Origin: Sediminibacterium sp.
GTDB lineage: Bacteria > Bacteroidota > Bacteroidia > Chitinophagales > Chitinophagaceae
DNA: 64,000 nucleotides
Assembly: GCA_017537025.1 (NCBI GenBank)
Contig: JAFWCB010000008.1
Span: 496,001-560,000 of the forward strand
Reading direction: 5' to 3'
Part shown: piece by piece, positions 1 to 64,000 of the stretch
How positions within the stretch are numbered: the stretch's first letter is position 1
Layout: each line of letters starts with the position of its first letter
Made by a program: the position numbers and the translations under genes
Notes under the pieces: model-generated
Database searches by the model: none
What the model saw: the letters and a program-made list of their open reading frames with translations, nothing else
Told to the model about the DNA's origin: nothing

Positions 1-783
1 GATTTCGATGATTGGTATGTAGTATTAGGGTTGGTTAGTTTTTTAATTTACCTGATCAAATCAATTACATATTATACGAATTATAGAAAATTTATTGTTC
101 AGGAGCTGTCTTTTGCAGATAGTTTACAGTTCAAATGGATAGGTAACTTTTTAATTGGTTGCCTGATCTATTTCTTTTCCACTTTAATTATGTACTTATT
201 GTATTTATTGGGTATCAATTTATTATACTCTCAAACATGGTGGTATTATATGCTCTTTGCAATTGTATTTTACTATATAGCTATTTCCGGGTATAGTTTT
301 TCTATTGAAACAAAAAAGTCTTTTCAGCTTGATTTTTTAAAGTATCAAATGCCGGGTTTATTGGCTGCCCCCGAAATAACCACAGAAGACGCAAGTTTTG
401 AATTAATTGAACAAACGAAAGAACAAAAGCAAGATCAAGCCGATTATGAGGGTTGGCAATTAAAGATATTGAACGCTGTTAAGGACGAAGAAATGTTCAA
501 AGACCCTGAGTTAACACTTACGGATTTAGCGAAACATTTGGGAACGAACAGCTCGGTCTTATCTAAAATTATTAACAGGGCCTTTCAAATGAATTTTAAT
601 GATTTTATCAATAGATACAGAGTAGAGGAAGTGAAAAAGCAATTACAAAACCCTAAGAACGCATCATTAACTATTATGAGTTTGGCTTATGATGCCGGGT
701 TTAATAGTAAGGCTACTTTTAATAGAGCGTTTAAGAAACATACGGGAGAGAACCCTAGTAAGTACCAAATTGTAAATAACTAA
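1..783 (+). CDS. Membrane-anchored AraC-type transcriptional regulator (5' partial)
   Basis: The reading frame is open to the left edge, so the true start lies outside the window; the TTG at 31 is probably internal. The visible N-terminal part holds several hydrophobic segments, which I read as three or more membrane helices around residues 7-95. A charged linker follows, then a C-terminal AraC/XylS double helix-turn-helix of about 100 residues. The HTH carries the usual landmarks: 'LTDLAKHLGTNSSVLSKIIN' in the first HTH and 'AYDAGFNSKATFNRAFKKHT' in the second. This matches Bacteroidota regulators with a multi-helix membrane sensor and an AraC output domain. The signal sensed is unknown. It lies just upstream of a damaged DoxX gene and two small exported proteins, which may be its targets (inference). 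Confidence 0.85.
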   Translation, partial: DFDDWYVVLGLVSFLIYLIKSITYYTNYRKFIVQELSFADSLQFKWIGNFLIGCLIYFFSTLIMYLLYLLGINLLYSQTWWYYMLFAIVFYYIAISGYSFSIETKKSFQLDFLKYQMPGLLAAPEITTEDASFELIEQTKEQKQDQADYEGWQLKILNAVKDEEMFKDPELTLTDLAKHLGTNSSVLSKIINRAFQMNFNDFINRYRVEEVKKQLQNPKNASLTIMSLAYDAGFNSKATFNRAFKKHTGENPSKYQIVNN

Positions 784-809
784 GATTTTAAATCATTGAT
801 TATCAGCGC

Positions 810-850
810 ATCATTATTTGAGACCAATATTTCAGGTATCAAATAATGAT
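810..850. repeat. 12-bp perfect inverted repeat after the AraC gene
   Basis: ATCATTATTTGA (810-821) and TCAAATAATGAT (839-850) are exact reverse complements separated by 17 nt. The repeat sits 27 nt past the AraC stop codon and about 60 nt before the DoxX start. There is no T-run after it, so it is either a weak terminator or a regulator binding site. Confidence 0.6.
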
Positions 851-908
851 CTGAGGCGGTTAAGGGTGCTTGCTGATTGAATTTTGTGCTATCATTAAAA
901 CGGATAGT

Positions 909-1391
909 ATGAAACAATTAATTAAACCTATTTGTCTGCCTTATTAGTGGCAGGATTTTTTATTAGCAATTCCGAGGATTCTATGTGGTTTTTGGTTAGC
1001 TTTTGAATTTGGCGCTGCCAAATTTGGAATGCCTTGGAGCCCGACAGATAAGAATCTCGGACTCTTTGAAGTATCATTTTGGTTCCCCAATGATGTAGCG
1101 GAGTATGGTGGCATATTTACTATGTTCCCGGCTTTCTTCGCATGGATGGGGGCTTTCAGTGAAGCAGTGGGCGGCTTATTTATTTTGATAGGCTTTCAAA
1201 CCCGCATTTTTTCCTTTTTAATTGTTTGTACTATGTTGGTAGCTGTTCTTTTACAACAATTCCACAATGGATTATGGAGTATGTTGGCGGGACTTGGCTT
1301 CTTATGGGTGAGTTTACACAACCTAATCCTTGGAAGTGGCCGTTTTGGTATCGATTATCTTATCACAAAAAAATACTTCAATGAAAAATAA
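909..1391 (+). pseudogene. DoxX family membrane protein with an in-frame TAG
   Basis: An ATG at 909 opens a frame of 12 codons that hits TAG at 945-947. The same frame then continues without interruption to the stop at 1391. The sequence after the stop (WQDFLLAIPRILCGFWLAFE, then FGMPWSPTDKNLGLFEVSFW) reads as a DoxX-type protein with four hydrophobic segments, and its first helix lies between the TAG and the first later ATG (1029). Translation from 1029 would therefore lose that helix. Known: DoxX proteins are small inner-membrane proteins, some linked to oxidoreductase or redox functions. Possible explanations are a real nonsense mutation, a sequencing error, or initiation at a non-ATG codon after 947. 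The next gene starts inside its 3' end (1381). Confidence 0.7.
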
Positions 1392-1740
1392 ATATTATTT
1401 GCTGACAGTTTTACTCTTTATCAGCTTCCATGCTTGTGTTCAAAAAACATATAAGCGAGTTGTGGTAGTTGAACTACTTGTAAAAGGAAAAAAAGATATT
1501 CAAACAGTAGGTATCCGTGGAAACGGGAAACCACTAAGCTGGGATACAGATTTTCCACTAGCACCGGTTGTAAAAGATTCCTTATATCGAACCACTATTA
1601 CAGCCTTTACCGGTTACAAATTTGCTGAATGTAAGTTTACGGTGAACGGAGAGTTTGAGTTGAATAATAAACCTGATAGAAGGGTTGAATTTAGTCAAGG
1701 AGATACTACTTTTTTTAAGGCGGTTTTTAACGAACAATAA
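1381..1740 (+). CDS. Small exported (probable lipoprotein) starch-binding-like domain protein
   Basis: I chose the ATG at 1381, which gives 119 residues starting MKNKYYLLTVLLFISFHAC. That is a clear signal sequence ending in a lipobox-like cysteine, whereas the upstream in-frame ATG at 1330 would bury it. It overlaps the end of the DoxX frame by 11 nt, which suggests translational coupling. The mature part is a short beta-rich domain (VVVVELLVKGKKDIQTVGI, then 'PLSWDTDFPLAPV') resembling the CBM20-type starch-binding fold, where 'GNG..LSWD' would be the usual 'GN...LG.W' region. The fold assignment is tentative and no catalytic residues are seen. It probably sits in the outer membrane or periplasm. 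Confidence 0.6.
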   Translation: MKNKYYLLTVLLFISFHACVQKTYKRVVVVELLVKGKKDIQTVGIRGNGKPLSWDTDFPLAPVVKDSLYRTTITAFTGYKFAECKFTVNGEFELNNKPDRRVEFSQGDTTFFKAVFNEQ

Positions 1741-1750
1741 AATCTAAACC

Positions 1751-2245
1751 ATGAAAAAATTAATTATTTATACTGCATTACAATTTATTATTAGCTTCTC
1801 ATTCGCCCAAGAAATTAGCATTCAAAAAAATGATACTCGCATATTTAAGGGTAAATGGGTAGGTAGTTTAACGTATCTTGATTATACCTCAGGTAAACCG
1901 TATACCATGCCTGCCAATCTTATTGTTACATCAATTACGGGTACCCGCAACCTTTTATTTCAAATGATATATCCCGATGAACCTAAAGCGAATGGAAATG
2001 ATACAGTAATGATTGAGCAAAATGGCTCTTTTTTCGATGGTGCTAAAGTGATAAGTAAGCGTACAACTGATAATGGGCTAGTTATTGTTACAGAGCAAAA
2101 TGGAACAGATGGAAATGAGCACAAGAAAGCAGTTATAAAAAAAACATATACTGTTGATAAAACCTCCTTTTCAATTACTAAAGAGATTTTATTTGAAGGA
2201 GAGCAGAAATGGATACTTCGGCATACCTACACTTTTAACAAATGA
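1751..2245 (+). CDS. Exported hypothetical protein
   Basis: A 164-residue protein with a typical signal peptide (MKKLIIYTALQFIISFSFAQ), starting 10 nt after the preceding stop and therefore likely cotranscribed with it. The mature part looks beta-rich (alternating polar and hydrophobic residues, 'FKGKWVGSLTYLDY' near its start, 'LRHTYTFNK' at its end), like small periplasmic beta-barrel or lipocalin-type proteins. I do not recognise the family and see no catalytic motif or cysteine pair. The three-gene arrangement after the AraC regulator (DoxX, starch-binding-like, this gene) suggests a small envelope module. Confidence 0.6.
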   Translation: MKKLIIYTALQFIISFSFAQEISIQKNDTRIFKGKWVGSLTYLDYTSGKPYTMPANLIVTSITGTRNLLFQMIYPDEPKANGNDTVMIEQNGSFFDGAKVISKRTTDNGLVIVTEQNGTDGNEHKKAVIKKTYTVDKTSFSITKEILFEGEQKWILRHTYTFNK

Positions 2246-2336
2246 GTTATGAGTGGTAAGAAGATTGATACACAAAAACCCTTTTACATTTTTCAAGCAA
2301 CTGATAATAATACGGTCATTAATTTAAGGCAATAGT

Positions 2337-5300
2337 TTATTTCTTTATTGCCGTTAGCATTTCTTTTACCGCCGCTTCAATTTGGGTATCTCTTCCTTTG
2401 ATAAAAGCATCATAGGGAAGGGGTACTCTTATATCGGGTTCCAGTTGAAAATTTTCCAATGCTCTGCCTTCTTTTATGCCAATATTCCCGATCATAGGAA
2501 TACCAAATACCAAGGTTGGATCAATTTGTGTTTCCCACCAAACCGATGTACTTGTTCCGGGTACCGGCATACCAATTAGTTTACCAATGCCCTTGGCTCT
2601 GTAAGCATAAGGAAAGGTATGTGCATCGCTATAATTGCTCTCACTGGTTAATACACAACTCGGTTTATACCATTTATTGGAGGGTTCACCACCTTTGGCT
2701 GTAAAACCGTAAGGAGCAAATCGGATATATTGTTTACCATCTAAAAAGTTGGATAGGTCTTCATGTAACCAGCCACCTCCATTAAATCGGGTGTCAACGA
2801 TCAATGCTTCTTTATCGGCATTGCGTCCTAATACTTCTTCATATACTGTTCTATAACTACCGTCATTCATTCCCTGTACATGTACATAACCCACTTTACC
2901 ACCGCTAAGTGTTTCAACCATTTTGCGCATATTAGCCACCCATCGATCATATAACAAACCTTGTTCATTAGCAATAGGTTTTACTACTTCTTCAAATCTT
3001 TCTTTAGTATCCGGGTTGTATATCGTTAGTAAAACATTTTTGCCTGCTTTTCTATTCAATAATTTTGACCAATCTATGCCGGCAGTAATAGCTTCACCAT
3101 CAATTTTTTCAAGAATTTGATTGGCTTTTATTTTACTGGAAGCTAAATCAACGGGCCCCCCTGCTATTACTTCTGTAATTTTTAGTCCATCCCCTCCGGT
3201 AAACTCGTCGTAAAATAATCCTAATGAAGCTGTTTGATCGCCATTAGGGTTTTGGGGAGAATATCTTCCTCCTGTATGGGAAGCATTAAGTTCTCCAAGC
3301 ATTTCACTTAGTAATTCCTGAAAATCATAGTTATTATTAATATGTGGTAAGAAACGAGCGTATGCTTTTTTATACAGCTCCCAATCTACCCCATGCAATT
3401 TCGGATCATAAAATTTTTTCTTTACTTGTCGCCATGCATGATCAAAAATGTACGCTCTTTCTCCTGCAGCATCTAAATTCATCTCGCTGCGAATGCTAAT
3501 GGGTGTGGTTTTGCCGCTTTCCGGTTCATATTTGGCTAAGCCATTTTCAGTTTGGAGTAGTATCCATTTGCCATCGGGCGATAAACTAATATTGGCAAAA
3601 GCGCCAAACTTATTTAGAACCTTACTTTCGCGGGTACGTAAATCAACCTGCCATAATTCTACAGAGCGTTCATTAGTAGCTGTATACCATAATTTATCAC
3701 CTGCAGGGTTAATGATAAAACTACCCAAAGAAACAGAGGCATTCGTTAACCTGATTTTTCTATCATCAATTCTTTTTAAGTCGGGTTGCCAATTGGCTTT
3801 GGTAAGTGAATCCTTGATTTTAGAGGCACTATCTTTCTTTACTTTATCATCTTTTTCTTTTACTAAAGTATAATCATCTTTACTGAGCTTAAAGCGATCA
3901 TAAATATCTTGATCAAAGAAAAGCATATATACATCTAACTCCCGAGATCCTTGAAAGGCTAATGATTTTCTACCTAATTTATCTGTTGCCCAGGTAATGG
4001 CTTTTCCGTCGAATGCCCATTGAATACCGCCATCTTGAAAACCACTTTGGGTAACGTCATAACCATTAGGCGTGCTACCATCTGCTTTAAAAAGTACTAC
4101 ATCTGAAGCGCCATAACGACCTTGGGCACTACGTACGGCGATCCACTTACTATCGGGGCTCCATTTGTATTCTTGATCACCATCTCTGTATGAGAAATTA
4201 TTCCCTGCCGGAATGATAGTGGTACTTGTTTTGGTGGCTATATTATATACTTTTAAAATATTCCGTTCTTCTAAATAAGCGATGAATTTGCCATCGGGAG
4301 AAACAAGAGGCTGAAATTCTTCGGCAGCGCTATTTAAAACAGCTTCTTCTTTGAGTAAGGTTGAAGCATAAAAGTAGGGCTCTTCTTTTCTGATGATACT
4401 GCTTTGATAAATATTCCAGCTATTATTTCTTTCAGAAGAGTAATAAAGAGTTCTGCCATCTTTGCTAAAGCTTATATCGCGCTCTTGCTCAGCAGTATTT
4501 GTAATTCTTTTTGTAATGCCACCTTCTACACTTGTTACAAAAACCTCCCCTCTAAAAATGAAGGCTACTTCTTTTCCGTTTGGAGAAACCGCAATATCCC
4601 CATTACTACCACTTACGGATACAACTTTTTCAGCATTTGTTTTACTATCGCCGTCTATAGTGATATTTATTTTTTTAGGGCTACCATCGTTTTTTACAAG
4701 ATATATTTCACCATTCCAACTAAAGCAAAGGGTATTGTCATTGGCTCTGGTAAGATGTCTAACAGGATGATTATTGAATTTGGTAATTTGTTTTTCCTCA
4801 CTATTTTGTAAGGTTGTTTTAAAAATATTTTGCGCTCCTTTCTTTTCACTCAAGTAATACACGGATTGATCGTCGTTACTAAAAAGCGGTTCTCTGTCTT
4901 CTCCCTCATAGCTGCTAATTTGCTTATAAGATTGAGAAGGTATATCGTAGATCCAAATATCTCTGGTAAGCGAAGAAGTATGATGTTTACGCCATGCATC
5001 TTCTGTTCCTTTTCTATCTTGATAGATGATTTGGGTGCCTTTACTATTATACTGCGCGTGTTCCATACCTGTAGCAGAAAGTAAGATGCTTCTTCCTCCT
5101 TTTACCGGAACAGTATATAGTTGCAAGAAAAGATTTCCACGCGGGAAACGCATATTGGTATTAACCGTATGCCTAGCGGCACCGTAGATTATTTGATTAT
5201 TGTCTACACTAAAATCAAACGGATATTCAGGGGCACTATTATAGGTAATGCGGGTAGCTTCTCCGCCTGTTGCCGGAATTGTAAATACATCAAAATTACC

Positions 5301-5555
5301 ATAGCGATCACTGGCAAACGCAATTGTTTTGCCATCGTGGCTCCATACCGGCATATAATCATGGGCCTCATGAAAAGTGATTGGTTTAGCGTTGCCACCA
5401 TCTGCGGCAACGGTATATAAATCGCCCTTATAACTGAACACTATAGTAGTTCCATCGGGTGAAATGGCAGGATAACGCATCCATAAAGCAGTTCCTTGAG
5501 CCACTACTTGGAAAATGCATAATAGCGAAAAAGATAAGATGCTTATTCTTTTCAT
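2337..5555 (-). CDS. Tricorn-like S41 family protease with PD40 beta-propeller
   Basis: The ATG at 5555 gives about 1072 residues with an N-terminal signal peptide ending near 'FQVVAQ'; the longer frame adds 13 residues ahead of it. The N-terminal half has many WD40-like PD40 repeats ('ISPDGTTIVFSYKGDLYTV', 'SHDGKTIAFASDRYGNFDVF'), predicting one or two beta-propellers. The C-terminal third has a tricorn core domain ('FDHAWRQVKKKFYDPKLHGV'), a PDZ domain ('GLKITEVIAGGPVDLASS') and an S41 peptidase domain. 'DTRFNGGGWLHEDL' and 'SNYSDAHTFPYAYRA' are the expected catalytic-region motifs, the latter holding the likely nucleophile Ser. Known: these are large periplasmic or secreted oligopeptide-processing proteases. 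It is divergent from the M23 peptidase with a 38-nt gap. Confidence 0.9.
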   Translation of the reverse strand: MKRISILSFSLLCIFQVVAQGTALWMRYPAISPDGTTIVFSYKGDLYTVAADGGNAKPITFHEAHDYMPVWSHDGKTIAFASDRYGNFDVFTIPATGGEATRITYNSAPEYPFDFSVDNNQIIYGAARHTVNTNMRFPRGNLFLQLYTVPVKGGRSILLSATGMEHAQYNSKGTQIIYQDRKGTEDAWRKHHTSSLTRDIWIYDIPSQSYKQISSYEGEDREPLFSNDDQSVYYLSEKKGAQNIFKTTLQNSEEKQITKFNNHPVRHLTRANDNTLCFSWNGEIYLVKNDGSPKKINITIDGDSKTNAEKVVSVSGSNGDIAVSPNGKEVAFIFRGEVFVTSVEGGITKRITNTAEQERDISFSKDGRTLYYSSERNNSWNIYQSSIIRKEEPYFYASTLLKEEAVLNSAAEEFQPLVSPDGKFIAYLEERNILKVYNIATKTSTTIIPAGNNFSYRDGDQEYKWSPDSKWIAVRSAQGRYGASDVVLFKADGSTPNGYDVTQSGFQDGGIQWAFDGKAITWATDKLGRKSLAFQGSRELDVYMLFFDQDIYDRFKLSKDDYTLVKEKDDKVKKDSASKIKDSLTKANWQPDLKRIDDRKIRLTNASVSLGSFIINPAGDKLWYTATNERSVELWQVDLRTRESKVLNKFGAFANISLSPDGKWILLQTENGLAKYEPESGKTTPISIRSEMNLDAAGERAYIFDHAWRQVKKKFYDPKLHGVDWELYKKAYARFLPHINNNYDFQELLSEMLGELNASHTGGRYSPQNPNGDQTASLGLFYDEFTGGDGLKITEVIAGGPVDLASSKIKANQILEKIDGEAITAGIDWSKLLNRKAGKNVLLTIYNPDTKERFEEVVKPIANEQGLLYDRWVANMRKMVETLSGGKVGYVHVQGMNDGSYRTVYEEVLGRNADKEALIVDTRFNGGGWLHEDLSNFLDGKQYIRFAPYGFTAKGGEPSNKWYKPSCVLTSESNYSDAHTFPYAYRAKGIGKLIGMPVPGTSTSVWWETQIDPTLVFGIPMIGNIGIKEGRALENFQLEPDIRVPLPYDAFIKGRDTQIEAAVKEMLTAIKK

Positions 5556-5563
5556 AAAGCATA

Positions 5564-5571
5564 TAATTTTG
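5564..5571 (+). promoter_or_regulatory. Candidate -7 element for the M23 peptidase
   Basis: TAATTTTG matches the Bacteroidota -7 consensus TAnnTTTG and lies 22 nt before the ATG at 5594. No matching -33 TTTG is present at the expected distance. Confidence 0.4.
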
Positions 5572-5593
5572 ATAATAATAAAGATAGTTGCCA

Positions 5594-6301
5594 ATGGCTA
5601 TTGAAGCAATAAAATTTGAAGAATGGTTGCGAGTGCTGAAACACCCTTTTTCAGTGGTCCCATTCAATCGGGGGGTGGATAGGTTATTAGCGATGGATTT
5701 TACTGAAAAAAATACTTTGCTAACTGCTGATACAGTTAGTAATATTGACTTATTTACAAATTATATCGACACTACTTTACAAACTGCGAAAGCGTTGTAT
5801 GGTATTGGCGGCTATAATGAATTAAGAAGTGTGTATAGCAGAAGTGAGGTATTTGATGGTGTAGAGGGAAAAGAGCCCAGAAGACTACATTTGGGTATCG
5901 ATATTTGGGGAGCCGCGGGAACTTTTGTTTTGGCTCCGCTAACAGGCAAAGTGCATAGTTTTGCTTTTAATAAAGCCTATGGTGATTATGGAGCAACGAT
6001 TATTTTAGAACATACCATTGGTGAGGGAAGTTTTTATACCTTATATGGACATCTATCTTTGGATAGCATTACGCAGCTTCAAGTAGGTGATGAGATACAG
6101 CAACAGAAAATATTTGCTCGGTTTGGTATTCCGGAAGAGAACGGGTACTGGCCACCTCATTTACATTTTCAACTGATACTTGATATGGGGGACTATGCTG
6201 GTGACTATCCCGGCGTATGCGCTTACTCGGAAAGAGGCAAGTATTTGGCTAATTGTCCGGATCCGGATCCTTTGATTGGGATGATAAAGTTTGCAATATA
6301 A
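5594..6301 (+). CDS. M23 family zinc metallopeptidase (LytM-like)
   Basis: I start at the ATG at 5594 rather than the TTG two codons upstream, giving 235 residues. The peptidase domain spans roughly residues 95-215. It shows the expected zinc ligands: H and D in 'HLGIDIW', and 'HLHF' after 'WPP', plus the 'LYGHLS' motif. Known: M23 enzymes cut peptide cross-links in peptidoglycan or act as scaffolds when the site is degenerate; here all ligands are present, so activity is likely. I see no clear signal peptide, which is odd for an envelope enzyme and leaves either a cytoplasmic role or an unconventional export route. It converges on the reductase gene, with a terminator hairpin between. Confidence 0.85.
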   Translation: MAIEAIKFEEWLRVLKHPFSVVPFNRGVDRLLAMDFTEKNTLLTADTVSNIDLFTNYIDTTLQTAKALYGIGGYNELRSVYSRSEVFDGVEGKEPRRLHLGIDIWGAAGTFVLAPLTGKVHSFAFNKAYGDYGATIILEHTIGEGSFYTLYGHLSLDSITQLQVGDEIQQQKIFARFGIPEENGYWPPHLHFQLILDMGDYAGDYPGVCAYSERGKYLANCPDPDPLIGMIKFAI

Positions 6302-6306
6302 AACAA

Positions 6307-6330
6307 ACCCACCCGCAATTGCGGGTGGGT
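6307..6330 (-). terminator. Strong palindromic terminator between convergent genes
   Basis: A perfect 24-nt palindrome (arms ACCCACCCGCAA and TTGCGGGTGGGT). On the minus strand it is followed by TTTGTTTTAT, so it best serves the reductase operon. It may also stop transcription from the M23 gene, although the plus side lacks a T-run. Confidence 0.8.
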
Positions 6331-6347
6331 CGAAGGAAAAATAATGC

Positions 6348-7010
6348 CTACTTCTTCAACAACTTAAATGCATGATGCCATTGGTTTTTAGTAAAACCGG
6401 GTAAGCACCATAATATAGAAAGTGGTTCAATTGCACGGGCAGCTTCTGCCTTGCCCATATCTTCTGTTTCCCATCCGAAATTGGTGAGTATTGCAGTTAC
6501 AGTGGCTTTTGCTTCTTCATTATTTCCGGCAATAAACATAGAAGGCGTACCTTCTGTAAACTGGGGTTTATACATAAAGGCATTACCAACAGAACTAAAT
6601 GCTTTTACAGGGTTAGCATTTGGTAGTAAAGCTTGTATCTGCTCGAGTAATGAGCTATTATAATCTGTAAAAAAGGAAAGAACACCATTAACGGGTGGTT
6701 GTGCTGAAATTGGATTTGTGGCATCAATGATCGTTTTGCCGGTAAAATTGTTTTTTCCCGCTTGTTCGATAATTTCCAATGTTGCTCCACCCGGCGTTGC
6801 CAGTACAATAATATCTCCAAAAGCGGCAGTACTTTCAAATGAACCCGCTTGCGTACCTTGGTTTTCTGATAACCATTTGGTTATCTCTTCTTTAGAGGTA
6901 TCACGAGTACCGATCATAACGTCGTGACCTTCTTTATGAAAAGCCGCTCCTAGAACACGGCCTACGATACCGGAACCTAAAACACCTATTTTTAAATTTT
7001 TTGAATACAT
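6348..7010 (-). CDS. F420-dependent NADP reductase-like oxidoreductase
   Basis: A 220-residue protein with an N-terminal Rossmann fold: 'IGVLGSGIVGRVLGAAF' is the dinucleotide-binding GxGxxG loop, and 'VMIGTRD' after strand 2 contains an Arg typical of NADP preference. The C-terminal region matches the NADP oxidoreductase coenzyme F420-dependent family (NpdG-like). Bacteroidota members are unlikely to use F420, so the cofactor partner is uncertain. It is the last gene of a minus-strand operon, 10 nt after the NmrA-like gene, whose first gene is a MarR regulator. This context suggests a quinone, electrophile or xenobiotic response (inference). Confidence 0.8.
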   Translation of the reverse strand: MYSKNLKIGVLGSGIVGRVLGAAFHKEGHDVMIGTRDTSKEEITKWLSENQGTQAGSFESTAAFGDIIVLATPGGATLEIIEQAGKNNFTGKTIIDATNPISAQPPVNGVLSFFTDYNSSLLEQIQALLPNANPVKAFSSVGNAFMYKPQFTEGTPSMFIAGNNEEAKATVTAILTNFGWETEDMGKAEAARAIEPLSILWCLPGFTKNQWHHAFKLLKK

Positions 7011-7020
7011 AAGATATATT

Positions 7021-7911
7021 TTATGAATGATGGAAAGCGGTTACAAATTCAGGTAAGAAATCGGTGAGTTTTGTTGGCGCCAGTTCGGTTTTGTTGGCAT
7101 AATAATCTCTTTGCATCTCGCCGGAACGAAGTGCTGCCCCCATAGCAGTATAACCTTCTGCAAATGTTGCTGCTAAACCTGCTCCCAGCATTCCTTGTAA
7201 TGCCTGCTCATCGCTAAATGGTACCCAAGGAATACCCGGCTTGCCAATGGCTTCGCTAATTAACGCTGCAATTTCGGAAGGATGTTTTTCGTCACCTACA
7301 ATATAACGAACTGATTTACCTGTAAAATGAAGCTCTAATAAAGCTTCTACGGCAACTGCGGCAATATCTTTGGTATGTACCAACGCTAATTTTTCGTCGG
7401 TGTTTCCAAAATTACTTCCCATAATATTCGCTTGTTTAATAAGCGGAATCATGCTGAATAAGTTATACATGAAGTAGGAGGGACGAAGAAATAAAGCGTC
7501 TACATTTTCTAGAGCTTCTAATTTTTTTTCCAGATAGCTTAAGGCATCTACAGGACCAGCTCCGGTACCCATATGCGCACCAACACTGCTTAATACAACC
7601 ACTTTTTTTACACCCGCCTGTTCAATAGCTGCTGTATAATTATCTGCTACTTTATGCTGGTAAGCGATCCAGTTTGTTACTGCAAAATTGGGCGGAATAA
7701 TTAAATACACTGCATCTGCACCCGTAAATGCAGTTTTCACAAAGTCTGCATCTTCTACCGAGCCAATAGCTGTTTTTGCTCCCGCAGCAGCTAGCTCTGC
7801 TACATTTGCCTCGTTTCTCGAAACTACTGTCACTGATTGATTTTTTGCTAATAACCCTAATACAATAGGTTTTGAAATGTTGCCTGCCCCACCGGTGATT
7901 ACATAATTCAT
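7021..7911 (-). CDS. NmrA-like NAD(P)-binding oxidoreductase
   Basis: A 296-residue atypical short-chain dehydrogenase. The N-terminal 'VITGGAGNISKPIVLGLL' is the GxxGxxG nucleotide-binding motif, followed by 'VTVVSRNEANVAEL' and 'YLIIPPNF', typical of NmrA/HSCARG-type proteins. The catalytic Tyr-xxx-Lys of classical SDRs is not evident, as expected for this subgroup. Known relatives are NADPH sensors, azoreductase/quinone-reductase-like enzymes (YtfG/QorB type). A 60-nt gap separates it from marR and holds a palindrome, TTGTATATACAA, that recurs upstream of marR, so this gene and the next are probably MarR targets. Confidence 0.8.
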   Translation of the reverse strand: MNYVITGGAGNISKPIVLGLLAKNQSVTVVSRNEANVAELAAAGAKTAIGSVEDADFVKTAFTGADAVYLIIPPNFAVTNWIAYQHKVADNYTAAIEQAGVKKVVVLSSVGAHMGTGAGPVDALSYLEKKLEALENVDALFLRPSYFMYNLFSMIPLIKQANIMGSNFGNTDEKLALVHTKDIAAVAVEALLELHFTGKSVRYIVGDEKHPSEIAALISEAIGKPGIPWVPFSDEQALQGMLGAGLAATFAEGYTAMGAALRSGEMQRDYYANKTELAPTKLTDFLPEFVTAFHHS

Positions 7912-7940
7912 GTTTGTTTGATTTAATGATTATTTAATAT

Positions 7941-7952
7941 TTGTATATACAA
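7941..7952. promoter_or_regulatory. Candidate MarR operator, copy 1
   Basis: TTGTATATACAA is a perfect 12-nt palindrome between marR and the NmrA-like gene. A near-identical site lies upstream of marR (8421-8436). Confidence 0.6.
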
Positions 7953-7970
7953 TTATCAAGATAAAAAAAT

Positions 7971-8396
7971 TTATATGAGCTGATCGGTAACCTTATTCAT
8001 ATTCTTGATAAAACGACCACTTTCTTCTTTACCTAGGATGCCTACATAATTCTCATAAAACTCATGTACACATTCTTTGAATTGGTTATGCATCTCTTTC
8101 GATTTAGGTGTTGGGTATACATTAGTGATCTTACCTTCCGTTGTTCTGATCACTAATTTCTTCAATTCTAGCTTCTCAATAAGCCTAGTAATAGTACTAG
8201 GACTCAACTGTAGCTCCTCTGCCAAAACACCCGGCTGCATTCCTGGCTCATCTAAAACCAACATCAACAAATACGCGTGACTTGGCGATAAATCTACTTT
8301 CTTCCAGCTCTCAATAGCTAGTTTTTCTACTTTCCTGGCTAGCGCACTGGAGGTAAAATATAAACATTGCTTGTATTTGCTATCTGTGATTTTCAT
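7971..8396 (-). CDS. MarR family transcriptional regulator
   Basis: A 141-residue protein with the MarR winged helix: 'SHAYLLMLVLDEPGMQPGVL' leads into the recognition helix 'LQLSPSTITRLIEKLELKKL', and the wing follows with 'VIRTTEGKITNVYPTPKSKE'. Known: MarR dimers bind short AT-rich palindromes and are released by phenolic or oxidising ligands. It is the first gene of a minus-strand unit with two NAD(P)-dependent oxidoreductases. The single Cys in 'YKQCLYF' near the N terminus could be a redox-sensing residue as in OhrR-type proteins, and a second Cys occurs in 'KECVHEF'; this is only a possibility. It is divergent from ruvB with an 87-nt shared regulatory region. Confidence 0.85.
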   Translation of the reverse strand: MKITDSKYKQCLYFTSSALARKVEKLAIESWKKVDLSPSHAYLLMLVLDEPGMQPGVLAEELQLSPSTITRLIEKLELKKLVIRTTEGKITNVYPTPKSKEMHNQFKECVHEFYENYVGILGKEESGRFIKNMNKVTDQLI

Positions 8397-8420
8397 TACT
8401 AAGGCAAAGATAATATCATT

Positions 8421-8436
8421 ATTTGTATATGCAAAT
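8421..8436. promoter_or_regulatory. Candidate MarR operator, copy 2
   Basis: ATTTGTATATGCAAAT is a near-perfect 16-nt palindrome (one mismatched pair) and shares the core TTGTATATRCAA with the site at 7941. It lies about 25 nt upstream of the marR start and about 50 nt upstream of ruvB, consistent with autoregulation. Confidence 0.6.
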
Positions 8437-8444
8437 ATATTTTT

Positions 8445-8477
8445 TTTGTTGAGTTTGCTTTAGCCTTAGTACTTTCG
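8445..8477 (+). promoter_or_regulatory. Candidate ruvB promoter
   Basis: TTTG at 8445-8448 is followed after 21 nt by TACTTTCG at 8470-8477, one mismatch from TAnnTTTG. It ends only 6 nt before the ATG at 8484, implying a very short or absent leader. Confidence 0.45.
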
Positions 8478-8483
8478 AAAAAC

Positions 8484-9497
8484 ATGGAAGCAAATAATCC
8501 CATATTCGGTGCCGCAGATAAAGAATTTGAAAATAGTATTCGTCCTGCTGCTATTACCGATTTTTCCGGACAAGCTCAGCTTATTGAAAACCTCGTAATT
8601 TTTATTAAAGCAGCTCGTTTACGCGGAGAAGCCCTGGATCATGTGCTTTTTCATGGCCCTCCCGGATTAGGAAAAACTACTTTAAGCCGAATTGTTGCCA
8701 ATGAATTAGGCGTAAATATCAAAGAAACATCCGGCCCTGTTATAGAAAAGCCGGGCGACTTGGCCGGGTTGCTTACCAATTTGCAACCGAACGATGTTTT
8801 ATTTATCGACGAAATACATCGCCTAAGTACCGTTGTTGAGGAATATTTGTATGCTGCCATGGAAGATTTTAAGATCGATATCATGATCGATACCGGCCCC
8901 AATGCACGTAGTATTCAAATTAACCTAAACCCTTTCACGCTGGTAGGAGCTACCACCAGAAGCGGATTACTCACCGCACCATTACTTTCGCGCTTTGGTA
9001 TTAAATCAAGATTAGAATATTATACGGCATCGATGCTTGAAAAAATAATTTTGCGTAGTGCGGCTATTTTACAAACAAATATTACAGCCGAAGCTGCTGC
9101 TGAAATTGCCGGTAGAAGTAGAGGTACGCCCCGAATCGCCAATGGTTTATTAAGACGGGTACGCGATTTCGCACAGGTATTAAATGATGGTACTATTGAT
9201 ATTGGTATTACACAACATGCTTTAAAAGCATTGAATGTAGATACGCATGGACTGGATGATATGGATAACCGTATTTTATCGGCTATCATCAATAAATTTA
9301 AAGGCGGCCCAGTGGGCATTACTACCATTGCCACTGCAGTTGGTGAAGAACCGGGCACTATTGAAGAAGTATACGAACCTTTCCTAATTCAAGAAGGCTT
9401 TTTACAAAGAACCCCCCGCGGACGAGAGGTTACTGCCAAAGCTTATAATCATTTGGGTTTAGCTCAAGGTGGAAAAGCGGGTGAACTTTTTACTTAA
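8484..9497 (+). CDS. ruvB: Holliday junction branch migration helicase RuvB
   Basis: A full-length RuvB of 337 residues. The ATPase core has Walker A '[15 protein letters not shown]', Walker B '[10 protein letters not shown]', sensor 1 'LVGATTRSG' and an arginine-finger region 'LLSRFG'. The C-terminal winged helix is complete ('[20 protein letters not shown]' followed by '[10 protein letters not shown]'). It forms hexameric rings that drive branch migration with RuvA at Holliday junctions; no ruvA or ruvC is nearby. The stop codon overlaps the first word of a palindromic repeat element filling the 73-nt gap to the convergent response regulator. Confidence 0.98.
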
Positions 9498-9570
9498 TCT
9501 TCAATCTGGAATCTTCAATCTTCAATATGAAGTTTATTAATTCCAGATTATTGATTTCAGATTCCAGATT
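9495..9570. repeat. Palindromic word-repeat element A (ruvB end)
   Basis: The gap between convergent stop codons is filled by AATCTTC-type words. The left arm (about 9496-9527) has several copies of AATCTTC or AATCTGG, and the right arm (about 9538-9570) repeats them inverted (CCAGATT, CAGATTCCAGATT). AATCTGGAATCT occurs in the left arm and as its reverse complement in the right arm. The left arm begins within the ruvB stop codon and the right arm ends at the stop codon of the response regulator. Confidence 0.7.
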
Positions 9571-10269
9571 CTATGGCGCTACCAACCTAAAACCATTTCC
9601 ATGAATATTTACAATTTCAATAGCTGAATCTTCTTTTAAATATTTCCGGAGCTTGGCAATATATACATCCATGCTTCTGCCATTAAAATAAGTATCGCTA
9701 CCCCATATTTTCTTTAAGGCACGCTCCCGAGGTAATAAATCGTTTTTATGCTCTGCGAGCATTTTTAATAATTCATTTTCTTTAGGAGATAATACTTGGG
9801 TACTATCCGCTTTTTTTAACTCACGTAGCTTAGGATTGAAATGATAAGAACCCAAATCAAATTCAATATTTTCATTTATTTTATTCTCCTCTTCATTTCT
9901 TTTAAGAATAGCTCTGATCTTTAGTAACAATACTTCACTATCGAAAGGTTTGGTGATATAATCATCGGCGCCTAGTTTATAACCTTGAATGATATCTTCC
10001 TTCATTGTTTTTGCACTCAAGAAAAACAAGGGAATATCCAAATCAATATCTCTAATTTCCTCCGCCAGCGTAAAACCATCCATATTTGGCATCATTACAT
10101 CTAGTAAACATATATCAAACTTCTCTCTCTGAAAAGCAGCTAGGCCTAATCGGCCATCTCGCTCTAATGTAACATCAAACTCATTGAGTTCTAGGTAGTT
10201 TTTCAATACCATTCCAAGGTTTGTATCATCTTCGCAAAGGAGGACCTTATATTGTCTTTTTTCTTCCAT
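9571..10269 (-). CDS. OmpR/PhoB-type response regulator
   Basis: I place the start at the ATG at 10269 (232 residues, 'MEEKRQYKVLLCEDDTN'); the longer open frame adds 65 residues unlike any receiver domain. The receiver has acidic residues 'CEDD', the phosphorylated Asp in 'ICLLDVMMPNMDG', a switch residue in 'FFLSAK' and Lys in 'DDYITKPFD'. The C-terminal winged helix is OmpR-type ('LSPKENELLKMLAEH', 'GRSMDVYIAKLRKYL', 'NIHGNGFRLV'). It resembles the RprY regulator of Bacteroidota. No histidine kinase is adjacent, so its partner is encoded elsewhere. The 185-nt upstream region shows no convincing promoter. Confidence 0.9.
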   Translation of the reverse strand: MEEKRQYKVLLCEDDTNLGMVLKNYLELNEFDVTLERDGRLGLAAFQREKFDICLLDVMMPNMDGFTLAEEIRDIDLDIPLFFLSAKTMKEDIIQGYKLGADDYITKPFDSEVLLLKIRAILKRNEEENKINENIEFDLGSYHFNPKLRELKKADSTQVLSPKENELLKMLAEHKNDLLPRERALKKIWGSDTYFNGRSMDVYIAKLRKYLKEDSAIEIVNIHGNGFRLVAP

Positions 10270-10454
10270 GGTAGTAATTTGTATCAAATAAAGATAATTT
10301 AACCACGGCGAACAACCAATAGCTTTCAATCTTTTGTTAAAATAAGCTGAACTTCCTTTTTTGTAGATAGTTTCTGCTCTGGGATCCAGAAAATGTATAC
10401 TAGTGTCTTCCAATAGCCGGTAGCGGTAAAAGAATAATGAAAGAAGGCGATAAG

Positions 10455-12350
10455 TTAATTCCACTCCATATCACCATCGTCATTAATAATAAGCTTGTTT
10501 TCAGATTGCAAATAATATAAAACTTCCCATACGGTATTGCTACTATGAGGTGCTAAGGTGTTTATCAGTTTATTGATATTTTTCTCAGTGGCAACTTTTA
10601 ATCGGGCTTCTATTTCCGCAAAATGCTTACTATTGATCTTCTTTTTTTTATTTGTTAAACAATTGTCGCATATACCACAATCTCTTCTGTTAGTATCACC
10701 AAAATACTTGTCAATAAAATTACTCCTGCAGGTAGTTAATTTAGTTGCATATTGAATGATAGTATCTATTCTTTCTTGGTACCTTTTTTTCCTGGCTAAA
10801 TAGGCATCTTGCTGAATATGCAAATACTGGGCAGGGGCTCTGTTTAGTAAAAATTGTATTTGTGGGGTATCTTTTCTAGGTAAATACTCAATAATACCTG
10901 CCGCAGCAAGCTGTTCTAATCCATTGGTTATAGCTGTAATATCTAACCTCAAATTTTTAGCTAAAACCGATTCGTACACAGAAACCCGGTCGTTGAAAAT
11001 ACCCTCGTAAGTTCTCAATAGTCCCTTAATTATGGGTTCTAGCGCCGGTTTTTCCCTTTCAAAGTTTTCTAGTACGGTTCTTTCACAGGCAAAATTTACT
11101 TGTGATGGTAAGAAAATATTTTCTGCAAATTGAATATGCCCTTCTTGCTCCAGTACTTTCAATACATTCATTACCACAACAGCTTCCAGTTTAAATCTTT
11201 TGATGAAAACACTTATGTCGAAGTCGTAATAAATGCCCTCACCAATGCCTACCGGTATCTGTAAATAATCCGCAATCGCTTGATATACTTCTCTAATAAC
11301 TTTTATAGTAGGGAATTTGCGTTGTGCATTTTTCATCAACTCTATAATATCTTTTTGCTGATATACCAAAACAGCATAAGCCCTTTTCCCATCTCTTCCG
11401 GCTCTTCCGGCTTCCTGATAATAGTTTTCTAAACAGTCGGGTATATCATGATGTATTACTGTTCGTACATCCGGTTTATCTATGCCCATGCCAAAAGCAT
11501 TGGTACAAACCATTACCCGAATTTTATTACTAATCCATGCTTGTTGCTTTTGTTCTCTAATTTCCTGTGTTAAACCTGCATGATAATAATCAGCTGCTAT
11601 TCCAGTGGCTAATAATATGTCCGCTATCTTTTTAGTTTGCCGCCTGTTATTACAATATACAATACCGGTACCACCAACCTTTTGAAGGATATCAATGATT
11701 TTATTGGGTTTACTTTCTACTAAAAAATTACTATAGGAGATATTGGGGCGTTCAAAAGATTGTCGAAATACGGCTGTTGCTTTCAGCTCTAGTTTAGCAA
11801 TTATATCTTCTTGCACACGAGTTGTTGCAGATGCAGTAACTGCAATTAGCCTGGCTTGCGGTAGTAATTTTTTAATAGCAGCAATTCGCAAATAGGGTGG
11901 CCTGAAATCATAACCCCATTGCGATATACAATGGGCTTCATCAATTACGATTAAACTAATTGATAATGCGGGGAGCATCTCTAAAAATAAACTGCTCTCT
12001 AATCGTTCCGGTGAGCAATACAAAAACTTATACTGCTCATCGGAAACATCTTGTAATACCCTTTTTACTTCATAGCTTTTCAATCCGCTATGAATGGCTA
12101 CTGCCTTAATACCTTTTTGATGTAAGGCAGATACCTGATCACGCATAAGTGCTATTAACGGACTAATCACTAAACAGGTACCTTCCAACAATAATGCAGG
12201 TACCTGAAAACATACGGATTTACCACCACCTGTTGGTAATAAAGCCAGCGTATCATTTCCTGCCAAAACGGAATTTATTATTTCCTCCTGCTGAGGTCTA
12301 AATTTGGAATGATGCCAATATTGCGCTAATATCTGAATGGGTGTACTCAA
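10455..12350 (-). CDS. recQ: ATP-dependent DNA helicase RecQ (short form, no HRDC)
   Basis: A 631-residue RecQ-family helicase. Visible motifs are Walker A 'LLPTGGGKSVCFQVPALL', the DEAH box 'VIDEAHCISQWGYDFRP', motif III 'AVTASATTRV', and 'VMVCTNAFGMGIDKPDVRTV' with 'QEAGRAGRDGK' in the second helicase domain. The RQC zinc-binding cysteines follow in 'CRSNFI' and 'RRDCGICDNC'. The C terminus ends in a short helical region without a recognisable HRDC domain, so this is the truncated RecQ type common in Bacteroidota, which usually have a second full-length copy. Its start overlaps the stop of the P-type ATPase gene by 4 nt (ATGA), implying cotranscription. Confidence 0.93.
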   Translation of the reverse strand: MSTPIQILAQYWHHSKFRPQQEEIINSVLAGNDTLALLPTGGGKSVCFQVPALLLEGTCLVISPLIALMRDQVSALHQKGIKAVAIHSGLKSYEVKRVLQDVSDEQYKFLYCSPERLESSLFLEMLPALSISLIVIDEAHCISQWGYDFRPPYLRIAAIKKLLPQARLIAVTASATTRVQEDIIAKLELKATAVFRQSFERPNISYSNFLVESKPNKIIDILQKVGGTGIVYCNNRRQTKKIADILLATGIAADYYHAGLTQEIREQKQQAWISNKIRVMVCTNAFGMGIDKPDVRTVIHHDIPDCLENYYQEAGRAGRDGKRAYAVLVYQQKDIIELMKNAQRKFPTIKVIREVYQAIADYLQIPVGIGEGIYYDFDISVFIKRFKLEAVVVMNVLKVLEQEGHIQFAENIFLPSQVNFACERTVLENFEREKPALEPIIKGLLRTYEGIFNDRVSVYESVLAKNLRLDITAITNGLEQLAAAGIIEYLPRKDTPQIQFLLNRAPAQYLHIQQDAYLARKKRYQERIDTIIQYATKLTTCRSNFIDKYFGDTNRRDCGICDNCLTNKKKKINSKHFAEIEARLKVATEKNINKLINTLAPHSSNTVWEVLYYLQSENKLIINDDGDMEWN

Positions 12351-14476
12351 GCGGTTGGAACAACTTTCTTAAAATTAAGTCGAACAGAGTTAATAGCCAA
12401 TACTACATCACTCAACCCCATTACTAAAGCACCCACTGTTGGTGTTAACAAACCAAATGCAGCTACTGGTATTGCCACAACATTATAAATAAGCGCCCAA
12501 AATAAATTTTCCTGAATAGTTTTATAAGTATGCTTACCAATACCTAAAGCGCTTGGCAAGTTTTTAAATCCATTATTCATCAAAACGATATCTGCACTTT
12601 GCATAGCAATTTGTGATGCCTCACTTAAAGAAATGCCTATGGTTGCTTTTGCAAGTGCCGGAGCATCATTGATGCCATCACCTACCATGGCAACTGGGGC
12701 TTCTTCATTCCACATGGCAATTTTTTCCATTTTTTCTTGCGGACTCACTTCTGCATATACTTCATCCATACCTAATACAGTCGCAACCTGCTCGCATTTT
12801 GCTTTTCTATCTCCACTCAACAAAATCGTTTTTACTTTCTGTTGTCTAAAAAATTGAATCACTTGGGCAGCTGCAGGTCTTATTTCATCTTCCAGGTCGA
12901 GCCAGCCCAATACTATATCATTTTTAATCAGATACATGGAATGTGCCGTATCCTCATTAGTTTGCCTTAATGCTTTATGCGAAACAATTTTGAAGATATT
13001 ACCCTCCTTGTCTATTGCTTCTACACCTAATCCTTTTTGTTCAGTTGCTTTTGTAAAGCGAATGGGCTCCTTATGTTTCCAGCTTGTGGTGATTGCTTTA
13101 GCTAAAGGATGAGCGGAATATTTTTCAAGTGAATATACTATTTGCTTAAATGTATTTTCTCCTAAACTAGTACCGGCCTCTGTTAACCCAAAATTGGTAA
13201 TAACAAAATCACCTGTAGTAAGGGTTCCGGTTTTATCAAAAACAATGGTTTTAATATTTTTAAAAAGCTCCAGTGTTTTGGTTTGTTTAAAGAGGATACC
13301 ATTGCGTGCCGCACGGCCTAATCCCACTGCTATTGCCGCAGGTGTGGCTAAACCCATAGCGCAGGGACAAGCAATTACCAAAATAGCAATGCTCCTAAGT
13401 AAACTATCTGTAAAAGTTTGACCGGCAAAAAAATAATTGATACCTAAACTAAATACTGCAATGCCAATAACAACCGGCACAAATACAGCGCTTATTTTAT
13501 CGGCTAACTGCTGAACAGGAGGTTTTTCTGTTTGAGCATTTTTTACGAGCTCCAAAATATTACCTAATACAGAGTTAGCACCAACTGCAGTTATATATGC
13601 TTTTACGCTTCCGTTTGTAATAATACTGCCCCCTATTAAGAGATCGTTTATTTGTTTTTGTACAGGTATTGATTCTCCGGTGATGACCGATTCATTTACA
13701 GCAGCTTCTCCTGATAATACCTTACAATCCATAGGCACCGCTTCTCCTGTACGAATCAATACCAGATCTCCTATTTTTAATGTGCCGCTCTCAACCGGAA
13801 AAATATGCTCCTGATGTTGCTCATCATAAGCAATCATATTCGCCATAGTTTTTTGTGTTCGAATCAACTTTTGTAAAGATCGTTGTGTGGTTTCTACAGA
13901 TTTGTCTTCTAACCAATTACCCAAAAAAACAAGGGTTATAATAGTAGCTGTAGTTTCATAAAACATGAATTGCTCAGCCTTACCAATGAGTGTTCCATAT
14001 AAACTATAACCTAATGCAGCAATAGCTCCTAACACAATCAGTACATTCATATTCGGGATACCTTTTACAACACTATTCCAAGCACTTCTTCCAAAATACC
14101 CCATACCTACTATAAAAACAGGTAATGTGAAACCTAATTGTATCCATGGGTTCATGAGCCCATGAATATGTACACCCGGAATCATGTGAAGCATTAACGG
14201 AAGCGTAAAAACTGCGCAAAAAATAAATCGGTGTAAGTGGCTGCTCAAAAATTTTTGTTTTGTAGAAGCGTTAAAATCTTTTACAGGATAACCCAAATGA
14301 GATAACCCTTTTTTGATATCATTTAGAGAGGTACCCGGAGTAGCTGTAAAACTGGCATCGCCACCTAAAAAATTTACTTTTATATCAGTTAATCCTTTAT
14401 CTTTTAGAAAACGCTCTACCGTTAATGCACAGTTGGTACAACTCATGCCTGTAATTTCCAAATTCACTTTTTCCAT
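12347..14476 (-). CDS. copA: Copper-type P1B ATPase (CopA-like)
   Basis: A 709-residue heavy-metal ATPase. One N-terminal HMA domain carries the metal-binding 'GMSCTNCALTVERF'. Core motifs are the transmembrane 'CPCAMGLATP', the phosphorylation site 'DKTGTLTTG', 'SAHPLAKAI' in the nucleotide domain and 'GDGINDAPAL' in the hinge. The CPC motif and single HMA fit Cu(I) export to the periplasm. The last helix reads 'MGLSDVVLAINSVRL' where Cu(I) pumps usually have MSxS, so specificity is likely but not proven. It heads a two-gene unit with recQ, a pairing with no obvious functional logic. It is divergent from tsaE. Confidence 0.9.
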   Translation of the reverse strand: MEKVNLEITGMSCTNCALTVERFLKDKGLTDIKVNFLGGDASFTATPGTSLNDIKKGLSHLGYPVKDFNASTKQKFLSSHLHRFIFCAVFTLPLMLHMIPGVHIHGLMNPWIQLGFTLPVFIVGMGYFGRSAWNSVVKGIPNMNVLIVLGAIAALGYSLYGTLIGKAEQFMFYETTATIITLVFLGNWLEDKSVETTQRSLQKLIRTQKTMANMIAYDEQHQEHIFPVESGTLKIGDLVLIRTGEAVPMDCKVLSGEAAVNESVITGESIPVQKQINDLLIGGSIITNGSVKAYITAVGANSVLGNILELVKNAQTEKPPVQQLADKISAVFVPVVIGIAVFSLGINYFFAGQTFTDSLLRSIAILVIACPCAMGLATPAAIAVGLGRAARNGILFKQTKTLELFKNIKTIVFDKTGTLTTGDFVITNFGLTEAGTSLGENTFKQIVYSLEKYSAHPLAKAITTSWKHKEPIRFTKATEQKGLGVEAIDKEGNIFKIVSHKALRQTNEDTAHSMYLIKNDIVLGWLDLEDEIRPAAAQVIQFFRQQKVKTILLSGDRKAKCEQVATVLGMDEVYAEVSPQEKMEKIAMWNEEAPVAMVGDGINDAPALAKATIGISLSEASQIAMQSADIVLMNNGFKNLPSALGIGKHTYKTIQENLFWALIYNVVAIPVAAFGLLTPTVGALVMGLSDVVLAINSVRLNFKKVVPTA

Positions 14477-14489
14477 AAAATCCTTTGTA

Positions 14490-14497
14490 CAAAATTA
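14490..14497 (-). promoter_or_regulatory. Candidate -7 element for copA-recQ
   Basis: On the minus strand the sequence reads TAATTTTG, a perfect TAnnTTTG, 13 nt upstream of the copA ATG. No clear -33 TTTG at 19 nt. Confidence 0.45.
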
Positions 14498-14554
14498 CGA
14501 AAGGCAAGGACTATTGATTTTCGAGTTAGGGATATTATATCGTTACGATAGAAT

Positions 14555-14562
14555 TATCTTTG
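14555..14562 (+). promoter_or_regulatory. Candidate -7 element for tsaE
   Basis: TATCTTTG matches TAnnTTTG exactly and ends only 4 nt before the ATG at 14567, which would make the transcript leaderless or nearly so. Confidence 0.5.
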
Positions 14563-14566
14563 ACGC

Positions 14567-14977
14567 ATGGATGCAATTTTTGGACTGGCACAAACAGAAG
14601 CGGTGGCTACCGCATTGTGGAAGGAAATGGGAAACAGGAAAATATGGGCTTTTGATGCCCCTATGGGTGCTGGTAAAACCACATTTATACATGCACTTTG
14701 CGGCTATTTAGGAGTTGAAGCAGCCGTTACAAGCCCTACCTATGCTATTGTAAATGAATATATCGGTAAAAAAGTGCCACTGATTTATCATATGGATTGG
14801 TATCGGTTAAAAGATGAGCAAGAGGCTTTAGATGCTGGTATGGAAGATATTTTGAATAGCGGTACCCTTTGTTTTATAGAGTGGCCCGAAAGAGCTTTAC
14901 AACTCCTTCCTGCAAGTACTTTATTCTTGGGTATTGAAATATTAGACGAGCAAACCCGTAGAATATTTACTAAATGA
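14567..14977 (+). CDS. tsaE: tRNA threonylcarbamoyladenosine biosynthesis ATPase TsaE
   Basis: A 136-residue P-loop protein of the TsaE/YjeE family and normal length. It shows Walker A 'APMGAGKTTFIHALCGYLG', the 'TSPTYAIVNEY' switch region, 'IYHMDWYRL' (Walker B-like region) and 'LCFIEWPERA'. Known: TsaE works with TsaB and TsaD to attach threonylcarbamoyl to A37 of ANN-decoding tRNAs. It is followed 25 nt later by alanine dehydrogenase, probably in one transcript. Confidence 0.95.
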   Translation: MDAIFGLAQTEAVATALWKEMGNRKIWAFDAPMGAGKTTFIHALCGYLGVEAAVTSPTYAIVNEYIGKKVPLIYHMDWYRLKDEQEALDAGMEDILNSGTLCFIEWPERALQLLPASTLFLGIEILDEQTRRIFTK

Positions 14978-15002
14978 GTAACTTCAAGGTTCAACCCACT
15001 AT

Positions 15003-16217
15003 ATGGCCACTTCGAAACCCAGTATCAGCCCGTCTTTATTATATGAAACGCTCGAAGAAACACTTGATGTAAAAGCGGAAGGAGCAAAACTGCATATTGG
15101 TATTCCCAAAGAAATTGCGTTTCAGGAAAATCGTATTGCGCTTACTCCCGATTCGGTAGGTGTATTGGTTGCCAATGGCCATCAGGTAACTGTTGAGCAT
15201 AAGGCAGGAGAGGGGAGCCACTATAACGATAAAGAATATGCAGAGGCAGGGGCTGATATTGTATACGACCGTGAGGCTATTTTCAAATGTCCGATACTGG
15301 TAAAAAGTGCACCCCCTGTTGAGGAAGATATGCCCCTATTGCAACTCAATCAAACTATTATCTCACCTATTCATCTCTCTGCTTTAAAAAAAGAACATAT
15401 AGAAAAGATGATGGAGAAGCGGGTAACGGCTTTAAGCTTTGAAAATTTTAAAGATGCCAGTGCCACATATCCGATCGTTAGAAGTATGAGTGAAATTGCC
15501 GGTAGTGCGGTAATGCTTATTGCAGGCCAATACCTGAGCAGTTTTAATAATGGAAAGGGTGTTTTACTAGGGGGTATAAGTGGGGTACCTCCAACAAAAG
15601 TGGTGATTATCGGGGCTGGTATCGTAGGTGAATTTGCAACACGTAATGCATTAGCGTTGGGTGCTTCAGTAAAAGTATTTGATAATAATGTATATCGACT
15701 GAAGCAGCTCCAAAACAATTTGGGGCAGCGTATATGGACTAGTGTGCTAGAGCCAAGAATGTTAGCCAAACAATTAAAAACCTGTGAAGTGGCAGTGGGT
15801 GCTTTGAGTAATGAATTCGGAAGAGCACCGGTTGTGGTTACCGAAGAAATGGTAGCTGCTATGCGTCCGGGTAGTATTATTATTGATGTAGCCATAGATA
15901 GAGGGGGTTGCTTTGAAACCAGTGAACTTACATCTTATGAGCATCCCACTTTTGTGAAGCATGATGTGATACATTATTGTGTACCCAATATCCCAAGTGG
16001 TTTTGCCAGAACAGCTAGCCAGGCTATTTCCAATGTTCTTATGCCATTATTAATAGAGATTAGTGATGAAGGTGGGCTTGAAGAAATGGTATGGCATAAC
16101 TTCAACTTGAGAGAAGGGATTTATTTATTTAAAGGGTCACTTACCGACTTCTATATTAGTCAGAAATTTGATCTGAAATATACTGATTTGAATTTGTTAA
16201 TTGCCAGTAGGAGGTAA
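15003..16217 (+). CDS. ald: Alanine dehydrogenase
   Basis: A 404-residue AlaDH/PNT family protein. The N-terminal domain has 'IGIPKEIAFQENRIALTPDS' and 'EHKAGEGSHYNDKEY'. The NAD-binding domain has 'KVVIIGAGIVGEFATRNALA' with an acidic residue following in 'VKVFDN', indicating NAD rather than NADP. Known reaction: reversible oxidative deamination of L-alanine to pyruvate and ammonia. It is about 30 residues longer than typical bacterial Ald because of an N-terminal extension ('MATSKPSISPSLLYETLEE'), a feature of Bacteroidota members. It converges with the ABC ATPase gene across 26 nt. Confidence 0.92.
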   Translation: MATSKPSISPSLLYETLEETLDVKAEGAKLHIGIPKEIAFQENRIALTPDSVGVLVANGHQVTVEHKAGEGSHYNDKEYAEAGADIVYDREAIFKCPILVKSAPPVEEDMPLLQLNQTIISPIHLSALKKEHIEKMMEKRVTALSFENFKDASATYPIVRSMSEIAGSAVMLIAGQYLSSFNNGKGVLLGGISGVPPTKVVIIGAGIVGEFATRNALALGASVKVFDNNVYRLKQLQNNLGQRIWTSVLEPRMLAKQLKTCEVAVGALSNEFGRAPVVVTEEMVAAMRPGSIIIDVAIDRGGCFETSELTSYEHPTFVKHDVIHYCVPNIPSGFARTASQAISNVLMPLLIEISDEGGLEEMVWHNFNLREGIYLFKGSLTDFYISQKFDLKYTDLNLLIASRR

Positions 16218-16243
16218 TGATCAATCTAGCAGAAAACTATTTT

Positions 16244-16858
16244 TCATTTGTAATCGGATAAATTAATGCGTTCATTGCAAAAGTTAATTTCTGCTTCTTC
16301 GTTGCTACAAACAATCACTATTCTATGAGCCGTATAGCGTTCTATCAAGTGATTGTAAACTTCGTATCCCTCTTTATCGAGATTAGTACAAGGTTCATCT
16401 AGTAATAAAATAGAAGTATCAGAAAAAAAAGCTTGAGCAAGTTTTAATCGCTGCTTCATACCACTGCTATAATAGCGAATTTGTTTAGCCCCTGCAGATT
16501 TTAAATTTACTTCAGCCAGCATATCTCGAAAAGAATATTGATTGATGATCGATTTAAATTGATAATGGAATTGAAGAAATTCTTCCCCCGTCATCTCTTC
16601 TATTAATTCTAAGTAGGGTGCGCAAATTGAGATAGCGCGATACACATTTTCAGTGTTATAATGCCCCCAGTGAATACTCCCTTCATTTAAGGAATAGCTG
16701 CCGGCTATGCATTGTAATAAAGTACTTTTGCCGGATCCGTTAGATCCTGTAATGGCGTAAGATTTGCCGGATTCAAAGGAATAGTTGAGTTGGCGAAAGA
16801 TCCAATCGCGATTGAATCTTTTACCAGCATTTTGCAGTGTGATCTGCGTTTTATTCAT
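16244..16858 (-). CDS. Lone ABC transporter ATP-binding protein
   Basis: The ATG at 16858 overlaps the lpxA stop by 8 nt (ATGAATAA) and gives 204 residues; an upstream in-frame start would overlap far more of lpxA. Motifs are Walker A 'ITGSNGSGKSTLLQCI', signature 'YYSSGMKQRLKLAQAF', Walker B 'ILLLDEPCTNLD' and a final 'IVCSNEEAE' where the H-loop His is usually found (here Asn or absent). No permease is nearby, so the partner is encoded elsewhere. Its tight coupling to the lipid A genes suggests a role in envelope transport, but the substrate is unknown. Confidence 0.88.
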   Translation of the reverse strand: MNKTQITLQNAGKRFNRDWIFRQLNYSFESGKSYAITGSNGSGKSTLLQCIAGSYSLNEGSIHWGHYNTENVYRAISICAPYLELIEEMTGEEFLQFHYQFKSIINQYSFRDMLAEVNLKSAGAKQIRYYSSGMKQRLKLAQAFFSDTSILLLDEPCTNLDKEGYEVYNHLIERYTAHRIVIVCSNEEAEINFCNERINLSDYK

Positions 16859-17648
16859 CGTCTGTTGATCCCTTGGTAAAACGTTTGATAATGCCTCTGC
16901 CACTCTCCCTAATAAATGTTACAATTTCATCGCGCTCGTCGGTAGCTGATAGTTCTTCTTCTATAAATTCCAACGATTGAGTGGTATTAAATCCTTTGTT
17001 ATAGATGGTTCGATATACATCGAGGATATTATTGATTTGACCGATTGTAAAACCTCTTCTTTTTAAGCCCACACTGTTTACGCCGCCGTAACTCAAAGGA
17101 TTGCGTACCGCTTTTATATATGGTGGAACATCTTTACTAACCAAACTTCCCCCTGCAATAAAAGTATGTTGACCAATATGTACAAACTGGTGAATGGCAC
17201 TCACGCCACCTACTATGGCCCAATCGCCCATTACCACATGGCCGGCGACTTGTACACTGTTACTCATAATACAGTGATTGCCGATAATACAATCGTGAGC
17301 AATATGGCTATATGCCATAATTAAGCAATGATTACCGATTCTAGTTTTACCCCTATCTTCTGTACCTCTGTTTATGGTTACGAACTCTCTGATAGTAACA
17401 TGATCGCCAATTTCGGCAGTGGTTTTTTCTCCGGCAAATTTTAAGTCTTGCGGAATAGCTCCTAATACAGCACCGGGGAAAACTCTGCAGTTTTTTCCAA
17501 TGCGTGTTCCGTCCATAATAGTTACGTTACTCCCGATCCAAGTTCCTTCCCCAATATGTACGTCTCCATGAATAACAGTAAAAGGGTCGATTTTTACGTT
17601 GGGCGCAATCCGTGCATTGGGGTCTATATAAGTGTAAGGATGGGTCAT
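16851..17648 (-). CDS. lpxA: UDP-N-acetylglucosamine acyltransferase LpxA
   Basis: A 265-residue left-handed beta-helix protein with regular hexapeptide repeats from the start ('IDPNARIAPNVKIDPFTVIH'). The catalytic His region is 'LIMAYSHIAHDCIIGNHCIM', and the C-terminal helical domain begins around 'VGLKRRGFTIGQINNILDVY'. It performs the first step of lipid A synthesis, acylating UDP-GlcNAc at the 3-OH from acyl-ACP. It follows lpxC-fabZ by 42 nt in a lipid A operon and overlaps the ABC ATPase gene. Confidence 0.97.
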   Translation of the reverse strand: MTHPYTYIDPNARIAPNVKIDPFTVIHGDVHIGEGTWIGSNVTIMDGTRIGKNCRVFPGAVLGAIPQDLKFAGEKTTAEIGDHVTIREFVTINRGTEDRGKTRIGNHCLIMAYSHIAHDCIIGNHCIMSNSVQVAGHVVMGDWAIVGGVSAIHQFVHIGQHTFIAGGSLVSKDVPPYIKAVRNPLSYGGVNSVGLKRRGFTIGQINNILDVYRTIYNKGFNTTQSLEFIEEELSATDERDEIVTFIRESGRGIIKRFTKGSTDDE

Positions 17649-17690
17649 TATTCAATTTTATGCTGTATCTAAATTAGTCTTTTTGTGGTA

Positions 17691-19103
17691 TCAGGTTCCG
17701 GCTCTACGAACAACTTGAGCAACTAAGTCTCCTTCCGTAGCTACTTTGCCTCCCACGTATACGGTTCCTCTCATTTCGCAAATACCACGCCGAATAGGGC
17801 TTAAGAACTCCATTTTTAACACCATAGTATCACCCGGGCGCACCATCTGCTTAAATTTACAATTATCAATCTTCAAGAAATAAGTATCATATTGACCTTC
17901 CGGCATAGAGTTGATGCAAAGAATACCACCGGTTTGTGCTAAGGCTTCAATTTGTAAAACGCCCGGCATTACAGGATTTCCTGGGAAATGGCCTTGAAAA
18001 AACCACTCGTTAAATGTCACATTTTTTATACCTACAATATGGGTATCGGTTAATTCAATAATCTTATCTACAAACAAAAAAGGGTGACGATGAGGGAGCG
18101 TTTTTTCAATTTTCTCCAGAGAGAAAACAGGCGGCATGGTAGGATCGTAGACCGGTACATTCTTAACATGCTTATTTTTTTTGATATACTGTTTAATTTT
18201 CTTCGCAAACTCAACATTAGAACTATGTCCGGGACGGTTCGCAATAATTCTCGCTTTGATCGGATAACCTATTAAGGCTAAATCGCCAACAACATCTAAT
18301 AATTTATGTCTTGCCGGTTCATTGGGAAAGCGTAGCTCCAAATTATTCAAATACCCTTCGCTTTTTACTTCGATCTTATCTCTTTTAAACACTTTTGCCA
18401 ATCTTGTCATTTCGGCATCTGTAACCGGTTTATCCACTACAACGATCGCATTATTAATATCTCCACCTTTAATCAAATCATTATCCAGCAACATTTCCAA
18501 CTCATGTAAAAAACAAAATGTGCGGCAAGGGGCTATCTCTGTTTTAAAATCTTTTATCGTTTTTAAACCCGCGTGTTGGGTACCTAAAACCGGACTATTA
18601 AAATCGATCAAAGTAGTAATTTGATAGTCCATAGAAGGTAATGCTACCATTTCTACTCGTTTGCCATCATCATAATGGTATATGTTTTCATCGAGGCTAT
18701 ACCATGCTTTAGTGGCTTCCTGTTCTAATACGCCTGTTTCCTCAATCAATGTTATGAAGGGAGCTGAGCTGCCGTCCATAATGGGAATTTCCGGGCCATT
18801 GAGTTCAATCAGCACATTATCTACTCCCATGCCCACAAGTGCTGCGAGAACATGTTCAACAGTACTCACTTTGGCGTCGCCAACCTGTAAGGTTGTTCCT
18901 CTGCTGGTATCAGTTACCAAATCGCAATCGGCTTTTATTACGGGCTGAGATGGTAGGTCAATTCTTTGGAACTGGATACCAAAACCTGGGTTTGCAGGTT
19001 TTAAGGTCATATCTACCAAAATACCGGTATGTAAACCGGTTCCACTAATACTGATAGATTTACTTAAGGTATGTTGTTTATCTGGGTTGAAATGAATATC
19101 CAT
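17691..19103 (-). CDS. lpxC-fabZ: Bifunctional LpxC deacetylase / FabZ dehydratase fusion
   Basis: A 470-residue fusion. Residues about 1-310 are LpxC: 'VSTVEHVLAALVGMGVDNVL' carries zinc-ligand His, 'NGPEIPIMDGSS' the catalytic region, and 'KLLDVVGDLALIG' the remaining ligands. Residues about 325-470 are FabZ, with 'LPHRHPFLFVDKIIEL' (catalytic His) and 'HFPGNPVMPGVLQIEALAQ' (catalytic Glu). LpxC deacetylates UDP-3-O-acyl-GlcNAc, the committed step of lipid A synthesis; FabZ dehydrates 3-hydroxyacyl-ACP. The fusion is a known Bacteroidota feature and joins enzymes that compete for the same hydroxyacyl-ACP pool. It lies between lpxD and lpxA. Confidence 0.97.
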   Translation of the reverse strand: MDIHFNPDKQHTLSKSISISGTGLHTGILVDMTLKPANPGFGIQFQRIDLPSQPVIKADCDLVTDTSRGTTLQVGDAKVSTVEHVLAALVGMGVDNVLIELNGPEIPIMDGSSAPFITLIEETGVLEQEATKAWYSLDENIYHYDDGKRVEMVALPSMDYQITTLIDFNSPVLGTQHAGLKTIKDFKTEIAPCRTFCFLHELEMLLDNDLIKGGDINNAIVVVDKPVTDAEMTRLAKVFKRDKIEVKSEGYLNNLELRFPNEPARHKLLDVVGDLALIGYPIKARIIANRPGHSSNVEFAKKIKQYIKKNKHVKNVPVYDPTMPPVFSLEKIEKTLPHRHPFLFVDKIIELTDTHIVGIKNVTFNEWFFQGHFPGNPVMPGVLQIEALAQTGGILCINSMPEGQYDTYFLKIDNCKFKQMVRPGDTMVLKMEFLSPIRRGICEMRGTVYVGGKVATEGDLVAQVVRRAGT

Positions 19104-19162
19104 GCGATTGAACTTGGGCTAGGGACAAAAATACACTAAAGACCGGTTTTTGAGCCTTAAAA

Positions 19163-20215
19163 TCACTCATTTACTCGATTCGTAAGCAGTTCTTGCACCA
19201 TTTTTTCCAATTCTTTAACCCTTTTTTCAAGTTCCGGTAAGTTTTTAGCTAATACCTGACTTCTTCTGGAATCATGGATATTCAAAGCAGGTGTTCCACT
19301 GATTACGGCATTTTTATTTTTTACCGGCTTTGTTACCCCACTTTGTCCGGTTACTTTGGTACCATCCGCAATGGTAATATGTCCGGCTACACCTACTTGT
19401 CCTCCAATCATAACATTAGAGCCAATTTTAGTACTCCCACTTATGCCGGTTTGCGCTGCGATAACAGTATCAATACCAATATCAACATTATGAGCTACTT
19501 GTACCAGATTATCCAGCTTAACACCTTTCCTGATAAAGGTAGATCCCATGGTAGCCCTGTCTATAGTTGTATTCGCTCCAATTTCAACATAATCTTCAAC
19601 TACTACATTTCCCAGCTGAGGTACTTTCTTATAACTCCCATCCACTTGGGGTGCAAATCCAAAACCATCACTTCCCAATACGGTACCTGCATGAATAATT
19701 ACGTGATCTCCGATAACACAATCGTGATAAATTTTTACGCCGGCATGAATAACGCTATTGTTACCCACTTTTACCCGGTCGCCTAAAAAGGCACCGGCAT
19801 GTATTTTAGTATTGTTACCGATTATGGTTCCATGGCTTAGGTAAGCAAAAGCCCCTACAAAAACACCTTCTCCGATAGATGCGGTTTTAGCAATATAACT
19901 TGGCTCTTGAATACCTTTCAACTCCTGCGCAGCTAATTCCTGGTACTTGGTCATAAGGGTTGCAAAGGCGGTATAGGCATCGGGTACCCTTATTAATACT
20001 GCATTAACTGGCGATTTCAAAGCCAAATTCTCATTGATAATGATGATAGAGGCTTGGGTTGTATATAAGAATTCTTCGTATTTGGGATTGGCTAAAAAAG
20101 AAAGCTGTCCGGTTACCGCCTCCTCAATTTTACCAAACGATTCTACAGCCCTATCGGCATCCCCTTCTACTCTTCCCTGAACTAACAGGGCTATTTGTGC
20201 GGCGGTAAACTGCAT
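19163..20215 (-). CDS. lpxD: UDP-3-O-acylglucosamine N-acyltransferase LpxD
   Basis: A 350-residue protein. The N-terminal uridine-binding domain covers residues 1-100 ('[20 protein letters not shown]'). A long run of hexapeptide repeats follows ('[20 protein letters not shown]', '[19 protein letters not shown]'), with '[20 protein letters not shown]' and catalytic His in '[11 protein letters not shown]'. A C-terminal coiled helix ('[15 protein letters not shown]') completes the trimer-forming fold. It adds the N-linked hydroxyacyl chain in lipid A synthesis. It starts 9 nt after the HD hydrolase gene. Confidence 0.97.
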
Positions 20216-20224
20216 ATGTACTTG

Positions 20225-21439
20225 TTAGGTTAACAGACAAATGTAGAATTTTTTTACAGTTGAAGAAAGATTTTGCTGAATCATAGCATTACTTATTTCT
20301 GTAATATCTTTTACACTTCCGTCTTTAAATAGGATATTGATCTTCTCTTCTTTGTTCTGATAGGCTGTATTTGTGGCTTCGCCGGTAAAGCAGAAATAAT
20401 GACTATCTGCTTCGTTAATACCAAATTTTTGAATTACTTCCAGCGATTTAGCGGTAACAAAATCGGGATCAAAGGGCTCTGATTGAATGCGGGATTTATA
20501 TAGTTTTCTGTTCAGTAATCTTGTGCATAAAAGGGATAGGATGGGATCGCTATGAGTTGCCCATTTTTTTACGGCACTCATTACGTCATAATCATCTAAC
20601 CGAACAAATTGCTCGAGCGCAAAAGCGTTCATATTACCATTAAAATCGTTCAAAAAATAGTCAAGAGCAGAGCCCGTGGCCAAATCTCCTAAACCTGCCT
20701 GATAACAAGCTTTTACACGTTCTATGATTTTAACTAACATTTTCTCTGCTGCTAATGCTGTTTTGTGCAGATACACCTGCCAATACATTTGTCGCCTTGC
20801 TACCAAAAATTTTTCTACACTATAAATGGCTTTCTCTTCAACCATGAGTTGTGTTTCATGGACGGTTAACATTTTTAATATTCTATCATAGCCTATAACA
20901 CCTTCGCTTACTCCTGAAAAAAAACTATCTCTACTTAAATAATCCATTCGATCGGTATCTAATTGCCCGCTTATAAGCTGATGTAAGAAAGGTTTGTGAT
21001 AGGAGTTGGTAAATATTTCGATAGCTAAATCCAGTTCATGATTTAGTTCTGCATTCATCGCATGCATAATTTGGATAGATATTTGCTCGTGATGAACATT
21101 TGGTATAAGCACTAATTCGAGGGCATGTGAAAAAGGGCCATGACCGATATCATGTAATAGAATGGCTGCTTTAACTGCAATTTCTTCTGCTTCTGTGATG
21201 TTGATTCCCTTCGCTTTCAATTCCGATACGGCATTGCACATTAAATGATAAGCACCCAATGAGTGATGTAAACGGGTATGTACGGCCCCCGGGTATACCA
21301 TTTGCGCCATCGCCATTTGTTGAATACGACGTAAACGTTGATAATAAGGATGCTCTATGATCGAAAAAATAAGCGGATGATCAATTGTGATAAATCCATA
21401 AACTGGGTCGTTTATAATTTTTCGTTTTTTTTCGTTCAT
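20225..21439 (-). CDS. HD domain phosphohydrolase (dGTPase/YwfO-like)
   Basis: A 404-residue protein with a full HD motif: 'VHTRLHHSLGAYHLMC', 'AILLHDIGHGPFSHALEL' and a further metal ligand in 'QLDTDRMDYLSRDSFFSGV'. This is the architecture of dNTP triphosphohydrolase-like HD proteins found upstream of lpxD in many Bacteroidota. The substrate is not certain; deoxynucleotide triphosphates are the best guess. It is the first gene of the lipid A operon and may carry its promoter; a minus-strand TATTTTTG (21494-21501) could be the -7 element. The upstream gap holds palindromic element B. Confidence 0.88.
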   Translation of the reverse strand: MNEKKRKIINDPVYGFITIDHPLIFSIIEHPYYQRLRRIQQMAMAQMVYPGAVHTRLHHSLGAYHLMCNAVSELKAKGINITEAEEIAVKAAILLHDIGHGPFSHALELVLIPNVHHEQISIQIMHAMNAELNHELDLAIEIFTNSYHKPFLHQLISGQLDTDRMDYLSRDSFFSGVSEGVIGYDRILKMLTVHETQLMVEEKAIYSVEKFLVARRQMYWQVYLHKTALAAEKMLVKIIERVKACYQAGLGDLATGSALDYFLNDFNGNMNAFALEQFVRLDDYDVMSAVKKWATHSDPILSLLCTRLLNRKLYKSRIQSEPFDPDFVTAKSLEVIQKFGINEADSHYFCFTGEATNTAYQNKEEKINILFKDGSVKDITEISNAMIQQNLSSTVKKFYICLLT

Positions 21440-21522
21440 GGTGTTGCTGAATTGTTAAATCAATCTAATATTGAATGGGTGAAATTACGAATTCAAAAAT
21501 AAAGTAAATAATAAATACTTTT

Positions 21523-21634
21523 GGGAGGAATAGGTTATAGGTAATAGGTTATAGGTGATAGAATTTTTCTTATTCTTAAACTTAATAACTTACTCTATTT
21601 ATTCCCTATTCCCTATAACCTATTCCTCCCTATC
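21523..21634. repeat. Palindromic word-repeat element B (porX upstream)
   Basis: GGGAGGAATAGGTTATAGG (21523-21541) and CCTATAACCTATTCCTCCC (21612-21630) form a perfect 19-bp inverted repeat. Inside it, the words AATAGGTTATAGG (left) and TATTCCCTATTCC (right) iterate. The right arm ends 4 nt before the porX ATG, leaving no room for a normal ribosome binding site. Confidence 0.8.
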
Positions 21635-23194
21635 ATGGCAATCGCAACAATACTTTGGGTAGATGATGAAATTGAAAATTTGCAATCGCAAAAACTTTTT
21701 TTGGAAGGCAAAGGGTATGAAGTAATTACCCGAACCAATGGCTCAGATGCGATTGAATTAATTCAGGAACAAGACATTGATGTTGTTTTGATGGATGAGT
21801 CAATGCCCGGATTAACAGGACTAGAAACATTAGGAAGAATGAAAGCTCTCAAACAGCATTTACCTGTTGTGCTGATTACAAAAAATGAAACGGAGAATTT
21901 AATGGATGAGGCTATTGGGAGCCAAATCGCTGATTACTTGATCAAGCCTGTGAACCCTAATCAAGTTTTATTAAGCTTAAAAAAAATTATTGATAATAAA
22001 AGATTAGTAGCTGAAAAAACTACTAATTCGTATCAGCAACAATTTAGAGAATTATTTATGGCTTTATCGGGTAATCCCGATCATAGAGAGTGGATGGACT
22101 TATACAAAAAATTGGTGTATTGGGAATTGGAGATGGAGAAATCGGATAGCCCTGAAATGCAAGAAATTTTTTTGAATCAAAAAAAAGAGGCAAATGCAGC
22201 ATTTGCAAAATTTGTAAGTAAAGAATATGCAAGATGGATGGATCCTACTTGTAATGATGCGCCTATAATGAGTCATCAGCTCATGCAGTTTAAAGTATTG
22301 CCTCACCTTGAAAAAGGTATTCCTTTATTCTTTGTTGTGATCGACAACCTGAGATATGATCAATGGAAAGCGATACAACCTTTATTTGCAGAGAGTTTTA
22401 GGATTTTAGAAGAAGATAGTTTTTACTCCATTTTGCCAACTGCCACCCAATATTGCCGAAATGCCATTTTTGCTGGTCTTTTACCGGGTGAAATAGAAAA
22501 ACAATTCCCTGAGTTATGGAAAAACGATGAAGAGGAAGGAGGGAAAAATTTAGCAGAAGAATCATTTTTTGAAGCACAGTTAAAACGGTTAAAAAAACAG
22601 GATATCAAATGGAGTTATCTCAAAATATTAAATCATGCTGATGGGCAACAATTGGTAGCATCATCCCATAATTTACTGCAAAACGACTTGAGTATAATTG
22701 TATACAATTTTGTAGATATGCTCAGCCACGCTCGTACAGAAATGGAAGTGTTGAAGGAATTGGCAAGTGATGAAGCCAGTTATAGGAGTCTTACTCGAAG
22801 CTGGTTTGAGCATAGCCCCTTGCACCAAGCACTCAAAAAAGTGGCAGGCAAAAAGATCAAGGTAATTTTAGCAACAGATCATGGAAGTGTACGTGTAAAA
22901 ACCCCGCAAAAAGTTATCGGTGATAAGCAAACAACAACTAATCTAAGATATAAGCATGGTCGGAATTTAAACTATGAAGAGAAGGAGGTATTGGCGTTCA
23001 AAGATCCCCGAAAAGTAGGGTTGCCGGTACCTACCATTAATTCCAGTTTTATTTTTGCCCGGGAAGATGGCTACCTCTGCTATCCCAACAATTATAACCA
23101 TTATGTAAACTATTATAAAAATAGTTTCCAGCATGGGGGGATAAGTCTAGAGGAGATGATTGTACCATTAGTTAAGATGGAATCAAAGGGGTAA
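21635..23194 (+). CDS. porX: Type IX secretion response regulator PorX
   Basis: A 519-residue protein with a receiver domain (Asp10/Asp11, phosphorylated Asp54 in 'VVLMDESMPG', Lys in 'YLIKPVNP') fused to a PglZ-type alkaline-phosphatase-superfamily domain. Metal-site motifs in the second part include 'FFVVIDNLRYDQW', 'PTATQYCRNAIFAGLLPGE', 'ILATDHGSVRVKTP' and 'SFQHGGISLEEM'. Known: PorX with PorY and SigP controls type IX secretion genes in Porphyromonas, and its phosphatase-like domain hydrolyses oligonucleotides. No histidine kinase is adjacent, as usual for porX. A T9SS cargo protein is encoded at 42238-46077. Confidence 0.95.
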   Translation: MAIATILWVDDEIENLQSQKLFLEGKGYEVITRTNGSDAIELIQEQDIDVVLMDESMPGLTGLETLGRMKALKQHLPVVLITKNETENLMDEAIGSQIADYLIKPVNPNQVLLSLKKIIDNKRLVAEKTTNSYQQQFRELFMALSGNPDHREWMDLYKKLVYWELEMEKSDSPEMQEIFLNQKKEANAAFAKFVSKEYARWMDPTCNDAPIMSHQLMQFKVLPHLEKGIPLFFVVIDNLRYDQWKAIQPLFAESFRILEEDSFYSILPTATQYCRNAIFAGLLPGEIEKQFPELWKNDEEEGGKNLAEESFFEAQLKRLKKQDIKWSYLKILNHADGQQLVASSHNLLQNDLSIIVYNFVDMLSHARTEMEVLKELASDEASYRSLTRSWFEHSPLHQALKKVAGKKIKVILATDHGSVRVKTPQKVIGDKQTTTNLRYKHGRNLNYEEKEVLAFKDPRKVGLPVPTINSSFIFAREDGYLCYPNNYNHYVNYYKNSFQHGGISLEEMIVPLVKMESKG

Positions 23195-23247
23195 TTGTGG
23201 ATAAGTGAGAGGCTACACTTGGGAACGGCTACTTAATTTTGAATGAT

Positions 23248-23520
23248 ATGAAATATACGCAAGGTACACTCGATAAATTGGAAGATATACTGGGCGAATC
23301 GGATTATGTAGTGCGTTATGAACGTGGTACTTTCCAAAGTGGTTGGTGTTTGTTAGAAGCTAAAAAAGTGGTAGTACTAAATAAATTTTTAGACATCGAA
23401 GGCAGAATCAATACCATGTTGGAGCTGATTCCTCAATTGGCTATCGATTATGATAAACTCACGCTTGAGTCGCAGAAATTATATGACGAGGTAATAAAAA
23501 AAACCGTTACACCTGCATAA
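23248..23520 (+). CDS. Small conserved hypothetical protein after porX
   Basis: I prefer the ATG at 23248 (90 residues, 'MKYTQGTLDKLEDIL') to the TTG three codons upstream. It looks soluble and mixed alpha/beta: an N-terminal helix, a beta segment 'YVVRYERGTFQSGWCLLEAK' and a C-terminal helix. I recognise it only as a conserved Bacteroidota protein of unknown function. It lies 53 nt after porX and 53 nt before the MBL gene. Confidence 0.75.
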   Translation: MKYTQGTLDKLEDILGESDYVVRYERGTFQSGWCLLEAKKVVVLNKFLDIEGRINTMLELIPQLAIDYDKLTLESQKLYDEVIKKTVTPA

Positions 23521-23561
23521 TAAATTACGGTAAATACCTGCCGGCATGTTTTCTTTTCCAT

Positions 23562-23569
23562 TAGTTTTA
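23562..23569 (+). promoter_or_regulatory. Weak -7 candidate before the MBL gene
   Basis: TAGTTTTA is one mismatch from TAnnTTTG and ends 4 nt before the GTG start at 23574. Confidence 0.3.
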
Positions 23570-23573
23570 GGGC

Positions 23574-24353
23574 GTGGATATACCCAAACTATACATTGAA
23601 TTTCTGGGAACGGGCACTAGTTCGGGAGTACCCATGATTGGGTGCAGCTGTGTTGTTTGTAGCTCCCCTGAAAAAAAAGATAAAAGACTTCGAAGTAGTA
23701 TTCTGGTAAGGACGGAAAGCACCACCTTGGTGGTAGATACAACTCCCGATTTTAGATATCAAATGCTGAGGGCGGGAATACAAAAATTAGATGCTGTGAT
23801 TTTCACGCATCCGCATAAAGATCATTTAGCCGGGCTTGATGATATACGGGCGTTTAATTATTTCATGAAAAAACCGATGCCTTTGTATGTAAATGATATC
23901 ACTGCTGCGGCTATTCAGCGTGAATATGCCTATGCTTTTGGTGAAGAAAAATATCCCGGTGTGCCTCAAATCGATTTGCAATATATCAAGGCTACAAATC
24001 CCTTTGTTGTAGGTGATATAACCGTACAACCTATTACTGTTATGCATAGTCAGATGCCCGTATTAGGTTTTCGATTTCACGATTTCACGTATATTACAGA
24101 TGCGAATTTTATTGATGATGTAGAGAAAGAAAAAATTAAAGGCTCGAAAGTATTGGTATTAAATGCACTTCGCAAAGAGGTGCATGCATCTCATTTTACT
24201 TTAATACAGGCAGTTGCTTTAGGGGAGGAATTAGGTATACCACAAGTATATTTCACGCATATCAGTCACCAATTGGGATTGCACGAAAACATTCAGCAAG
24301 AATTACCCGCAAACATGCAATTGGCGTACGATCAGTTAAATTTTTGTTTGTAG
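23574..24353 (+). CDS. MBL-fold metal-dependent hydrolase (PhnP-like)
   Basis: A 259-residue metallo-beta-lactamase-fold protein with a GTG start; later ATGs would delete the conserved first strand 'IEFLGTGTSSGVPMIG'. Metal-binding motifs are 'FTHPHKDHLAGLDD' (HxHxDH), 'TVMHSQMPVLGF', 'YITDANFI' and the distal 'YFTHISHQLG'. The pair of cysteines in 'CSCVVCSS' resembles the zinc-binding Cys near the N terminus of PhnP-type phosphodiesterases, so a cyclic phosphate substrate is plausible but untested. Confidence 0.85.
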   Translation: MDIPKLYIEFLGTGTSSGVPMIGCSCVVCSSPEKKDKRLRSSILVRTESTTLVVDTTPDFRYQMLRAGIQKLDAVIFTHPHKDHLAGLDDIRAFNYFMKKPMPLYVNDITAAAIQREYAYAFGEEKYPGVPQIDLQYIKATNPFVVGDITVQPITVMHSQMPVLGFRFHDFTYITDANFIDDVEKEKIKGSKVLVLNALRKEVHASHFTLIQAVALGEELGIPQVYFTHISHQLGLHENIQQELPANMQLAYDQLNFCL

Positions 24354-24371
24354 CCCTTCAAAAAAGAAGGG

Positions 24372-25262
24372 ATGAAAAAAATAGTAAAACCCTATTTACG
24401 CTTTTCAAAAAAAGAAGCGATAGGAATGACCGTATTGTTATTAGTGATGGTAGCCATTTTGTATTTACCCAAATGGTATGCAAATACAGAAACTATTATC
24501 ATCAAAACAAATGCAAGGGATAGTATGATGAGCCAAGCCCCTCACTTGCCGGTACATGATAAGATGACCAAGCTTTTTTTCTTTAACCCAAATACAATTG
24601 GGGAAGAAGAATGGGAAGCTTTAGGAGTACCTAAAAAAACGGTTCAAACGATTGTAAACTATCGGAATAAAGGAGGGACTTTCCGAACCCCAGCGGATAT
24701 CTACAAAATTTGGGGGATGCCAAAAGAAGTGGCAAATAAACTCAGGCCGTATATCAGTCTTCCTATCGATCGAAGGTCTTCAGTCAATAGATCGTCAGGT
24801 CGTCTACCCCCGCGATATGCAGGGGTCAGCAGGCTTCCGTCTAAACTTCGCACCCTCAACATCAATACTGCCATGGAAACAGATTGGGAAGCATTACCCG
24901 GTATTGGTAAAGTACTGGCTGCACGAATAACTCGATTTAGAGACAAGTTGGGAGGATTTAAAACGGTTGAAGAGATCGCAAAAACCTATGGCTTAAGCGA
25001 TTCTGTATTTCAGTTAATTAAACCTAGCCTTTTTGTAGAAGTATCGGGTCCAATAAGCGATAATAAACAGTACAAAATCAATCTCAACATGGCTTCTGAA
25101 AAGGAAATGGTTCAAGCAGGTTTTGAACCTTATTTAGCTCGAGCTATCTGTTTATCTAGAAAACAAGAAGGACATTTCAAAACTCTCGCCGATCTGAAAA
25201 GGATCATTTTTATTAATGAAGCCATGTATAGTAGATTAATAGAAAAATGCACTGTTGATTAA
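24372..25262 (+). CDS. Membrane-anchored helix-hairpin-helix protein (ComEA-like)
   Basis: A 296-residue protein. One N-terminal transmembrane segment (about residues 17-34, 'IGMTVLLLVMVAILYLP') anchors three helix-hairpin-helix units: near 85-115 ('IVNYRNKGGTFRTPADIYKI'), near 165-205 ('LPGIGKVLAARITRFRDKLG') and near 235-285 ('INLNMASEKEMVQAGFEPYL'). ComEA-type proteins bind double-stranded DNA in the periplasm during uptake. Bacteroidota carry many such proteins and a natural-competence role is not established. It begins 19 nt after the MBL gene. Confidence 0.83.
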   Translation: MKKIVKPYLRFSKKEAIGMTVLLLVMVAILYLPKWYANTETIIIKTNARDSMMSQAPHLPVHDKMTKLFFFNPNTIGEEEWEALGVPKKTVQTIVNYRNKGGTFRTPADIYKIWGMPKEVANKLRPYISLPIDRRSSVNRSSGRLPPRYAGVSRLPSKLRTLNINTAMETDWEALPGIGKVLAARITRFRDKLGGFKTVEEIAKTYGLSDSVFQLIKPSLFVEVSGPISDNKQYKINLNMASEKEMVQAGFEPYLARAICLSRKQEGHFKTLADLKRIIFINEAMYSRLIEKCTVD

Positions 25263-25283
25263 CATATTTTTTTGATGATATAC

Positions 25284-25313
25284 TTGGTTTGTATTTAAAA
25301 AAAGCTAGTTTTG
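25284..25313 (+). promoter_or_regulatory. Consensus-like promoter for the acyl-CoA dehydrogenase
   Basis: TTG at 25284-25286, a 19-nt spacer and TAGTTTTG at 25306-25313 fit the Bacteroidota -33/-7 pattern. It implies a leader of about 95 nt that contains the hairpin at 25352-25396. Confidence 0.65.
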
Positions 25314-25351
25314 TGTCGAAAACTAACAAACAGTAGTTTGTATTTTTTCAA

Positions 25352-25396
25352 GAAGGTTGTCCGATTAACGAATGCTTGTAATACCGGACAACCTTC
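25352..25396 (+). promoter_or_regulatory. 12-bp stem-loop in the acyl-CoA dehydrogenase leader
   Basis: GAAGGTTGTCCG (25352-25363) pairs perfectly with CGGACAACCTTC (25385-25396) around a 21-nt loop. The stem ends 19 nt before the ATG at 25416. There is no T-run, so it is more likely a leader structure or protein-binding site than a terminator. Confidence 0.6.
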
Positions 25397-25415
25397 GTCT
25401 ATTTAAACAAGAGTT

Positions 25416-26558
25416 ATGTATTTTGAAGAATCTGAGCTAACTAAACAAGTAGCGCAAACTGCCAGGGATTTCGCAGAACAGTTTATTCGTCCACATGTAA
25501 TGGAATGGGATGAATCGCAAGAGTTTCCTATTCAAATATTTAAAGAAATGGGGAAACTGGGGTTGATGGGAGTATTGGTTCCGGAACAGTACCACGGAGC
25601 CGGCTTGGGTTATTATGAGTATAATGTAATTATTCAGGAAATTGCAAAAGTTTGTGGATCTATTGGATTAAGTGTGGCAGCGCATAATTCCTTATGCACT
25701 AATCATATTTTAAGTTTTGGGAACGAGAGCCAAAAAACAAAATGGTTACCTAAACTGGCAACGGGAGAATGGATTGGCGCCTGGGGTTTAACAGAGCCTA
25801 ATACAGGTAGTGATGCCGGTAATATGAAAACAGTTGCTGTAAAAGAGAATGATGAATGGGTTATCAACGGTACGAAAAGTTGGATTACGCATGGGAAAAG
25901 CAGTGATATTGCTGTTGTAATTTGTAGAACGGGAGAACCCCGAACTAGCGGTAATTCTACCGCCTTTGTTGTAGAGCGAGGAACAAAAGGGTTTAGTGCA
26001 GGAAAGAAAGAAAATAAACTCGGTATGCGAGCCAGCGAAACAGCAGAGATGATTTTTGATAATTGTAGAATTTCAGATGCCAATAGATTGGGCGACGTAG
26101 GGGATGGATTTCGGCAGGCAATGAAAATATTAGATGGGGGTAGAATTTCGATTGCTGCTTTATCAGCTGGTATTGCTAAAGGTGCTTATGAAGCCGCCAA
26201 AAAATATGCACAAGAAAGGTATCAGTTCGATCAGCCTATCTCCAATTTCCAAGGAATAAGCTTTAAGTTGGCAGATATGGCTACAGAAATTATGGCTGCC
26301 GATTTATTGATATATCAAGCCTGTGATCGTAAAAATAGAGGCGAAAAAGTTACCCGGGAGGGTGCAATGGCTAAATATTATGCTAGTGAAATTGCCGTAA
26401 AAACAGCTACTGAAGCTGTCCAAATTTTTGGCGGATATGGATATACAAAAGATTTTCCGGTAGAAAAGTACTATCGTGACGCAAAATTGTGTACTATTGG
26501 GGAAGGAACTTCGGAAATTCAAAAACTGGTGATAGCCAGAGAGGAGCTCCAAAAATAG
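25416..26558 (+). CDS. Acyl-CoA dehydrogenase
   Basis: A 380-residue FAD-dependent acyl-CoA dehydrogenase of the usual length. Family signatures are 'AWGLTEPNTGSDAGNMKT' (signature 1), 'FGGYGYTKDFPVEKYYRDAK' (signature 2), and the catalytic Glu in 'GEGTSEIQKLVIAREEL'. The position of the catalytic Glu near the C terminus fits short- or branched-chain and medium-chain members. It oxidises acyl-CoA to trans-2-enoyl-CoA and passes electrons to electron-transfer flavoprotein. It is a single-gene unit with its own promoter and terminator. Confidence 0.95.
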   Translation: MYFEESELTKQVAQTARDFAEQFIRPHVMEWDESQEFPIQIFKEMGKLGLMGVLVPEQYHGAGLGYYEYNVIIQEIAKVCGSIGLSVAAHNSLCTNHILSFGNESQKTKWLPKLATGEWIGAWGLTEPNTGSDAGNMKTVAVKENDEWVINGTKSWITHGKSSDIAVVICRTGEPRTSGNSTAFVVERGTKGFSAGKKENKLGMRASETAEMIFDNCRISDANRLGDVGDGFRQAMKILDGGRISIAALSAGIAKGAYEAAKKYAQERYQFDQPISNFQGISFKLADMATEIMAADLLIYQACDRKNRGEKVTREGAMAKYYASEIAVKTATEAVQIFGGYGYTKDFPVEKYYRDAKLCTIGEGTSEIQKLVIAREELQK

Positions 26559-26581
26559 TTTTTCGATTGCTTGCTCATATC

Positions 26582-26608
26582 AAAGACTCCGCCTAGCGGG
26601 GTCTTTTT
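26582..26608 (+). terminator. Terminator after the acyl-CoA dehydrogenase
   Basis: AAAGAC-T-CCGC pairs with GCGG-G-GTCTTT around a CTA loop, followed by a T-run (26604-26608). Confidence 0.85.
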
Positions 26609-26648
26609 ATTTAAAAAAAATGCTACCTTCAAACCAAAGAAAAACAAA

Positions 26649-28556
26649 TTGTTTAGATCCAATTTTCTATTCAAAATATTGCCGCTTGCTGTTTTCTTTT
26701 TATGTTTAAAAGCAATCGCACAGCCGCCGGCTAGTGTAATTGTAGAAGTAGATTCTCTTAATAAAGAAGCTTTTCAATTAAAGAAATCAAATGTTTGGGA
26801 TGCTTTAGAGAAACTTTATAAGGCACAAAACAAAGCCCAACTTACCGGTTATAAAAAGGGACTAGCTATATCTTACATGTACGAAGCCGGTATCTACCAA
26901 CAAAGAGGTTTTTCTAAAAGAGCTCAAGCCGATTACTATAAAGCACTTGATTTATTTCGTACCCTAAAGGATACACTTAACCTGGCAAAAATTAATCAGC
27001 AGTTAGGAAAAATTATTTCAGATGAAGGGCTGGTTGATTCAGCGTTATCAATATACAATGATTGTTTATACACTTTTAAAAATTATAATAGCAAAGAGGA
27101 TATCATTAATATCAAAAATAGTATTGGGATACTTTGGCTTAAGCAAAAAAAAACGGATAAAGCAGAAGTTATTTTTAAAGAGGCACTTAGCGAGAGTAAA
27201 TTCATAAAATATAAGTACGGTGAAAAAAAAGCGCTTCAAAATTTGGGCTTAGCTTCTTCTCAAAAAGAAGATTTTAACAAGGCACAAATTTATTTTCGGC
27301 AGTCATTAGTACTCGATTCTTTACTTCAAGATAAATATGGGATAGCTACTAATCTCAATTTTCTTGCATCTATTTTTGCTGAAAATAAAAAAATTGATTC
27401 AGCCTATTATTTGTACCATCAAGCGTATAAAAATGCAGCTAGTATTGATGCGTATGATATTCTTGGGCGTATCATTGAACGAATCATAAGCCTCAGTAAA
27501 AAAATCGGAGATAAAGATAAAATTACTGCTTGGCAAGATTCTTCGATTGCTGCACTTAAAAAACAAAGAGAGATAGAGAATCAATACGCTTCGGGATTTA
27601 TTGATATTATTAAGAAACAACAAAGCACGCGTATTGAGAGAGAAAATGCAATTAGCAGAGCAGAGCGAGTATCCCGCGAACAGTTTTATATTATAACTGT
27701 AGGCACATTTATCATGATTATTTTGGCTGTTTTAGTCGTATTGGTTTTTATTAATTTTCAACGTCAGAAATTCTTAGGTATCGAACTTCGGAAAAAGAAT
27801 AAATTGATCGAAGATCATGCAGCAGAGCTTAGAACATTGAATACAGAAATATCTGAACAAAACAAACTATTAGAATCCGATAATCGAACAAAAGATAAAT
27901 TACTGTCTATAATATCTCATGATTTGCGGAACCCATTGGTAAATATGAAAGGGATCCTGAATTTGGTAAATCAAGGTATCATACCCGATGATCAAGCAAA
28001 GCAACTTTTAGTTCAGTTAGAAACGCAGTACATGGGTACTACTTCCTTGTTGGATAATCTTTTATTTTGGTTACGCGGACAAATGCAGGGAAAAAATTTA
28101 GAGAAGATAAAAGTAAATATTTCTCAAATTGTGAAAAGCTTGGAAGAAGAGCATCGCATGTTGTTACAGCGTAAAGTAGTCAAATTTTTCAATCATATTA
28201 TCACCGGTACAGAATTATATGCAGATAAAGAAATGATCCGGATCGTACTGCGAAACTTAATCAGTAATGCTATAAAATTTACCCCTGAAGGAGGCACCAT
28301 TGAGATTATGGCTGAAAAAAATGCTTCTGAAACCCTTATTAGCGTTAAGGATTCCGGTATAGGTATGGATGATCAAACTATTGAAAAAATTAAAGCAAAA
28401 AATTATTATACCACCGCGGGTACTTCTTTGGAAAAAGGAAGTGGCTTTGGGTTAATGCTTTGTAGCGATTTAATAAATAGGCATAACGGGAAACTGGAAA
28501 TCTTTAGTGAGCCATCAAAGGGCAGTAAATTCAGTATACATATTCCTGCTAAATAG
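26649..28556 (+). CDS. TPR-containing membrane histidine kinase
   Basis: The open frame begins inside the preceding terminator, so the start must be later. The TTG at 26649 gives a good signal peptide ('FRSNFLFKILPLAVFFLCLK', then AIAQ) and about 635 residues; the only nearby ATG (about 26620) is out of frame. Residues about 30-330 form tetratricopeptide repeats ('RAQADYYKALDLFRTLKD', 'LQNLGLASSQKEDFNKAQIY'). A transmembrane helix follows ('FIMIILAVLVVLVFI'), then a coiled coil and kinase core: His in 'SIISHDLRNPL', N box 'NLISNAIKFTPEGG', G boxes 'DSGIGMD' and 'GSGFGLML'. The partner regulator is not adjacent. Confidence 0.85.
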   Translation: MFRSNFLFKILPLAVFFLCLKAIAQPPASVIVEVDSLNKEAFQLKKSNVWDALEKLYKAQNKAQLTGYKKGLAISYMYEAGIYQQRGFSKRAQADYYKALDLFRTLKDTLNLAKINQQLGKIISDEGLVDSALSIYNDCLYTFKNYNSKEDIINIKNSIGILWLKQKKTDKAEVIFKEALSESKFIKYKYGEKKALQNLGLASSQKEDFNKAQIYFRQSLVLDSLLQDKYGIATNLNFLASIFAENKKIDSAYYLYHQAYKNAASIDAYDILGRIIERIISLSKKIGDKDKITAWQDSSIAALKKQREIENQYASGFIDIIKKQQSTRIERENAISRAERVSREQFYIITVGTFIMIILAVLVVLVFINFQRQKFLGIELRKKNKLIEDHAAELRTLNTEISEQNKLLESDNRTKDKLLSIISHDLRNPLVNMKGILNLVNQGIIPDDQAKQLLVQLETQYMGTTSLLDNLLFWLRGQMQGKNLEKIKVNISQIVKSLEEEHRMLLQRKVVKFFNHIITGTELYADKEMIRIVLRNLISNAIKFTPEGGTIEIMAEKNASETLISVKDSGIGMDDQTIEKIKAKNYYTTAGTSLEKGSGFGLMLCSDLINRHNGKLEIFSEPSKGSKFSIHIPAK

Positions 28557-28716
28557 CATCATCTTGCTTATTCCCGGCTGAAAAAATAGTATCCACTGCT
28601 CCACCTAGCATCGGGAATTTCTCTTTTACAAAACCTGCAATAGTTTCAATCGCCTTTTTGGCCTGATTAGCATCTAGTCCTGCTTCCTGTATTAATTTGT
28701 CTATTAACTCATTCAT
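28549..28716 (-). CDS. 55-residue conserved small protein downstream of clpX
   Basis: A short minus-strand frame reading MNELIDKLIQEAGLDANQAK and onward to a TAG at 28549-28551. It starts 2 nt after the clpX stop, so it is very likely translated from the same transcript. It is predicted as two or three helices with a 'KFPMLGGAVD' turn and a polar tail (NKQDDAI), soluble and cytoplasmic. I recognise it only as the sort of small helical protein seen in Bacteroidota, with no known function. Its last 8 nt overlap the convergent histidine kinase stop. Confidence 0.75.
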   Translation of the reverse strand: MNELIDKLIQEAGLDANQAKKAIETIAGFVKEKFPMLGGAVDTIFSAGNKQDDAI

Positions 28717-28718
28717 GA

Positions 28719-29966
28719 TTATGCTACTTTTAACGCGCTGAGTTTGCTTTTACCAAACATTTTTTCAGCATATTCGATTGTTATCGTGAACCTCTTTGTT
28801 CCGGTTCCGGGTAATTCAAACATAGCGTCTGTAAGAATACTTTCGCAAATACTTCTTAACCCTCTGGCACCTAATTTATACTCCATTGCTTTATTCACCA
28901 TAAAATCAAATACTTCCGGGTCTATATCCAAATCAATACCCTCCAATTCAAATAGGCGAGTATACTGCTTAATTAAAGAATTTTTTGGCTCAGTAAGAAT
29001 ACCTCTTAATGTTTCAGCATCTAAAGGATTGAGATGTGTAACAACTGGTAAACGACCTAATAATTCAGGGATTAATCCGAAACTCTTTAGATCTTGCGCA
29101 TTAATAAAATGCAATAAATTTTTTCGCTGTAATTCCTGTTCTTCCTTATTTACACTAAATCCAATGGCATTGGTATTTACTCTTCGAGCTATAATCTTAT
29201 CGATACCATCAAACGCACCGCCACAAATGAATAAAATATTTCTCGTATCTACTTTGATCATTTTTTGTTCGGGATGTTTCCTGCCCCCTTGTGGCGGAAC
29301 CAATACTTCGGTACCCTCCAGCATCTTCAAAAGTCCTTGTTGAACACCTTCTCCGCTAACATCTCTCGTGATAGATGGGTTATCTCCTTTTCTAGCTATC
29401 TTATCTATCTCGTCTACATAAACAATACCTCGCTCAGCAGCTTCAACATCATAATTACAATTTTGTAGTAAACGAGTAAGCATGCTTTCTACATCTTCAC
29501 CAACATATCCTGCTTCAGTGAATACAGTTGCATCTACAATAGCGAATGGAACATTTAATAAACGAGCAATGGTTTTAGCCAATAAAGTTTTACCGGTACC
29601 GGTTTCTCCAACCATTACAATATTACTTTTCTCGATCTCTACCTCTTCAGAAACCTGACGGTTATTTACACGCTTGTAATGATTGTAAACGGCAACGCTT
29701 AATACTTTTTTAGCATCATCTTGACCAATTACATACTCATCAAGAAATTTTTTGATCTCGATCGGTTTACGAACATTGAGTTTAGATCCTGATTTTGAAT
29801 CGTCTGAACCGGTAATTTTTTTTGCGCTCAACTCTTGCTCAATAATTTCTTGGGCATGATCAACGCAATTTTCACAAATATGCCCTTCCTGCCCGGCAAT
29901 GAGTATTTTAACCTCATCGCGAGTTCGGCCACAAAATGAACAATGTAAACTAGACGATTTAGACAT
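28719..29966 (-). CDS. clpX: ATP-dependent Clp protease ATP-binding subunit ClpX
   Basis: A 415-residue ClpX of full length. The N-terminal zinc finger has the four Cys of '[10 protein letters not shown]' and 'HICENC'. The AAA+ module has Walker A '[18 protein letters not shown]', Walker B '[12 protein letters not shown]', the pore loop '[13 protein letters not shown]', and sensor 2 in '[11 protein letters not shown]'. The IGF-type ClpP-docking loop is seen as 'NAIGFSV'. It unfolds tagged proteins and feeds them to ClpP. It is separated by 78 nt from the second clpP gene, preserving the tig-clpP-clpX order known from many bacteria. Confidence 0.98.
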
Positions 29967-30044
29967 AACAATACAAAGCTACACAATTACCAAGCTATCT
30001 GGTATTAATTCGGATAAAAGGAGGGGGTACTATGTGCAGAAACC

Positions 30045-30680
30045 TTAAATTTTGTTTAAAACACTGTCTACAATGCCATATGCCACTGCTTCATTGGCAT
30101 CCATCCAATAATCTCGGTCAAAATCTGTCATAATCTGTTCAACAGATTTACCACAGTTTTCTGCTAAAATTTTGGCTCCCAATTCCTTCGTTTTTCTAAT
30201 TTGGTTAGCATGGATTTCAATATCAGCGCTGGTTGCTTGAAAATAACCTCCAATACTTGGTTGGTGAATCATTACTTCCCCATGAGGATAAATAGCCCTT
30301 TTCCCTTTAACACCGGCACTTAATAAAATAGATCCCATACTAGCAGCTAAACCCATACAAATCGTATTAACAGGACTTTGAATCATTCTCATAGTGTCGT
30401 AAATAACCATACCACTAGTTACTACGCCGCCCGGGCTATTAATATAAAATTTGATGTCTTCGCCCGGTTTATCTGCCTCTAATAATAATAATTTGCTTAC
30501 CACATCCCTAGCCGATTTATCCTCTACTGGTCCCCATAGATAGACAGCTCTTTTTTCGAAAAAAAGCTTTTCCATTTTTTTGTTTATGAAATCGGGTACC
30601 GGGGCAGATTTTTCCTCTTTTGGCTCATCCTCTTCTTCATCATTATTTACGAAAGGGCTTATATATTTCTGTTGTATCAT
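30045..30680 (-). CDS. clpP: ATP-dependent Clp protease proteolytic subunit (second copy)
   Basis: A 211-residue ClpP paralogue. The catalytic triad is visible: Ser in 'GLAASMGSILLSAG', His in 'GEVMIHQPSIGG', and Asp in 'DFDRDYWMDA'. The N-terminal region is longer and acidic ('VNNDEEEDEPKEEKSAPV'), unlike the first copy, so the two may form mixed or alternative 14-mers. It starts 4 nt after the upstream clpP gene, implying tight coupling. Confidence 0.93.
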   Translation of the reverse strand: MIQQKYISPFVNNDEEEDEPKEEKSAPVPDFINKKMEKLFFEKRAVYLWGPVEDKSARDVVSKLLLLEADKPGEDIKFYINSPGGVVTSGMVIYDTMRMIQSPVNTICMGLAASMGSILLSAGVKGKRAIYPHGEVMIHQPSIGGYFQATSADIEIHANQIRKTKELGAKILAENCGKSVEQIMTDFDRDYWMDANEAVAYGIVDSVLNKI

Positions 30681-30684
30681 GGAT

Positions 30685-31377
30685 TTATTTTTTTTCTTTT
30701 CTGGGATTGGTTAAAAGTACCTCATCTACTAAACCATATTCTTTTGCTTCTACTGCGGTCATCCAAAAATCACGATCACTGTCTTTAGCAATAGTTTCAA
30801 CCGATTTACCGGTATGATTCGCTGTAATAGTATATAATTCTTGTTTTAGTTTTTTAATTTCCCTAGCGGTGATCTCTATATCGCTTGCTTGTCCGCCAAT
30901 ACCCCCACTTGGTTGGTGAATCATGATCCTACTATGTTTTAAAGCAGTTCGCTTTCCTTTTACACCTGCACAAAGCAAAATCTGTCCCATACTGGCCGCA
31001 ATACCTGTACAAATAGTAGCTACATCGGGGCCTATAAATTGCATAGTGTCATAAATACCTAAGCCGGCATATACACTACCACCAGGACTATTAATATACA
31101 TCTGTATATCTCTACTACGGTCGGTACTTTCAAGAAAAAGTAACTGGGCAGTAACGATATTAGCCACATAATCGTTGATTCCTTCTCCTAAAAAAATGAT
31201 CCGATCCATCATAAGCCGACTGAATACGTCCATACTAGCAACATTTAGTGGCCTTTCTTCGATGATATAAGGAGTAAGATTAGTAAACTGTTTTGCCGCC
31301 TTATAATTATGCATCACAGCACTGCTGATGCCTTGATGTTTTACAGCAAATTTTTCAAATTCATTTCCGATGTTCAT
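30685..31377 (-). CDS. clpP: ATP-dependent Clp protease proteolytic subunit (first copy)
   Basis: A 230-residue ClpP. The triad is Ser in 'GIAASMGQILLCAG', His in 'SRIMIHQPSGG', and Asp in 'DSDRDFWMTA'. The C terminus is basic ('LLTNPRKEKK'), and the N-terminal propeptide-like stretch of about 35 residues may be processed. It lies downstream of tig across a 222-nt gap that contains palindromic element C, and upstream of the second clpP. Confidence 0.95.
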   Translation of the reverse strand: MNIGNEFEKFAVKHQGISSAVMHNYKAAKQFTNLTPYIIEERPLNVASMDVFSRLMMDRIIFLGEGINDYVANIVTAQLLFLESTDRSRDIQMYINSPGGSVYAGLGIYDTMQFIGPDVATICTGIAASMGQILLCAGVKGKRTALKHSRIMIHQPSGGIGGQASDIEITAREIKKLKQELYTITANHTGKSVETIAKDSDRDFWMTAVEAKEYGLVDEVLLTNPRKEKK

Positions 31378-31477
31378 ACTACTATTTTTCGCTTTGAAGA
31401 TAAGGGGTTTTGCCCCTATAATAACAGTATGTAGTCAAAATCTGTGCAAACTGTGGGTAACCGACAAAAGGGCAGTA

Positions 31478-31599
31478 GGAGGGGAAGGTATAAGCAGTAA
31501 GGTGAAAGGTGGAAGGGATAAGGTGGAAGGGATAGAATAAAAGCTATAAGCTATAAGGCATAGGGTATACCTTACAGCTTACGACTTTCAGCTTTACCT
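31478..31599. repeat. Palindromic word-repeat element C (tig-clpP gap)
   Basis: The left part iterates GGTGAAAGG, GGTGGAAGGGATAAGG and AGCTATAAGCTATAAGG. An inverted pair follows: AAAGCTATAAGCTATAAGG (31540-31558) against a right arm at 31570-31595 whose reverse complement contains AAAGCT, TAAGCT and GTAAGG. The right arm ends within 5 nt of the tig stop codon. Confidence 0.7.
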
Positions 31600-32964
31600 T
31601 TAATGATGGTGATTCTCTACCAGTTTTGTAAATTCTTCAACACTTATAGGAGCTTCTTTGGCAACAACCTGTGTTTCCAGTACATTAAATAGTTTTTCGG
31701 CACTAATGCGATGATAGCTATCCTCAACAAATTTTTTATCCTGCATCATTCGATTTGCATAATCTTCAACCCATTGCTGATTATCACCTAAGGCACCAAG
31801 TTGCCCACCCATGTAGCTGAATAATTGCATCTTAGCAAAATTCCGGATATCTTCCGGCAACACTTCAATTTTGTTGTCTTGGGTAAGTTTTGAGCTTATT
31901 AAAGTCCACTTTAATTGATTTACAAAAACGGGGTAATCTTTTTCCGCTTCTTCTGCCGTTTTCGGCTTTTCACCACCCGATTGTAACCAACGTTTCAAAA
32001 AGCTTTCAGGGAATTCAATAGATACATTATCAAGTAAAGCATGATAAATCTGGTCTTGCATTTGATTGCGAGCAGATTGATCATAATATTTTTCAATCTC
32101 TTCTTTAACGGCATTTCTAAAATCTGCTTCTGTTTTAATACTATCATTATTGGGATATGCAGCCAGAAAAAATTCTTCATTTAATTCGGCCTTCTCCACC
32201 AATCCAACTTTGGTAATTGTTAGGTTGAAGAAACGATTGTTATCTTCTCTTTGTAAACCTAAATCGGCTAGAATAGTTTCGGCCTCTTTGTCTTCAAATG
32301 CCTGACTGATTTGTAAATGAATCGTATCATCCTTCTTCTTTCCTTGTAAATTGTTTCGGAATGAAGGCGCAAAATATTTTACCAAGAGCGAGTTATCTTT
32401 TGTGATACCGCCTTCAAGTAGAGTACCGGTAGCATCTGTTTCAGTGAAGGTAACATTCAATACATTATCATCGCTATTTACGGCTTCCGGTTCGGTCATT
32501 TTACCAAAACGAGTTTGTAAGCGTGCAACTTCATCATTGATCATATCTTCTGTAACGGTTATTTTATAACGGGTTACAGTGATAGAAGATGGATCTAATT
32601 CAAAACTTGGCTTCAATCCAATTTCAAATGCAAAAGCATAATCAGCCGGATTATTCATATCTAAAGCTCGTGCATCAACGTCTAGTGGTAGTGGTTGTGC
32701 AAAAATATCTAGTTGTTCTTTTCCGATATAAGCGTTCAATTCAGCTTCTACTTTACGGAATATTTCGTCGGTAAATACGCTTTGACCGTACATTTTCTTT
32801 ACTAAACCGGCAGGTACCATACCCTTTCTAAAACCAGGAATATTTGCATTTTTTGCATATTTCTTCAAGCTTTGTTCGAAGCCTGTATAATAATCTTCTT
32901 TACTTAAGTTTACGGTAAGTTTATCATTCAATAAACCAATGTTTTCACGTGTAATGGTAGCCAT
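31600..32964 (-). CDS. tig: Trigger factor (ribosome-associated chaperone)
   Basis: I start at the ATG at 32964 ('MATITRENIGLLNDKLTVNL', 454 residues); nine extra codons upstream are not conserved in character. The ribosome-binding motif region is 'NIPGFRKGMVPAGLVKKMYG' (the GFRxGKxP signature with Met for Lys). The middle domain is a divergent PPIase-like region ('LLEGGITKDNSLLVKYFAP'), and a long helical C-terminal chaperone domain follows, ending in three His. Trigger factor binds at the ribosomal exit tunnel and shields nascent chains. It heads tig-clpP-clpP-clpX on the minus strand. Confidence 0.94.
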   Translation of the reverse strand: MATITRENIGLLNDKLTVNLSKEDYYTGFEQSLKKYAKNANIPGFRKGMVPAGLVKKMYGQSVFTDEIFRKVEAELNAYIGKEQLDIFAQPLPLDVDARALDMNNPADYAFAFEIGLKPSFELDPSSITVTRYKITVTEDMINDEVARLQTRFGKMTEPEAVNSDDNVLNVTFTETDATGTLLEGGITKDNSLLVKYFAPSFRNNLQGKKKDDTIHLQISQAFEDKEAETILADLGLQREDNNRFFNLTITKVGLVEKAELNEEFFLAAYPNNDSIKTEADFRNAVKEEIEKYYDQSARNQMQDQIYHALLDNVSIEFPESFLKRWLQSGGEKPKTAEEAEKDYPVFVNQLKWTLISSKLTQDNKIEVLPEDIRNFAKMQLFSYMGGQLGALGDNQQWVEDYANRMMQDKKFVEDSYHRISAEKLFNVLETQVVAKEAPISVEEFTKLVENHHH

Positions 32965-32988
32965 ATTACTTTTTTTGAATTCGGGGGG

Positions 32989-32996
32989 CAAAGGTA
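32989..32996 (-). promoter_or_regulatory. Candidate -7 element for tig
   Basis: The minus strand reads TACCTTTG, an exact TAnnTTTG followed by C, 24 nt upstream of the tig ATG and just after the tRNA terminator. Confidence 0.55.
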
Positions 32997-33013
32997 GGGG
33001 TTTCCAACAAAAA

Positions 33014-33031
33014 AACCGCTCGAAAGCGGTT
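33014..33031 (-). terminator. Terminator of tRNA-Leu
   Basis: On the minus strand AACCGCT pairs with AGCGGTT around a UUCG tetraloop, followed by a T-run (TTTTT). Confidence 0.85.
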
Positions 33032-33034
33032 TAG

Positions 33035-33116
33035 TGCGGATGATAGGGGTCGAACCTACATGCCTCGCGGCGCTAGATCCTAAGTCTAGTGCGTCTGCCA
33101 ATTTCGCCACATCCGC
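33035..33116 (-). tRNA. tRNA-Leu (anticodon TAG)
   Basis: An 82-nt minus-strand tRNA with a 7-bp acceptor stem (GCGGATG pairing with CATCCGC) and discriminator A. The anticodon stem is CTAGA/TCTAG around loop CTTAGGA, giving anticodon UAG. It has an extra variable arm expected of class II tRNA-Leu, and a T-loop GTTCGACCCC. The CCA end is not encoded. It lies between a PAS kinase gene and tig, both minus strand. Confidence 0.95.
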
Positions 33117-33144
33117 AGGTTGGGGTGCAAAAATAAGGGTTTTA

Positions 33145-34674
33145 CTAAAAACGAACAGTAAAAATTGTGCCTTTCCCAAGCTCACTTGCTGCTGAAATCG
33201 TTCCTCCCTGATCTTCAATTTGATTTTTTATAAGATAGAGGCCGATTCCTTTACTATCGTAGCCGCTATGAAAGCTTTTCTGAAACTTGAACAAAAGATG
33301 ACCATATCGCTGCATATCAATACCTAAACCTTGATCCGTTACTTTTAAAAAAGTAGCGCCAAACTCTTTATATGTTTTTATATGGATCATGGGAGGTGTA
33401 TTGGGGATATTATATTTTAAACTATTACTTATTAAATTATACAGAATACTCTGCATATACACTTTTGGGTATTGAATAGATGGGCATAATAAATCATAAG
33501 TGATAACAGCTCCTTTTTTGGAAATCAGGTCCTGTAATTGTAACGACACACTTTCAATTATTTCCCTGAAGTTGCAATCTGATAAAGGAAGTTCATGTTC
33601 CAGATGTATTTGTAAAATTTGAATAAGCTCATTCAAGTTATTAGCTAAATCATTACTCACTTTTTTTAAGTAATCCATCGATGCTTTTTTAATTTCCGGG
33701 TCATCGGCAGACTCATACATCTCAAGCATTTTCTTAATATTATGAGCCGGACCTCTTACATCATGTGTAATAATACCGGCAAAGTCTTTAAGCTGACTAA
33801 CCTTTCTCTCTAGCGTTTGTTGTACCTGTGTTAGTTTAATATTTCGCTGCTCTAAATTTTTATTCAGTTCTTTTAATTCAGTAATTTCTTGAACTTGCGA
33901 CACAAAAAAGTCAACCTCTCCCGTTTCTTTAAAAACAGCTGAAACGGTATTTAAACCCCAACAAATGCTTCCATCCTTTCTAATATATCGTCTTTCTCCC
34001 TGATAAAAATCTACTTGCTTATTAATCAAACCCATTACATCTACTTCTGCAATGGCTGTGTCATCCGGAAATGTAATCTCAGCAAAATGTTTTCCTACTA
34101 ATTCTGCCCTCGTGTACTGAAGCAAGGCACATGTGGCTTCATTAACATCCAGAATAAAGCCGTCTGTTCCTGTAATAGCCATCGCGATATGTGAAAACTG
34201 GAAAATATTAGTAAACTTCTCCTCACTTACACGTACCCGTTCTTTTTGTTGATTAAGGAGTTTAATAGATTCTACCAACTCGGTAACATCAGAAAAAGTG
34301 GCTAATCCGTAGTTACCTGTGGAGGTGGCAATGATACGAGTATTGATATTGATCCATTTGCGTGAATTACCCTTTATTTTTAATCCAATAACTTTATTGT
34401 TCTGCGGCTCACTGGTTTCAAGTGTTATTGAAATGGGCAGCTTATGCGCAGGAGCCGCTGTACCGTCTATAAAAACGGCATTCCAATCGGCATCATAGGA
34501 AGACTTTCCGGAAAGTTCTTCAGCACTCATTTCTAGAATCTGAAGCGCCCGCTCGTTAAAACCAATAATGATTCCCCCTTCCTTTTCAACGATTACACCC
34601 TCCTCTATCGAATCTATAACAGATTGAAGAAATGTAGCATCTTTAAAATGATCTACAAATTGGGATGCGCTCAT
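33145..34674 (-). CDS. Cytoplasmic PAS-domain histidine kinase
   Basis: A 509-residue kinase without transmembrane segments. A first PAS domain lies near residues 12-130 ('VIDSIEEGVIVEKEGGIIIG'), a second PAS with PAC motif near 148-270 ('FQFSHIAMAITGTDGFILDV', 'YIRKDGSICWGL'), then a coiled coil to about 300. The kinase core has the phospho-acceptor His in 'GIITHDVRGPAHN', N box 'NLISNSLKYN', and G boxes 'DQGLGIDM' and 'GIGLYLIKNQIEDQGG'. The stimulus is unknown and no response regulator is adjacent. Confidence 0.9.
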   Translation of the reverse strand: MSASQFVDHFKDATFLQSVIDSIEEGVIVEKEGGIIIGFNERALQILEMSAEELSGKSSYDADWNAVFIDGTAAPAHKLPISITLETSEPQNNKVIGLKIKGNSRKWININTRIIATSTGNYGLATFSDVTELVESIKLLNQQKERVRVSEEKFTNIFQFSHIAMAITGTDGFILDVNEATCALLQYTRAELVGKHFAEITFPDDTAIAEVDVMGLINKQVDFYQGERRYIRKDGSICWGLNTVSAVFKETGEVDFFVSQVQEITELKELNKNLEQRNIKLTQVQQTLERKVSQLKDFAGIITHDVRGPAHNIKKMLEMYESADDPEIKKASMDYLKKVSNDLANNLNELIQILQIHLEHELPLSDCNFREIIESVSLQLQDLISKKGAVITYDLLCPSIQYPKVYMQSILYNLISNSLKYNIPNTPPMIHIKTYKEFGATFLKVTDQGLGIDMQRYGHLLFKFQKSFHSGYDSKGIGLYLIKNQIEDQGGTISAASELGKGTIFTVRF

Positions 34675-34748
34675 ATTTGTTTTACAGGTTTCTGAAACAC
34701 TAAAATAAAGTATTAAGGAAACGGAGACATGTAGTAATTCGTCGAAAT

Positions 34749-35240
34749 TTAGTTCGCAAACGTTTGCGGAATTACCAAACTCTCCACTAGTTCCGTGAGA
34801 AAAGTACGATCGTTTTCATCAAAATCATTGTATTCGACACTATCTACATCTAAAACTCCCACAACTTCATTATTTCGGATAATCGGTATTACAATTTCAG
34901 ATCTAGATAAGCTACTGCAGGCGATATGTCCGGGAAACTGCTCTACATCGGGTACTATAAGTGTTTTTTTCTCAGCCCAGCTTGTGCCACAAACACCTTT
35001 ACCTTTTTTAATTCTCGTGCATGCAATCGGTCCCTGAAAAGGCCCCAATACTAGTTCGTCTGCTCTTACTATATAAAAACCAACCCAAAGCCAGTTAAAT
35101 TGCTGTTTTAATGCAGCAACCATATTCGCCATATTCGCAATCAAATCCGGCTCCCCTTCCAGCAATGCCTTTATCTGGGGCATTAATGCCTTATACTGTT
35201 CTTCTTTTGTGCCCGCTATCACATATAAATCTTCGGCCAT
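34749..35240 (-). CDS. msrC: GAF-domain free methionine-(R)-sulfoxide reductase
   Basis: A 163-residue single GAF domain of the fRMsr (YebR/MsrC) family. The three cysteines used in catalysis are visible in 'GPIACTRIKKGKGVCGTSW' and 'GHIACSSLSRSEIVIP', with 'VGVLDVDS' at the core strand. The enzyme reduces free methionine-(R)-sulfoxide with thioredoxin. It starts 5 nt before the flippase stop-start boundary on the same strand (35240 versus 35246), so the flippase and this gene are likely cotranscribed. Confidence 0.9.
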   Translation of the reverse strand: MAEDLYVIAGTKEEQYKALMPQIKALLEGEPDLIANMANMVAALKQQFNWLWVGFYIVRADELVLGPFQGPIACTRIKKGKGVCGTSWAEKKTLIVPDVEQFPGHIACSSLSRSEIVIPIIRNNEVVGVLDVDSVEYNDFDENDRTFLTELVESLVIPQTFAN

Positions 35241-35245
35241 ATCTT

Positions 35246-36757
35246 TTATTTTCTTGTAAGCTTTTTATAAAATGCAAAATTATGTAACTCATTTGCTTCA
35301 GCCCATAGTACTAATCTTGTAAACAATAATATGAATACCAGCCCTGAACTAATGCTAAACCATAATGCCGGATAAAAATAGTTGATCAATTTATGTAATG
35401 CATAAAAAATACAGACAACTAGCAGATAAGCTATAATTTTCTTAGTTGCATAAGGAACAGGGTAATTTTTCTGACCTAAAAAATAGCTAACAGTCATCAT
35501 AAAAAAATAACAACAAAAAGTAGCTATGGCAGCACCCAAATAATGCCAGGTAGGAATCAACACAATATTCAAACCAATCGTAAGTAATGCCCCTCCAACG
35601 GTAATCCAAGCCCCTATTTTATTTTTATCAGTAAGCTTATACCAAATACTCAAATTATAATAGATACCTAAAAAAATATTGCCCATGGCTAATAAAGGAA
35701 CAATGTATAAGCCCTGTGTCCATATAGGTTTATGTATCGCGGTGAAAAACCAACTGAATAATTCAATAAATAAACTGATAAACAAAAACATATAACAACA
35801 GGCAATCACAAAAAATTTCATGATGCGCGCATAGGTTCTAGCAGCATTTGTTTCCGTACTCTGCTTGAAGAAAAAAGGTTCAGCAGCCATTCTAAATGCC
35901 TGAATCATGATGGTAATAAGAACAGCGATACGGTAAATATTAGCAAATATACCTAACTCGTGTTTGGCTTCAGTAACAGGTAAATCAACAATATGCTGAT
36001 ATATCAATCTACTCAACAAATCATTAATCATGCCCCCCATACCTACAATAATTAATGGGTAACTATAGCGCATTACTTTTTTCCAAATTGTTGGATCGAA
36101 TTGGAACCGTATCTGTTTAAATTCAGCAAATAATAAAATGCAGGTTAGTGTACTACCTACCATATTACCTAACAAATAATAACCAATACCTACGCCGTTA
36201 TCATTGAACCAAGCTAAATGGCTGGTGGGATGACGGTGAACATACGACGGGATAACTCCTAAGAAAATAATAACACTTGATAAATTAACGACAACACTCG
36301 AAAGACGTACAAAAGCAAACTTCTTGGGGCGATTCTCCTGTCTTAGTCGTGCAAAAGCTAACGTACTTAGCGCATCAAAAAAAAGAATGGCAATCATCCA
36401 AGTAATAAATTCAGGATGTGCCTCCATATTCGACCATCGAACAATATAATCACTGCACAATAAAACAATGACTGTAAATAAAATAGTAGAGCCGAGTAAG
36501 GAAACAGATAAGGTATTATATAGTTTTTGCTGATCTGTTTCTTTACTAAAACGGAAATAAGCCGTTTCTAATCCATATGTAAATAATACATTTAAAAAGG
36601 GAATCATAGCATATATCTGCGTAAGGTCGGCAGTTACCGCAGGTTGTGCAAAAAAAAGGGGTAGAGATAAATTCATCAAATACCCTAAAAACCGGTTGGC
36701 AATTGTGGGCACGCCGTACCAAAGTGTTTGAGAAGCTAGTTGTTTAATCCCTGCCAT
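35246..36757 (-). CDS. Polysaccharide flippase (Wzx/MATE-like, MOP superfamily)
   Basis: A 503-residue integral membrane protein with about 14 hydrophobic segments. The start ('LASQTLWYGVPTIANRFLGY') is typical of the oligosaccharide flippase family, and 'LSTLAFARLRQENRPKKFAF' lies in the characteristic first cytoplasmic loop. Such proteins move lipid-linked sugars across the inner membrane. No glycosyltransferases are near, so the substrate is open; in Bacteroidota this type of flippase often stands alone. Confidence 0.88.
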   Translation of the reverse strand: MAGIKQLASQTLWYGVPTIANRFLGYLMNLSLPLFFAQPAVTADLTQIYAMIPFLNVLFTYGLETAYFRFSKETDQQKLYNTLSVSLLGSTILFTVIVLLCSDYIVRWSNMEAHPEFITWMIAILFFDALSTLAFARLRQENRPKKFAFVRLSSVVVNLSSVIIFLGVIPSYVHRHPTSHLAWFNDNGVGIGYYLLGNMVGSTLTCILLFAEFKQIRFQFDPTIWKKVMRYSYPLIIVGMGGMINDLLSRLIYQHIVDLPVTEAKHELGIFANIYRIAVLITIMIQAFRMAAEPFFFKQSTETNAARTYARIMKFFVIACCYMFLFISLFIELFSWFFTAIHKPIWTQGLYIVPLLAMGNIFLGIYYNLSIWYKLTDKNKIGAWITVGGALLTIGLNIVLIPTWHYLGAAIATFCCYFFMMTVSYFLGQKNYPVPYATKKIIAYLLVVCIFYALHKLINYFYPALWFSISSGLVFILLFTRLVLWAEANELHNFAFYKKLTRK

Positions 36758-36790
36758 TAGTACTTAGTGAGTTACTGAGTTATTAAGTTA
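36758..36790. repeat. Short word-repeat between flippase and di-haem protein genes
   Basis: The 30-nt gap is made of the words ACTTAGTGAGTTACTGAG and TTATTAAGTTATTGA, and reaches into the stop codon of the di-haem protein gene (36788). It resembles the words in elements E and G. Confidence 0.45.
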
Positions 36791-37855
36791 TTGATGGTTA
36801 TCTACCGGTGGTTTCCCGTCATTTATTCCCGGAGGCGCAAAACGAATATCCTGTAAAAATACAGAATCGGTAAGTGTTCCTAAAAAAGCTTTTAATTGCC
36901 CTATTTCATAATTGCTCAAAGGCAGTTTATTTCGCAAAATGGGATCCGTATTTTTTGTAACTACCATATTTCTGCGATAATGCTCAAAAACATTCATCAA
37001 TGAATAAAAGCGACCATCATGGCCATAAGGGAAGCTAACAGCTACATTTCTTAAACTGGGTACACGAAATTTTAAAGAGTCTGTAGATAAGCCGGTAATT
37101 TTCATCCTTCCCTTATCTTTCAAATAAGCATCTTCTGGTATACCAATATCACGATAACTGAAATCGGTGAAGAATGGCTCAGTATGACAACTAATACATT
37201 TTTGTTTAAAAATTTCGTAGCCTAATCCTTCTGGTAAATTGAAATTTGCTTCCCCTCTTTTTACTTTATCGTATTTACTATTACTGCTTACTAATGTAAG
37301 TAAGAACTGACTAATTGCTTTCCCAATCCTCTCTGTGCTAATTATTTCATCCCCAAAAGCGGCTTTGAACATTTTTTTATATTGGGGCGACTCTTTCATT
37401 TTAGTAATTACCTGATCTACCGTTTCACCCATTTCATTATGTGCTGTAAGTGGCGCTAAAAATTGAAGATCCAAGTGATTAATACCTCCATCCCACATAA
37501 ACTCTTTTTGCCATGCTAAATTAAATAGGGCAGGAGCATTACGGGTAGTAAGCATATTTTCTAAACCATGACTTAAATTATGATCATAAGTATTGAAAGC
37601 GCCGAATTGTTGGTGACAACTGCCACAAGAAATAGTTCCGTCTTTACTAATTTGAGGGTCATAGAAAATGGTTTTTCCTAACAATATTCCCTCCTGGGTT
37701 AAGGGATTTTTTGTAAAATCATAAACAGGCTGCGGCCAGCCTTTCGGTATTTCGAGTTTTACAGGTTTAGGTTTAAATACAAAACGATCCGTCGTAATCC
37801 AGGCTGTACAAACTACCAGTAGTAAGAAGAGAATATTTATTTGTTTGTTTCGCAT
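36788..37855 (-). CDS. Di-haem cytochrome c peroxidase / MauG-like (MbnH-like) protein
   Basis: A 355-residue exported protein with an N-terminal hydrophobic anchor or signal ('ILFLLLVVCTAWITT') and two CxxCH haem sites ('ISCGSCHQQFG' and 'QKCISCHTEPFF'). Family motifs include 'LGKTIFYDPQISKDG', 'RNAPALFNLAWQKEFMWDG' and 'FRVPSLRNVAVSFPYGHDGR'. It starts 1 nt inside the end of the MbnP-like gene. Known: MbnH, a MauG relative, oxidises a Trp of its partner MbnP to form a copper-binding kynurenine site in methanotrophs. The gene pairing here suggests the same relationship (inference); a plain peroxidase role is the alternative. Confidence 0.85.
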   Translation of the reverse strand: MRNKQINILFLLLVVCTAWITTDRFVFKPKPVKLEIPKGWPQPVYDFTKNPLTQEGILLGKTIFYDPQISKDGTISCGSCHQQFGAFNTYDHNLSHGLENMLTTRNAPALFNLAWQKEFMWDGGINHLDLQFLAPLTAHNEMGETVDQVITKMKESPQYKKMFKAAFGDEIISTERIGKAISQFLLTLVSSNSKYDKVKRGEANFNLPEGLGYEIFKQKCISCHTEPFFTDFSYRDIGIPEDAYLKDKGRMKITGLSTDSLKFRVPSLRNVAVSFPYGHDGRFYSLMNVFEHYRRNMVVTKNTDPILRNKLPLSNYEIGQLKAFLGTLTDSVFLQDIRFAPPGINDGKPPVDNHQ

Positions 37856-38562
37856 TACTTTTCTAAAGATGTAAAGCCGGTTACAAAATTATCCGCTAGT
37901 TGCATAGCTAGCTTACCTGGAGTATGACAAATCGGTTGTTCTGTCAAAAGAATCGAATATTTTCCGGTAAACCATTTAGCCAAATTTACTTCAATATATA
38001 CGGATGTATTGTTAATCTTGTTCTGAGGAATGAGAAGCTGAATTTTTCGGGTACTATTAAAAGGAGATCTAAAACCTCCAACATCATGTGTAAAGCGGTT
38101 TCCGGCTGTATTTGCCTGGCTCGATACCCCTTCCAATTTAGCCATAATATAACCGCTGTTCCAGGTCCAGAACATACCCCTCGATGGATCTAAGACCCCA
38201 CTTTGTATACCACTCGTATTTTTTAAACTATCTACCCCAACGGTAAAAACTAAGTATTGTAACTTGGGTGCTTGCACCTTAATTATTTGAGAACTAGTAT
38301 CTTCCGCATCAACTAGAAAATGTTCTTTACTTAATGTAATGGTGTCTCCCTTTGTAGTTACGCCTGTTAATCCCGAAATATAAAATTTCATTTTATATAT
38401 TCGGACAGCTTCGCCTGCATCTGTAATATATTCTTTTTCAAGATGAAAAGGAGATTGATTAAAATTGAAATTAAAAATTATAGCATCGGTATTACCCGTT
38501 TGCCCGGTAACCATATTTTTTAAAATCAATAAACAACTTATAAAAAAAATTTTGCGTATCAT
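37855..38562 (-). CDS. MbnP-like periplasmic protein
   Basis: A 235-residue exported protein with a signal peptide ('MIRKIFFISCLLILKNMVTG'). It matches the MbnP-like family by 'RIYKMKFYISGLTG', 'FLVDAEDTSSQII', 'VFTVGVDSLKNTSGIQSGVL' and especially 'GMFWTWNSGYIMAKLEG', which holds two Trp in the segment that is modified in methanotroph MbnP. It shares 1 nt with the following di-haem gene and overlaps arfB by 4 nt, so all three are cotranscribed. Copper binding is inferred from family knowledge and was not demonstrated for this branch. Confidence 0.82.
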   Translation of the reverse strand: MIRKIFFISCLLILKNMVTGQTGNTDAIIFNFNFNQSPFHLEKEYITDAGEAVRIYKMKFYISGLTGVTTKGDTITLSKEHFLVDAEDTSSQIIKVQAPKLQYLVFTVGVDSLKNTSGIQSGVLDPSRGMFWTWNSGYIMAKLEGVSSQANTAGNRFTHDVGGFRSPFNSTRKIQLLIPQNKINNTSVYIEVNLAKWFTGKYSILLTEQPICHTPGKLAMQLADNFVTGFTSLEK

Positions 38563-38975
38563 TCTCCGTTGAGGTTATGCTTGTTAATTTTTTTTCTGAG
38601 CGTTTTTATAAAAGTGTTTTTCTTTTTTGTTTCTATTCTCTTCTCCTTTGATGAAGCAGTAGGTTTGGTAGCTTTACGAGGTTTTGTTTTTACTAATGCA
38701 CTGTTAACCCATTGATTCATTTTAACTATTACTTGTTGCTTGTTCTCTAATTGGGTTCTAGCAGTTTGGGATTTGGCAAGTAATATTCCTTCTCCGGTAA
38801 TTTTATTCCTTAATTTTTCCTGTATTATAGATTTTTGTTCAATACTAATCAAGCCGGATGCTTCAATATCCCAGCGGCCTTCTACCATTGTTTCCAGCTT
38901 GTTCACATTTTGCCCGCCTTTGCCGCCACTTCGTGCCGTCTGAAAAATAATCTCCCCGCTTATATCTATCTTCAT
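38559..38975 (-). CDS. arfB: Alternative ribosome-rescue factor / peptidyl-tRNA hydrolase ArfB
   Basis: A 138-residue protein with the release-factor catalytic domain: 'TARSGGKGGQNVNKLETMVE' contains the GGQ motif. A Lys/Arg-rich C-terminal tail ('KPRKATKPTASSKEKRIETK') inserts into the mRNA channel of stalled ribosomes in ArfB (YaeJ). The length agrees with the family. It is divergent from dtd with a 29-nt gap and is translated with a 4-nt overlap to the MbnP-like gene. Confidence 0.93.
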   Translation of the reverse strand: MKIDISGEIIFQTARSGGKGGQNVNKLETMVEGRWDIEASGLISIEQKSIIQEKLRNKITGEGILLAKSQTARTQLENKQQVIVKMNQWVNSALVKTKPRKATKPTASSKEKRIETKKKNTFIKTLRKKINKHNLNGE

Positions 38976-39004
38976 TTGTCAAATTTCGGATAAAAGATAA
39001 TAGT

Positions 39005-39457
39005 ATGCGTGTTGTGATACAACGAGTTAAAGAAGCATCAGTAAGGGTAAATAATGACCTTATCGGAAAAATTGATACCGGCTTACTGGTATTTGTTGGT
39101 ATAGAAACGGCAGATAGTGAGGAAGATATACAATGGCTCAGCCATAAAATAATAAACCTTCGCATATTTAACGACGATGATGGGGTGATGAATAAAAGTG
39201 TGCTGGATATAGGCGGCAGTATCTTACTCATAAGTCAGTTTACATTGCATGCTGCAACACAAAAAGGGAATAGACCCTCTTATAGTAAAGCTGCCAGGCC
39301 TGAAATTGCGATTCCTGTTTATGAAAAAATGATTACGGTATTAAACTCGCTTTTACCTAAACCTATTGCTACCGGTAGTTTTGGAGCAGATATGCAAGTA
39401 TCACTTGTGAATGACGGCCCTGTAACTATTATGATTGATTCGAGGAATAGGGAATAG
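39005..39457 (+). CDS. dtd: D-aminoacyl-tRNA deacylase Dtd
   Basis: A 150-residue Dtd of standard length. Active-site motifs are 'LLISQFTLHAATQKGNRPSY' (SQxT) and 'VSLVNDGPVTIMID' (the NxGPxT motif, here NDGPVT). It hydrolyses D-amino acids from tRNA in translation quality control. The final codons and the stop (AATAGGGAATAG) already have the vocabulary of palindromic element E, which continues directly after it. Confidence 0.96.
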   Translation: MRVVIQRVKEASVRVNNDLIGKIDTGLLVFVGIETADSEEDIQWLSHKIINLRIFNDDDGVMNKSVLDIGGSILLISQFTLHAATQKGNRPSYSKAARPEIAIPVYEKMITVLNSLLPKPIATGSFGADMQVSLVNDGPVTIMIDSRNRE

Positions 39458-39567
39458 GGAATAGTGGGTAGTGCTTAGTGCATAGTGGGTAGTGAGAGTT
39501 TAATAGTTATTTTTACCTAATCATATTAGACACTAACCACTATACACTAACCACTTTACACTATATT
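39445..39567. repeat. Palindromic word-repeat element E (dtd to mazG)
   Basis: The left arm (39463-39494) iterates AGTGGGTAGTGCTTAGTG and CATAGTGGGTAGTG. The right arm (39531-39562) has CACTAACCACTATACACTAA and CCACTTTACACT; its reverse complement has matching AGTGGTTAGTG words in the same order. The right arm runs to within 5 nt of the ATG of the next gene, and the left words begin in the final codons of dtd. Confidence 0.8.
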
Positions 39568-39894
39568 ATGACCCTCGATCAAGCCCAAAAACAAGTAGAT
39601 CAATGGATTAAAACCATTGGTGTCAGGTATTTCAATGAGTTAACCAATTTAGGTATTTTGGTAGAAGAAGTGGGGGAGTTAAGTAGGATAATAGTACGCA
39701 AATACGGAGAACAGTCTTTTAAAGAATCTGATAAAAAAACTGATTTAGCTGATGAAATGGCTGATGTACTATGGGTACTTCTTTGTTTGGCTAATCAAAC
39801 CGGTGTAAACCTTACGGAAGCTTTCCGGAAAAACATAGAGAAAAAAACCTTGCGGGATGCCAATAGACATAGAGATAATGAGAAATTACAGTAA
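39568..39894 (+). CDS. MazG-like nucleotide pyrophosphohydrolase
   Basis: A 108-residue all-helical protein. The MazG metal-binding signature is present: 'LGILVEEVGELSRIIVRKYG' (ExxE) and 'DLADEMADVLWVLLCLANQT' (ExxD). Known relatives hydrolyse (d)NTPs to monophosphates and pyrophosphate, a house-cleaning function. Its start codon directly abuts palindromic element E, with no Shine-Dalgarno. Confidence 0.87.
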   Translation: MTLDQAQKQVDQWIKTIGVRYFNELTNLGILVEEVGELSRIIVRKYGEQSFKESDKKTDLADEMADVLWVLLCLANQTGVNLTEAFRKNIEKKTLRDANRHRDNEKLQ

Positions 39895-39921
39895 GGTTTT
39901 CAGGTAAAGAACGAATAGCCT

Positions 39922-39929
39922 TATTTTTG
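39922..39929 (+). promoter_or_regulatory. Candidate -7 element for glyS
   Basis: TATTTTTG followed by C matches TAnnTTTG and ends 7 nt before the glyS ATG, so the transcript would be leaderless or nearly so. Confidence 0.5.
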
Positions 39930-39936
39930 CCGCTCT

Positions 39937-41403
39937 ATGAGCAGTAATACCGATAATCGTTTCCAAGCTATTATATCCCATGCCAAAGAGTATGGATTTG
40001 TTTTCCCGAGTAGTGAAATTTATGACGGGCTCAGTGCTGTATATGATTATGGCCCTTATGGAAGCGAGCTGAAAAAGAATATCCGCGACTATTGGTGGAG
40101 GAGCATGACCCAAATGCATGATAATATTGTGGGGATAGACGCTGCCATTTTTATGCATCCTACTACCTGGAAAGCAAGCGGACATGTTGATAATTTTAGC
40201 GATCCGATGATCGATAATAAAGACAGCAAAAAGCGGTATCGAGTAGATCACTTGATAGAAGCGCGAGCAGATCTTTTGAAGGAGAAAGGTGAAAGGGATA
40301 AGGCAGAAGGATTAATTGCTGCAATGGAAAAATTTTTAGCAGAAGATGATTATGTTGGATTAAAACAATTGATTGAAGATGAAAAGATTGTTTGTCAGGT
40401 AAGTGGCACCGGTAACTGGACGGATATTCGTCAGTTTAATTTGATGTTCTCTACCCAGTTGGGTTCGGTAGCAGAAGATGCCGACACTATTTATTTAAGA
40501 CCTGAAACGGCACAGGGTATTTTCGTGAACTTTTTAAATGTGCAAAAAACAGCCAGGATGAAAATACCTTTTGGCATTGCACAAACGGGGAAAGCTTTTA
40601 GGAATGAAATTGTGGCGCGTCAATTTATTTTCCGTATGCGTGAATTTGAGCAAATGGAAATGCAGTTTTTTGTACGCCCGGGTACACAAATGCAATGGTA
40701 TAATTTCTGGAAAGAAGAAAGATTAAAGTGGCATTTGAGCTTAGGCATTCCTACTGAAAAATACAGATACCATGATCATGTGAAATTAGCGCATTATGCA
40801 GATGCTGCTTTAGATATAGAATATGAGTTTCCCTTCGGTTTTAAAGAAGTAGAAGGTATTCATAGCCGTACCGATTTTGATTTAAAAAGTCACCAAGAGT
40901 ACAGTAAGAAAAAGCAACAATATTTCGATAACGATATCGATGAAACAACGGGAAAGCCCTTTGGTAACTATATCCCTTATGTAGTAGAAACTTCTATTGG
41001 TTTAGATCGAATGTTCTTGCTGATATTAAGTCACGCTTATGAAGAAGAAACTATTATTAAAGATGATGGCACTTCTGATAGCCGAGTTGTAATGAAAATT
41101 CCGGCAAAAATTGCTCCTGTTAAATTAGCTATCCTACCCTTGCTTAAAAAGGATGGGCTACCGGAAATAGCACGGGAATTACTAGATAGCTGTAAAGCTT
41201 CTTTTAAATGCTTTTACGAAGAAAAAGATGCTATTGGGAAACGCTATCGTAGGCAGGATGCAATAGGTACTCCGTTTTGTGTAACCATTGATCATCAAAC
41301 CAAAGAAGATGGTACGGTAACTATTCGTCATAGAGATGCGATGACGCAGGAACGAATACCTTTAACAGCCGTAAAACAAATGGTTCTACAAGCTATTGAT
41401 TAA
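39937..41403 (+). CDS. glyS: Glycyl-tRNA synthetase (alpha2 type)
   Basis: A 488-residue single-chain class II enzyme. Motifs include 'GFVFPSSEIYDGLSAVYDYG', 'DIRQFNLMFSTQLGS', 'LRPETAQGIFVNF', the motif 2 region 'GKAFRNEIVARQFIFRMREF' with 'FEQMEMQFF', and motif 3 'PYVVETSIGLDRMFL'. The anticodon-binding domain occupies the last 120 residues. Residues 115-125 (KEKGERDKAEG) lie in a variable loop and are encoded by repeat-like DNA (see findings). It converges with the FNR gene, overlapping by 4 nt. Confidence 0.96.
   Translation: MSSNTDNRFQAIISHAKEYGFVFPSSEIYDGLSAVYDYGPYGSELKKNIRDYWWRSMTQMHDNIVGIDAAIFMHPTTWKASGHVDNFSDPMIDNKDSKKRYRVDHLIEARADLLKEKGERDKAEGLIAAMEKFLAEDDYVGLKQLIEDEKIVCQVSGTGNWTDIRQFNLMFSTQLGSVAEDADTIYLRPETAQGIFVNFLNVQKTARMKIPFGIAQTGKAFRNEIVARQFIFRMREFEQMEMQFFVRPGTQMQWYNFWKEERLKWHLSLGIPTEKYRYHDHVKLAHYADAALDIEYEFPFGFKEVEGIHSRTDFDLKSHQEYSKKKQQYFDNDIDETTGKPFGNYIPYVVETSIGLDRMFLLILSHAYEEETIIKDDGTSDSRVVMKIPAKIAPVKLAILPLLKKDGLPEIARELLDSCKASFKCFYEEKDAIGKRYRRQDAIGTPFCVTIDHQTKEDGTVTIRHRDAMTQERIPLTAVKQMVLQAID
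40279..40310 (+). repeat. Repeat-like words inside glyS (possible element I)
   Basis: AAGGAGAAAGGTGAAAGGGA followed by TAAGGCAGAAGG shares GGTGAAAGG and GGGATAAGG-type words with element C at 31500-31530. The block is in frame and encodes the charged loop KEKGERDKAEG. Confidence 0.4.
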
Positions 41404-42146
41404 CCATATAATTCTAGGTGGATATCTTTTTTATCATAGCCAAGTGTAACAATTCGTTGTTTGGCTTCATCAACCATATTCTTCCATCCGCATAAATAAA
41501 AATGTGCCGGTGGAAGATTTCCTTCGGTTATTTTTGCTTTGGTAATTATATCTTCATAAACTTGGTGAACATATCCCTTATATTTTCCTTCGGGAACTTG
41601 GGTTTCCCGAGAGAAACAAGGATAGTGATAGAAATTCGGATGATCTCTTTCTAGGGCTTTTAATTCAGCTTCATATAAACTATCATCAAATAATCGGCAG
41701 CCAAAAATCAAATGAATTTTTTTATGAGAAAGTTGGTGTTTATCTATATAATGCACCATTGACCGAAATGGAGCAATACCGGTACCAGTACAAATAAAAT
41801 AAAGGTCCTTTTCTATAGGGGCAGGTAATGTAAATTTTCCCTGTGGTCCACGCAACGGAAAGCTGGTACCAACTTTTGCTTCATTAAATAAATAATTTGT
41901 GCCGGCACCACCTTCTAGCAAAACAATAACCAATTCTATCGTATTAGTACCATCGGGTGCAGAAGCTATGGAATAACTTCTCCAGCGTTTATTCTTTTGT
42001 TCATGAATGGGAAGATCGAGTGTTACGAACTGGCCGGGAATAAAATCAAAATCATCTACTTCCGGTATTTGAATCCAAAATCTTCGGGTACTAGTAGTAA
42101 TATTTTCTATTTTGGTAATGATACCCTGCCTCCATGGTTCAAGCAT
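41400..42146 (-). CDS. Ferredoxin/flavodoxin-NADP reductase-like oxidoreductase
   Basis: A 248-residue FNR-family protein. The FAD site is 'RWRSYSIASAP' (RxYS) with 'FVTLDLPI', and the NADP domain has 'FICTGTGIAPFRSMVHYID' and 'FYLCGWKNMVDEAKQRI'. The C terminus is short (HLELYG), so the aromatic stacking residue is the Tyr. It exchanges electrons between NADPH and ferredoxin or flavodoxin; the partner is not in the window. The gene converges with glyS across a 4-nt overlap. Confidence 0.9.
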   Translation of the reverse strand: MLEPWRQGIITKIENITTSTRRFWIQIPEVDDFDFIPGQFVTLDLPIHEQKNKRWRSYSIASAPDGTNTIELVIVLLEGGAGTNYLFNEAKVGTSFPLRGPQGKFTLPAPIEKDLYFICTGTGIAPFRSMVHYIDKHQLSHKKIHLIFGCRLFDDSLYEAELKALERDHPNFYHYPCFSRETQVPEGKYKGYVHQVYEDIITKAKITEGNLPPAHFYLCGWKNMVDEAKQRIVTLGYDKKDIHLELYG

Positions 42147-42185
42147 AAAAAGGTTTTTTTAAATATAAGCAATATATGGAATAAA

Positions 42186-42219
42186 AAAATCCCCCCAACA
42201 GTACCGTTGGGAGGATTTT
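42186..42219 (-). terminator. Terminator of the subtilase gene
   Basis: On the minus strand AAAATCCTCCCAAC pairs with GTTGGGGGGATTTT around a short loop, followed by a T-run. Confidence 0.85.
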
Positions 42220-42237
42220 AATCTATAGTATACTATC

Positions 42238-45200
42238 TCAGCGTTGTATGATAATTTTTTCGGTATATACTTTTCTATCATGTGATATTTTTAGCAAGTA
42301 CACATCACTAGCAGGTTGAGCCAAACTTATCTGCTTATTATATCTACCGATAAAGTTAGATTGTGTATTTCGATACATGGTTTGCCCCGAAGCATTAAGT
42401 ACCTCCACTACCAAGTCTGCTCTACGGGTAACATCAAAACTCACTTGAAATAATCCATTACTTGGGTTCGGTGTAACTTTCAAACCAATTTCTTGCGAAG
42501 ATGCGTTTACTACAGCAGTAACTGTATAATTGAAATTAGCAGATGTTTTTGAGCAAGTAAAACGATCCGACACAATTACTTTATAATTACCTGAGCGAGT
42601 AGGTTTAATAGATTTATTCGGGCCAATGCTAATAAAACCTGTATCGTTAAACATCCATTGATAAGAAGCAGCTCCTGCTACACTTGCTGTTAATGAATCA
42701 CCCGCTATACTCACAGAAGGATTACCGGCATCCGCAGCAGCTACGATTGGTGAGGATAATGGACTTGGGCAACCCGTTACAACCCTGGTATCATAAAAGA
42801 AATAGAAAAATTGATTAGCATTTACTCCGGTTGATAATGAGGCGCTATTACCTGTCCATGTCATAATACCGGGAGCCCCTAGTGGGTATGTTGTTCCCGA
42901 AATACCATTATTACGATAAATAGATGCTCCATTTAAACATTCAACTATTAAGATCTTATCTCCACTTGTTGGCACATTTAAATTCAATAAATAAACAGCA
43001 CCGGTATCTGCCGGATCATTAACATTGGCACCTAATGTTGGATTTGTAGGACTTGTTTGATAAACATCAATGGTTGTTACGGCTTCTTGGTTATAAGTAT
43101 AAGAGCCTGCCGTAGAACCAGGGCTCATATTTCTACCAACCGTGAAACGAATTTGTCCGGGACTTCCAATAAACAAACGAACGGTTTCAATTTTTAAAGG
43201 ACTTGCAACGTTAAAACTCATGAAATTCCCCGCGAATGTGTTGTAACCTCCATTTGTGTAAACTGATTTATTTGCAGGCGCTAATGCAGCTCTTGCATCT
43301 TTACTTACGAAATAGGTTCTATTTGTGGGAGCAGTACTTGTACTTACGGTACTGGAATTCGCAACATTTACTACTGAATTTGTAGTAATCGGATTGGAAC
43401 CCGCAGTATTGCTCGTGTACCAAAAATAGTTAGCCGAACTCGATGGATTAATTACTTGAAGTAATGCCGACCCACTACATACAACACCCTCGCCGTTTAT
43501 GGCCGCCGGAGCTGCTGCAATGGCTACACTAGAGCTGATGCTATTATTACTGCTATTTTGATCGCCTGTTAAGTTAGCTGTAACGGTTATCGTATAAGTG
43601 GTACCCGCTGCAGCATTGAAGGGTGTTTGGAAAGTATAATTGCTGCTACTTTGTCCGGCTATTGACGTTGCACATATTGCATTAATGGTAGCAACTGTGG
43701 TGGTTCCATTCAATACGGTTGCAGTTACGGGAATATTATTTTGAGTTGTTGTTCCGGCATTATATAAAGTAGCGGTAATATATTGCTGTGAATTAGAGCA
43801 ATCACCACCTTGCGGGGCTATGATATTTGTAACAGCCATATCATTAGTAGGATTTACAATACGAACCCTAAAGTCTTGTGTTTCTCCTTTACCATAAGTA
43901 CCACATGCATTCACATCAGTGGCATTAGCGGCTTCTTGTACTACGATACGCATAATAGTAGTTGTACCAATAACAACACTGGCAGGAACGGCAATAGTAG
44001 CATTAAAGTTTTGGGCAACTGAGCTTAAGGAACCGCTAACAGCTACTTGTTCCCCACTCTCAAATGTTCCATTATTATTATAATCGATAAAAACTTTTAC
44101 AAATCGATTATTTGTAGAGGCATCGCATGTGCTTAGGCGAATCGTAATGGGAACACTCTGCAATGGTTGTAAATCCCCAACTAAGGCCGTATTATCTGTG
44201 TAGCTTTTACATCCGCTGGTATTGCCATAATTAATATTTGAAAAACGAACACTATCTATTCTGGCACCTCCGCCTCCTGAGGTAGAAGCACAATAAGCGG
44301 ATCCACCAACACCACTAATGATCAATGCATAAGCCTGAGATCCTCTTTCCAATGTTCCTTTATGAGATACAGTAATGGTATATGTTTGTCCGGGCACGGT
44401 ACTATCTAATTGTACTCGCTCAACATTATCCGTGATATTATCACCTCTTTGAGCGGCTACGGCAGGGTTACTTACATCTAAGGTCCAGGGAAAATAAGTA
44501 CGAGCCCCCTGTGTAATTCTAATATCTAAATCGTTTACCAATTTTTTGGTTCTATCGTTTAAATTGGTAAGCGAATTTGTGTTTACATTGGCTACCGGAT
44601 CGGTCCAGCAAATTGTTGCAGATAAGGGTACTTTACCTGTTGCTACAACAGTGCGGGTAAAACTGGCTCCATTGGCCAAATTATTCTCGAATAACAAATC
44701 GGAGCTGGTGCTTGCGTTATTACTTGCCACTGCATTAGTTAGAACAGATGCCGCTCTCTGTACATTTAATAAACCCCAACCAAACTGGTAATCGGGCCCT
44801 AGGGAACTACCTGCTTCGTCTGCCGTATGAATGGCTAACCCTTTTAAAGTAGAAGAACGCATAAAGGATCCGGATTTTAAACGATTATAGTACTCTTGCA
44901 GAAGTACTAAAGATCCGGTGGCATTGGGTGCCGACATAGATGTACCACTTAATGTAGCATAAGCAGTAGTAGAATTGCCACCGGTGGAAGTTACACTCAC
45001 ACCATCTGCTACCAAATCCGGCTTAATACGACCATCATCTGTTGGTCCCCATGCACTAAAAGAGCTCATCACAACATCTCCAGATTTGTTCCAACCACCG
45101 GGTATACCGTTTACAGCACCAACTGTTAAATTATTTTTTGCAATACCATATCCGGAGATAATATCATAACTATCATTACTGCTGATTCCGGAAGGTCTAT

Positions 45201-46077
45201 TACCAGCATTAACAAAGTTAAAATTGGCATCATAACGCCAATAATTTTCTCCTACGGCCGGCCCATTATTGTTTCTGTCATTTCCTGCACTGGATACGAT
45301 GAGATAGTTAGGCGCATTGTAAGCTATAGAATCTATTCTTTGCGCATCTCTGCTATAATATCCATACCTATAGTCTTCATTTTCACCGGGTCGGCCATAA
45401 AACTGCCACCTGCTTTGAGAAGTGTTGTAGTCCCAGCCGGCTATCAAACCATAGGAATGATTAGACAAGAGTAAGCCGTTAGCAGCTTCTGCAGTCATTT
45501 CTGAAAAATCATTTTGGTATTCGTAAGCTAGAATATTAGGGATACCATATGCCATCCCTTTTGCAATAGGATTTACACCGGAGGCCATTAATGTTCCGGT
45601 TACATGCGTGGCATGATTTAATCCTGTACCACCCACAAAATTGTCTTTTTGATTAATACGCGTTCCGAATTCAACGTGGTTAGGCAAAGGGGCTCCATCA
45701 AATTCCCAAATACCTAATTTGTTTTGCATACTGGCACTGCTACCTGATAAATTTAATCCACTGGCTCCTCCATTCCATAAAGCACTGGCTCTGGTAGTTG
45801 CTGCCGCTATCGTGTTATTGTCCGATTTAATGTATTTAGGGAATCCAAACTCATCTACACCCATTAATTTGGCGATACCGCCATTGGGTAACTTCATTTC
45901 AATATCCCATTTTTTTTCCTTTGCTAAAGAAAGAGCACGAGCATAATTGAGTTGCTGCTCCAACTTTAAATATTGAGAAGATAGCTTCAAAACCCGTTCA
46001 TTGGTAGTTACTTGTGCCACTATCTGCTTACTAAAACTGAGCACGATGAAAATTAATAGGGTAACCCTTTTCGTCAT
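42238..46077 (-). CDS. Secreted S8 subtilisin-like protease with T9SS sorting domain
   Basis: The ATG at 46077 gives about 1279 residues with a signal peptide ('MTKRVTLLIFIVLSFSKQ'). The catalytic residues are Asp in 'LGIWEFDGAPLP', His in 'GLNHATHVTGTLMASG' and Ser in 'LSGTSMSAPNATG'. A propeller-like or jelly-roll domain and a GEVT-like segment ('FIDYNNNGTFESGEQVAV') follow, then a CARDB-like domain ('VTNIIAPQGG', 'ATLYNAGTT'), and finally a type A T9SS C-terminal sorting domain ('VTPNPSNGLFQVSF' ... 'YTEKIIIQR'). It should be exported by the type IX system that PorX regulates. Divergent from the lipoprotein gene. Confidence 0.93.
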   Translation of the reverse strand: MTKRVTLLIFIVLSFSKQIVAQVTTNERVLKLSSQYLKLEQQLNYARALSLAKEKKWDIEMKLPNGGIAKLMGVDEFGFPKYIKSDNNTIAAATTRASALWNGGASGLNLSGSSASMQNKLGIWEFDGAPLPNHVEFGTRINQKDNFVGGTGLNHATHVTGTLMASGVNPIAKGMAYGIPNILAYEYQNDFSEMTAEAANGLLLSNHSYGLIAGWDYNTSQSRWQFYGRPGENEDYRYGYYSRDAQRIDSIAYNAPNYLIVSSAGNDRNNNGPAVGENYWRYDANFNFVNAGNRPSGISSNDSYDIISGYGIAKNNLTVGAVNGIPGGWNKSGDVVMSSFSAWGPTDDGRIKPDLVADGVSVTSTGGNSTTAYATLSGTSMSAPNATGSLVLLQEYYNRLKSGSFMRSSTLKGLAIHTADEAGSSLGPDYQFGWGLLNVQRAASVLTNAVASNNASTSSDLLFENNLANGASFTRTVVATGKVPLSATICWTDPVANVNTNSLTNLNDRTKKLVNDLDIRITQGARTYFPWTLDVSNPAVAAQRGDNITDNVERVQLDSTVPGQTYTITVSHKGTLERGSQAYALIISGVGGSAYCASTSGGGGARIDSVRFSNINYGNTSGCKSYTDNTALVGDLQPLQSVPITIRLSTCDASTNNRFVKVFIDYNNNGTFESGEQVAVSGSLSSVAQNFNATIAVPASVVIGTTTIMRIVVQEAANATDVNACGTYGKGETQDFRVRIVNPTNDMAVTNIIAPQGGDCSNSQQYITATLYNAGTTTQNNIPVTATVLNGTTTVATINAICATSIAGQSSSNYTFQTPFNAAAGTTYTITVTANLTGDQNSSNNSISSSVAIAAAPAAINGEGVVCSGSALLQVINPSSSANYFWYTSNTAGSNPITTNSVVNVANSSTVSTSTAPTNRTYFVSKDARAALAPANKSVYTNGGYNTFAGNFMSFNVASPLKIETVRLFIGSPGQIRFTVGRNMSPGSTAGSYTYNQEAVTTIDVYQTSPTNPTLGANVNDPADTGAVYLLNLNVPTSGDKILIVECLNGASIYRNNGISGTTYPLGAPGIMTWTGNSASLSTGVNANQFFYFFYDTRVVTGCPSPLSSPIVAAADAGNPSVSIAGDSLTASVAGAASYQWMFNDTGFISIGPNKSIKPTRSGNYKVIVSDRFTCSKTSANFNYTVTAVVNASSQEIGLKVTPNPSNGLFQVSFDVTRRADLVVEVLNASGQTMYRNTQSNFIGRYNKQISLAQPASDVYLLKISHDRKVYTEKIIIQR

Positions 46078-46161
46078 ATGGAATATTTTATTCTCGGCAT
46101 CATAGCCGAAAGTCATGAATTTAGCTTTAAATTTAGATACTTTAGTCCTTTAAAATGTAGT

Positions 46162-46626
46162 ATGCGGTGGATTCTTTTTTTATTTATGTGTAATTTTTTC
46201 ATTCTTCAATCCTGTAAGTCCACTAAAACGAAGCGGTCGGTAGTGTTTTCGCAAGGAATAACGGGTATTGTGGAAGAAATATCCGGCAATCAGATGCCTC
46301 GAATTGGCAGAGAACCGGATAAACCCAAACCTTTTCCTACCACGGTATTTTTTTATGCCCCAACCGATATCACACAAGTTCAGCGGATTGGTGAAACCCC
46401 TTTATATACGAGTATATTTACCAAATTGATTGCTACTACAGAAACCGACAGTTTAGGTAAGTTTACGGTAAGCTTGCCTCCAGGTAGATATTCTGTTTTT
46501 GTACAAGTAGAGAAGAAATTCTTTGCCAATAATTTCGATATTCGAAATAATATCTCTCTCGTAACTGTGGAGGAAAATAAATTAGCTGATATCAAGATTC
46601 TGGTAAACCATAAGGCCACAAATTAA
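46162..46626 (+). CDS. Lipoprotein with carboxypeptidase regulatory-like domain
   Basis: I chose the ATG at 46162, which gives 154 residues with a type II signal peptide ending in 'FILQSC' (lipobox LQSC). The longer frame from 46078 puts 28 odd residues before it. The mature part resembles a single beta-sandwich repeat of the carboxypeptidase regulatory type ('GITGIVEEISGNQMPRI', 'TDSLGKFTVSLPPGRYSVFV'). The function is unknown; it probably sits in the outer membrane. It ends 34 nt before the mfd start. Confidence 0.75.
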   Translation: MRWILFLFMCNFFILQSCKSTKTKRSVVFSQGITGIVEEISGNQMPRIGREPDKPKPFPTTVFFYAPTDITQVQRIGETPLYTSIFTKLIATTETDSLGKFTVSLPPGRYSVFVQVEKKFFANNFDIRNNISLVTVEENKLADIKILVNHKATN

Positions 46627-46629
46627 TTG

Positions 46630-46637
46630 TATCTTTG
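46630..46637 (+). promoter_or_regulatory. Candidate -7 element for mfd
   Basis: TATCTTTG followed by CAC matches TAnnTTTGc and lies 23 nt before the mfd ATG at 46661. Confidence 0.55.
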
Positions 46638-46660
46638 CACGCCCGTAAGGGACGGTGTCT

Positions 46661-49600
46661 ATGAATTTGGAGCATTTATTGGAGCAGTATCAACAAACAC
46701 CCCTGCTTTTGCAGTTGGTGAACAGGCTCTCTTTTGCCGATAAACAACATATTTATCTCAAAAATGCACAGGGAAGTGCAGCGGAATTTTTTGTAAGTGC
46801 TGTTTTCTCACATCCTGAATCGAAAGGGCTCAATCATCTTATCATACTGAATGATGCAGAGGAAGCTGCTTATTTTCATAATACGGTAGAGAATCTGACC
46901 AGTGCATTAGATCTATTTTATTTCCCCTCATCTTTCAAAAACAGAAAAAATTTTCGTCTTCTTAATCCATCTCATGTAATGCTCCGAACAGAAGCACTTA
47001 CAAAATTAGCTCAGGGTGGAAATAAGAAAATTATCATTACATATCCCGAAGCTATTTTCGAAAAAGTAATTCTTCCAACAACACTTAGTAATAATATTAT
47101 CACTATTAAAACCAATGATACCATTAATCCGGAGGGTTTAATGGAATTATTTGTGATGTATGGTTTTGAAAGAACTGATTTTGTATATGAACCCGGACAA
47201 TTTGCACTTCGGGGCGGTATTCTGGATATTTATTCGTTTGGTAATGAAAAACCATATCGGGTAGAATTATTTGGTAACGAAGTGGATAGTATTCGGATTT
47301 TCGATCCGGAAACACAATTAAGTGAGCGTAAATTATTACAGGTTACTATTATTCCTAATGTTGAAAGATTACCGGAAACTTCCGGAGATACTGAAAAGAC
47401 CTCTTTGCTAGAGTTTGTTGCAGAGAATACTGTTATTTGGTTGAAAGACTGGGATGTGATCGAAGAAAAAATAAGGATTCAAGAAGAAGATTTGGAAGGA
47501 TTTTTATTGCTCCAAAGCGATGGTCATTTTAGTAAGCAGGTAGAAGATGAAGATATACATACGCTTAAACAAGTAAGCTGGCAAGACTTTATTAAAGCAG
47601 ACGCTATTGCTCAGTTGCTAAAGCAAAGTGTATTGGTTGAATTTGGATATAAACCATATTTCGCATCAACTGAAATTGAACTAAATACAAAACCACAACC
47701 TGCATTTAATCGCCAGTTTGATTTATTGATCAAAGACCTAAAGGCTCATGAGGGAGCAGGATATAGCATTTATATTTTCGCGGAGCAAGTAAAGCAACTG
47801 GAAAGGCTGCACAGTATTTTTAACGATCTGCAAACCGATATTCAGTTTGTGCCGATTGGCACTGGCATACACGAAGGTTTTATAGACCATACCTTGAAAA
47901 TTGTATGCTATACCGATCACCAAATATTTCAACGGTATCATAAGTATAAGGTAAAACAAGCATACAATAAAAATAAAGCCCTCACTTTAAAAACACTTCG
48001 TGATTTGCAACCCGGAGATTATGTTACCCATATCGATCACGGTGTTGGTACATATAGCGGGTTGCAAAAATTAGAAGTGAATGGTAAAATTCAAGAGGCA
48101 GTAAGAATTATTTATAAAGACAGTGATATTCTTTATGTAAATATTAATTCCCTTCATAAAATTTCAAAATATACCGGTAAGGAGGGAACGGTTCCTAAGA
48201 TCAACAAACTAGGAAGCGATGTTTGGGTAAAACTAAAAGAGAAAACAAAAGCTAAAGTAAAAGAAATTGCCTTTGATTTAATTAAACTATACGCTCAACG
48301 TAAATCCCAACAAGGCTTCGCGCATATGCCTGATACTTATTTGCAAACAGAATTGGAAGCTTCTTTTATTTATGAAGATACGCCTGATCAAAGCAAGGCA
48401 ACAGCCGATGTAAAGAAAGATATGGAGAGTGAGTCGCCGATGGATCGACTGGTTTGTGGCGACGTTGGATTTGGTAAAACAGAAATTGCCGTTCGAGCTG
48501 CCTTCAAATCGGTAGTAGATGGTAAACAAGCTGCCATACTCGTTCCCACAACCATCCTTGCTTTTCAACACTATAAAACATTTAAAGATCGATTGAAAGA
48601 TTTCCCGGTAACGGTAGATTATGTAAATCGTTTTAAATCGGCCAAGGAAAAAAAAGAAACACTTCAGAAATTAAGTGAAGGTAAGATCGATATCATTGTA
48701 GGTACCCATGGCTTATTGGGAAAAGAAGTAAAGTTTAAAGACTTAGGGATTATGATTATTGATGAAGAACAGAAATTTGGGGTTGCGCATAAAGAAAAAC
48801 TGAAAACACTTAAAACAAATGTAGATTGCCTCACCCTCACTGCTACACCTATTCCACGTACTTTACAGTTTAGTTTAATGGGCGCGCGCGACTTAAGTAT
48901 TATCAATACACCTCCTCCCAATCGACAGCCTATTCAAACAGAAGTGCATGTTTTTAATGATGATTTTATAAGAGATGCTATTTATTTTGAGACTGAAAGA
49001 GGTGGACAAGTATTCTTTATTCATAATCGGGTTCAGGGTTTATCGGAGATGAGTGCGTTGATAAAAGGGCTTTGTCCTGATTTAAGTGTAGGCTTTGCTC
49101 ACGGACAATTAGAGGGGCATGAGTTGGAAGAGCGTATCCTTGATTTTATTGATAAAAAATATGATGTATTAGTTTGTACCAATATTGTAGAAAGTGGGGT
49201 AGATATTCCAAATGTGAATACCATTATTGTAAATAATGCACATCAATTTGGTTTGAGCGATTTGCATCAGTTAAGAGGTAGGGTAGGAAGAAGTAATAGA
49301 AAGGCCTTTTGTTATTTGTTGGCACCGCCTATGAGTACGTTACCTACCGATTCCAGGAAGCGGCTACAAACCCTAGAACAGTTCAGCGATTTAGGAAGTG
49401 GTTTTCAGATCGCTATGCGTGATTTAGATATCCGCGGGGCGGGAAATTTACTGGGTGGGGAACAAAGTGGGTTTATGGCAGAGATTGGATTTGAAATGTA
49501 TCAGAAAATTTTAGAGGAGGCCATTAGAGAGTTGAAACGTACTTCATTCAAAGAATTATTTAAGGAAGAAATTAGTAAGCAAGATGATTTTGTAAGTGAT

Positions 49601-50059
49601 TGTACTATCGATACGGATCTGGAAATACTAATTCCTGATGATTATGTAGAGAGCATTTCAGAGAGATTATCTTTATACACTAAACTAGATAATTGTGAAG
49701 ATGAGAAGGAGCTTGCTGCTTTTCATGTTTCCATGATCGATCGTTTTGGACCTATGCCTTCAGCTGTGGAGGATTTGTTTATAACAGTGCGTTGTAGATG
49801 GTTGGCGGTGGATCTTGGTTTTGAGAAAATGACATTAAAAGATGAAACTTTACGGTGTTATTTTATTAACCGGCCCGACTCCCCCTATTTTGAATCAGAC
49901 CTTTTCAAGCGGGTATTAGCTTATTTGCAAACCGGTACCAATAAAGCCCGCCTTAAACAAACAGGTAAAATGTTCTTATTGGTAGTGGATGATATCAAAT
50001 CTATGGAATCGATGTATCGATTTTTGGAATTGATGCATAAGGAGGTTGTAGGGAAATAA
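46661..50059 (+). CDS. mfd: Transcription-repair coupling factor Mfd
   Basis: I use the ATG at 46661 (1132 residues); a GTG two codons upstream is the alternative. Features are the UvrB-like N-terminal part ('FALRGGILDIYSFG'), the RNA polymerase interaction domain ('PGDYVTHIDHGVGTYSGLQK'), a SF2 translocase core with Walker A 'DVGFGKTEIAVRAAFKSV', 'DEEQKFGVAHKEKLK' (DEEQ), 'TATPIPRTLQFSLMGARDLS', and 'QLRGRVGRSNRKAFCYLL', and a TRCF C-terminal domain. Mfd releases stalled RNA polymerase and recruits UvrA. Confidence 0.97.
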   Translation: MNLEHLLEQYQQTPLLLQLVNRLSFADKQHIYLKNAQGSAAEFFVSAVFSHPESKGLNHLIILNDAEEAAYFHNTVENLTSALDLFYFPSSFKNRKNFRLLNPSHVMLRTEALTKLAQGGNKKIIITYPEAIFEKVILPTTLSNNIITIKTNDTINPEGLMELFVMYGFERTDFVYEPGQFALRGGILDIYSFGNEKPYRVELFGNEVDSIRIFDPETQLSERKLLQVTIIPNVERLPETSGDTEKTSLLEFVAENTVIWLKDWDVIEEKIRIQEEDLEGFLLLQSDGHFSKQVEDEDIHTLKQVSWQDFIKADAIAQLLKQSVLVEFGYKPYFASTEIELNTKPQPAFNRQFDLLIKDLKAHEGAGYSIYIFAEQVKQLERLHSIFNDLQTDIQFVPIGTGIHEGFIDHTLKIVCYTDHQIFQRYHKYKVKQAYNKNKALTLKTLRDLQPGDYVTHIDHGVGTYSGLQKLEVNGKIQEAVRIIYKDSDILYVNINSLHKISKYTGKEGTVPKINKLGSDVWVKLKEKTKAKVKEIAFDLIKLYAQRKSQQGFAHMPDTYLQTELEASFIYEDTPDQSKATADVKKDMESESPMDRLVCGDVGFGKTEIAVRAAFKSVVDGKQAAILVPTTILAFQHYKTFKDRLKDFPVTVDYVNRFKSAKEKKETLQKLSEGKIDIIVGTHGLLGKEVKFKDLGIMIIDEEQKFGVAHKEKLKTLKTNVDCLTLTATPIPRTLQFSLMGARDLSIINTPPPNRQPIQTEVHVFNDDFIRDAIYFETERGGQVFFIHNRVQGLSEMSALIKGLCPDLSVGFAHGQLEGHELEERILDFIDKKYDVLVCTNIVESGVDIPNVNTIIVNNAHQFGLSDLHQLRGRVGRSNRKAFCYLLAPPMSTLPTDSRKRLQTLEQFSDLGSGFQIAMRDLDIRGAGNLLGGEQSGFMAEIGFEMYQKILEEAIRELKRTSFKELFKEEISKQDDFVSDCTIDTDLEILIPDDYVESISERLSLYTKLDNCEDEKELAAFHVSMIDRFGPMPSAVEDLFITVRCRWLAVDLGFEKMTLKDETLRCYFINRPDSPYFESDLFKRVLAYLQTGTNKARLKQTGKMFLLVVDDIKSMESMYRFLELMHKEVVGK

Positions 50060-50061
50060 AA

Positions 50062-50087
50062 AAACCGCCGGGATATCCGGGCGGTTT
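50062..50087 (-). terminator. Bidirectional terminator between mfd and the DUF5679 gene
   Basis: AAACCGCC and GGCGGTTT flank an inner GGATATCC palindrome. The minus side continues into a T-run (TTTTTTTA), so it best ends the minus-strand gene. Confidence 0.8.
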
Positions 50088-50110
50088 GAATAGTTGTCAT
50101 TGTTTTTTAA

Positions 50111-50317
50111 TTAGAATCCTTTTTTTGCAACACCATCAGCAATAGCTTGTAAAGCTTTGGCTTCGCTTAAGATAGCTGCCATTTTATTGCCTTTGCCATC
50201 GTGTCCGCCGGCCATATAGCCGCCTTTAGCTGTTTTTGTTATAACTGCGTCGTGCATTGGAACATTTTTTTCCTTTGTCTTAAGGCAGTATGCTTTAATC
50301 ATTTTTGAAGTGTCCAT
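50111..50317 (-). CDS. DUF5679-like small protein
   Basis: A 68-residue protein. The start 'MIKAYCLKTKEKNVPMHDAV' resembles DUF5679 proteins, which are short zinc-ribbon-like domains, although the usual second Cys is replaced by Thr. The rest is a glycine-rich stretch ('GGYMAGGHDGKGNKMAAI') and a C-terminal helix. The function is unknown. It lies downstream of gyrB on the same strand (66-nt gap) and ends before a strong terminator. Confidence 0.7.
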   Translation of the reverse strand: MDTSKMIKAYCLKTKEKNVPMHDAVITKTAKGGYMAGGHDGKGNKMAAILSEAKALQAIADGVAKKGF

Positions 50318-50383
50318 GTTTGAATTTTTTAATAGGTTAAGTAAGGGTTGAAACTAAAGTTATGCTTTTTTTGGTATATCCTC

Positions 50384-52396
<2,013 letters not shown>

Positions 52397-52406
52397 TTAG
52401 AATGTA

Positions 52407-52414
52407 CAAATCTA
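52407..52414 (-). promoter_or_regulatory. Candidate -7 element for gyrB
   Basis: The minus strand reads TAGATTTG, an exact TAnnTTTG, 43 nt upstream of the gyrB ATG. Confidence 0.5.
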
Positions 52415-52461
52415 CGAAAAAACAAGGGTTTTTAGCGTGTAAAAGCAACCTAGTTTTCCCC

Positions 52462-52478
52462 AACCGGTCAGACCGGTT
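52462..52478. promoter_or_regulatory. Palindrome 1 in the gyrB/AraC divergent region
   Basis: AACCGGTC-A-GACCGGTT, a perfect inverted repeat centred on GTCAGAC. It is followed on the plus strand by TTTT, so it could act as a terminator, but no plus-strand gene precedes it; an operator is equally likely. Confidence 0.55.
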
Positions 52479-52497
52479 TTTTAGCTTGAAACCACCC

Positions 52498-52512
52498 TAG
52501 CGTCTGACGCTA
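52498..52512. promoter_or_regulatory. Palindrome 2 in the gyrB/AraC divergent region
   Basis: TAGCGTC-T-GACGCTA, a perfect 7-bp inverted repeat centred on GTCTGAC, the reverse complement of the core of palindrome 1. The two centres are 35 bp apart and both lie upstream of the AraC -33 element. Confidence 0.55.
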
Positions 52513-52536
52513 ACGAAAAGTCGAAATAGTCGTTTT

Positions 52537-52567
52537 TTTGAAAATAGATGTTTATACATTAATTTTG
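52537..52567 (+). promoter_or_regulatory. Full-consensus promoter of the Cys-rich AraC gene
   Basis: TTTG at 52537-52540, exactly 19 nt, then TAATTTTG at 52560-52567. It ends 7 nt before the ATG at 52575, so the mRNA would be leaderless unless translation starts at a later ATG (52587 or 52602). Confidence 0.75.
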
Positions 52568-52574
52568 TATTCGG

Positions 52575-53498
52575 ATGGTGCAAACAATGGATATACTAAA
52601 AATGGCGCAAAGAGGTACTGTAGATCCCAATATGGATCTATTGTATCAAAAAGAACAACAAATCCCGGGTTCTATTCATTATAATATTCGCCGCTATTAT
52701 GCCCAACATCCTTGGGTGGCTGATGATACCGGAATGCTGGTTTATCATTTTAATCCTGCTAAGCCCAAAGAAAACTATTTAGAACTACGTTATTGTACGA
52801 TCGGCAATAAATATTGTGCTGAAAAAAGTTGCGCTCAATGTACTGAGTTGCCTACCATGAATTGTAGTGGTAAACATCAAACAGTGGATGTATTTACCTT
52901 TCATTTTACTTCAACTTTCTTACATCAATTTGTTCATAACGTAAAGCTAAGTAATAGAAAAGACGAAGTTTTAGCATTTAAACACCCAAACGCTTTTACT
53001 AAAATATTTCCACTTTGTAACCGTAAAAGAAATGCTTTGGATGCGTTGCTAAATCATAGTTATAGTGGATCGTTAGAAAACATTTTTGTAAATGCCAAAG
53101 TTCATGAACTTTTACTCTATAGTTTAGAATGCTTGATAGATGAAAAGGAAGAAGGATTTAGTTGTAAGTTTTTAGCTGATGAAAGTGGTAGAGAACGTAT
53201 TTATCAGGCAAGGGAAATCTTGCTCCAGCATATCGGCGATCCTATCACTATTAAGGAATTAAGTAGGAAAGTGGCTATGAACGAATGTTATCTTAAAAAA
53301 GGATTTAAAGAGGTTTTCGGCACCACCATTTTCGATTTCTATCAGCAACAAAGAATGGAACACGCTAAGTATTTACTGTACGAAAAAAGCTTAAGCGTTA
53401 CGGATGTGTCGGCACTCTTGGGCTATTCCTCTATCTCTCATTTTTCTGCTGCATTTAAAAAACATACCGGATTAAAACCCTGTGAGTTACTTAAGTAG
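52575..53498 (+). CDS. AraC family regulator with N-terminal Cys cluster
   Basis: A 307-residue regulator. The C-terminal 100 residues form the AraC double HTH ('ISHFSAAFKKHTGLKPCELL' in the second helix pair; 'TIKELSRKVAMNECYLKKGF' in the first). The N-terminal part is not a cupin I recognise and has five Cys spaced C-x6-C-x4-C-x2-C-x7-C (residues 74-97, within 'YCTIGNKYCAEKSCAQCTEL' and 'NCSG'), which could bind a metal or Fe-S cluster or act as a redox switch. Start choice among ATG 52575, 52587 and 52602 is open. It is preceded by two palindromes that may be its own sites. Confidence 0.87.
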   Translation: MVQTMDILKMAQRGTVDPNMDLLYQKEQQIPGSIHYNIRRYYAQHPWVADDTGMLVYHFNPAKPKENYLELRYCTIGNKYCAEKSCAQCTELPTMNCSGKHQTVDVFTFHFTSTFLHQFVHNVKLSNRKDEVLAFKHPNAFTKIFPLCNRKRNALDALLNHSYSGSLENIFVNAKVHELLLYSLECLIDEKEEGFSCKFLADESGRERIYQAREILLQHIGDPITIKELSRKVAMNECYLKKGFKEVFGTTIFDFYQQQRMEHAKYLLYEKSLSVTDVSALLGYSSISHFSAAFKKHTGLKPCELLK

Positions 53499-53596
53499 TC
53501 AATAGCCAATAGTTATTGGTCAAGAGAAATACTCGTATTCATTTGAAAAAGAATTCTATAAAAAATTGGTCTTACTAACCACTGACTAACTTAAAG
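53490..53596. repeat. Palindromic word-repeat element F
   Basis: The left arm (53490 onward) reads CTTAAGTAGTCAATAGCC and the right arm (to 53596) reads ACTAACCACTGACTAACTTA, whose reverse complement begins TAAGTTAGTCAGTGG. The arms overlap the stop codons of both convergent genes. Confidence 0.5.
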
Positions 53597-54676
53597 TCCC
53601 TTAAACTTCTTAATAGTTAAAGACTGAGTTTGACCTGACCCCAGATCAATAACTTGATCTACTAACCCTATACCTTTTGCATAAGAAAGTTGGGCGCTAA
53701 TAAATGTTGTAAAGCTGGCGGTACTTCCTCCCGAATCAGGTTTGAATTGCATTTCTCTTTTAAGCTGAATAATATTAGAATAAGTAGTACCCAAATAATT
53801 GGCACTACCACCGGTAGATAAAATGGTAATTTTCAAACGCCCCCAACCATATGTATACGTGCCTGTGCTATGATTTAATAAACCAACTCGTAAACTATCG
53901 GTAGTCCAACTGGCATTACTGGATGTTGGCGAAACATTGTCTTTTAAATAAGGATATAGAATTGTTGGTTGGATGCCCCCTGCCGGGTAAACAATCGTAT
54001 CATAAATAGCAATATATTCAAACTCGGGTGTACCAATGGTATAATAGGTTCCCGATTCTTTTGCATAATAATTTTCACTATTATACGGCGTACTGAGATA
54101 TTTATAAAAAGTTTTGCCACTATTTATAAAAGTAGAGGATGAAATAGTAGCCCGCATCGTGTCATTTATCGCACCTGAAAAATTACCTATCAGATTATAA
54201 GTTATATATCCATTTGGCGTAGTGGGCAAGTAATCCAGCGAACTGCTGCCGTTATTTGGTCCGAGTGTGGTTACCGTGAATTTGCAGTAACTATTTCCAA
54301 AAGTCAAAACAAAATCCGATGAGCCAGGCAATAATGGTGTTCCCCTTCCTTTAAGCTTAACAGTAGTTGGTCCTGTTGCCAAAGCATAACCAGAGTCTAA
54401 AAACCACATCCCATTTACGGTATCAGAAAATATTTTGTATTTACCGGTTACCGTGAAATTTACATTTGCGATCACATAATTACTATCAGTAAGTGTGGTA
54501 TCGATTACATATCTACCTTTAACTAAGGAATTCTTACAATTACCCAATGAATCGGTAAGAGTTCCCTGAGCCGTACCACTTAAACCAATCGTTTCCTCAC
54601 TCATTTCCTTAGTACAGGATTGAACAAGCATTAGCATACAAAATCCAAAAACAACAATATTTATAATACGCTTCAT
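53591..54676 (-). CDS. Lipoprotein of unknown function
   Basis: A 361-residue protein with a type II signal peptide and lipobox ('FCMLMLVQSCTKE'). The mature part is beta-rich with repeated Gly/Ser/Thr-rich stretches ('FTVTGKYKIFSDTVNGMWFL', 'GPTTVKLKGRGTPLLPGSS'), consistent with one or more beta-sandwich or barrel-like domains on the cell surface or in the periplasm. I do not recognise the family. The gene is separated from the D-LDH-like gene by 29 nt and reads in the same direction. Confidence 0.7.
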   Translation of the reverse strand: MKRIINIVVFGFCMLMLVQSCTKEMSEETIGLSGTAQGTLTDSLGNCKNSLVKGRYVIDTTLTDSNYVIANVNFTVTGKYKIFSDTVNGMWFLDSGYALATGPTTVKLKGRGTPLLPGSSDFVLTFGNSYCKFTVTTLGPNNGSSSLDYLPTTPNGYITYNLIGNFSGAINDTMRATISSSTFINSGKTFYKYLSTPYNSENYYAKESGTYYTIGTPEFEYIAIYDTIVYPAGGIQPTILYPYLKDNVSPTSSNASWTTDSLRVGLLNHSTGTYTYGWGRLKITILSTGGSANYLGTTYSNIIQLKREMQFKPDSGGSTASFTTFISAQLSYAKGIGLVDQVIDLGSGQTQSLTIKKFKGL

Positions 54677-54705
54677 ATCGTTTTGCTATCTTATATAGAC
54701 CATTT

Positions 54706-55698
54706 CTAGACTAAAATTGCAGCCTGGGGGTTCAAATTAGCATTTTTTTGCAACTGTTCTATGTTATTTAACGTTGTTATCGCAATTTGGCTCAAAGCCT
54801 CATCGGTGAAAAAAGCCTGGTGGGCCGTAATTAATACATTCGGAAAGCTCATTAATCGCTGAATAACATCATCCTCAATAATCTTGGTAGATAAATCTCT
54901 GAAAAACAATTTTTCTTCCTGCTCGTATACATCAATACCTAATGCCGAAATATGCCCTTTTTTCAAGGCCATGATCACCGCTTTTGTATCTATTAAGCCA
55001 CCTCTACCGGTATTAATAAGTACCACACCAGGTTTCATCATAGCAATAGTATCTGTATTAATTAAATGATGGGTTTGCTCATTAAGCGGACAATGAAGCG
55101 AAACAATATCGGCTTTCAATACATCTACCAGCGGCGCATACTGAACGCCTATGGCTTCCATATCTTTGTTAGCAACTAAGTCAAAAGCCAATATCCGACA
55201 CCCAAAACCAGTCAATATTCTACAAAAAGCTTGCCCTATATTGCCGGTTCCTACTACACCGATCGTTTTCCCATGAAGGTTAAACCCGAGCAATCCGTTG
55301 AGTGAAAAATTTTGCTCACGTACCCGATTATACGCTTTATGCGTTTTTCTATTCAATGTGAGTAACATGGCTAAAGCGTGCTCTGCTACAGCTTCAGGAG
55401 AATAGGCCGGAACTCTGCAAACCCTTATTCCGGTTGCTTTTGCAGCTTCCAGATCTACATTATTAAACCCTGCACACCGTAAAGCAATAATGCGTATACC
55501 CATCAGGGAAAGCTCTTCAATTACCTGTTTATTCAACAGATCATTCACGAAAACGCAAATAGCATTGGCGCCCGCTGCCAAAGAAACCGTATTGGCTTGT
55601 AAAGATGCTTCCAGAAAAACCAACTCAAAGCCTTGTGAATTGTACTTTTTGAAAAAAAGCTGATCATAAGGTTGGGCTGAAAAGAATACGATTTTCAT
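54706..55698 (-). CDS. D-2-hydroxyacid dehydrogenase (D-lactate dehydrogenase-like)
   Basis: The ATG at 55698 gives 330 residues ('MKIVFFSAQPYDQLFFKKYN'). The NAD-binding motif is 'GVVGTGNIGQAFCRILTGFG' with an acidic residue in 'ILAFDLVA', indicating NAD. Family motifs follow: 'HCPLNEQTHHLIN', 'GVVLINTGRGGLID', and the catalytic His in 'NVLITAHQAFFTDEAL'. The N-terminal 'ALRCAGFNNVDLEAAKATGI' contains the substrate Arg. It converts pyruvate to D-lactate; other 2-oxo acids are possible. Confidence 0.92.
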   Translation of the reverse strand: MKIVFFSAQPYDQLFFKKYNSQGFELVFLEASLQANTVSLAAGANAICVFVNDLLNKQVIEELSLMGIRIIALRCAGFNNVDLEAAKATGIRVCRVPAYSPEAVAEHALAMLLTLNRKTHKAYNRVREQNFSLNGLLGFNLHGKTIGVVGTGNIGQAFCRILTGFGCRILAFDLVANKDMEAIGVQYAPLVDVLKADIVSLHCPLNEQTHHLINTDTIAMMKPGVVLINTGRGGLIDTKAVIMALKKGHISALGIDVYEQEEKLFFRDLSTKIIEDDVIQRLMSFPNVLITAHQAFFTDEALSQIAITTLNNIEQLQKNANLNPQAAILV

Positions 55699-55733
55699 GC
55701 GATAAATATACCCCTCCATTTGGGATTGATCCG

Positions 55734-55741
55734 TACCTTTG
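55734..55741 (+). promoter_or_regulatory. Candidate -7 element for ileS
   Basis: TACCTTTG followed by C matches TAnnTTTGc, 37 nt before the ileS ATG at 55779. Confidence 0.55.
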
Positions 55742-55778
55742 CAACTATTTTTTAACCTGGAGTTTATTGGAAAGAATC

Positions 55779-58700
55779 ATGAGTGCGAAATATGCTGAAT
55801 TTTCGGGATTGAATTTACCCGCTATTGAACAGGAAATATTACAAAAGTGGATTGCGGAGCAAGCTTTTGAGAGAAGTATTTCGTTACGCGAAGGGAAAAA
55901 GCCTTTTGTTTTTTATGAGGGCCCGCCCAGTGCCAATGGTATGCCCGGTATTCACCATGTTATTTCTCGTACATTGAAAGATATGGTTTGTAGATACAAA
56001 ACCATGCAAGGTTTTCAAGTAAAACGTAAAGGAGGATGGGATACACATGGTTTGCCCATTGAATTAGGGGTTGAAAAAGAACTTGGTATTACTAAAGAAG
56101 ATATCGGTGTAAAAATTACTATAGAAGAATATAATGCCAAGTGCAGAGAAGCAGTATTGCGTTATAAAAAAGAATGGGATACCATTACTACTAAAATGGG
56201 CTATTGGGTGGATCTGAATAAACCCTACATCACATTCGAAAATGAATATATTGAAACGCTTTGGTGGATGTTGAGTGAACTTTACAAGAAAGGCTACCTC
56301 TATGAAAGCGTATCTATTCAACCCTATTCCCCTGCAGCGGGAACGGGATTGAGTTCACATGAATTAAACCAACCCGGTACTTATAAAGATGTAAAGGATA
56401 CGAGTGCGGTGGCGATGTTTGAAGTTAATCAATCTTCAATCTTCAATCTTCGCTCCTTTAAAGAAATTGACCCTTCCACCTTACACCCTACAGCCTCCAC
56501 CTTCTTTCTCGCATGGACAACCACTCCCTGGACCTTGCCTTCCAATTTAGGGTTAACTGTTGGGGCAAATATTGATTATATATTGGTAAAAACATTCAAT
56601 CCATATACCCACATTCCGGTTCATGTTATTCTCGCCAAAGCCTTATTGGGAAAGTATTTTAAGCCTGAAGGAGAAAATGGTGATTTTAATGCCTATAATG
56701 AAAAAGCAAAAATTTTGCCATGGGTAATACTTGCATCTTTCAAAGGAGTTGAATTAGAAAATTGTCAATACGAGCAACTACTTCCTTATGAAGCTAATTC
56801 TTTAGAAGCGATTACCGCTATTACACCCACTGCAAAACCATTCCGGGTAATGTTGGGTGATTTTGTTACTACAGAAGATGGTACCGGTATTGTACATACT
56901 GCACCGGCATTTGGGGCCGATGATTATAAGGTTGGTAAGAAATACGATATCGGTATCCTTACAATGGTGGATAAGGAGGGAAAATTTGTAGATGGACTCG
57001 GTGAATTTAGCGGTCGCTATGTTAAAAATTATAAAGACGACCCTAATTATGTGGATGTGAATGTAGATATCTGCGTGAAACTCAAAAAAGAAAACAGGGC
57101 TTTTAAAGTAGAGAAATACGAACACAATTATCCGCATTGCTGGCGAACCGATAAGCCTATTTTATACTATCCACTCGATGCTTGGTTTATTAAAACAACG
57201 GCAGTTAAAGATAGAATGGTGGAACTCAATAAAACCATTAATTGGAAACCAAAATCTACCGGTGAAGGCAGATTTGGGAATTGGTTGGAAAATATGGTTG
57301 ACTGGAATTTGAGTAGGAGCCGCTATTGGGGAACACCATTACCTATTTGGCGTACGGAAGATGGCACTGAAGAAATTTGTATCGGCTCTATTGCCGAGTT
57401 GAATGAAAGTATTCGCAAAGCCAATGAGGTTTTAGGTGGCGATATCAATAAACATTATTTGCATGAAGGAATCCTCGACCTGCATAAGCCTTTTGTAGAT
57501 GATATTGTTTTGGTGAGTGCAACTGGCAAGCCCATGAAACGAGTGCTCGATTTAATTGATGTGTGGTTTGACAGTGGTGCCATGCCATATGCCCAATGGC
57601 ACTATCCTTTCGAGAATAAGGATTTAGTGGATAAAGGAGAAGCTTTCCCGGCAGATTTTATTGCGGAAGGTGTAGATCAAACACGTGGCTGGTTTTATAC
57701 TTTGCACGCATTGGGAGTCATGTTATTTGATAGCGTTGCCTATAAAAATGTGGTGAGTAATGGATTAGTGCTTGATAAAAATGGGAATAAAATGAGTAAG
57801 CGATTGGGGAATGTTGTAAACCCTTTCGATACTATTGAAAAATATGGAGCAGATGCTACTCGCTGGTACTTAATTACCAACGCTTCACCCTGGGATAATT
57901 TGAAATTCGATTTAGCTGGTATACAAGAAGTACAACGTAAATTTTTTGGTACCCTATATAATACCTACCAATTCTTTTCACTTTATGCTAATGTGGATGG
58001 TTTTGCCTTTAAAGAGGCTTATATACCGCTGGCTGAGCGACCTGAAATAGATCGCTGGATCTTATCATCCCTTAATAGTTTAGTAAAAACAGTTACAGAG
58101 GCAATGAATGATTATGAGCCAACTATTGCAGGTAGGGCTATTGAAGATTTTGTAGATGCCCAGCTGAGTAACTGGTATGTGCGTTTGTGTAGGAGAAGAT
58201 TTTGGAAAGGTGAATATGAAGGAGATAAAATTGCTGCTTACCAAACATTATATGAGTGTTTAGAAACATTGGTAAGATTAATTGCGCCGGTTTCTCCATT
58301 TTTTAGTGATGCTGTATTTATGAATTTGAATGCTGTAACCAAGCGTTTTGATGTAACTTCTATTCATCATGCAGAATTTCCTGTTTGTAATGAGGCGGTT
58401 ATCGATCCTTTACTAGAGGGAAGAATGCAGTTGGCGCAAGATGCTTGCTCATTGGTTTTATCACTTAGAAAAAAAGTGAATATTAAGGTTCGTCAACCCC
58501 TTCAAAAAATCATGATCCCGGTATTAAACCCGGCCATGAAAGAGCAATTGGAGAAAATGGAAGACTTGATTACCGCAGAAGTGAATGTAAAAGAAATCGA
58601 ATACCTCGCCGAGAACTCTGGGGTAATTCGCAAAAAAGCAAAAGCAAATTTTAAAACCTTAGGGTCGAAATTAGGGGCTGCCATGAAAGAAGCGGCTGTT

Positions 58701-59153
58701 AAAATTGCTGCTTTTTCTCAATCCGAAATTTCAGTTTTAGAGCAACATGGTAAATTGAATTTGCAGATCGGCCCTAACAACTATACGATTGAGCTACAGG
58801 ATGTAGAAATTACTGCAGACGATATACCCGGTTGGAGTGTTGCTAGCAAAGGTGCGTTAACAGTAGCACTGGATATTACGATAACCGACTCGTTAAGGAA
58901 AGAGGGAGATGCACGCGAATTTGTAAATAGAGTACAAAATATTCGGAAAGAAAGCGGTTTTGACCTTACAGACCGTATATTCGTGCAAATTGAAGAGAGT
59001 CCTACCCTCAAGGCCTCGATTATTGAATTTAACGACTATATTTGCCGCGAAATTTTGGCAGATGGGATTGACTGGGTGCCCCAAATGGCTACTGGCACTG
59101 AAATTGAAGTCAACGACGTATTGCTAAAAGTGGTAGTAAACAAAAAAGGATAA
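55779..59153 (+). CDS. ileS: Isoleucyl-tRNA synthetase
   Basis: The ATG at 55779 gives about 1124 residues; a TTG four codons upstream is the alternative. It is the eukaryote-like class I form typical of Bacteroidota: HIGH-like motif in 'PPSANGMPGIHHVISRTLKD', editing domain 'AWTTTPWTLPSNLGLTVG', and KMSKS in 'NGNKMSKRLGNVV'. The C-terminal anticodon-binding domain is complete. Between 'DTSAVAMFEV' and 'FFLAWTTTPW' (residues about 216-243) it carries a loop encoded by short-word repeats (see findings). The stop is 4 nt before the DksA-like gene start. Confidence 0.97.
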   Translation: MSAKYAEFSGLNLPAIEQEILQKWIAEQAFERSISLREGKKPFVFYEGPPSANGMPGIHHVISRTLKDMVCRYKTMQGFQVKRKGGWDTHGLPIELGVEKELGITKEDIGVKITIEEYNAKCREAVLRYKKEWDTITTKMGYWVDLNKPYITFENEYIETLWWMLSELYKKGYLYESVSIQPYSPAAGTGLSSHELNQPGTYKDVKDTSAVAMFEVNQSSIFNLRSFKEIDPSTLHPTASTFFLAWTTTPWTLPSNLGLTVGANIDYILVKTFNPYTHIPVHVILAKALLGKYFKPEGENGDFNAYNEKAKILPWVILASFKGVELENCQYEQLLPYEANSLEAITAITPTAKPFRVMLGDFVTTEDGTGIVHTAPAFGADDYKVGKKYDIGILTMVDKEGKFVDGLGEFSGRYVKNYKDDPNYVDVNVDICVKLKKENRAFKVEKYEHNYPHCWRTDKPILYYPLDAWFIKTTAVKDRMVELNKTINWKPKSTGEGRFGNWLENMVDWNLSRSRYWGTPLPIWRTEDGTEEICIGSIAELNESIRKANEVLGGDINKHYLHEGILDLHKPFVDDIVLVSATGKPMKRVLDLIDVWFDSGAMPYAQWHYPFENKDLVDKGEAFPADFIAEGVDQTRGWFYTLHALGVMLFDSVAYKNVVSNGLVLDKNGNKMSKRLGNVVNPFDTIEKYGADATRWYLITNASPWDNLKFDLAGIQEVQRKFFGTLYNTYQFFSLYANVDGFAFKEAYIPLAERPEIDRWILSSLNSLVKTVTEAMNDYEPTIAGRAIEDFVDAQLSNWYVRLCRRRFWKGEYEGDKIAAYQTLYECLETLVRLIAPVSPFFSDAVFMNLNAVTKRFDVTSIHHAEFPVCNEAVIDPLLEGRMQLAQDACSLVLSLRKKVNIKVRQPLQKIMIPVLNPAMKEQLEKMEDLITAEVNVKEIEYLAENSGVIRKKAKANFKTLGSKLGAAMKEAAVKIAAFSQSEISVLEQHGKLNLQIGPNNYTIELQDVEITADDIPGWSVASKGALTVALDITITDSLRKEGDAREFVNRVQNIRKESGFDLTDRIFVQIEESPTLKASIIEFNDYICREILADGIDWVPQMATGTEIEVNDVLLKVVVNKKG
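56425..56505 (+). repeat. Repeat words in frame inside ileS (element H)
   Basis: Three exact tandem copies of AATCTTC (56431-56451) and, about 20 nt later, CCCTTCCACCTT with CCTCCACCTT. The first set matches element A after ruvB and the second is the reverse complement of words in element C. The insert encodes roughly QSSIFNLRSFKEIDPSTLHP and adjacent residues within a variable loop of the editing region. Confidence 0.6.
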
Positions 59154-59157
59154 TCTC

Positions 59158-60117
59158 ATGGCTACAAAGAAAGCAGCCCCAGCAAAAAAGACGGCTCCAG
59201 CGAAAAAAACGGCTAAGCCGGCTCCAAAAGCCCCCGCAAAGAAAGCAGCTCCCGCAAAAAAACCGGCAGCTCCTGTAAAAAAAGCGGCTCCGGCAAAGCC
59301 TGCCCCTAAAAAATCGCCTGCCAAAAAGGCGGCTAAACCTGTAGCTGCTCCTTCCAAAAAAGCATCTGCACCAGCTAAACCTGTAGCTGCTCCTTCCAAA
59401 AAAGCATCTGCACCAGCTAAGCCAGTGGCAAAACCTGCTCCTGCGAAGCCTGTTTCTAAAGCGGCGCCTGCAAAAGCCCCGGTTAAAGCTCCGGTTGCTC
59501 CTGCAAAACCTGTAGCCAAAGTGCCGGCTTCACCTGCGCCGGCTCCTAAACCGGCTCCGGCTCCAAAGCCTGCCGTTAAAGCCGCTCCTTTGCCTCCGGT
59601 AAAACCTGTAAAAAAAGATCCTGGCCCCATTAAGGATGTAAAACTTCCTAAAATAGCTACTAAAACCAGCGTTCCTTATAATCCTGGTTATACTTCTTTG
59701 GAGAAAAGAGTTGAGGTTGCCAAACCCGGTGGACCATTAGTAAAATATAGCGATAGCGATTTGAATGAATTTCGTGAATTGATCAATAAAAAATTGGAAG
59801 CTGCTAAAAAAGAGTTAGCCTATTTACAAGGATTGATTACACGTAAAGATGATATGGGCGGCGATAATGACGATTCTCGTTATATGACTATGGAAGATGG
59901 TACGATGAGTATGGAAAAAGAGCAATTGAGTCAAATGGCTAGCCGTCAAATCACTTATATTGATCACTTGGAGAAAGCGATTATGCGTATAGAGAACAAA
60001 ACTTACGGTATATGTAGAGTTACCGGTAAACTGATCGATAAAGCTCGGTTACGTGCTGTTCCCCATGCAACACTTAGCTTGGAAGCTAAATTGGGTTTAG
60101 TAAAGCCGGCGGAATAG
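59158..60117 (+). CDS. DksA/TraR-like protein with long Lys/Ala/Pro-rich N-terminal tail
   Basis: A 319-residue protein. Residues 1-165 are an extended basic region of Ala, Lys and Pro (AAPAKK-like units), similar in composition to histone H1-like tails and likely disordered and nucleic-acid binding. Residues about 195-319 form the DksA/TraR coiled coil ('ELINKKLEAAKKELAYLQGL') and C-terminal region ('YGICRVTGKLIDKARLRAVP'). The zinc finger keeps only one Cys of the usual four, so zinc binding is doubtful. Within the tail a 42-bp unit is exactly duplicated (59332-59415). Sequence composition is strongly biased relative to neighbours. Confidence 0.85.
   Translation: MATKKAAPAKKTAPAKKTAKPAPKAPAKKAAPAKKPAAPVKKAAPAKPAPKKSPAKKAAKPVAAPSKKASAPAKPVAAPSKKASAPAKPVAKPAPAKPVSKAAPAKAPVKAPVAPAKPVAKVPASPAPAPKPAPAPKPAVKAAPLPPVKPVKKDPGPIKDVKLPKIATKTSVPYNPGYTSLEKRVEVAKPGGPLVKYSDSDLNEFRELINKKLEAAKKELAYLQGLITRKDDMGGDNDDSRYMTMEDGTMSMEKEQLSQMASRQITYIDHLEKAIMRIENKTYGICRVTGKLIDKARLRAVPHATLSLEAKLGLVKPAE
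59332..59415 (+). repeat. Exact 42-bp tandem duplication in the Lys/Ala/Pro tail
   Basis: Two identical 42-bp copies (59332-59373 and 59374-59415) add 14 residues each (AKPVAAPSKKASAP). Being identical at every synonymous site, the duplication is recent. Confidence 0.85.
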
Positions 60118-60162
60118 GGCTTAGTAAACGAGTAACTAAGTAATAAGGCCCAATATATTTCT

Positions 60163-60202
60163 AGACCTGTTAGGTTTTAAAATGACTTAACAGGTCTTTT
60201 TG
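60163..60202 (+). terminator. Terminator after the DksA-like gene
   Basis: AGACCTGTTA (60163-60172) pairs with TAACAGGTCT (60188-60197) around a 15-nt loop, followed by TTTTTG. Confidence 0.8.
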
Positions 60203-60212
60203 TTGATATCCG

Positions 60213-60240
60213 GGTAGGCTGAGCGGAGTCGAAGTCTACC
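60213..60240. repeat. Common Bacteroidota intergenic word GGCTGAGCGGAGTCGAAG
   Basis: GGTAG...CTACC flanks GGCTGAGCGGAGTCGAAG, a word I recall as frequent in intergenic hairpins of Bacteroidota. It overlaps the stop codon of the ABC exporter gene. Confidence 0.45.
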
Positions 60241-62065
60241 TAACCTCCTGCATATCTACCAACTTTTTATAAATACCATTTGTAGTAAGTAAACTATCAT
60301 GTGTACCTCTTTCGGCTATCTCTCCTTTTTGTAATACTATAATTTCATCGGCATGACGAATGGTGGAGAGTCTGTGTGCAATTACGATAGAAGTACGATT
60401 TTGCATCATATTATTGATAGCATCTTGTACCAGTTTTTCACTTTCTGTGTCCAATGAGGATGTAGCTTCATCTAAAATAAGAATAGGCGGGTTTTTCAAT
60501 ACGGCTCTAGCTATTGTAACACGCTGACGTTCTCCGCCACTTAATTTTGAGCCTCTATCGCCAATATTAGTATCAAAACCTTCTTCTTTTTTCTGGATGA
60601 ACTGCAAGGCATTGGCCACCCGAGCCGCTTGTTCAATCGCCTCAATATTTATTTCCTCAGTTCCTAGAGCAATATTATTGGCAATCGTATCATTAAATAA
60701 AATAGGCTCCTGGGTTACAATACCCATGATGCTACGAATACTTTTTAATGTGTAATTTTTAATGTTTACACCATCGATTAAAATCTCACCACTGGTTACA
60801 TCGTGAAAGCGAGGAATTAGGTCGGCTAATGAACTTTTACCCGCCCCGGAAGATCCTACCAAGGCAATCGTTTTCCCCTTTTCAATAATAAGGTTAATAT
60901 TTTTTAGAACTGTGATATCATTGTAACCAAAGGATACATTTTTAAATTCAATGCGCTCTTTGAATTCTTTAAGTTGAGTTGCCTCTGGTAAATCGGTAAC
61001 AGTAAGTGGAGCTTTTAATATTTCCTCTATACGCATAATAGCGGCACTACCTCGCTGTGCGTTGTAATAGGCTGTGGATAAGGATTTCGCTGGATTGATA
61101 ATCTGTGTAAAAATTAAAATATAACTGATAAAACTGTCGCCTTTTAATCCGGCTTCATGCCCTAAAACCAATCTTCCTCCGAACCAAAGAATACAACTCA
61201 ATACGATAACACCCATAAATTCCGACATAGGCGAAGCCAGATCGCGCCTAAAATTCATGCGGTTCCGAATATGATTTAAGCGATTGTTAGTAGCAAAAAA
61301 TTTAGTGCGTAAAATCATTTCTGCATTAAAGGCCTTGATTACTCTTAGTCCACCTAAAGTTTCATCGAGTATCGACATAAGCGTACCTAATTCCTCAGCA
61401 GAAGCTGTGGATTGTTTTTTTAATGATCGGCTGATTCTGCCAATTAAAAAACCGGTAAGCGGTAAGAGTACAAGTAGGAATAGGGATAAAAGTGGGCTAA
61501 TATATACCAGCACACCGAGGATGATGAGAATATTTAATGGGTCTCGAATTAAACCTTCTAATGTGCTCATCACACTCCATTCTACCTCATTCGCATCATT
61601 ACTCATCCTGCTGATGATATCGCCTTTTTTTTGTTCTGTAAAAAAGCCGATAGGTAATTCCAAAATCTTTGCGTACAAATCTGAGCGCAACTTAGTCATC
61701 ACATAATTGCGCATGGGAGCTAATACCCGATAGGAGAGATACGTGAACAAATTTTTAAAGAAAATGGAAAGGATGATGATGATACAAACAGCTCCTAGCG
61801 CATATATAGCTCCTTTCTCTTCTATCAATCCATTGAATTCATAACGAAAATAATCGGATAGTTTTTTTAACCCTTCAATCGACCAACTCATAGCCGGTTT
61901 GGCTATATTTTCTTTCTGCTCCGTAAACAATAGTTTAAGAATTGGAGATAATAATGCCAATGAAATAAGGGAGAAAAGAATAGATAATAGGTTGAAAACA
62001 ACGTACAAAACAATATTTCGCTTCTGGCTACTCAGGTAAAATAAAATCCGTTCAAAACGCTTCAT
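60236..62065 (-). CDS. ABC exporter (MsbA-like half transporter)
   Basis: The ATG at 62065 gives about 609 residues. Six membrane helices lie in residues 1-330, and the ATPase domain has Walker A 'ALVGSSGAGKSSLADLIPRF', signature 'LSGGERQRVTIARAV', Walker B 'ILILDEATSSLD' and H-loop 'IVIAHRLSTI'. The membrane half has coupling-helix residues ('RLNHIRNRMNFRRD'). Family members include lipid A/phospholipid flippase MsbA and multidrug exporters; here the lipid role is favoured only by family resemblance. Confidence 0.92.
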   Translation of the reverse strand: MKRFERILFYLSSQKRNIVLYVVFNLLSILFSLISLALLSPILKLLFTEQKENIAKPAMSWSIEGLKKLSDYFRYEFNGLIEEKGAIYALGAVCIIIILSIFFKNLFTYLSYRVLAPMRNYVMTKLRSDLYAKILELPIGFFTEQKKGDIISRMSNDANEVEWSVMSTLEGLIRDPLNILIILGVLVYISPLLSLFLLVLLPLTGFLIGRISRSLKKQSTASAEELGTLMSILDETLGGLRVIKAFNAEMILRTKFFATNNRLNHIRNRMNFRRDLASPMSEFMGVIVLSCILWFGGRLVLGHEAGLKGDSFISYILIFTQIINPAKSLSTAYYNAQRGSAAIMRIEEILKAPLTVTDLPEATQLKEFKERIEFKNVSFGYNDITVLKNINLIIEKGKTIALVGSSGAGKSSLADLIPRFHDVTSGEILIDGVNIKNYTLKSIRSIMGIVTQEPILFNDTIANNIALGTEEINIEAIEQAARVANALQFIQKKEEGFDTNIGDRGSKLSGGERQRVTIARAVLKNPPILILDEATSSLDTESEKLVQDAINNMMQNRTSIVIAHRLSTIRHADEIIVLQKGEIAERGTHDSLLTTNGIYKKLVDMQEVR

Positions 62066-62127
62066 AATCAAGAATAAATGATAAAACACCCCAAAGTAAC
62101 TAATTTTACACCCATAAACGATGGATT

Positions 62128-62475
62128 ATGGAGGAAGGTAAAAGACAAAGACAAGTGGCGGGGGCGCTACAAGAGCAGTTTAACGACATTTTTTTGCGGT
62201 TAAACCTAACCATGATTGATGGAGGTATGGTATCGATTGCTAGCGTAAAAGTTACGCCAGACCTGTTAGAAGCCAGGGTTTACCTGAGTTTATTTCAGGT
62301 TAAAGATAATACCAAAGTGATGAAAGCTATAGAAGCAAGGGCTTGGGAAATAAAAAAAGAATTGGCATCTCGTATGAAAAACCAATTACGCAGAATACCG
62401 GTTATTCATTTCTATAACGATGATACGCTCGATTATGTATTCAAAATGGAAGAAATTTTCAAGAATATCAAATAA
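62128..62475 (+). CDS. rbfA: Ribosome-binding factor A
   Basis: A 115-residue RbfA with KH-like fold: 'RQRQVAGALQEQFNDIFLRL' at the start, 'SIASVKVTPDLLEARVYLSL' and the terminal 'ELASRMKNQLRRIPVIHFYN'. It matures the 16S rRNA 5' end in cold-shock conditions. Its stop overlaps the start of the next gene by 1 nt (TAATG). An ATG at 62121 lies in another frame and is not used. Confidence 0.95.
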   Translation: MEEGKRQRQVAGALQEQFNDIFLRLNLTMIDGGMVSIASVKVTPDLLEARVYLSLFQVKDNTKVMKAIEARAWEIKKELASRMKNQLRRIPVIHFYNDDTLDYVFKMEEIFKNIK

Positions 62476-63689
62476 TGAATTTTCTTTTTGCCTGGCGCTA
62501 TTTTCGATCAAAAAAATCTACCAATGCGATAAATATTATTGCTTGGATAGCAGTTACGGCTATTGCGGTGGGTACAGCAGCACTAATCATTATCTTAAGT
62601 GTTTTCAATGGTTTTGAATCTTTAGTTAAAAGTTTATATGGCGATTTTTATCCATCCATAAAAATTATCCCGGCAACGGGGAAAGTGCAAGCAGTTAGTA
62701 AAGAGAATCTGCAAGCATTGGGTAAAATTAATGGAATAGCGGCTTTCAGCGCTATTGTAGAAGAAAAGGCATTACTAACCGGTAATGCACAAACAATTGT
62801 AACTATAAGAGGGGTTGATGCTAATTATCTTGCCATTAACCCGCTAGCTAAATATATTCAACGGGGGAAATTTGAAACCGGTACCGCACAAGAACCTCAA
62901 TTAATAATGGGTGCCGGTGTTGAAAATGCTGCCGCTATTGATTTTATTTCAGGGGCTCGAAATACGGTTGTTTATTTTCCCAATAAAAATAGTAGTAGTT
63001 TGTTGCAAAGTGATGGCCTCAATGCTTTTAATATAGTACCGTCGGGAACTTTTGTTATTCAACAGGATTTTGATAATAAATACGCCTTTACCAATATCAA
63101 CTTTATGCGGTATATGCTTGATCTTAAACCCGATGAAGTAACTGCTGTAGAAGTGAAAACCAATGTGAAAGAGGCATCTATTAAGCCTGCAATTGAGAAA
63201 ATTTTTGGAAAAAAATGGATAGTTGAAACCAGGTATGAGCAAAACCAATCTCTGTATGCTGTTATGCAAATGGAGAAATGGGTAATTTATGGTATCCTTT
63301 GCCTTATACTTGTAGTAGCTGCATTTAATATGATTGGTGCTATAACCATGTTGGTATTAGAGAAGCAAAGAGATATTGCAGTGCTTAAAGCTTTAGGTGC
63401 AACCAATCAAAAAGTCAGAAATATTTTTTTATCAACCGGCATGCTACTAGCCACCATAGGAAGCTCCGTGGGATTGGTTTTCGCGGGTATTATTTGTTGG
63501 TTACAATATCAGTATCACCTTATTAAGTTAGGAGGCTCTACCTTTATCATTGATTATTATCCGGTAGATTTATCTGTATTTGATTTTGTATTAGTTGCTA
63601 TAACTGTTATTGCTATTAGCTATATAGCAGCTTGGTTTAGTGCTCGTAAAGCAGCGCTAACAAGTTATTCTTTAAGATCCACGAACTAA
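62475..63689 (+). CDS. LolC/LolE-like ABC transporter permease (FtsX family)
   Basis: A 404-residue membrane protein with four membrane segments: one N-terminal ('IIAWIAVTAIAVGTAALIII'), then a periplasmic domain of about 220 residues, and three C-terminal helices ('AVLKALGATNQKVRNIFLST' in the loop). The MacB/FtsX permease core motif is present. LolC/E release lipoproteins from the inner membrane with LolD; no LolD gene is adjacent, so the ATPase partner must be elsewhere. The 3' end converges with a transketolase gene, overlapping by 4 nt. Confidence 0.88.
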   Translation: MNFLFAWRYFRSKKSTNAINIIAWIAVTAIAVGTAALIIILSVFNGFESLVKSLYGDFYPSIKIIPATGKVQAVSKENLQALGKINGIAAFSAIVEEKALLTGNAQTIVTIRGVDANYLAINPLAKYIQRGKFETGTAQEPQLIMGAGVENAAAIDFISGARNTVVYFPNKNSSSLLQSDGLNAFNIVPSGTFVIQQDFDNKYAFTNINFMRYMLDLKPDEVTAVEVKTNVKEASIKPAIEKIFGKKWIVETRYEQNQSLYAVMQMEKWVIYGILCLILVVAAFNMIGAITMLVLEKQRDIAVLKALGATNQKVRNIFLSTGMLLATIGSSVGLVFAGIICWLQYQYHLIKLGGSTFIIDYYPVDLSVFDFVLVAITVIAISYIAAWFSARKAALTSYSLRSTN

Positions 63690-64000
63690 TAATCACCTAA
63701 TGTTTCCGGAAGTTGAGCTAATGCTTTTGCTAATTGCTCATCATTAGGAGCAATACCATGCCATTCATGACTACCTTCCATAAAATCAATGCCTTTACCC
63801 ATTTCCGTTTTCATGAGGATGCAAATCGGTTTACCCTTACCTGTTTTTGATTTAGCTAAATCAAGTACGGTTACTACATCATCCATGTCATTACCTTGCA
63901 TATCGAGTACTTGCCAATTAAATGCTTCAAATTTCGAGTGTAGGCTATCTAATGCCATAACTTTGGCTGTTGGACCATCTATTTGTTGACCGTTCCAATC
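63686..64000 (-). CDS. Transketolase N-terminal subunit (partial, C-terminal part)
   Basis: The frame is open to the right edge; the visible 104 residues end at 'LPETLGDY'. The motif 'DWNGQQIDGPTAKVM' and 'KGKPICILMKTEMGKGIDFM', with 'SHEWHGIAP', match the end of the N-terminal (thiamine-diphosphate) half of split transketolases. In such organisms a separate C-terminal subunit gene usually lies downstream; here downstream on the minus strand is the lolC/E-like gene in the opposite direction, so it is not there. Confidence 0.88.
   Translation of the reverse strand, partial: DWNGQQIDGPTAKVMALDSLHSKFEAFNWQVLDMQGNDMDDVVTVLDLAKSKTGKGKPICILMKTEMGKGIDFMEGSHEWHGIAPNDEQLAKALAQLPETLGDY

Follow-up and report, generated by a model that had tools for sequence, protein, structure and literature searches.

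Tandem arrays of seven-base words in the editing-domain loop of ileS and in the spacers of a Sediminibacterium genome

Results

Two heptad arrays lie in frame in ileS

The window is the whole stretch of DNA that was analysed, 64,000 nucleotides from Sediminibacterium sp. (genome G000). It carries an intact ileS gene in which two arrays lie in frame within the editing-domain loop, together with arrays of the same period in several spacers. The features referred to below are as follows, with the strand where one was assigned.

8484–9497, ruvB
9496–9571, + strand, spacer arrays after ruvB, AATCTTC/AATCTGG units followed by inverted CCAGATT words, forming a hairpin
21523–21630, spacer heptad hairpin of ATAGGTT words and TATTCCC words (inverted arms of 31 nt, 90%)
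30685–31377, clpP
31483–31534, clpP-tig spacer array of AAGGTGA/AAGGTGG/AAGGGAT units, holding the match to the second ileS word
31600–32991, tig
39444–39565, spacer heptad hairpin of GGAATAG and TAGTGGG words and CACTAAC words
55779–59153, + strand, ileS, isoleucyl-tRNA synthetase (ORF 55767–59153, first ATG at 55779)
56429–56451, + strand, first ileS loop array, (AATCTTC)3 plus a partial unit, reading NQSSIFNL
56472–56499, + strand, second, degenerate ileS array, CCTTCCA CCTTACA CCCTACA GCCTCCA, reading DPSTLHPTA (lag-7 score 11)

The ileS product matches NCBIfam TIGR00392 with 1024 bits (cut-off 621) and Pfam tRNA-synt_1 at 4e-120, and a match was found in 59 of the 60 relatives searched. 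Residues 61–64 of the enzyme (window 55767–59153) read GIHH at the class I signature, whose usual order is HIGH; the aligned solved chain 8c8w has GVHH. Between MF and FFLAW the translated loop counts 27 residues, the length estimated in the preliminary description of this DNA, and the solved IleRS 8c8w is without 19 query residues at the loop site, as placed by alignment. An Rfam scan of the window returned tRNA only.

TRF describes the first array as a period-7 repeat of 3.3 copies at 100%. AATCTTC starts at 56431, 56438 and 56445, the tandem triple spanning 56431–56451, which confirms the three exact copies first noticed by the preliminary description. Its observation that the same word follows ruvB was confirmed as well: AATCTTC occurs there at 9496, 9510 and 9517, the first copy being followed by one AATCTGG, and the first unit of the array overlaps the stop codon TAA. 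A short break separates the first ileS array from the second, at which CCCTTCCACCTT occupies 56471–56482. The reverse complement of this word, which had been assigned to the tig-clpP spacer, was found there twice, at 31506–31517 and 31520–31531, and a 34-base match with 82% complementarity links 56471–56504 to 31484–31517. With at most one mismatch allowed, CCCTTCCACCTT gave 4 matches, the loop's own counted, against 0.23 expected.

At lag 7 the top score within ileS is 16, against a maximum of 9.5 in 300 codon-order shuffles of the gene, none of which reached 16. As a single word, AATCTTC is mildly frequent (21 against 12.2 expected, with 1 of 100 shuffles reaching 21). The tandem AATCTTC array in ileS is not due to chance.

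Strong hairpins among the spacer arrays

In the window's spacers TRF found period-7 arrays built from many different words, and many spacer arrays are paired in inverted orientation. The array beside ruvB folds at -19.6 kcal/mol, with none of 200 shuffles folding as well, and the hairpin at 21523–21630 at -45.8 kcal/mol (z -6.5). The hairpin at 39444–39565 lies between the gene for D-aminoacyl-tRNA deacylase and the next ORF; in the closest relative (G031) the orthologous spacer (L248) has words of CTATAAC type.

Five of the 14 pieces folded did better than all of their 200 shuffles, and all five are spacer pieces. For the other five spacer pieces, 3, 4, 18, 28 and 135 of 200 shuffles folded equally well, the last being a piece that contained chiefly one hairpin arm (L237:1290–1400). 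The pieces from within genes were equalled by 20 (ileS), 188 (gltX), 65 (leuS) and 10 (mutL) of 200 shuffles, and fold z was -1.39 for ileS (-5.8 kcal/mol) and +1.37 for gltX.

Period 7 predominates across the sampled genome

We scanned 464 kb of G000 for tandem arrays at a score threshold of 14. Twenty-four period-7 arrays were found, 19 mostly in spacers and 5 mostly in called ORFs, along with one array of period 8, one of period 9 and none of periods 4–6 and 10–12; one shuffled copy of the 464 kb gave no arrays. The scan of 1,077,917 nt (1.08 Mb, about one third of the genome, of which 1,012,422 nt are ORFs of at least 80 aa) at threshold 13 located 53 arrays of period 7 in spacers or on gene edges and a further 10 within ORFs, in 9 genes. 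Counts for the other periods, in spacers plus ORFs, were 5+3 for period 8, 0+5 for period 6, 3+0 for period 12, 0+2 for period 9 and zero for periods 4, 5, 10 and 11. Eighty loci from named relatives (799,767 nt, threshold 13) gave 29 period-7 arrays, in 15 loci, and 9 arrays of period 9, 4 of period 12, 3 of period 8, 3 of period 11, 1 of period 6 and none of the rest. The word match between ileS and the spacers is part of a family of period-7 arrays with many words.

The exact AATCTTC doublet AATCTTCAATCTTC is present at 13 loci of G000 (16 overlapping matches) and has 31 matches in G031; only one match was found across the other 35 congeners searched. In a genome of another family of the same order (G047), the reversed control pattern CTNCTAACTNCTAA has 69 matches, which suggest many arrays of a different heptad word.

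Spacer arrays lie within 10 nt of a gene 3' end in 33 of 53 cases and within 10 nt of a 5' end in 13 of 53, and 31 of 53 are nearer to a 3' than to a 5' gene end. They occupy 13 of the 51 convergent spacers, 29 of the 264 tandem ones and 6 of the 97 divergent ones. Genes were taken as the longest ORFs of at least 80 codons, or 100 for these gene-end and spacer-orientation counts (array score thresholds 13 and 11), which makes the spacer classes approximate. Some arrays start on the stop codon itself (window 9496, L001, L230). At L231 and L234 the C terminus of an ORF is written by a reverse-oriented array and ends in KIED*, and arrays therefore seem to supply stop codons as well.

Units of other lengths were also seen. 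Coding arrays with an 8-base unit, of the CGGACTCC and TTCCGGAC type, occur at L129 9853–9882 and L321 14563–14601. An SLBB export protein and part of the deacetylase carry 8-base arrays. Since such arrays occur, and since the named relatives have nine period-9 arrays, a unit of seven may not be a strict requirement of the process. A second repeat, of CCCTTCGACARGCTCAGGG form, stands beside heptad arrays at L135:4588–5631, L131:16664–19999, L338:11175–12407 and L314 around 6040; three genes translate it in frame as LRQAQGD or LRQAQGN, and a version with one change is in a spacer. In the window, 59158–60117 is a lysine/alanine/proline-rich ORF of 18- and 42-base repeats, in which one 42-base unit is perfectly doubled at 59332–59415.

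Arrays in other genes

The ten arrays inside ORFs are distributed over ileS, gltX, mutL (two arrays), ligA, metH and the genes for a polysaccharide deacetylase, an FG-GAP/ASPIC protein, the gldD lipoprotein and an O-antigen ligase. The gldD heptads encode VNSVKWIVSSVRSIVYGLLSIGYCLSSC, which should be the lipoprotein signal peptide, and those of the O-antigen ligase encode a partly hydrophobic stretch that we read as a predicted membrane segment. At threshold 9 the 464 kb yielded 10 in-ORF candidates; those scoring below 13 were not used, except for the second ileS array and a pseudouridine synthase array described below. Two weaker candidates were discarded: both proS (window 40279–40310, score 10) and a SpoU methylase (L120, score 10.5) have similar residues in relatives and look ordinary.

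About 7 kb before the window, leuS of G000 carries (GACGGGA)3 in an editing-domain loop, which we take to correspond to the ileS loop by the known homology of the editing domains. The AATCTTC word class appears in three coding arrays in two species, namely ileS and gltX of G000 and leuS of G031, and array units are in both orientations in mutL of G000 and leuS of G031. tRNA synthetases seem frequent among the carriers (ileS, gltX, leuS), although the cases are few and one of them is the starting finding. As a separate observation, the LeuRS of G031, G000 and two more congeners (L283, L284, L285, L286) have in common a long extra segment, SPHTG...LEDLLN.R..., at query residues of about 588–650; most of the 29 sequences that could be read lack it, and L287 and L302 carry different extensions at these residues.

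Words differ between close species at the same sites

G031 (76% complete, about 650 contigs) is the closest relative, with IleRS 94% identical to that of G000 over residues 2–616, nucleotide identity of 82–85% in ileS, gltX, mutL and the pseudouridine synthase gene, and 91% amino acid identity in LeuRS. Comparisons were made at the species level, with one genome per species. Five coding sites with a credible array in one of the two species were compared in both: ileS, gltX, mutL, leuS and pseudouridine synthase.

The ileS loop of G031 has the same 27 residues in length but is without AATCTTC, although 31 exact doublets of this word are present elsewhere in that genome. Part of the 3' heptads is common to both species (CCTTACACC), and the G031 locus L139 carries CCTTACACCTTAATGC at the site of the second array; the second word, which had been expected to be absent from some relatives, occurs there in a diverged version. 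Where G000 has VNQSSIFNLRSFKEID, G031 has ISRESLVNSQWYKNLT. The G031 form looks older and the G000 loop overwritten, because the more distant congeners L012 and L015 read SLNNSKW and SLEQAAW at this place.

In gltX the units are CAATCTT in G000 and CAATCGT in G031, and all 4 units show this T/G difference (rough chance 1.7e-4). Gene length at the array is equal in 29 of the 30 genes compared, L169 being longer slightly further on. In mutL the assignment is reversed, G000 having AATCGTC (score 13) and G031 having AATCTTC words; the latter fall below array score, and an adjacent CAGATT array scores 11.5. We rejected a genome-wide switch in G031 from AATCTTC to AATCGTC: AATCTTC is the commoner of the two words in G031 too, and the change in gltX is therefore local. 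In leuS, G031 has (AATCTTC)3 and ten residues more than G000 with its (GACGGGA)3, and neither triplet was seen by eye in the other 28 sequences compared. In the N-terminal linker of the pseudouridine synthase (TIGR00093), G031 has a 74-base array of about ten CGAATCC/CGAAACY heptads, G000 a weak array (score 10), and G010 and G033 heptad-like words as judged by eye.

Fourteen comparisons of orthologous sites with flanks 72–95% identical comprised four coding sites, one duplicate and nine distinct spacers. Period 7 was the best of periods 4–12 in all G000 copies of the nine spacers, with scores of 7.5–27 against at most 9.5 for any other period. By eye, the words of G000 and G031 were wholly different in six of the nine (for example window 39441–39568 against L248, L125 9867–9965 against L238, and L316 10877–10975 against L237), partly different in one (L228 against L242) and related in two (L314 around 6040 against L234, and L232 against L244). 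The two spacers with related words indicate that spacer turnover is not complete. Arrays of other length or with other words were seen in the other species. The equal length of the ileS loop without AATCTTC, together with the differing words at other coding sites and in most orthologous spacers, argues that the loop has been overwritten rather than simply enlarged and that words turn over fast; equal length in the two species could come from selection on length.

Arrays recur in the ileS loop of relatives

We scanned 125 distinct ileS genes (130 loci, the window's included) at threshold 11 and found 16 period-7 arrays, one of period 6, three of period 9 and none of the rest. Six of the 16 lie in the editing loop, in five genes (L009, which is the window's, L039, L061, L067 and L090), and ten elsewhere in the open frame. 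No array of any other period was found in the editing loop of the 125 genes. Since the loop makes up 10,599 of 411,615 nt, the binomial P for loop against rest is 1.9e-6, with relatedness ignored. The loop arrays use five different words (AATCTTC, GGAACAA, CAACATT, AATTCAA and CTCACAT) and require at least four changes on a 108-tip tree built from sequence downstream of the loop, in which L061 and L067 are near neighbours with different words. The words of L067 and L061 each have one further place in their own genome besides ileS.

A second array site lies near codons 545–616 (L067, L068, L078, L094, L104), apparently one and the same loop before LDLH as judged by eye, and a third before PFR (L016, L039; by eye). 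The array of L066, at the very start of the open frame, may precede the start codon.

Loop length differs widely among the aligned relatives, as had been anticipated, and so does loop sequence; in the array-bearing genes the loop has 17 to 32 residues. The doublet AATCTTCAATCTTC, also expected to be missing from some relatives, is missing from 129 of the 130 ileS loci and was found in the window's own only. Loops were listed for 111 sequences (the window's gene twice) and for 19 of 20 in a further set. The loop motif gave partial loops in seven (L018, L019, L073, L080, L111, L116, L118), and array scoring used other anchors. We looked for an identical loop with the same codons in distant species, which would have made the word match a coincidence, and found none.

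Discussion

The ileS loop arrays probably belong to a family of heptad arrays that fills many spacers of this genome, is prone to slippage, spreads by copying and is kept in tolerant loops. The reading frame is intact, the period is seven throughout the family and arrays are spread over the sampled third of the genome. We propose that short period-7 tracts grow, shrink and homogenise by replication slippage. Loops of heptad-tract size would probably escape mismatch repair. In spacers, hairpin arms would be homogenised and kept matched by fold-back copying, and array sequence would be carried to new sites by copying, through ectopic conversion or template switching. Heptad tracts would occasionally arise in, or be copied into, coding loops. 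Most arrays would persist in spacers only, mainly near gene 3' ends; the few coding ones that persist would be those with a stop-free word in a surface loop or linker tolerating a new peptide. The ileS loop peptide would then be a tolerated passenger, presumably without function.

Because seven is not a multiple of three, the three frames of a heptad word all yield one and the same cyclic peptide. A stop-free word is therefore open in any phase, which leaves total length as the one constraint. AATCTTC reads NLQSSIF in all frames; its reverse strand contains a stop, so that it can survive in coding sequence in one orientation only. Since words read alike in all frames, heptad arrays should be unusually easy to capture. 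Selection of spacer words as open frames was considered and rejected: 33 of 53 are open, against 39.5 +/- 2.9 for permuted words, and 2 are open on both strands, against 9.3 +/- 2.5.

The array could instead have been born in the loop by local slippage from the native sequence, with no transfer, identical words elsewhere having arisen likewise. The loop of G031 contains weak heptad-like TCATTGG TCAATAG TCAATGG in the same phase (by eye; score below 9.5), loop length is unchanged, and other lineages carry period-7 arrays of different words in this loop, all of which would fit a local birth. This origin nevertheless seems doubtful, given that the doublet AATCTTCAATCTTC is concentrated in G000 and G031 and nearly missing from the other congeners. 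Moreover, three coding arrays in two species use one word class out of about 1,170 (4^7/14), as independent births would rarely do, and mutL of G031 has AATCTTC words as well.

Selection for a function of the loop peptide or RNA, for example in editing, in expression or as a regulatory site, is unlikely. The three tRNA synthetase carriers and the position of spacer arrays near 3' ends, with convergent spacers favoured over divergent ones, would agree with it. The peptide and its words differ between close species, however, loop length varies widely among the array-bearing genes, and the other carriers (deacetylase, FG-GAP protein, ligA, mutL, metH) are unrelated.

The preliminary description had proposed that an intergenic element was captured in frame in a tolerant loop, in the manner of Rickettsia palindromic elements. 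The repeat is indeed of the same kind as those in the spacers and it is in frame; a discrete inserted element was not found. Insertion of a mobile palindromic or MITE-like element would account for in-frame sites in tolerant loops of housekeeping genes, for the strong hairpins of spacer members and for both unit orientations in mutL of G000 and leuS of G031. It is made improbable by the lack of conserved sequence or ends, with words varying by site and species, by the unremarkable folding of the ileS and gltX arrays, and by the lengths: the closest relative has a 27-residue ileS loop without AATCTTC, and in gltX an array of the AATCTTC word replaced sequence with no lengthening. Chance resemblance of ordinary codons can safely be set aside, for although single AATCTTC words are common in G000 and the proS and SpoU candidates proved to be ordinary-looking conserved codons, the codon-order shuffles refute it and recurrence in the loop is restricted to period 7.

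Heptamer arrays as such are already known. According to the accessible part of PMC4692102, heptameric repeats are over-represented among bacterial tandem repeats, with GGGAATC in Xanthomonas and GGGGAYT in Nostoc near gene ends. The arrays of G000 likewise consist of head-to-tail seven-base units, dispersed and mainly extragenic (53 against 10), near or overlapping coding-strand stop codons. The Xanthomonas and Nostoc repeats use one G-rich word with a link to G-quadruplexes, whereas G000 has many words and hairpin pairs; and, unlike in the available part of that report, a given site here carries different words in close species, essential genes included (PMC4692102). For TAACTGA arrays the accessible account names Beggiatoaceae, cyanobacteria and five Bacteroidetes as carriers and places most of the arrays upstream of start codons (PMC4679880). 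They too are heptamer direct repeats in Bacteroidetes spacers alongside other heptamers. In F. litoralis one set of two falls within a putative purC, close to the end of the gene, and coding capture is expected there to be harmful because the forward strand encodes a stop. That system has a single word; in the present one, capture in coding sequence is seen repeatedly, across several genes and lineages (PMC4679880).

Rickettsia palindromic elements are described in the accessible part of PMC10969869 as palindromes of about 150 bp with a conserved peptide, nearly half of them in ORFs. Both systems place repeats in frame in unrelated housekeeping proteins, and the share in ORFs agrees with further Rickettsia copies in spacers; here the AATCTTC arrays are in spacers and in ileS and gltX. 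The arrays of G000 have no fixed ends, and words and peptides differ at orthologous sites, so that sequence and peptide are not conserved; a hairpin unit is formed by spacer members but not by the ileS and gltX arrays (PMC10969869). Borg tandem repeats, in the available text of PMC9879509, likewise evolve fast, lie in spacers as well as in ORFs, and give rise to new segments of protein. Their ORF units are all divisible by three, whereas the unit here is seven and the frame is held by total length. Recurrent in-frame heptad rewriting is not described in the accessible portions of PMC12699852 and PMC9426551. The literature searched, with most subscription papers and preprints outside it, yielded no account of Chitinophagaceae/Bacteroidetes heptad arrays or of intergenic-repeat capture in tRNA synthetase genes, and within these sources we found no description of recurrent in-frame rewriting of housekeeping genes.

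The different words of a close relative at the same places hint at a fast process that rewrites small pieces of proteins. As a tentative extension, Chitinophagaceae may have an active process by which seven-base arrays are written and rewritten as whole units genome-wide, spacer hairpin arms and coding arrays in concert. Housekeeping proteins would in this way keep receiving new stop-free peptides in their loops and linkers, in a lipoprotein signal peptide and in a membrane segment. If this is true, segments of essential enzymes would be replaced by repeats of non-coding type within the time of species divergence, and repeatedly in one loop. With such a natural series one could ask which loops in enzymes are free, by what steps bacterial heptamer arrays are copied and homogenised, and whether non-coding repeats regularly yield new peptides.
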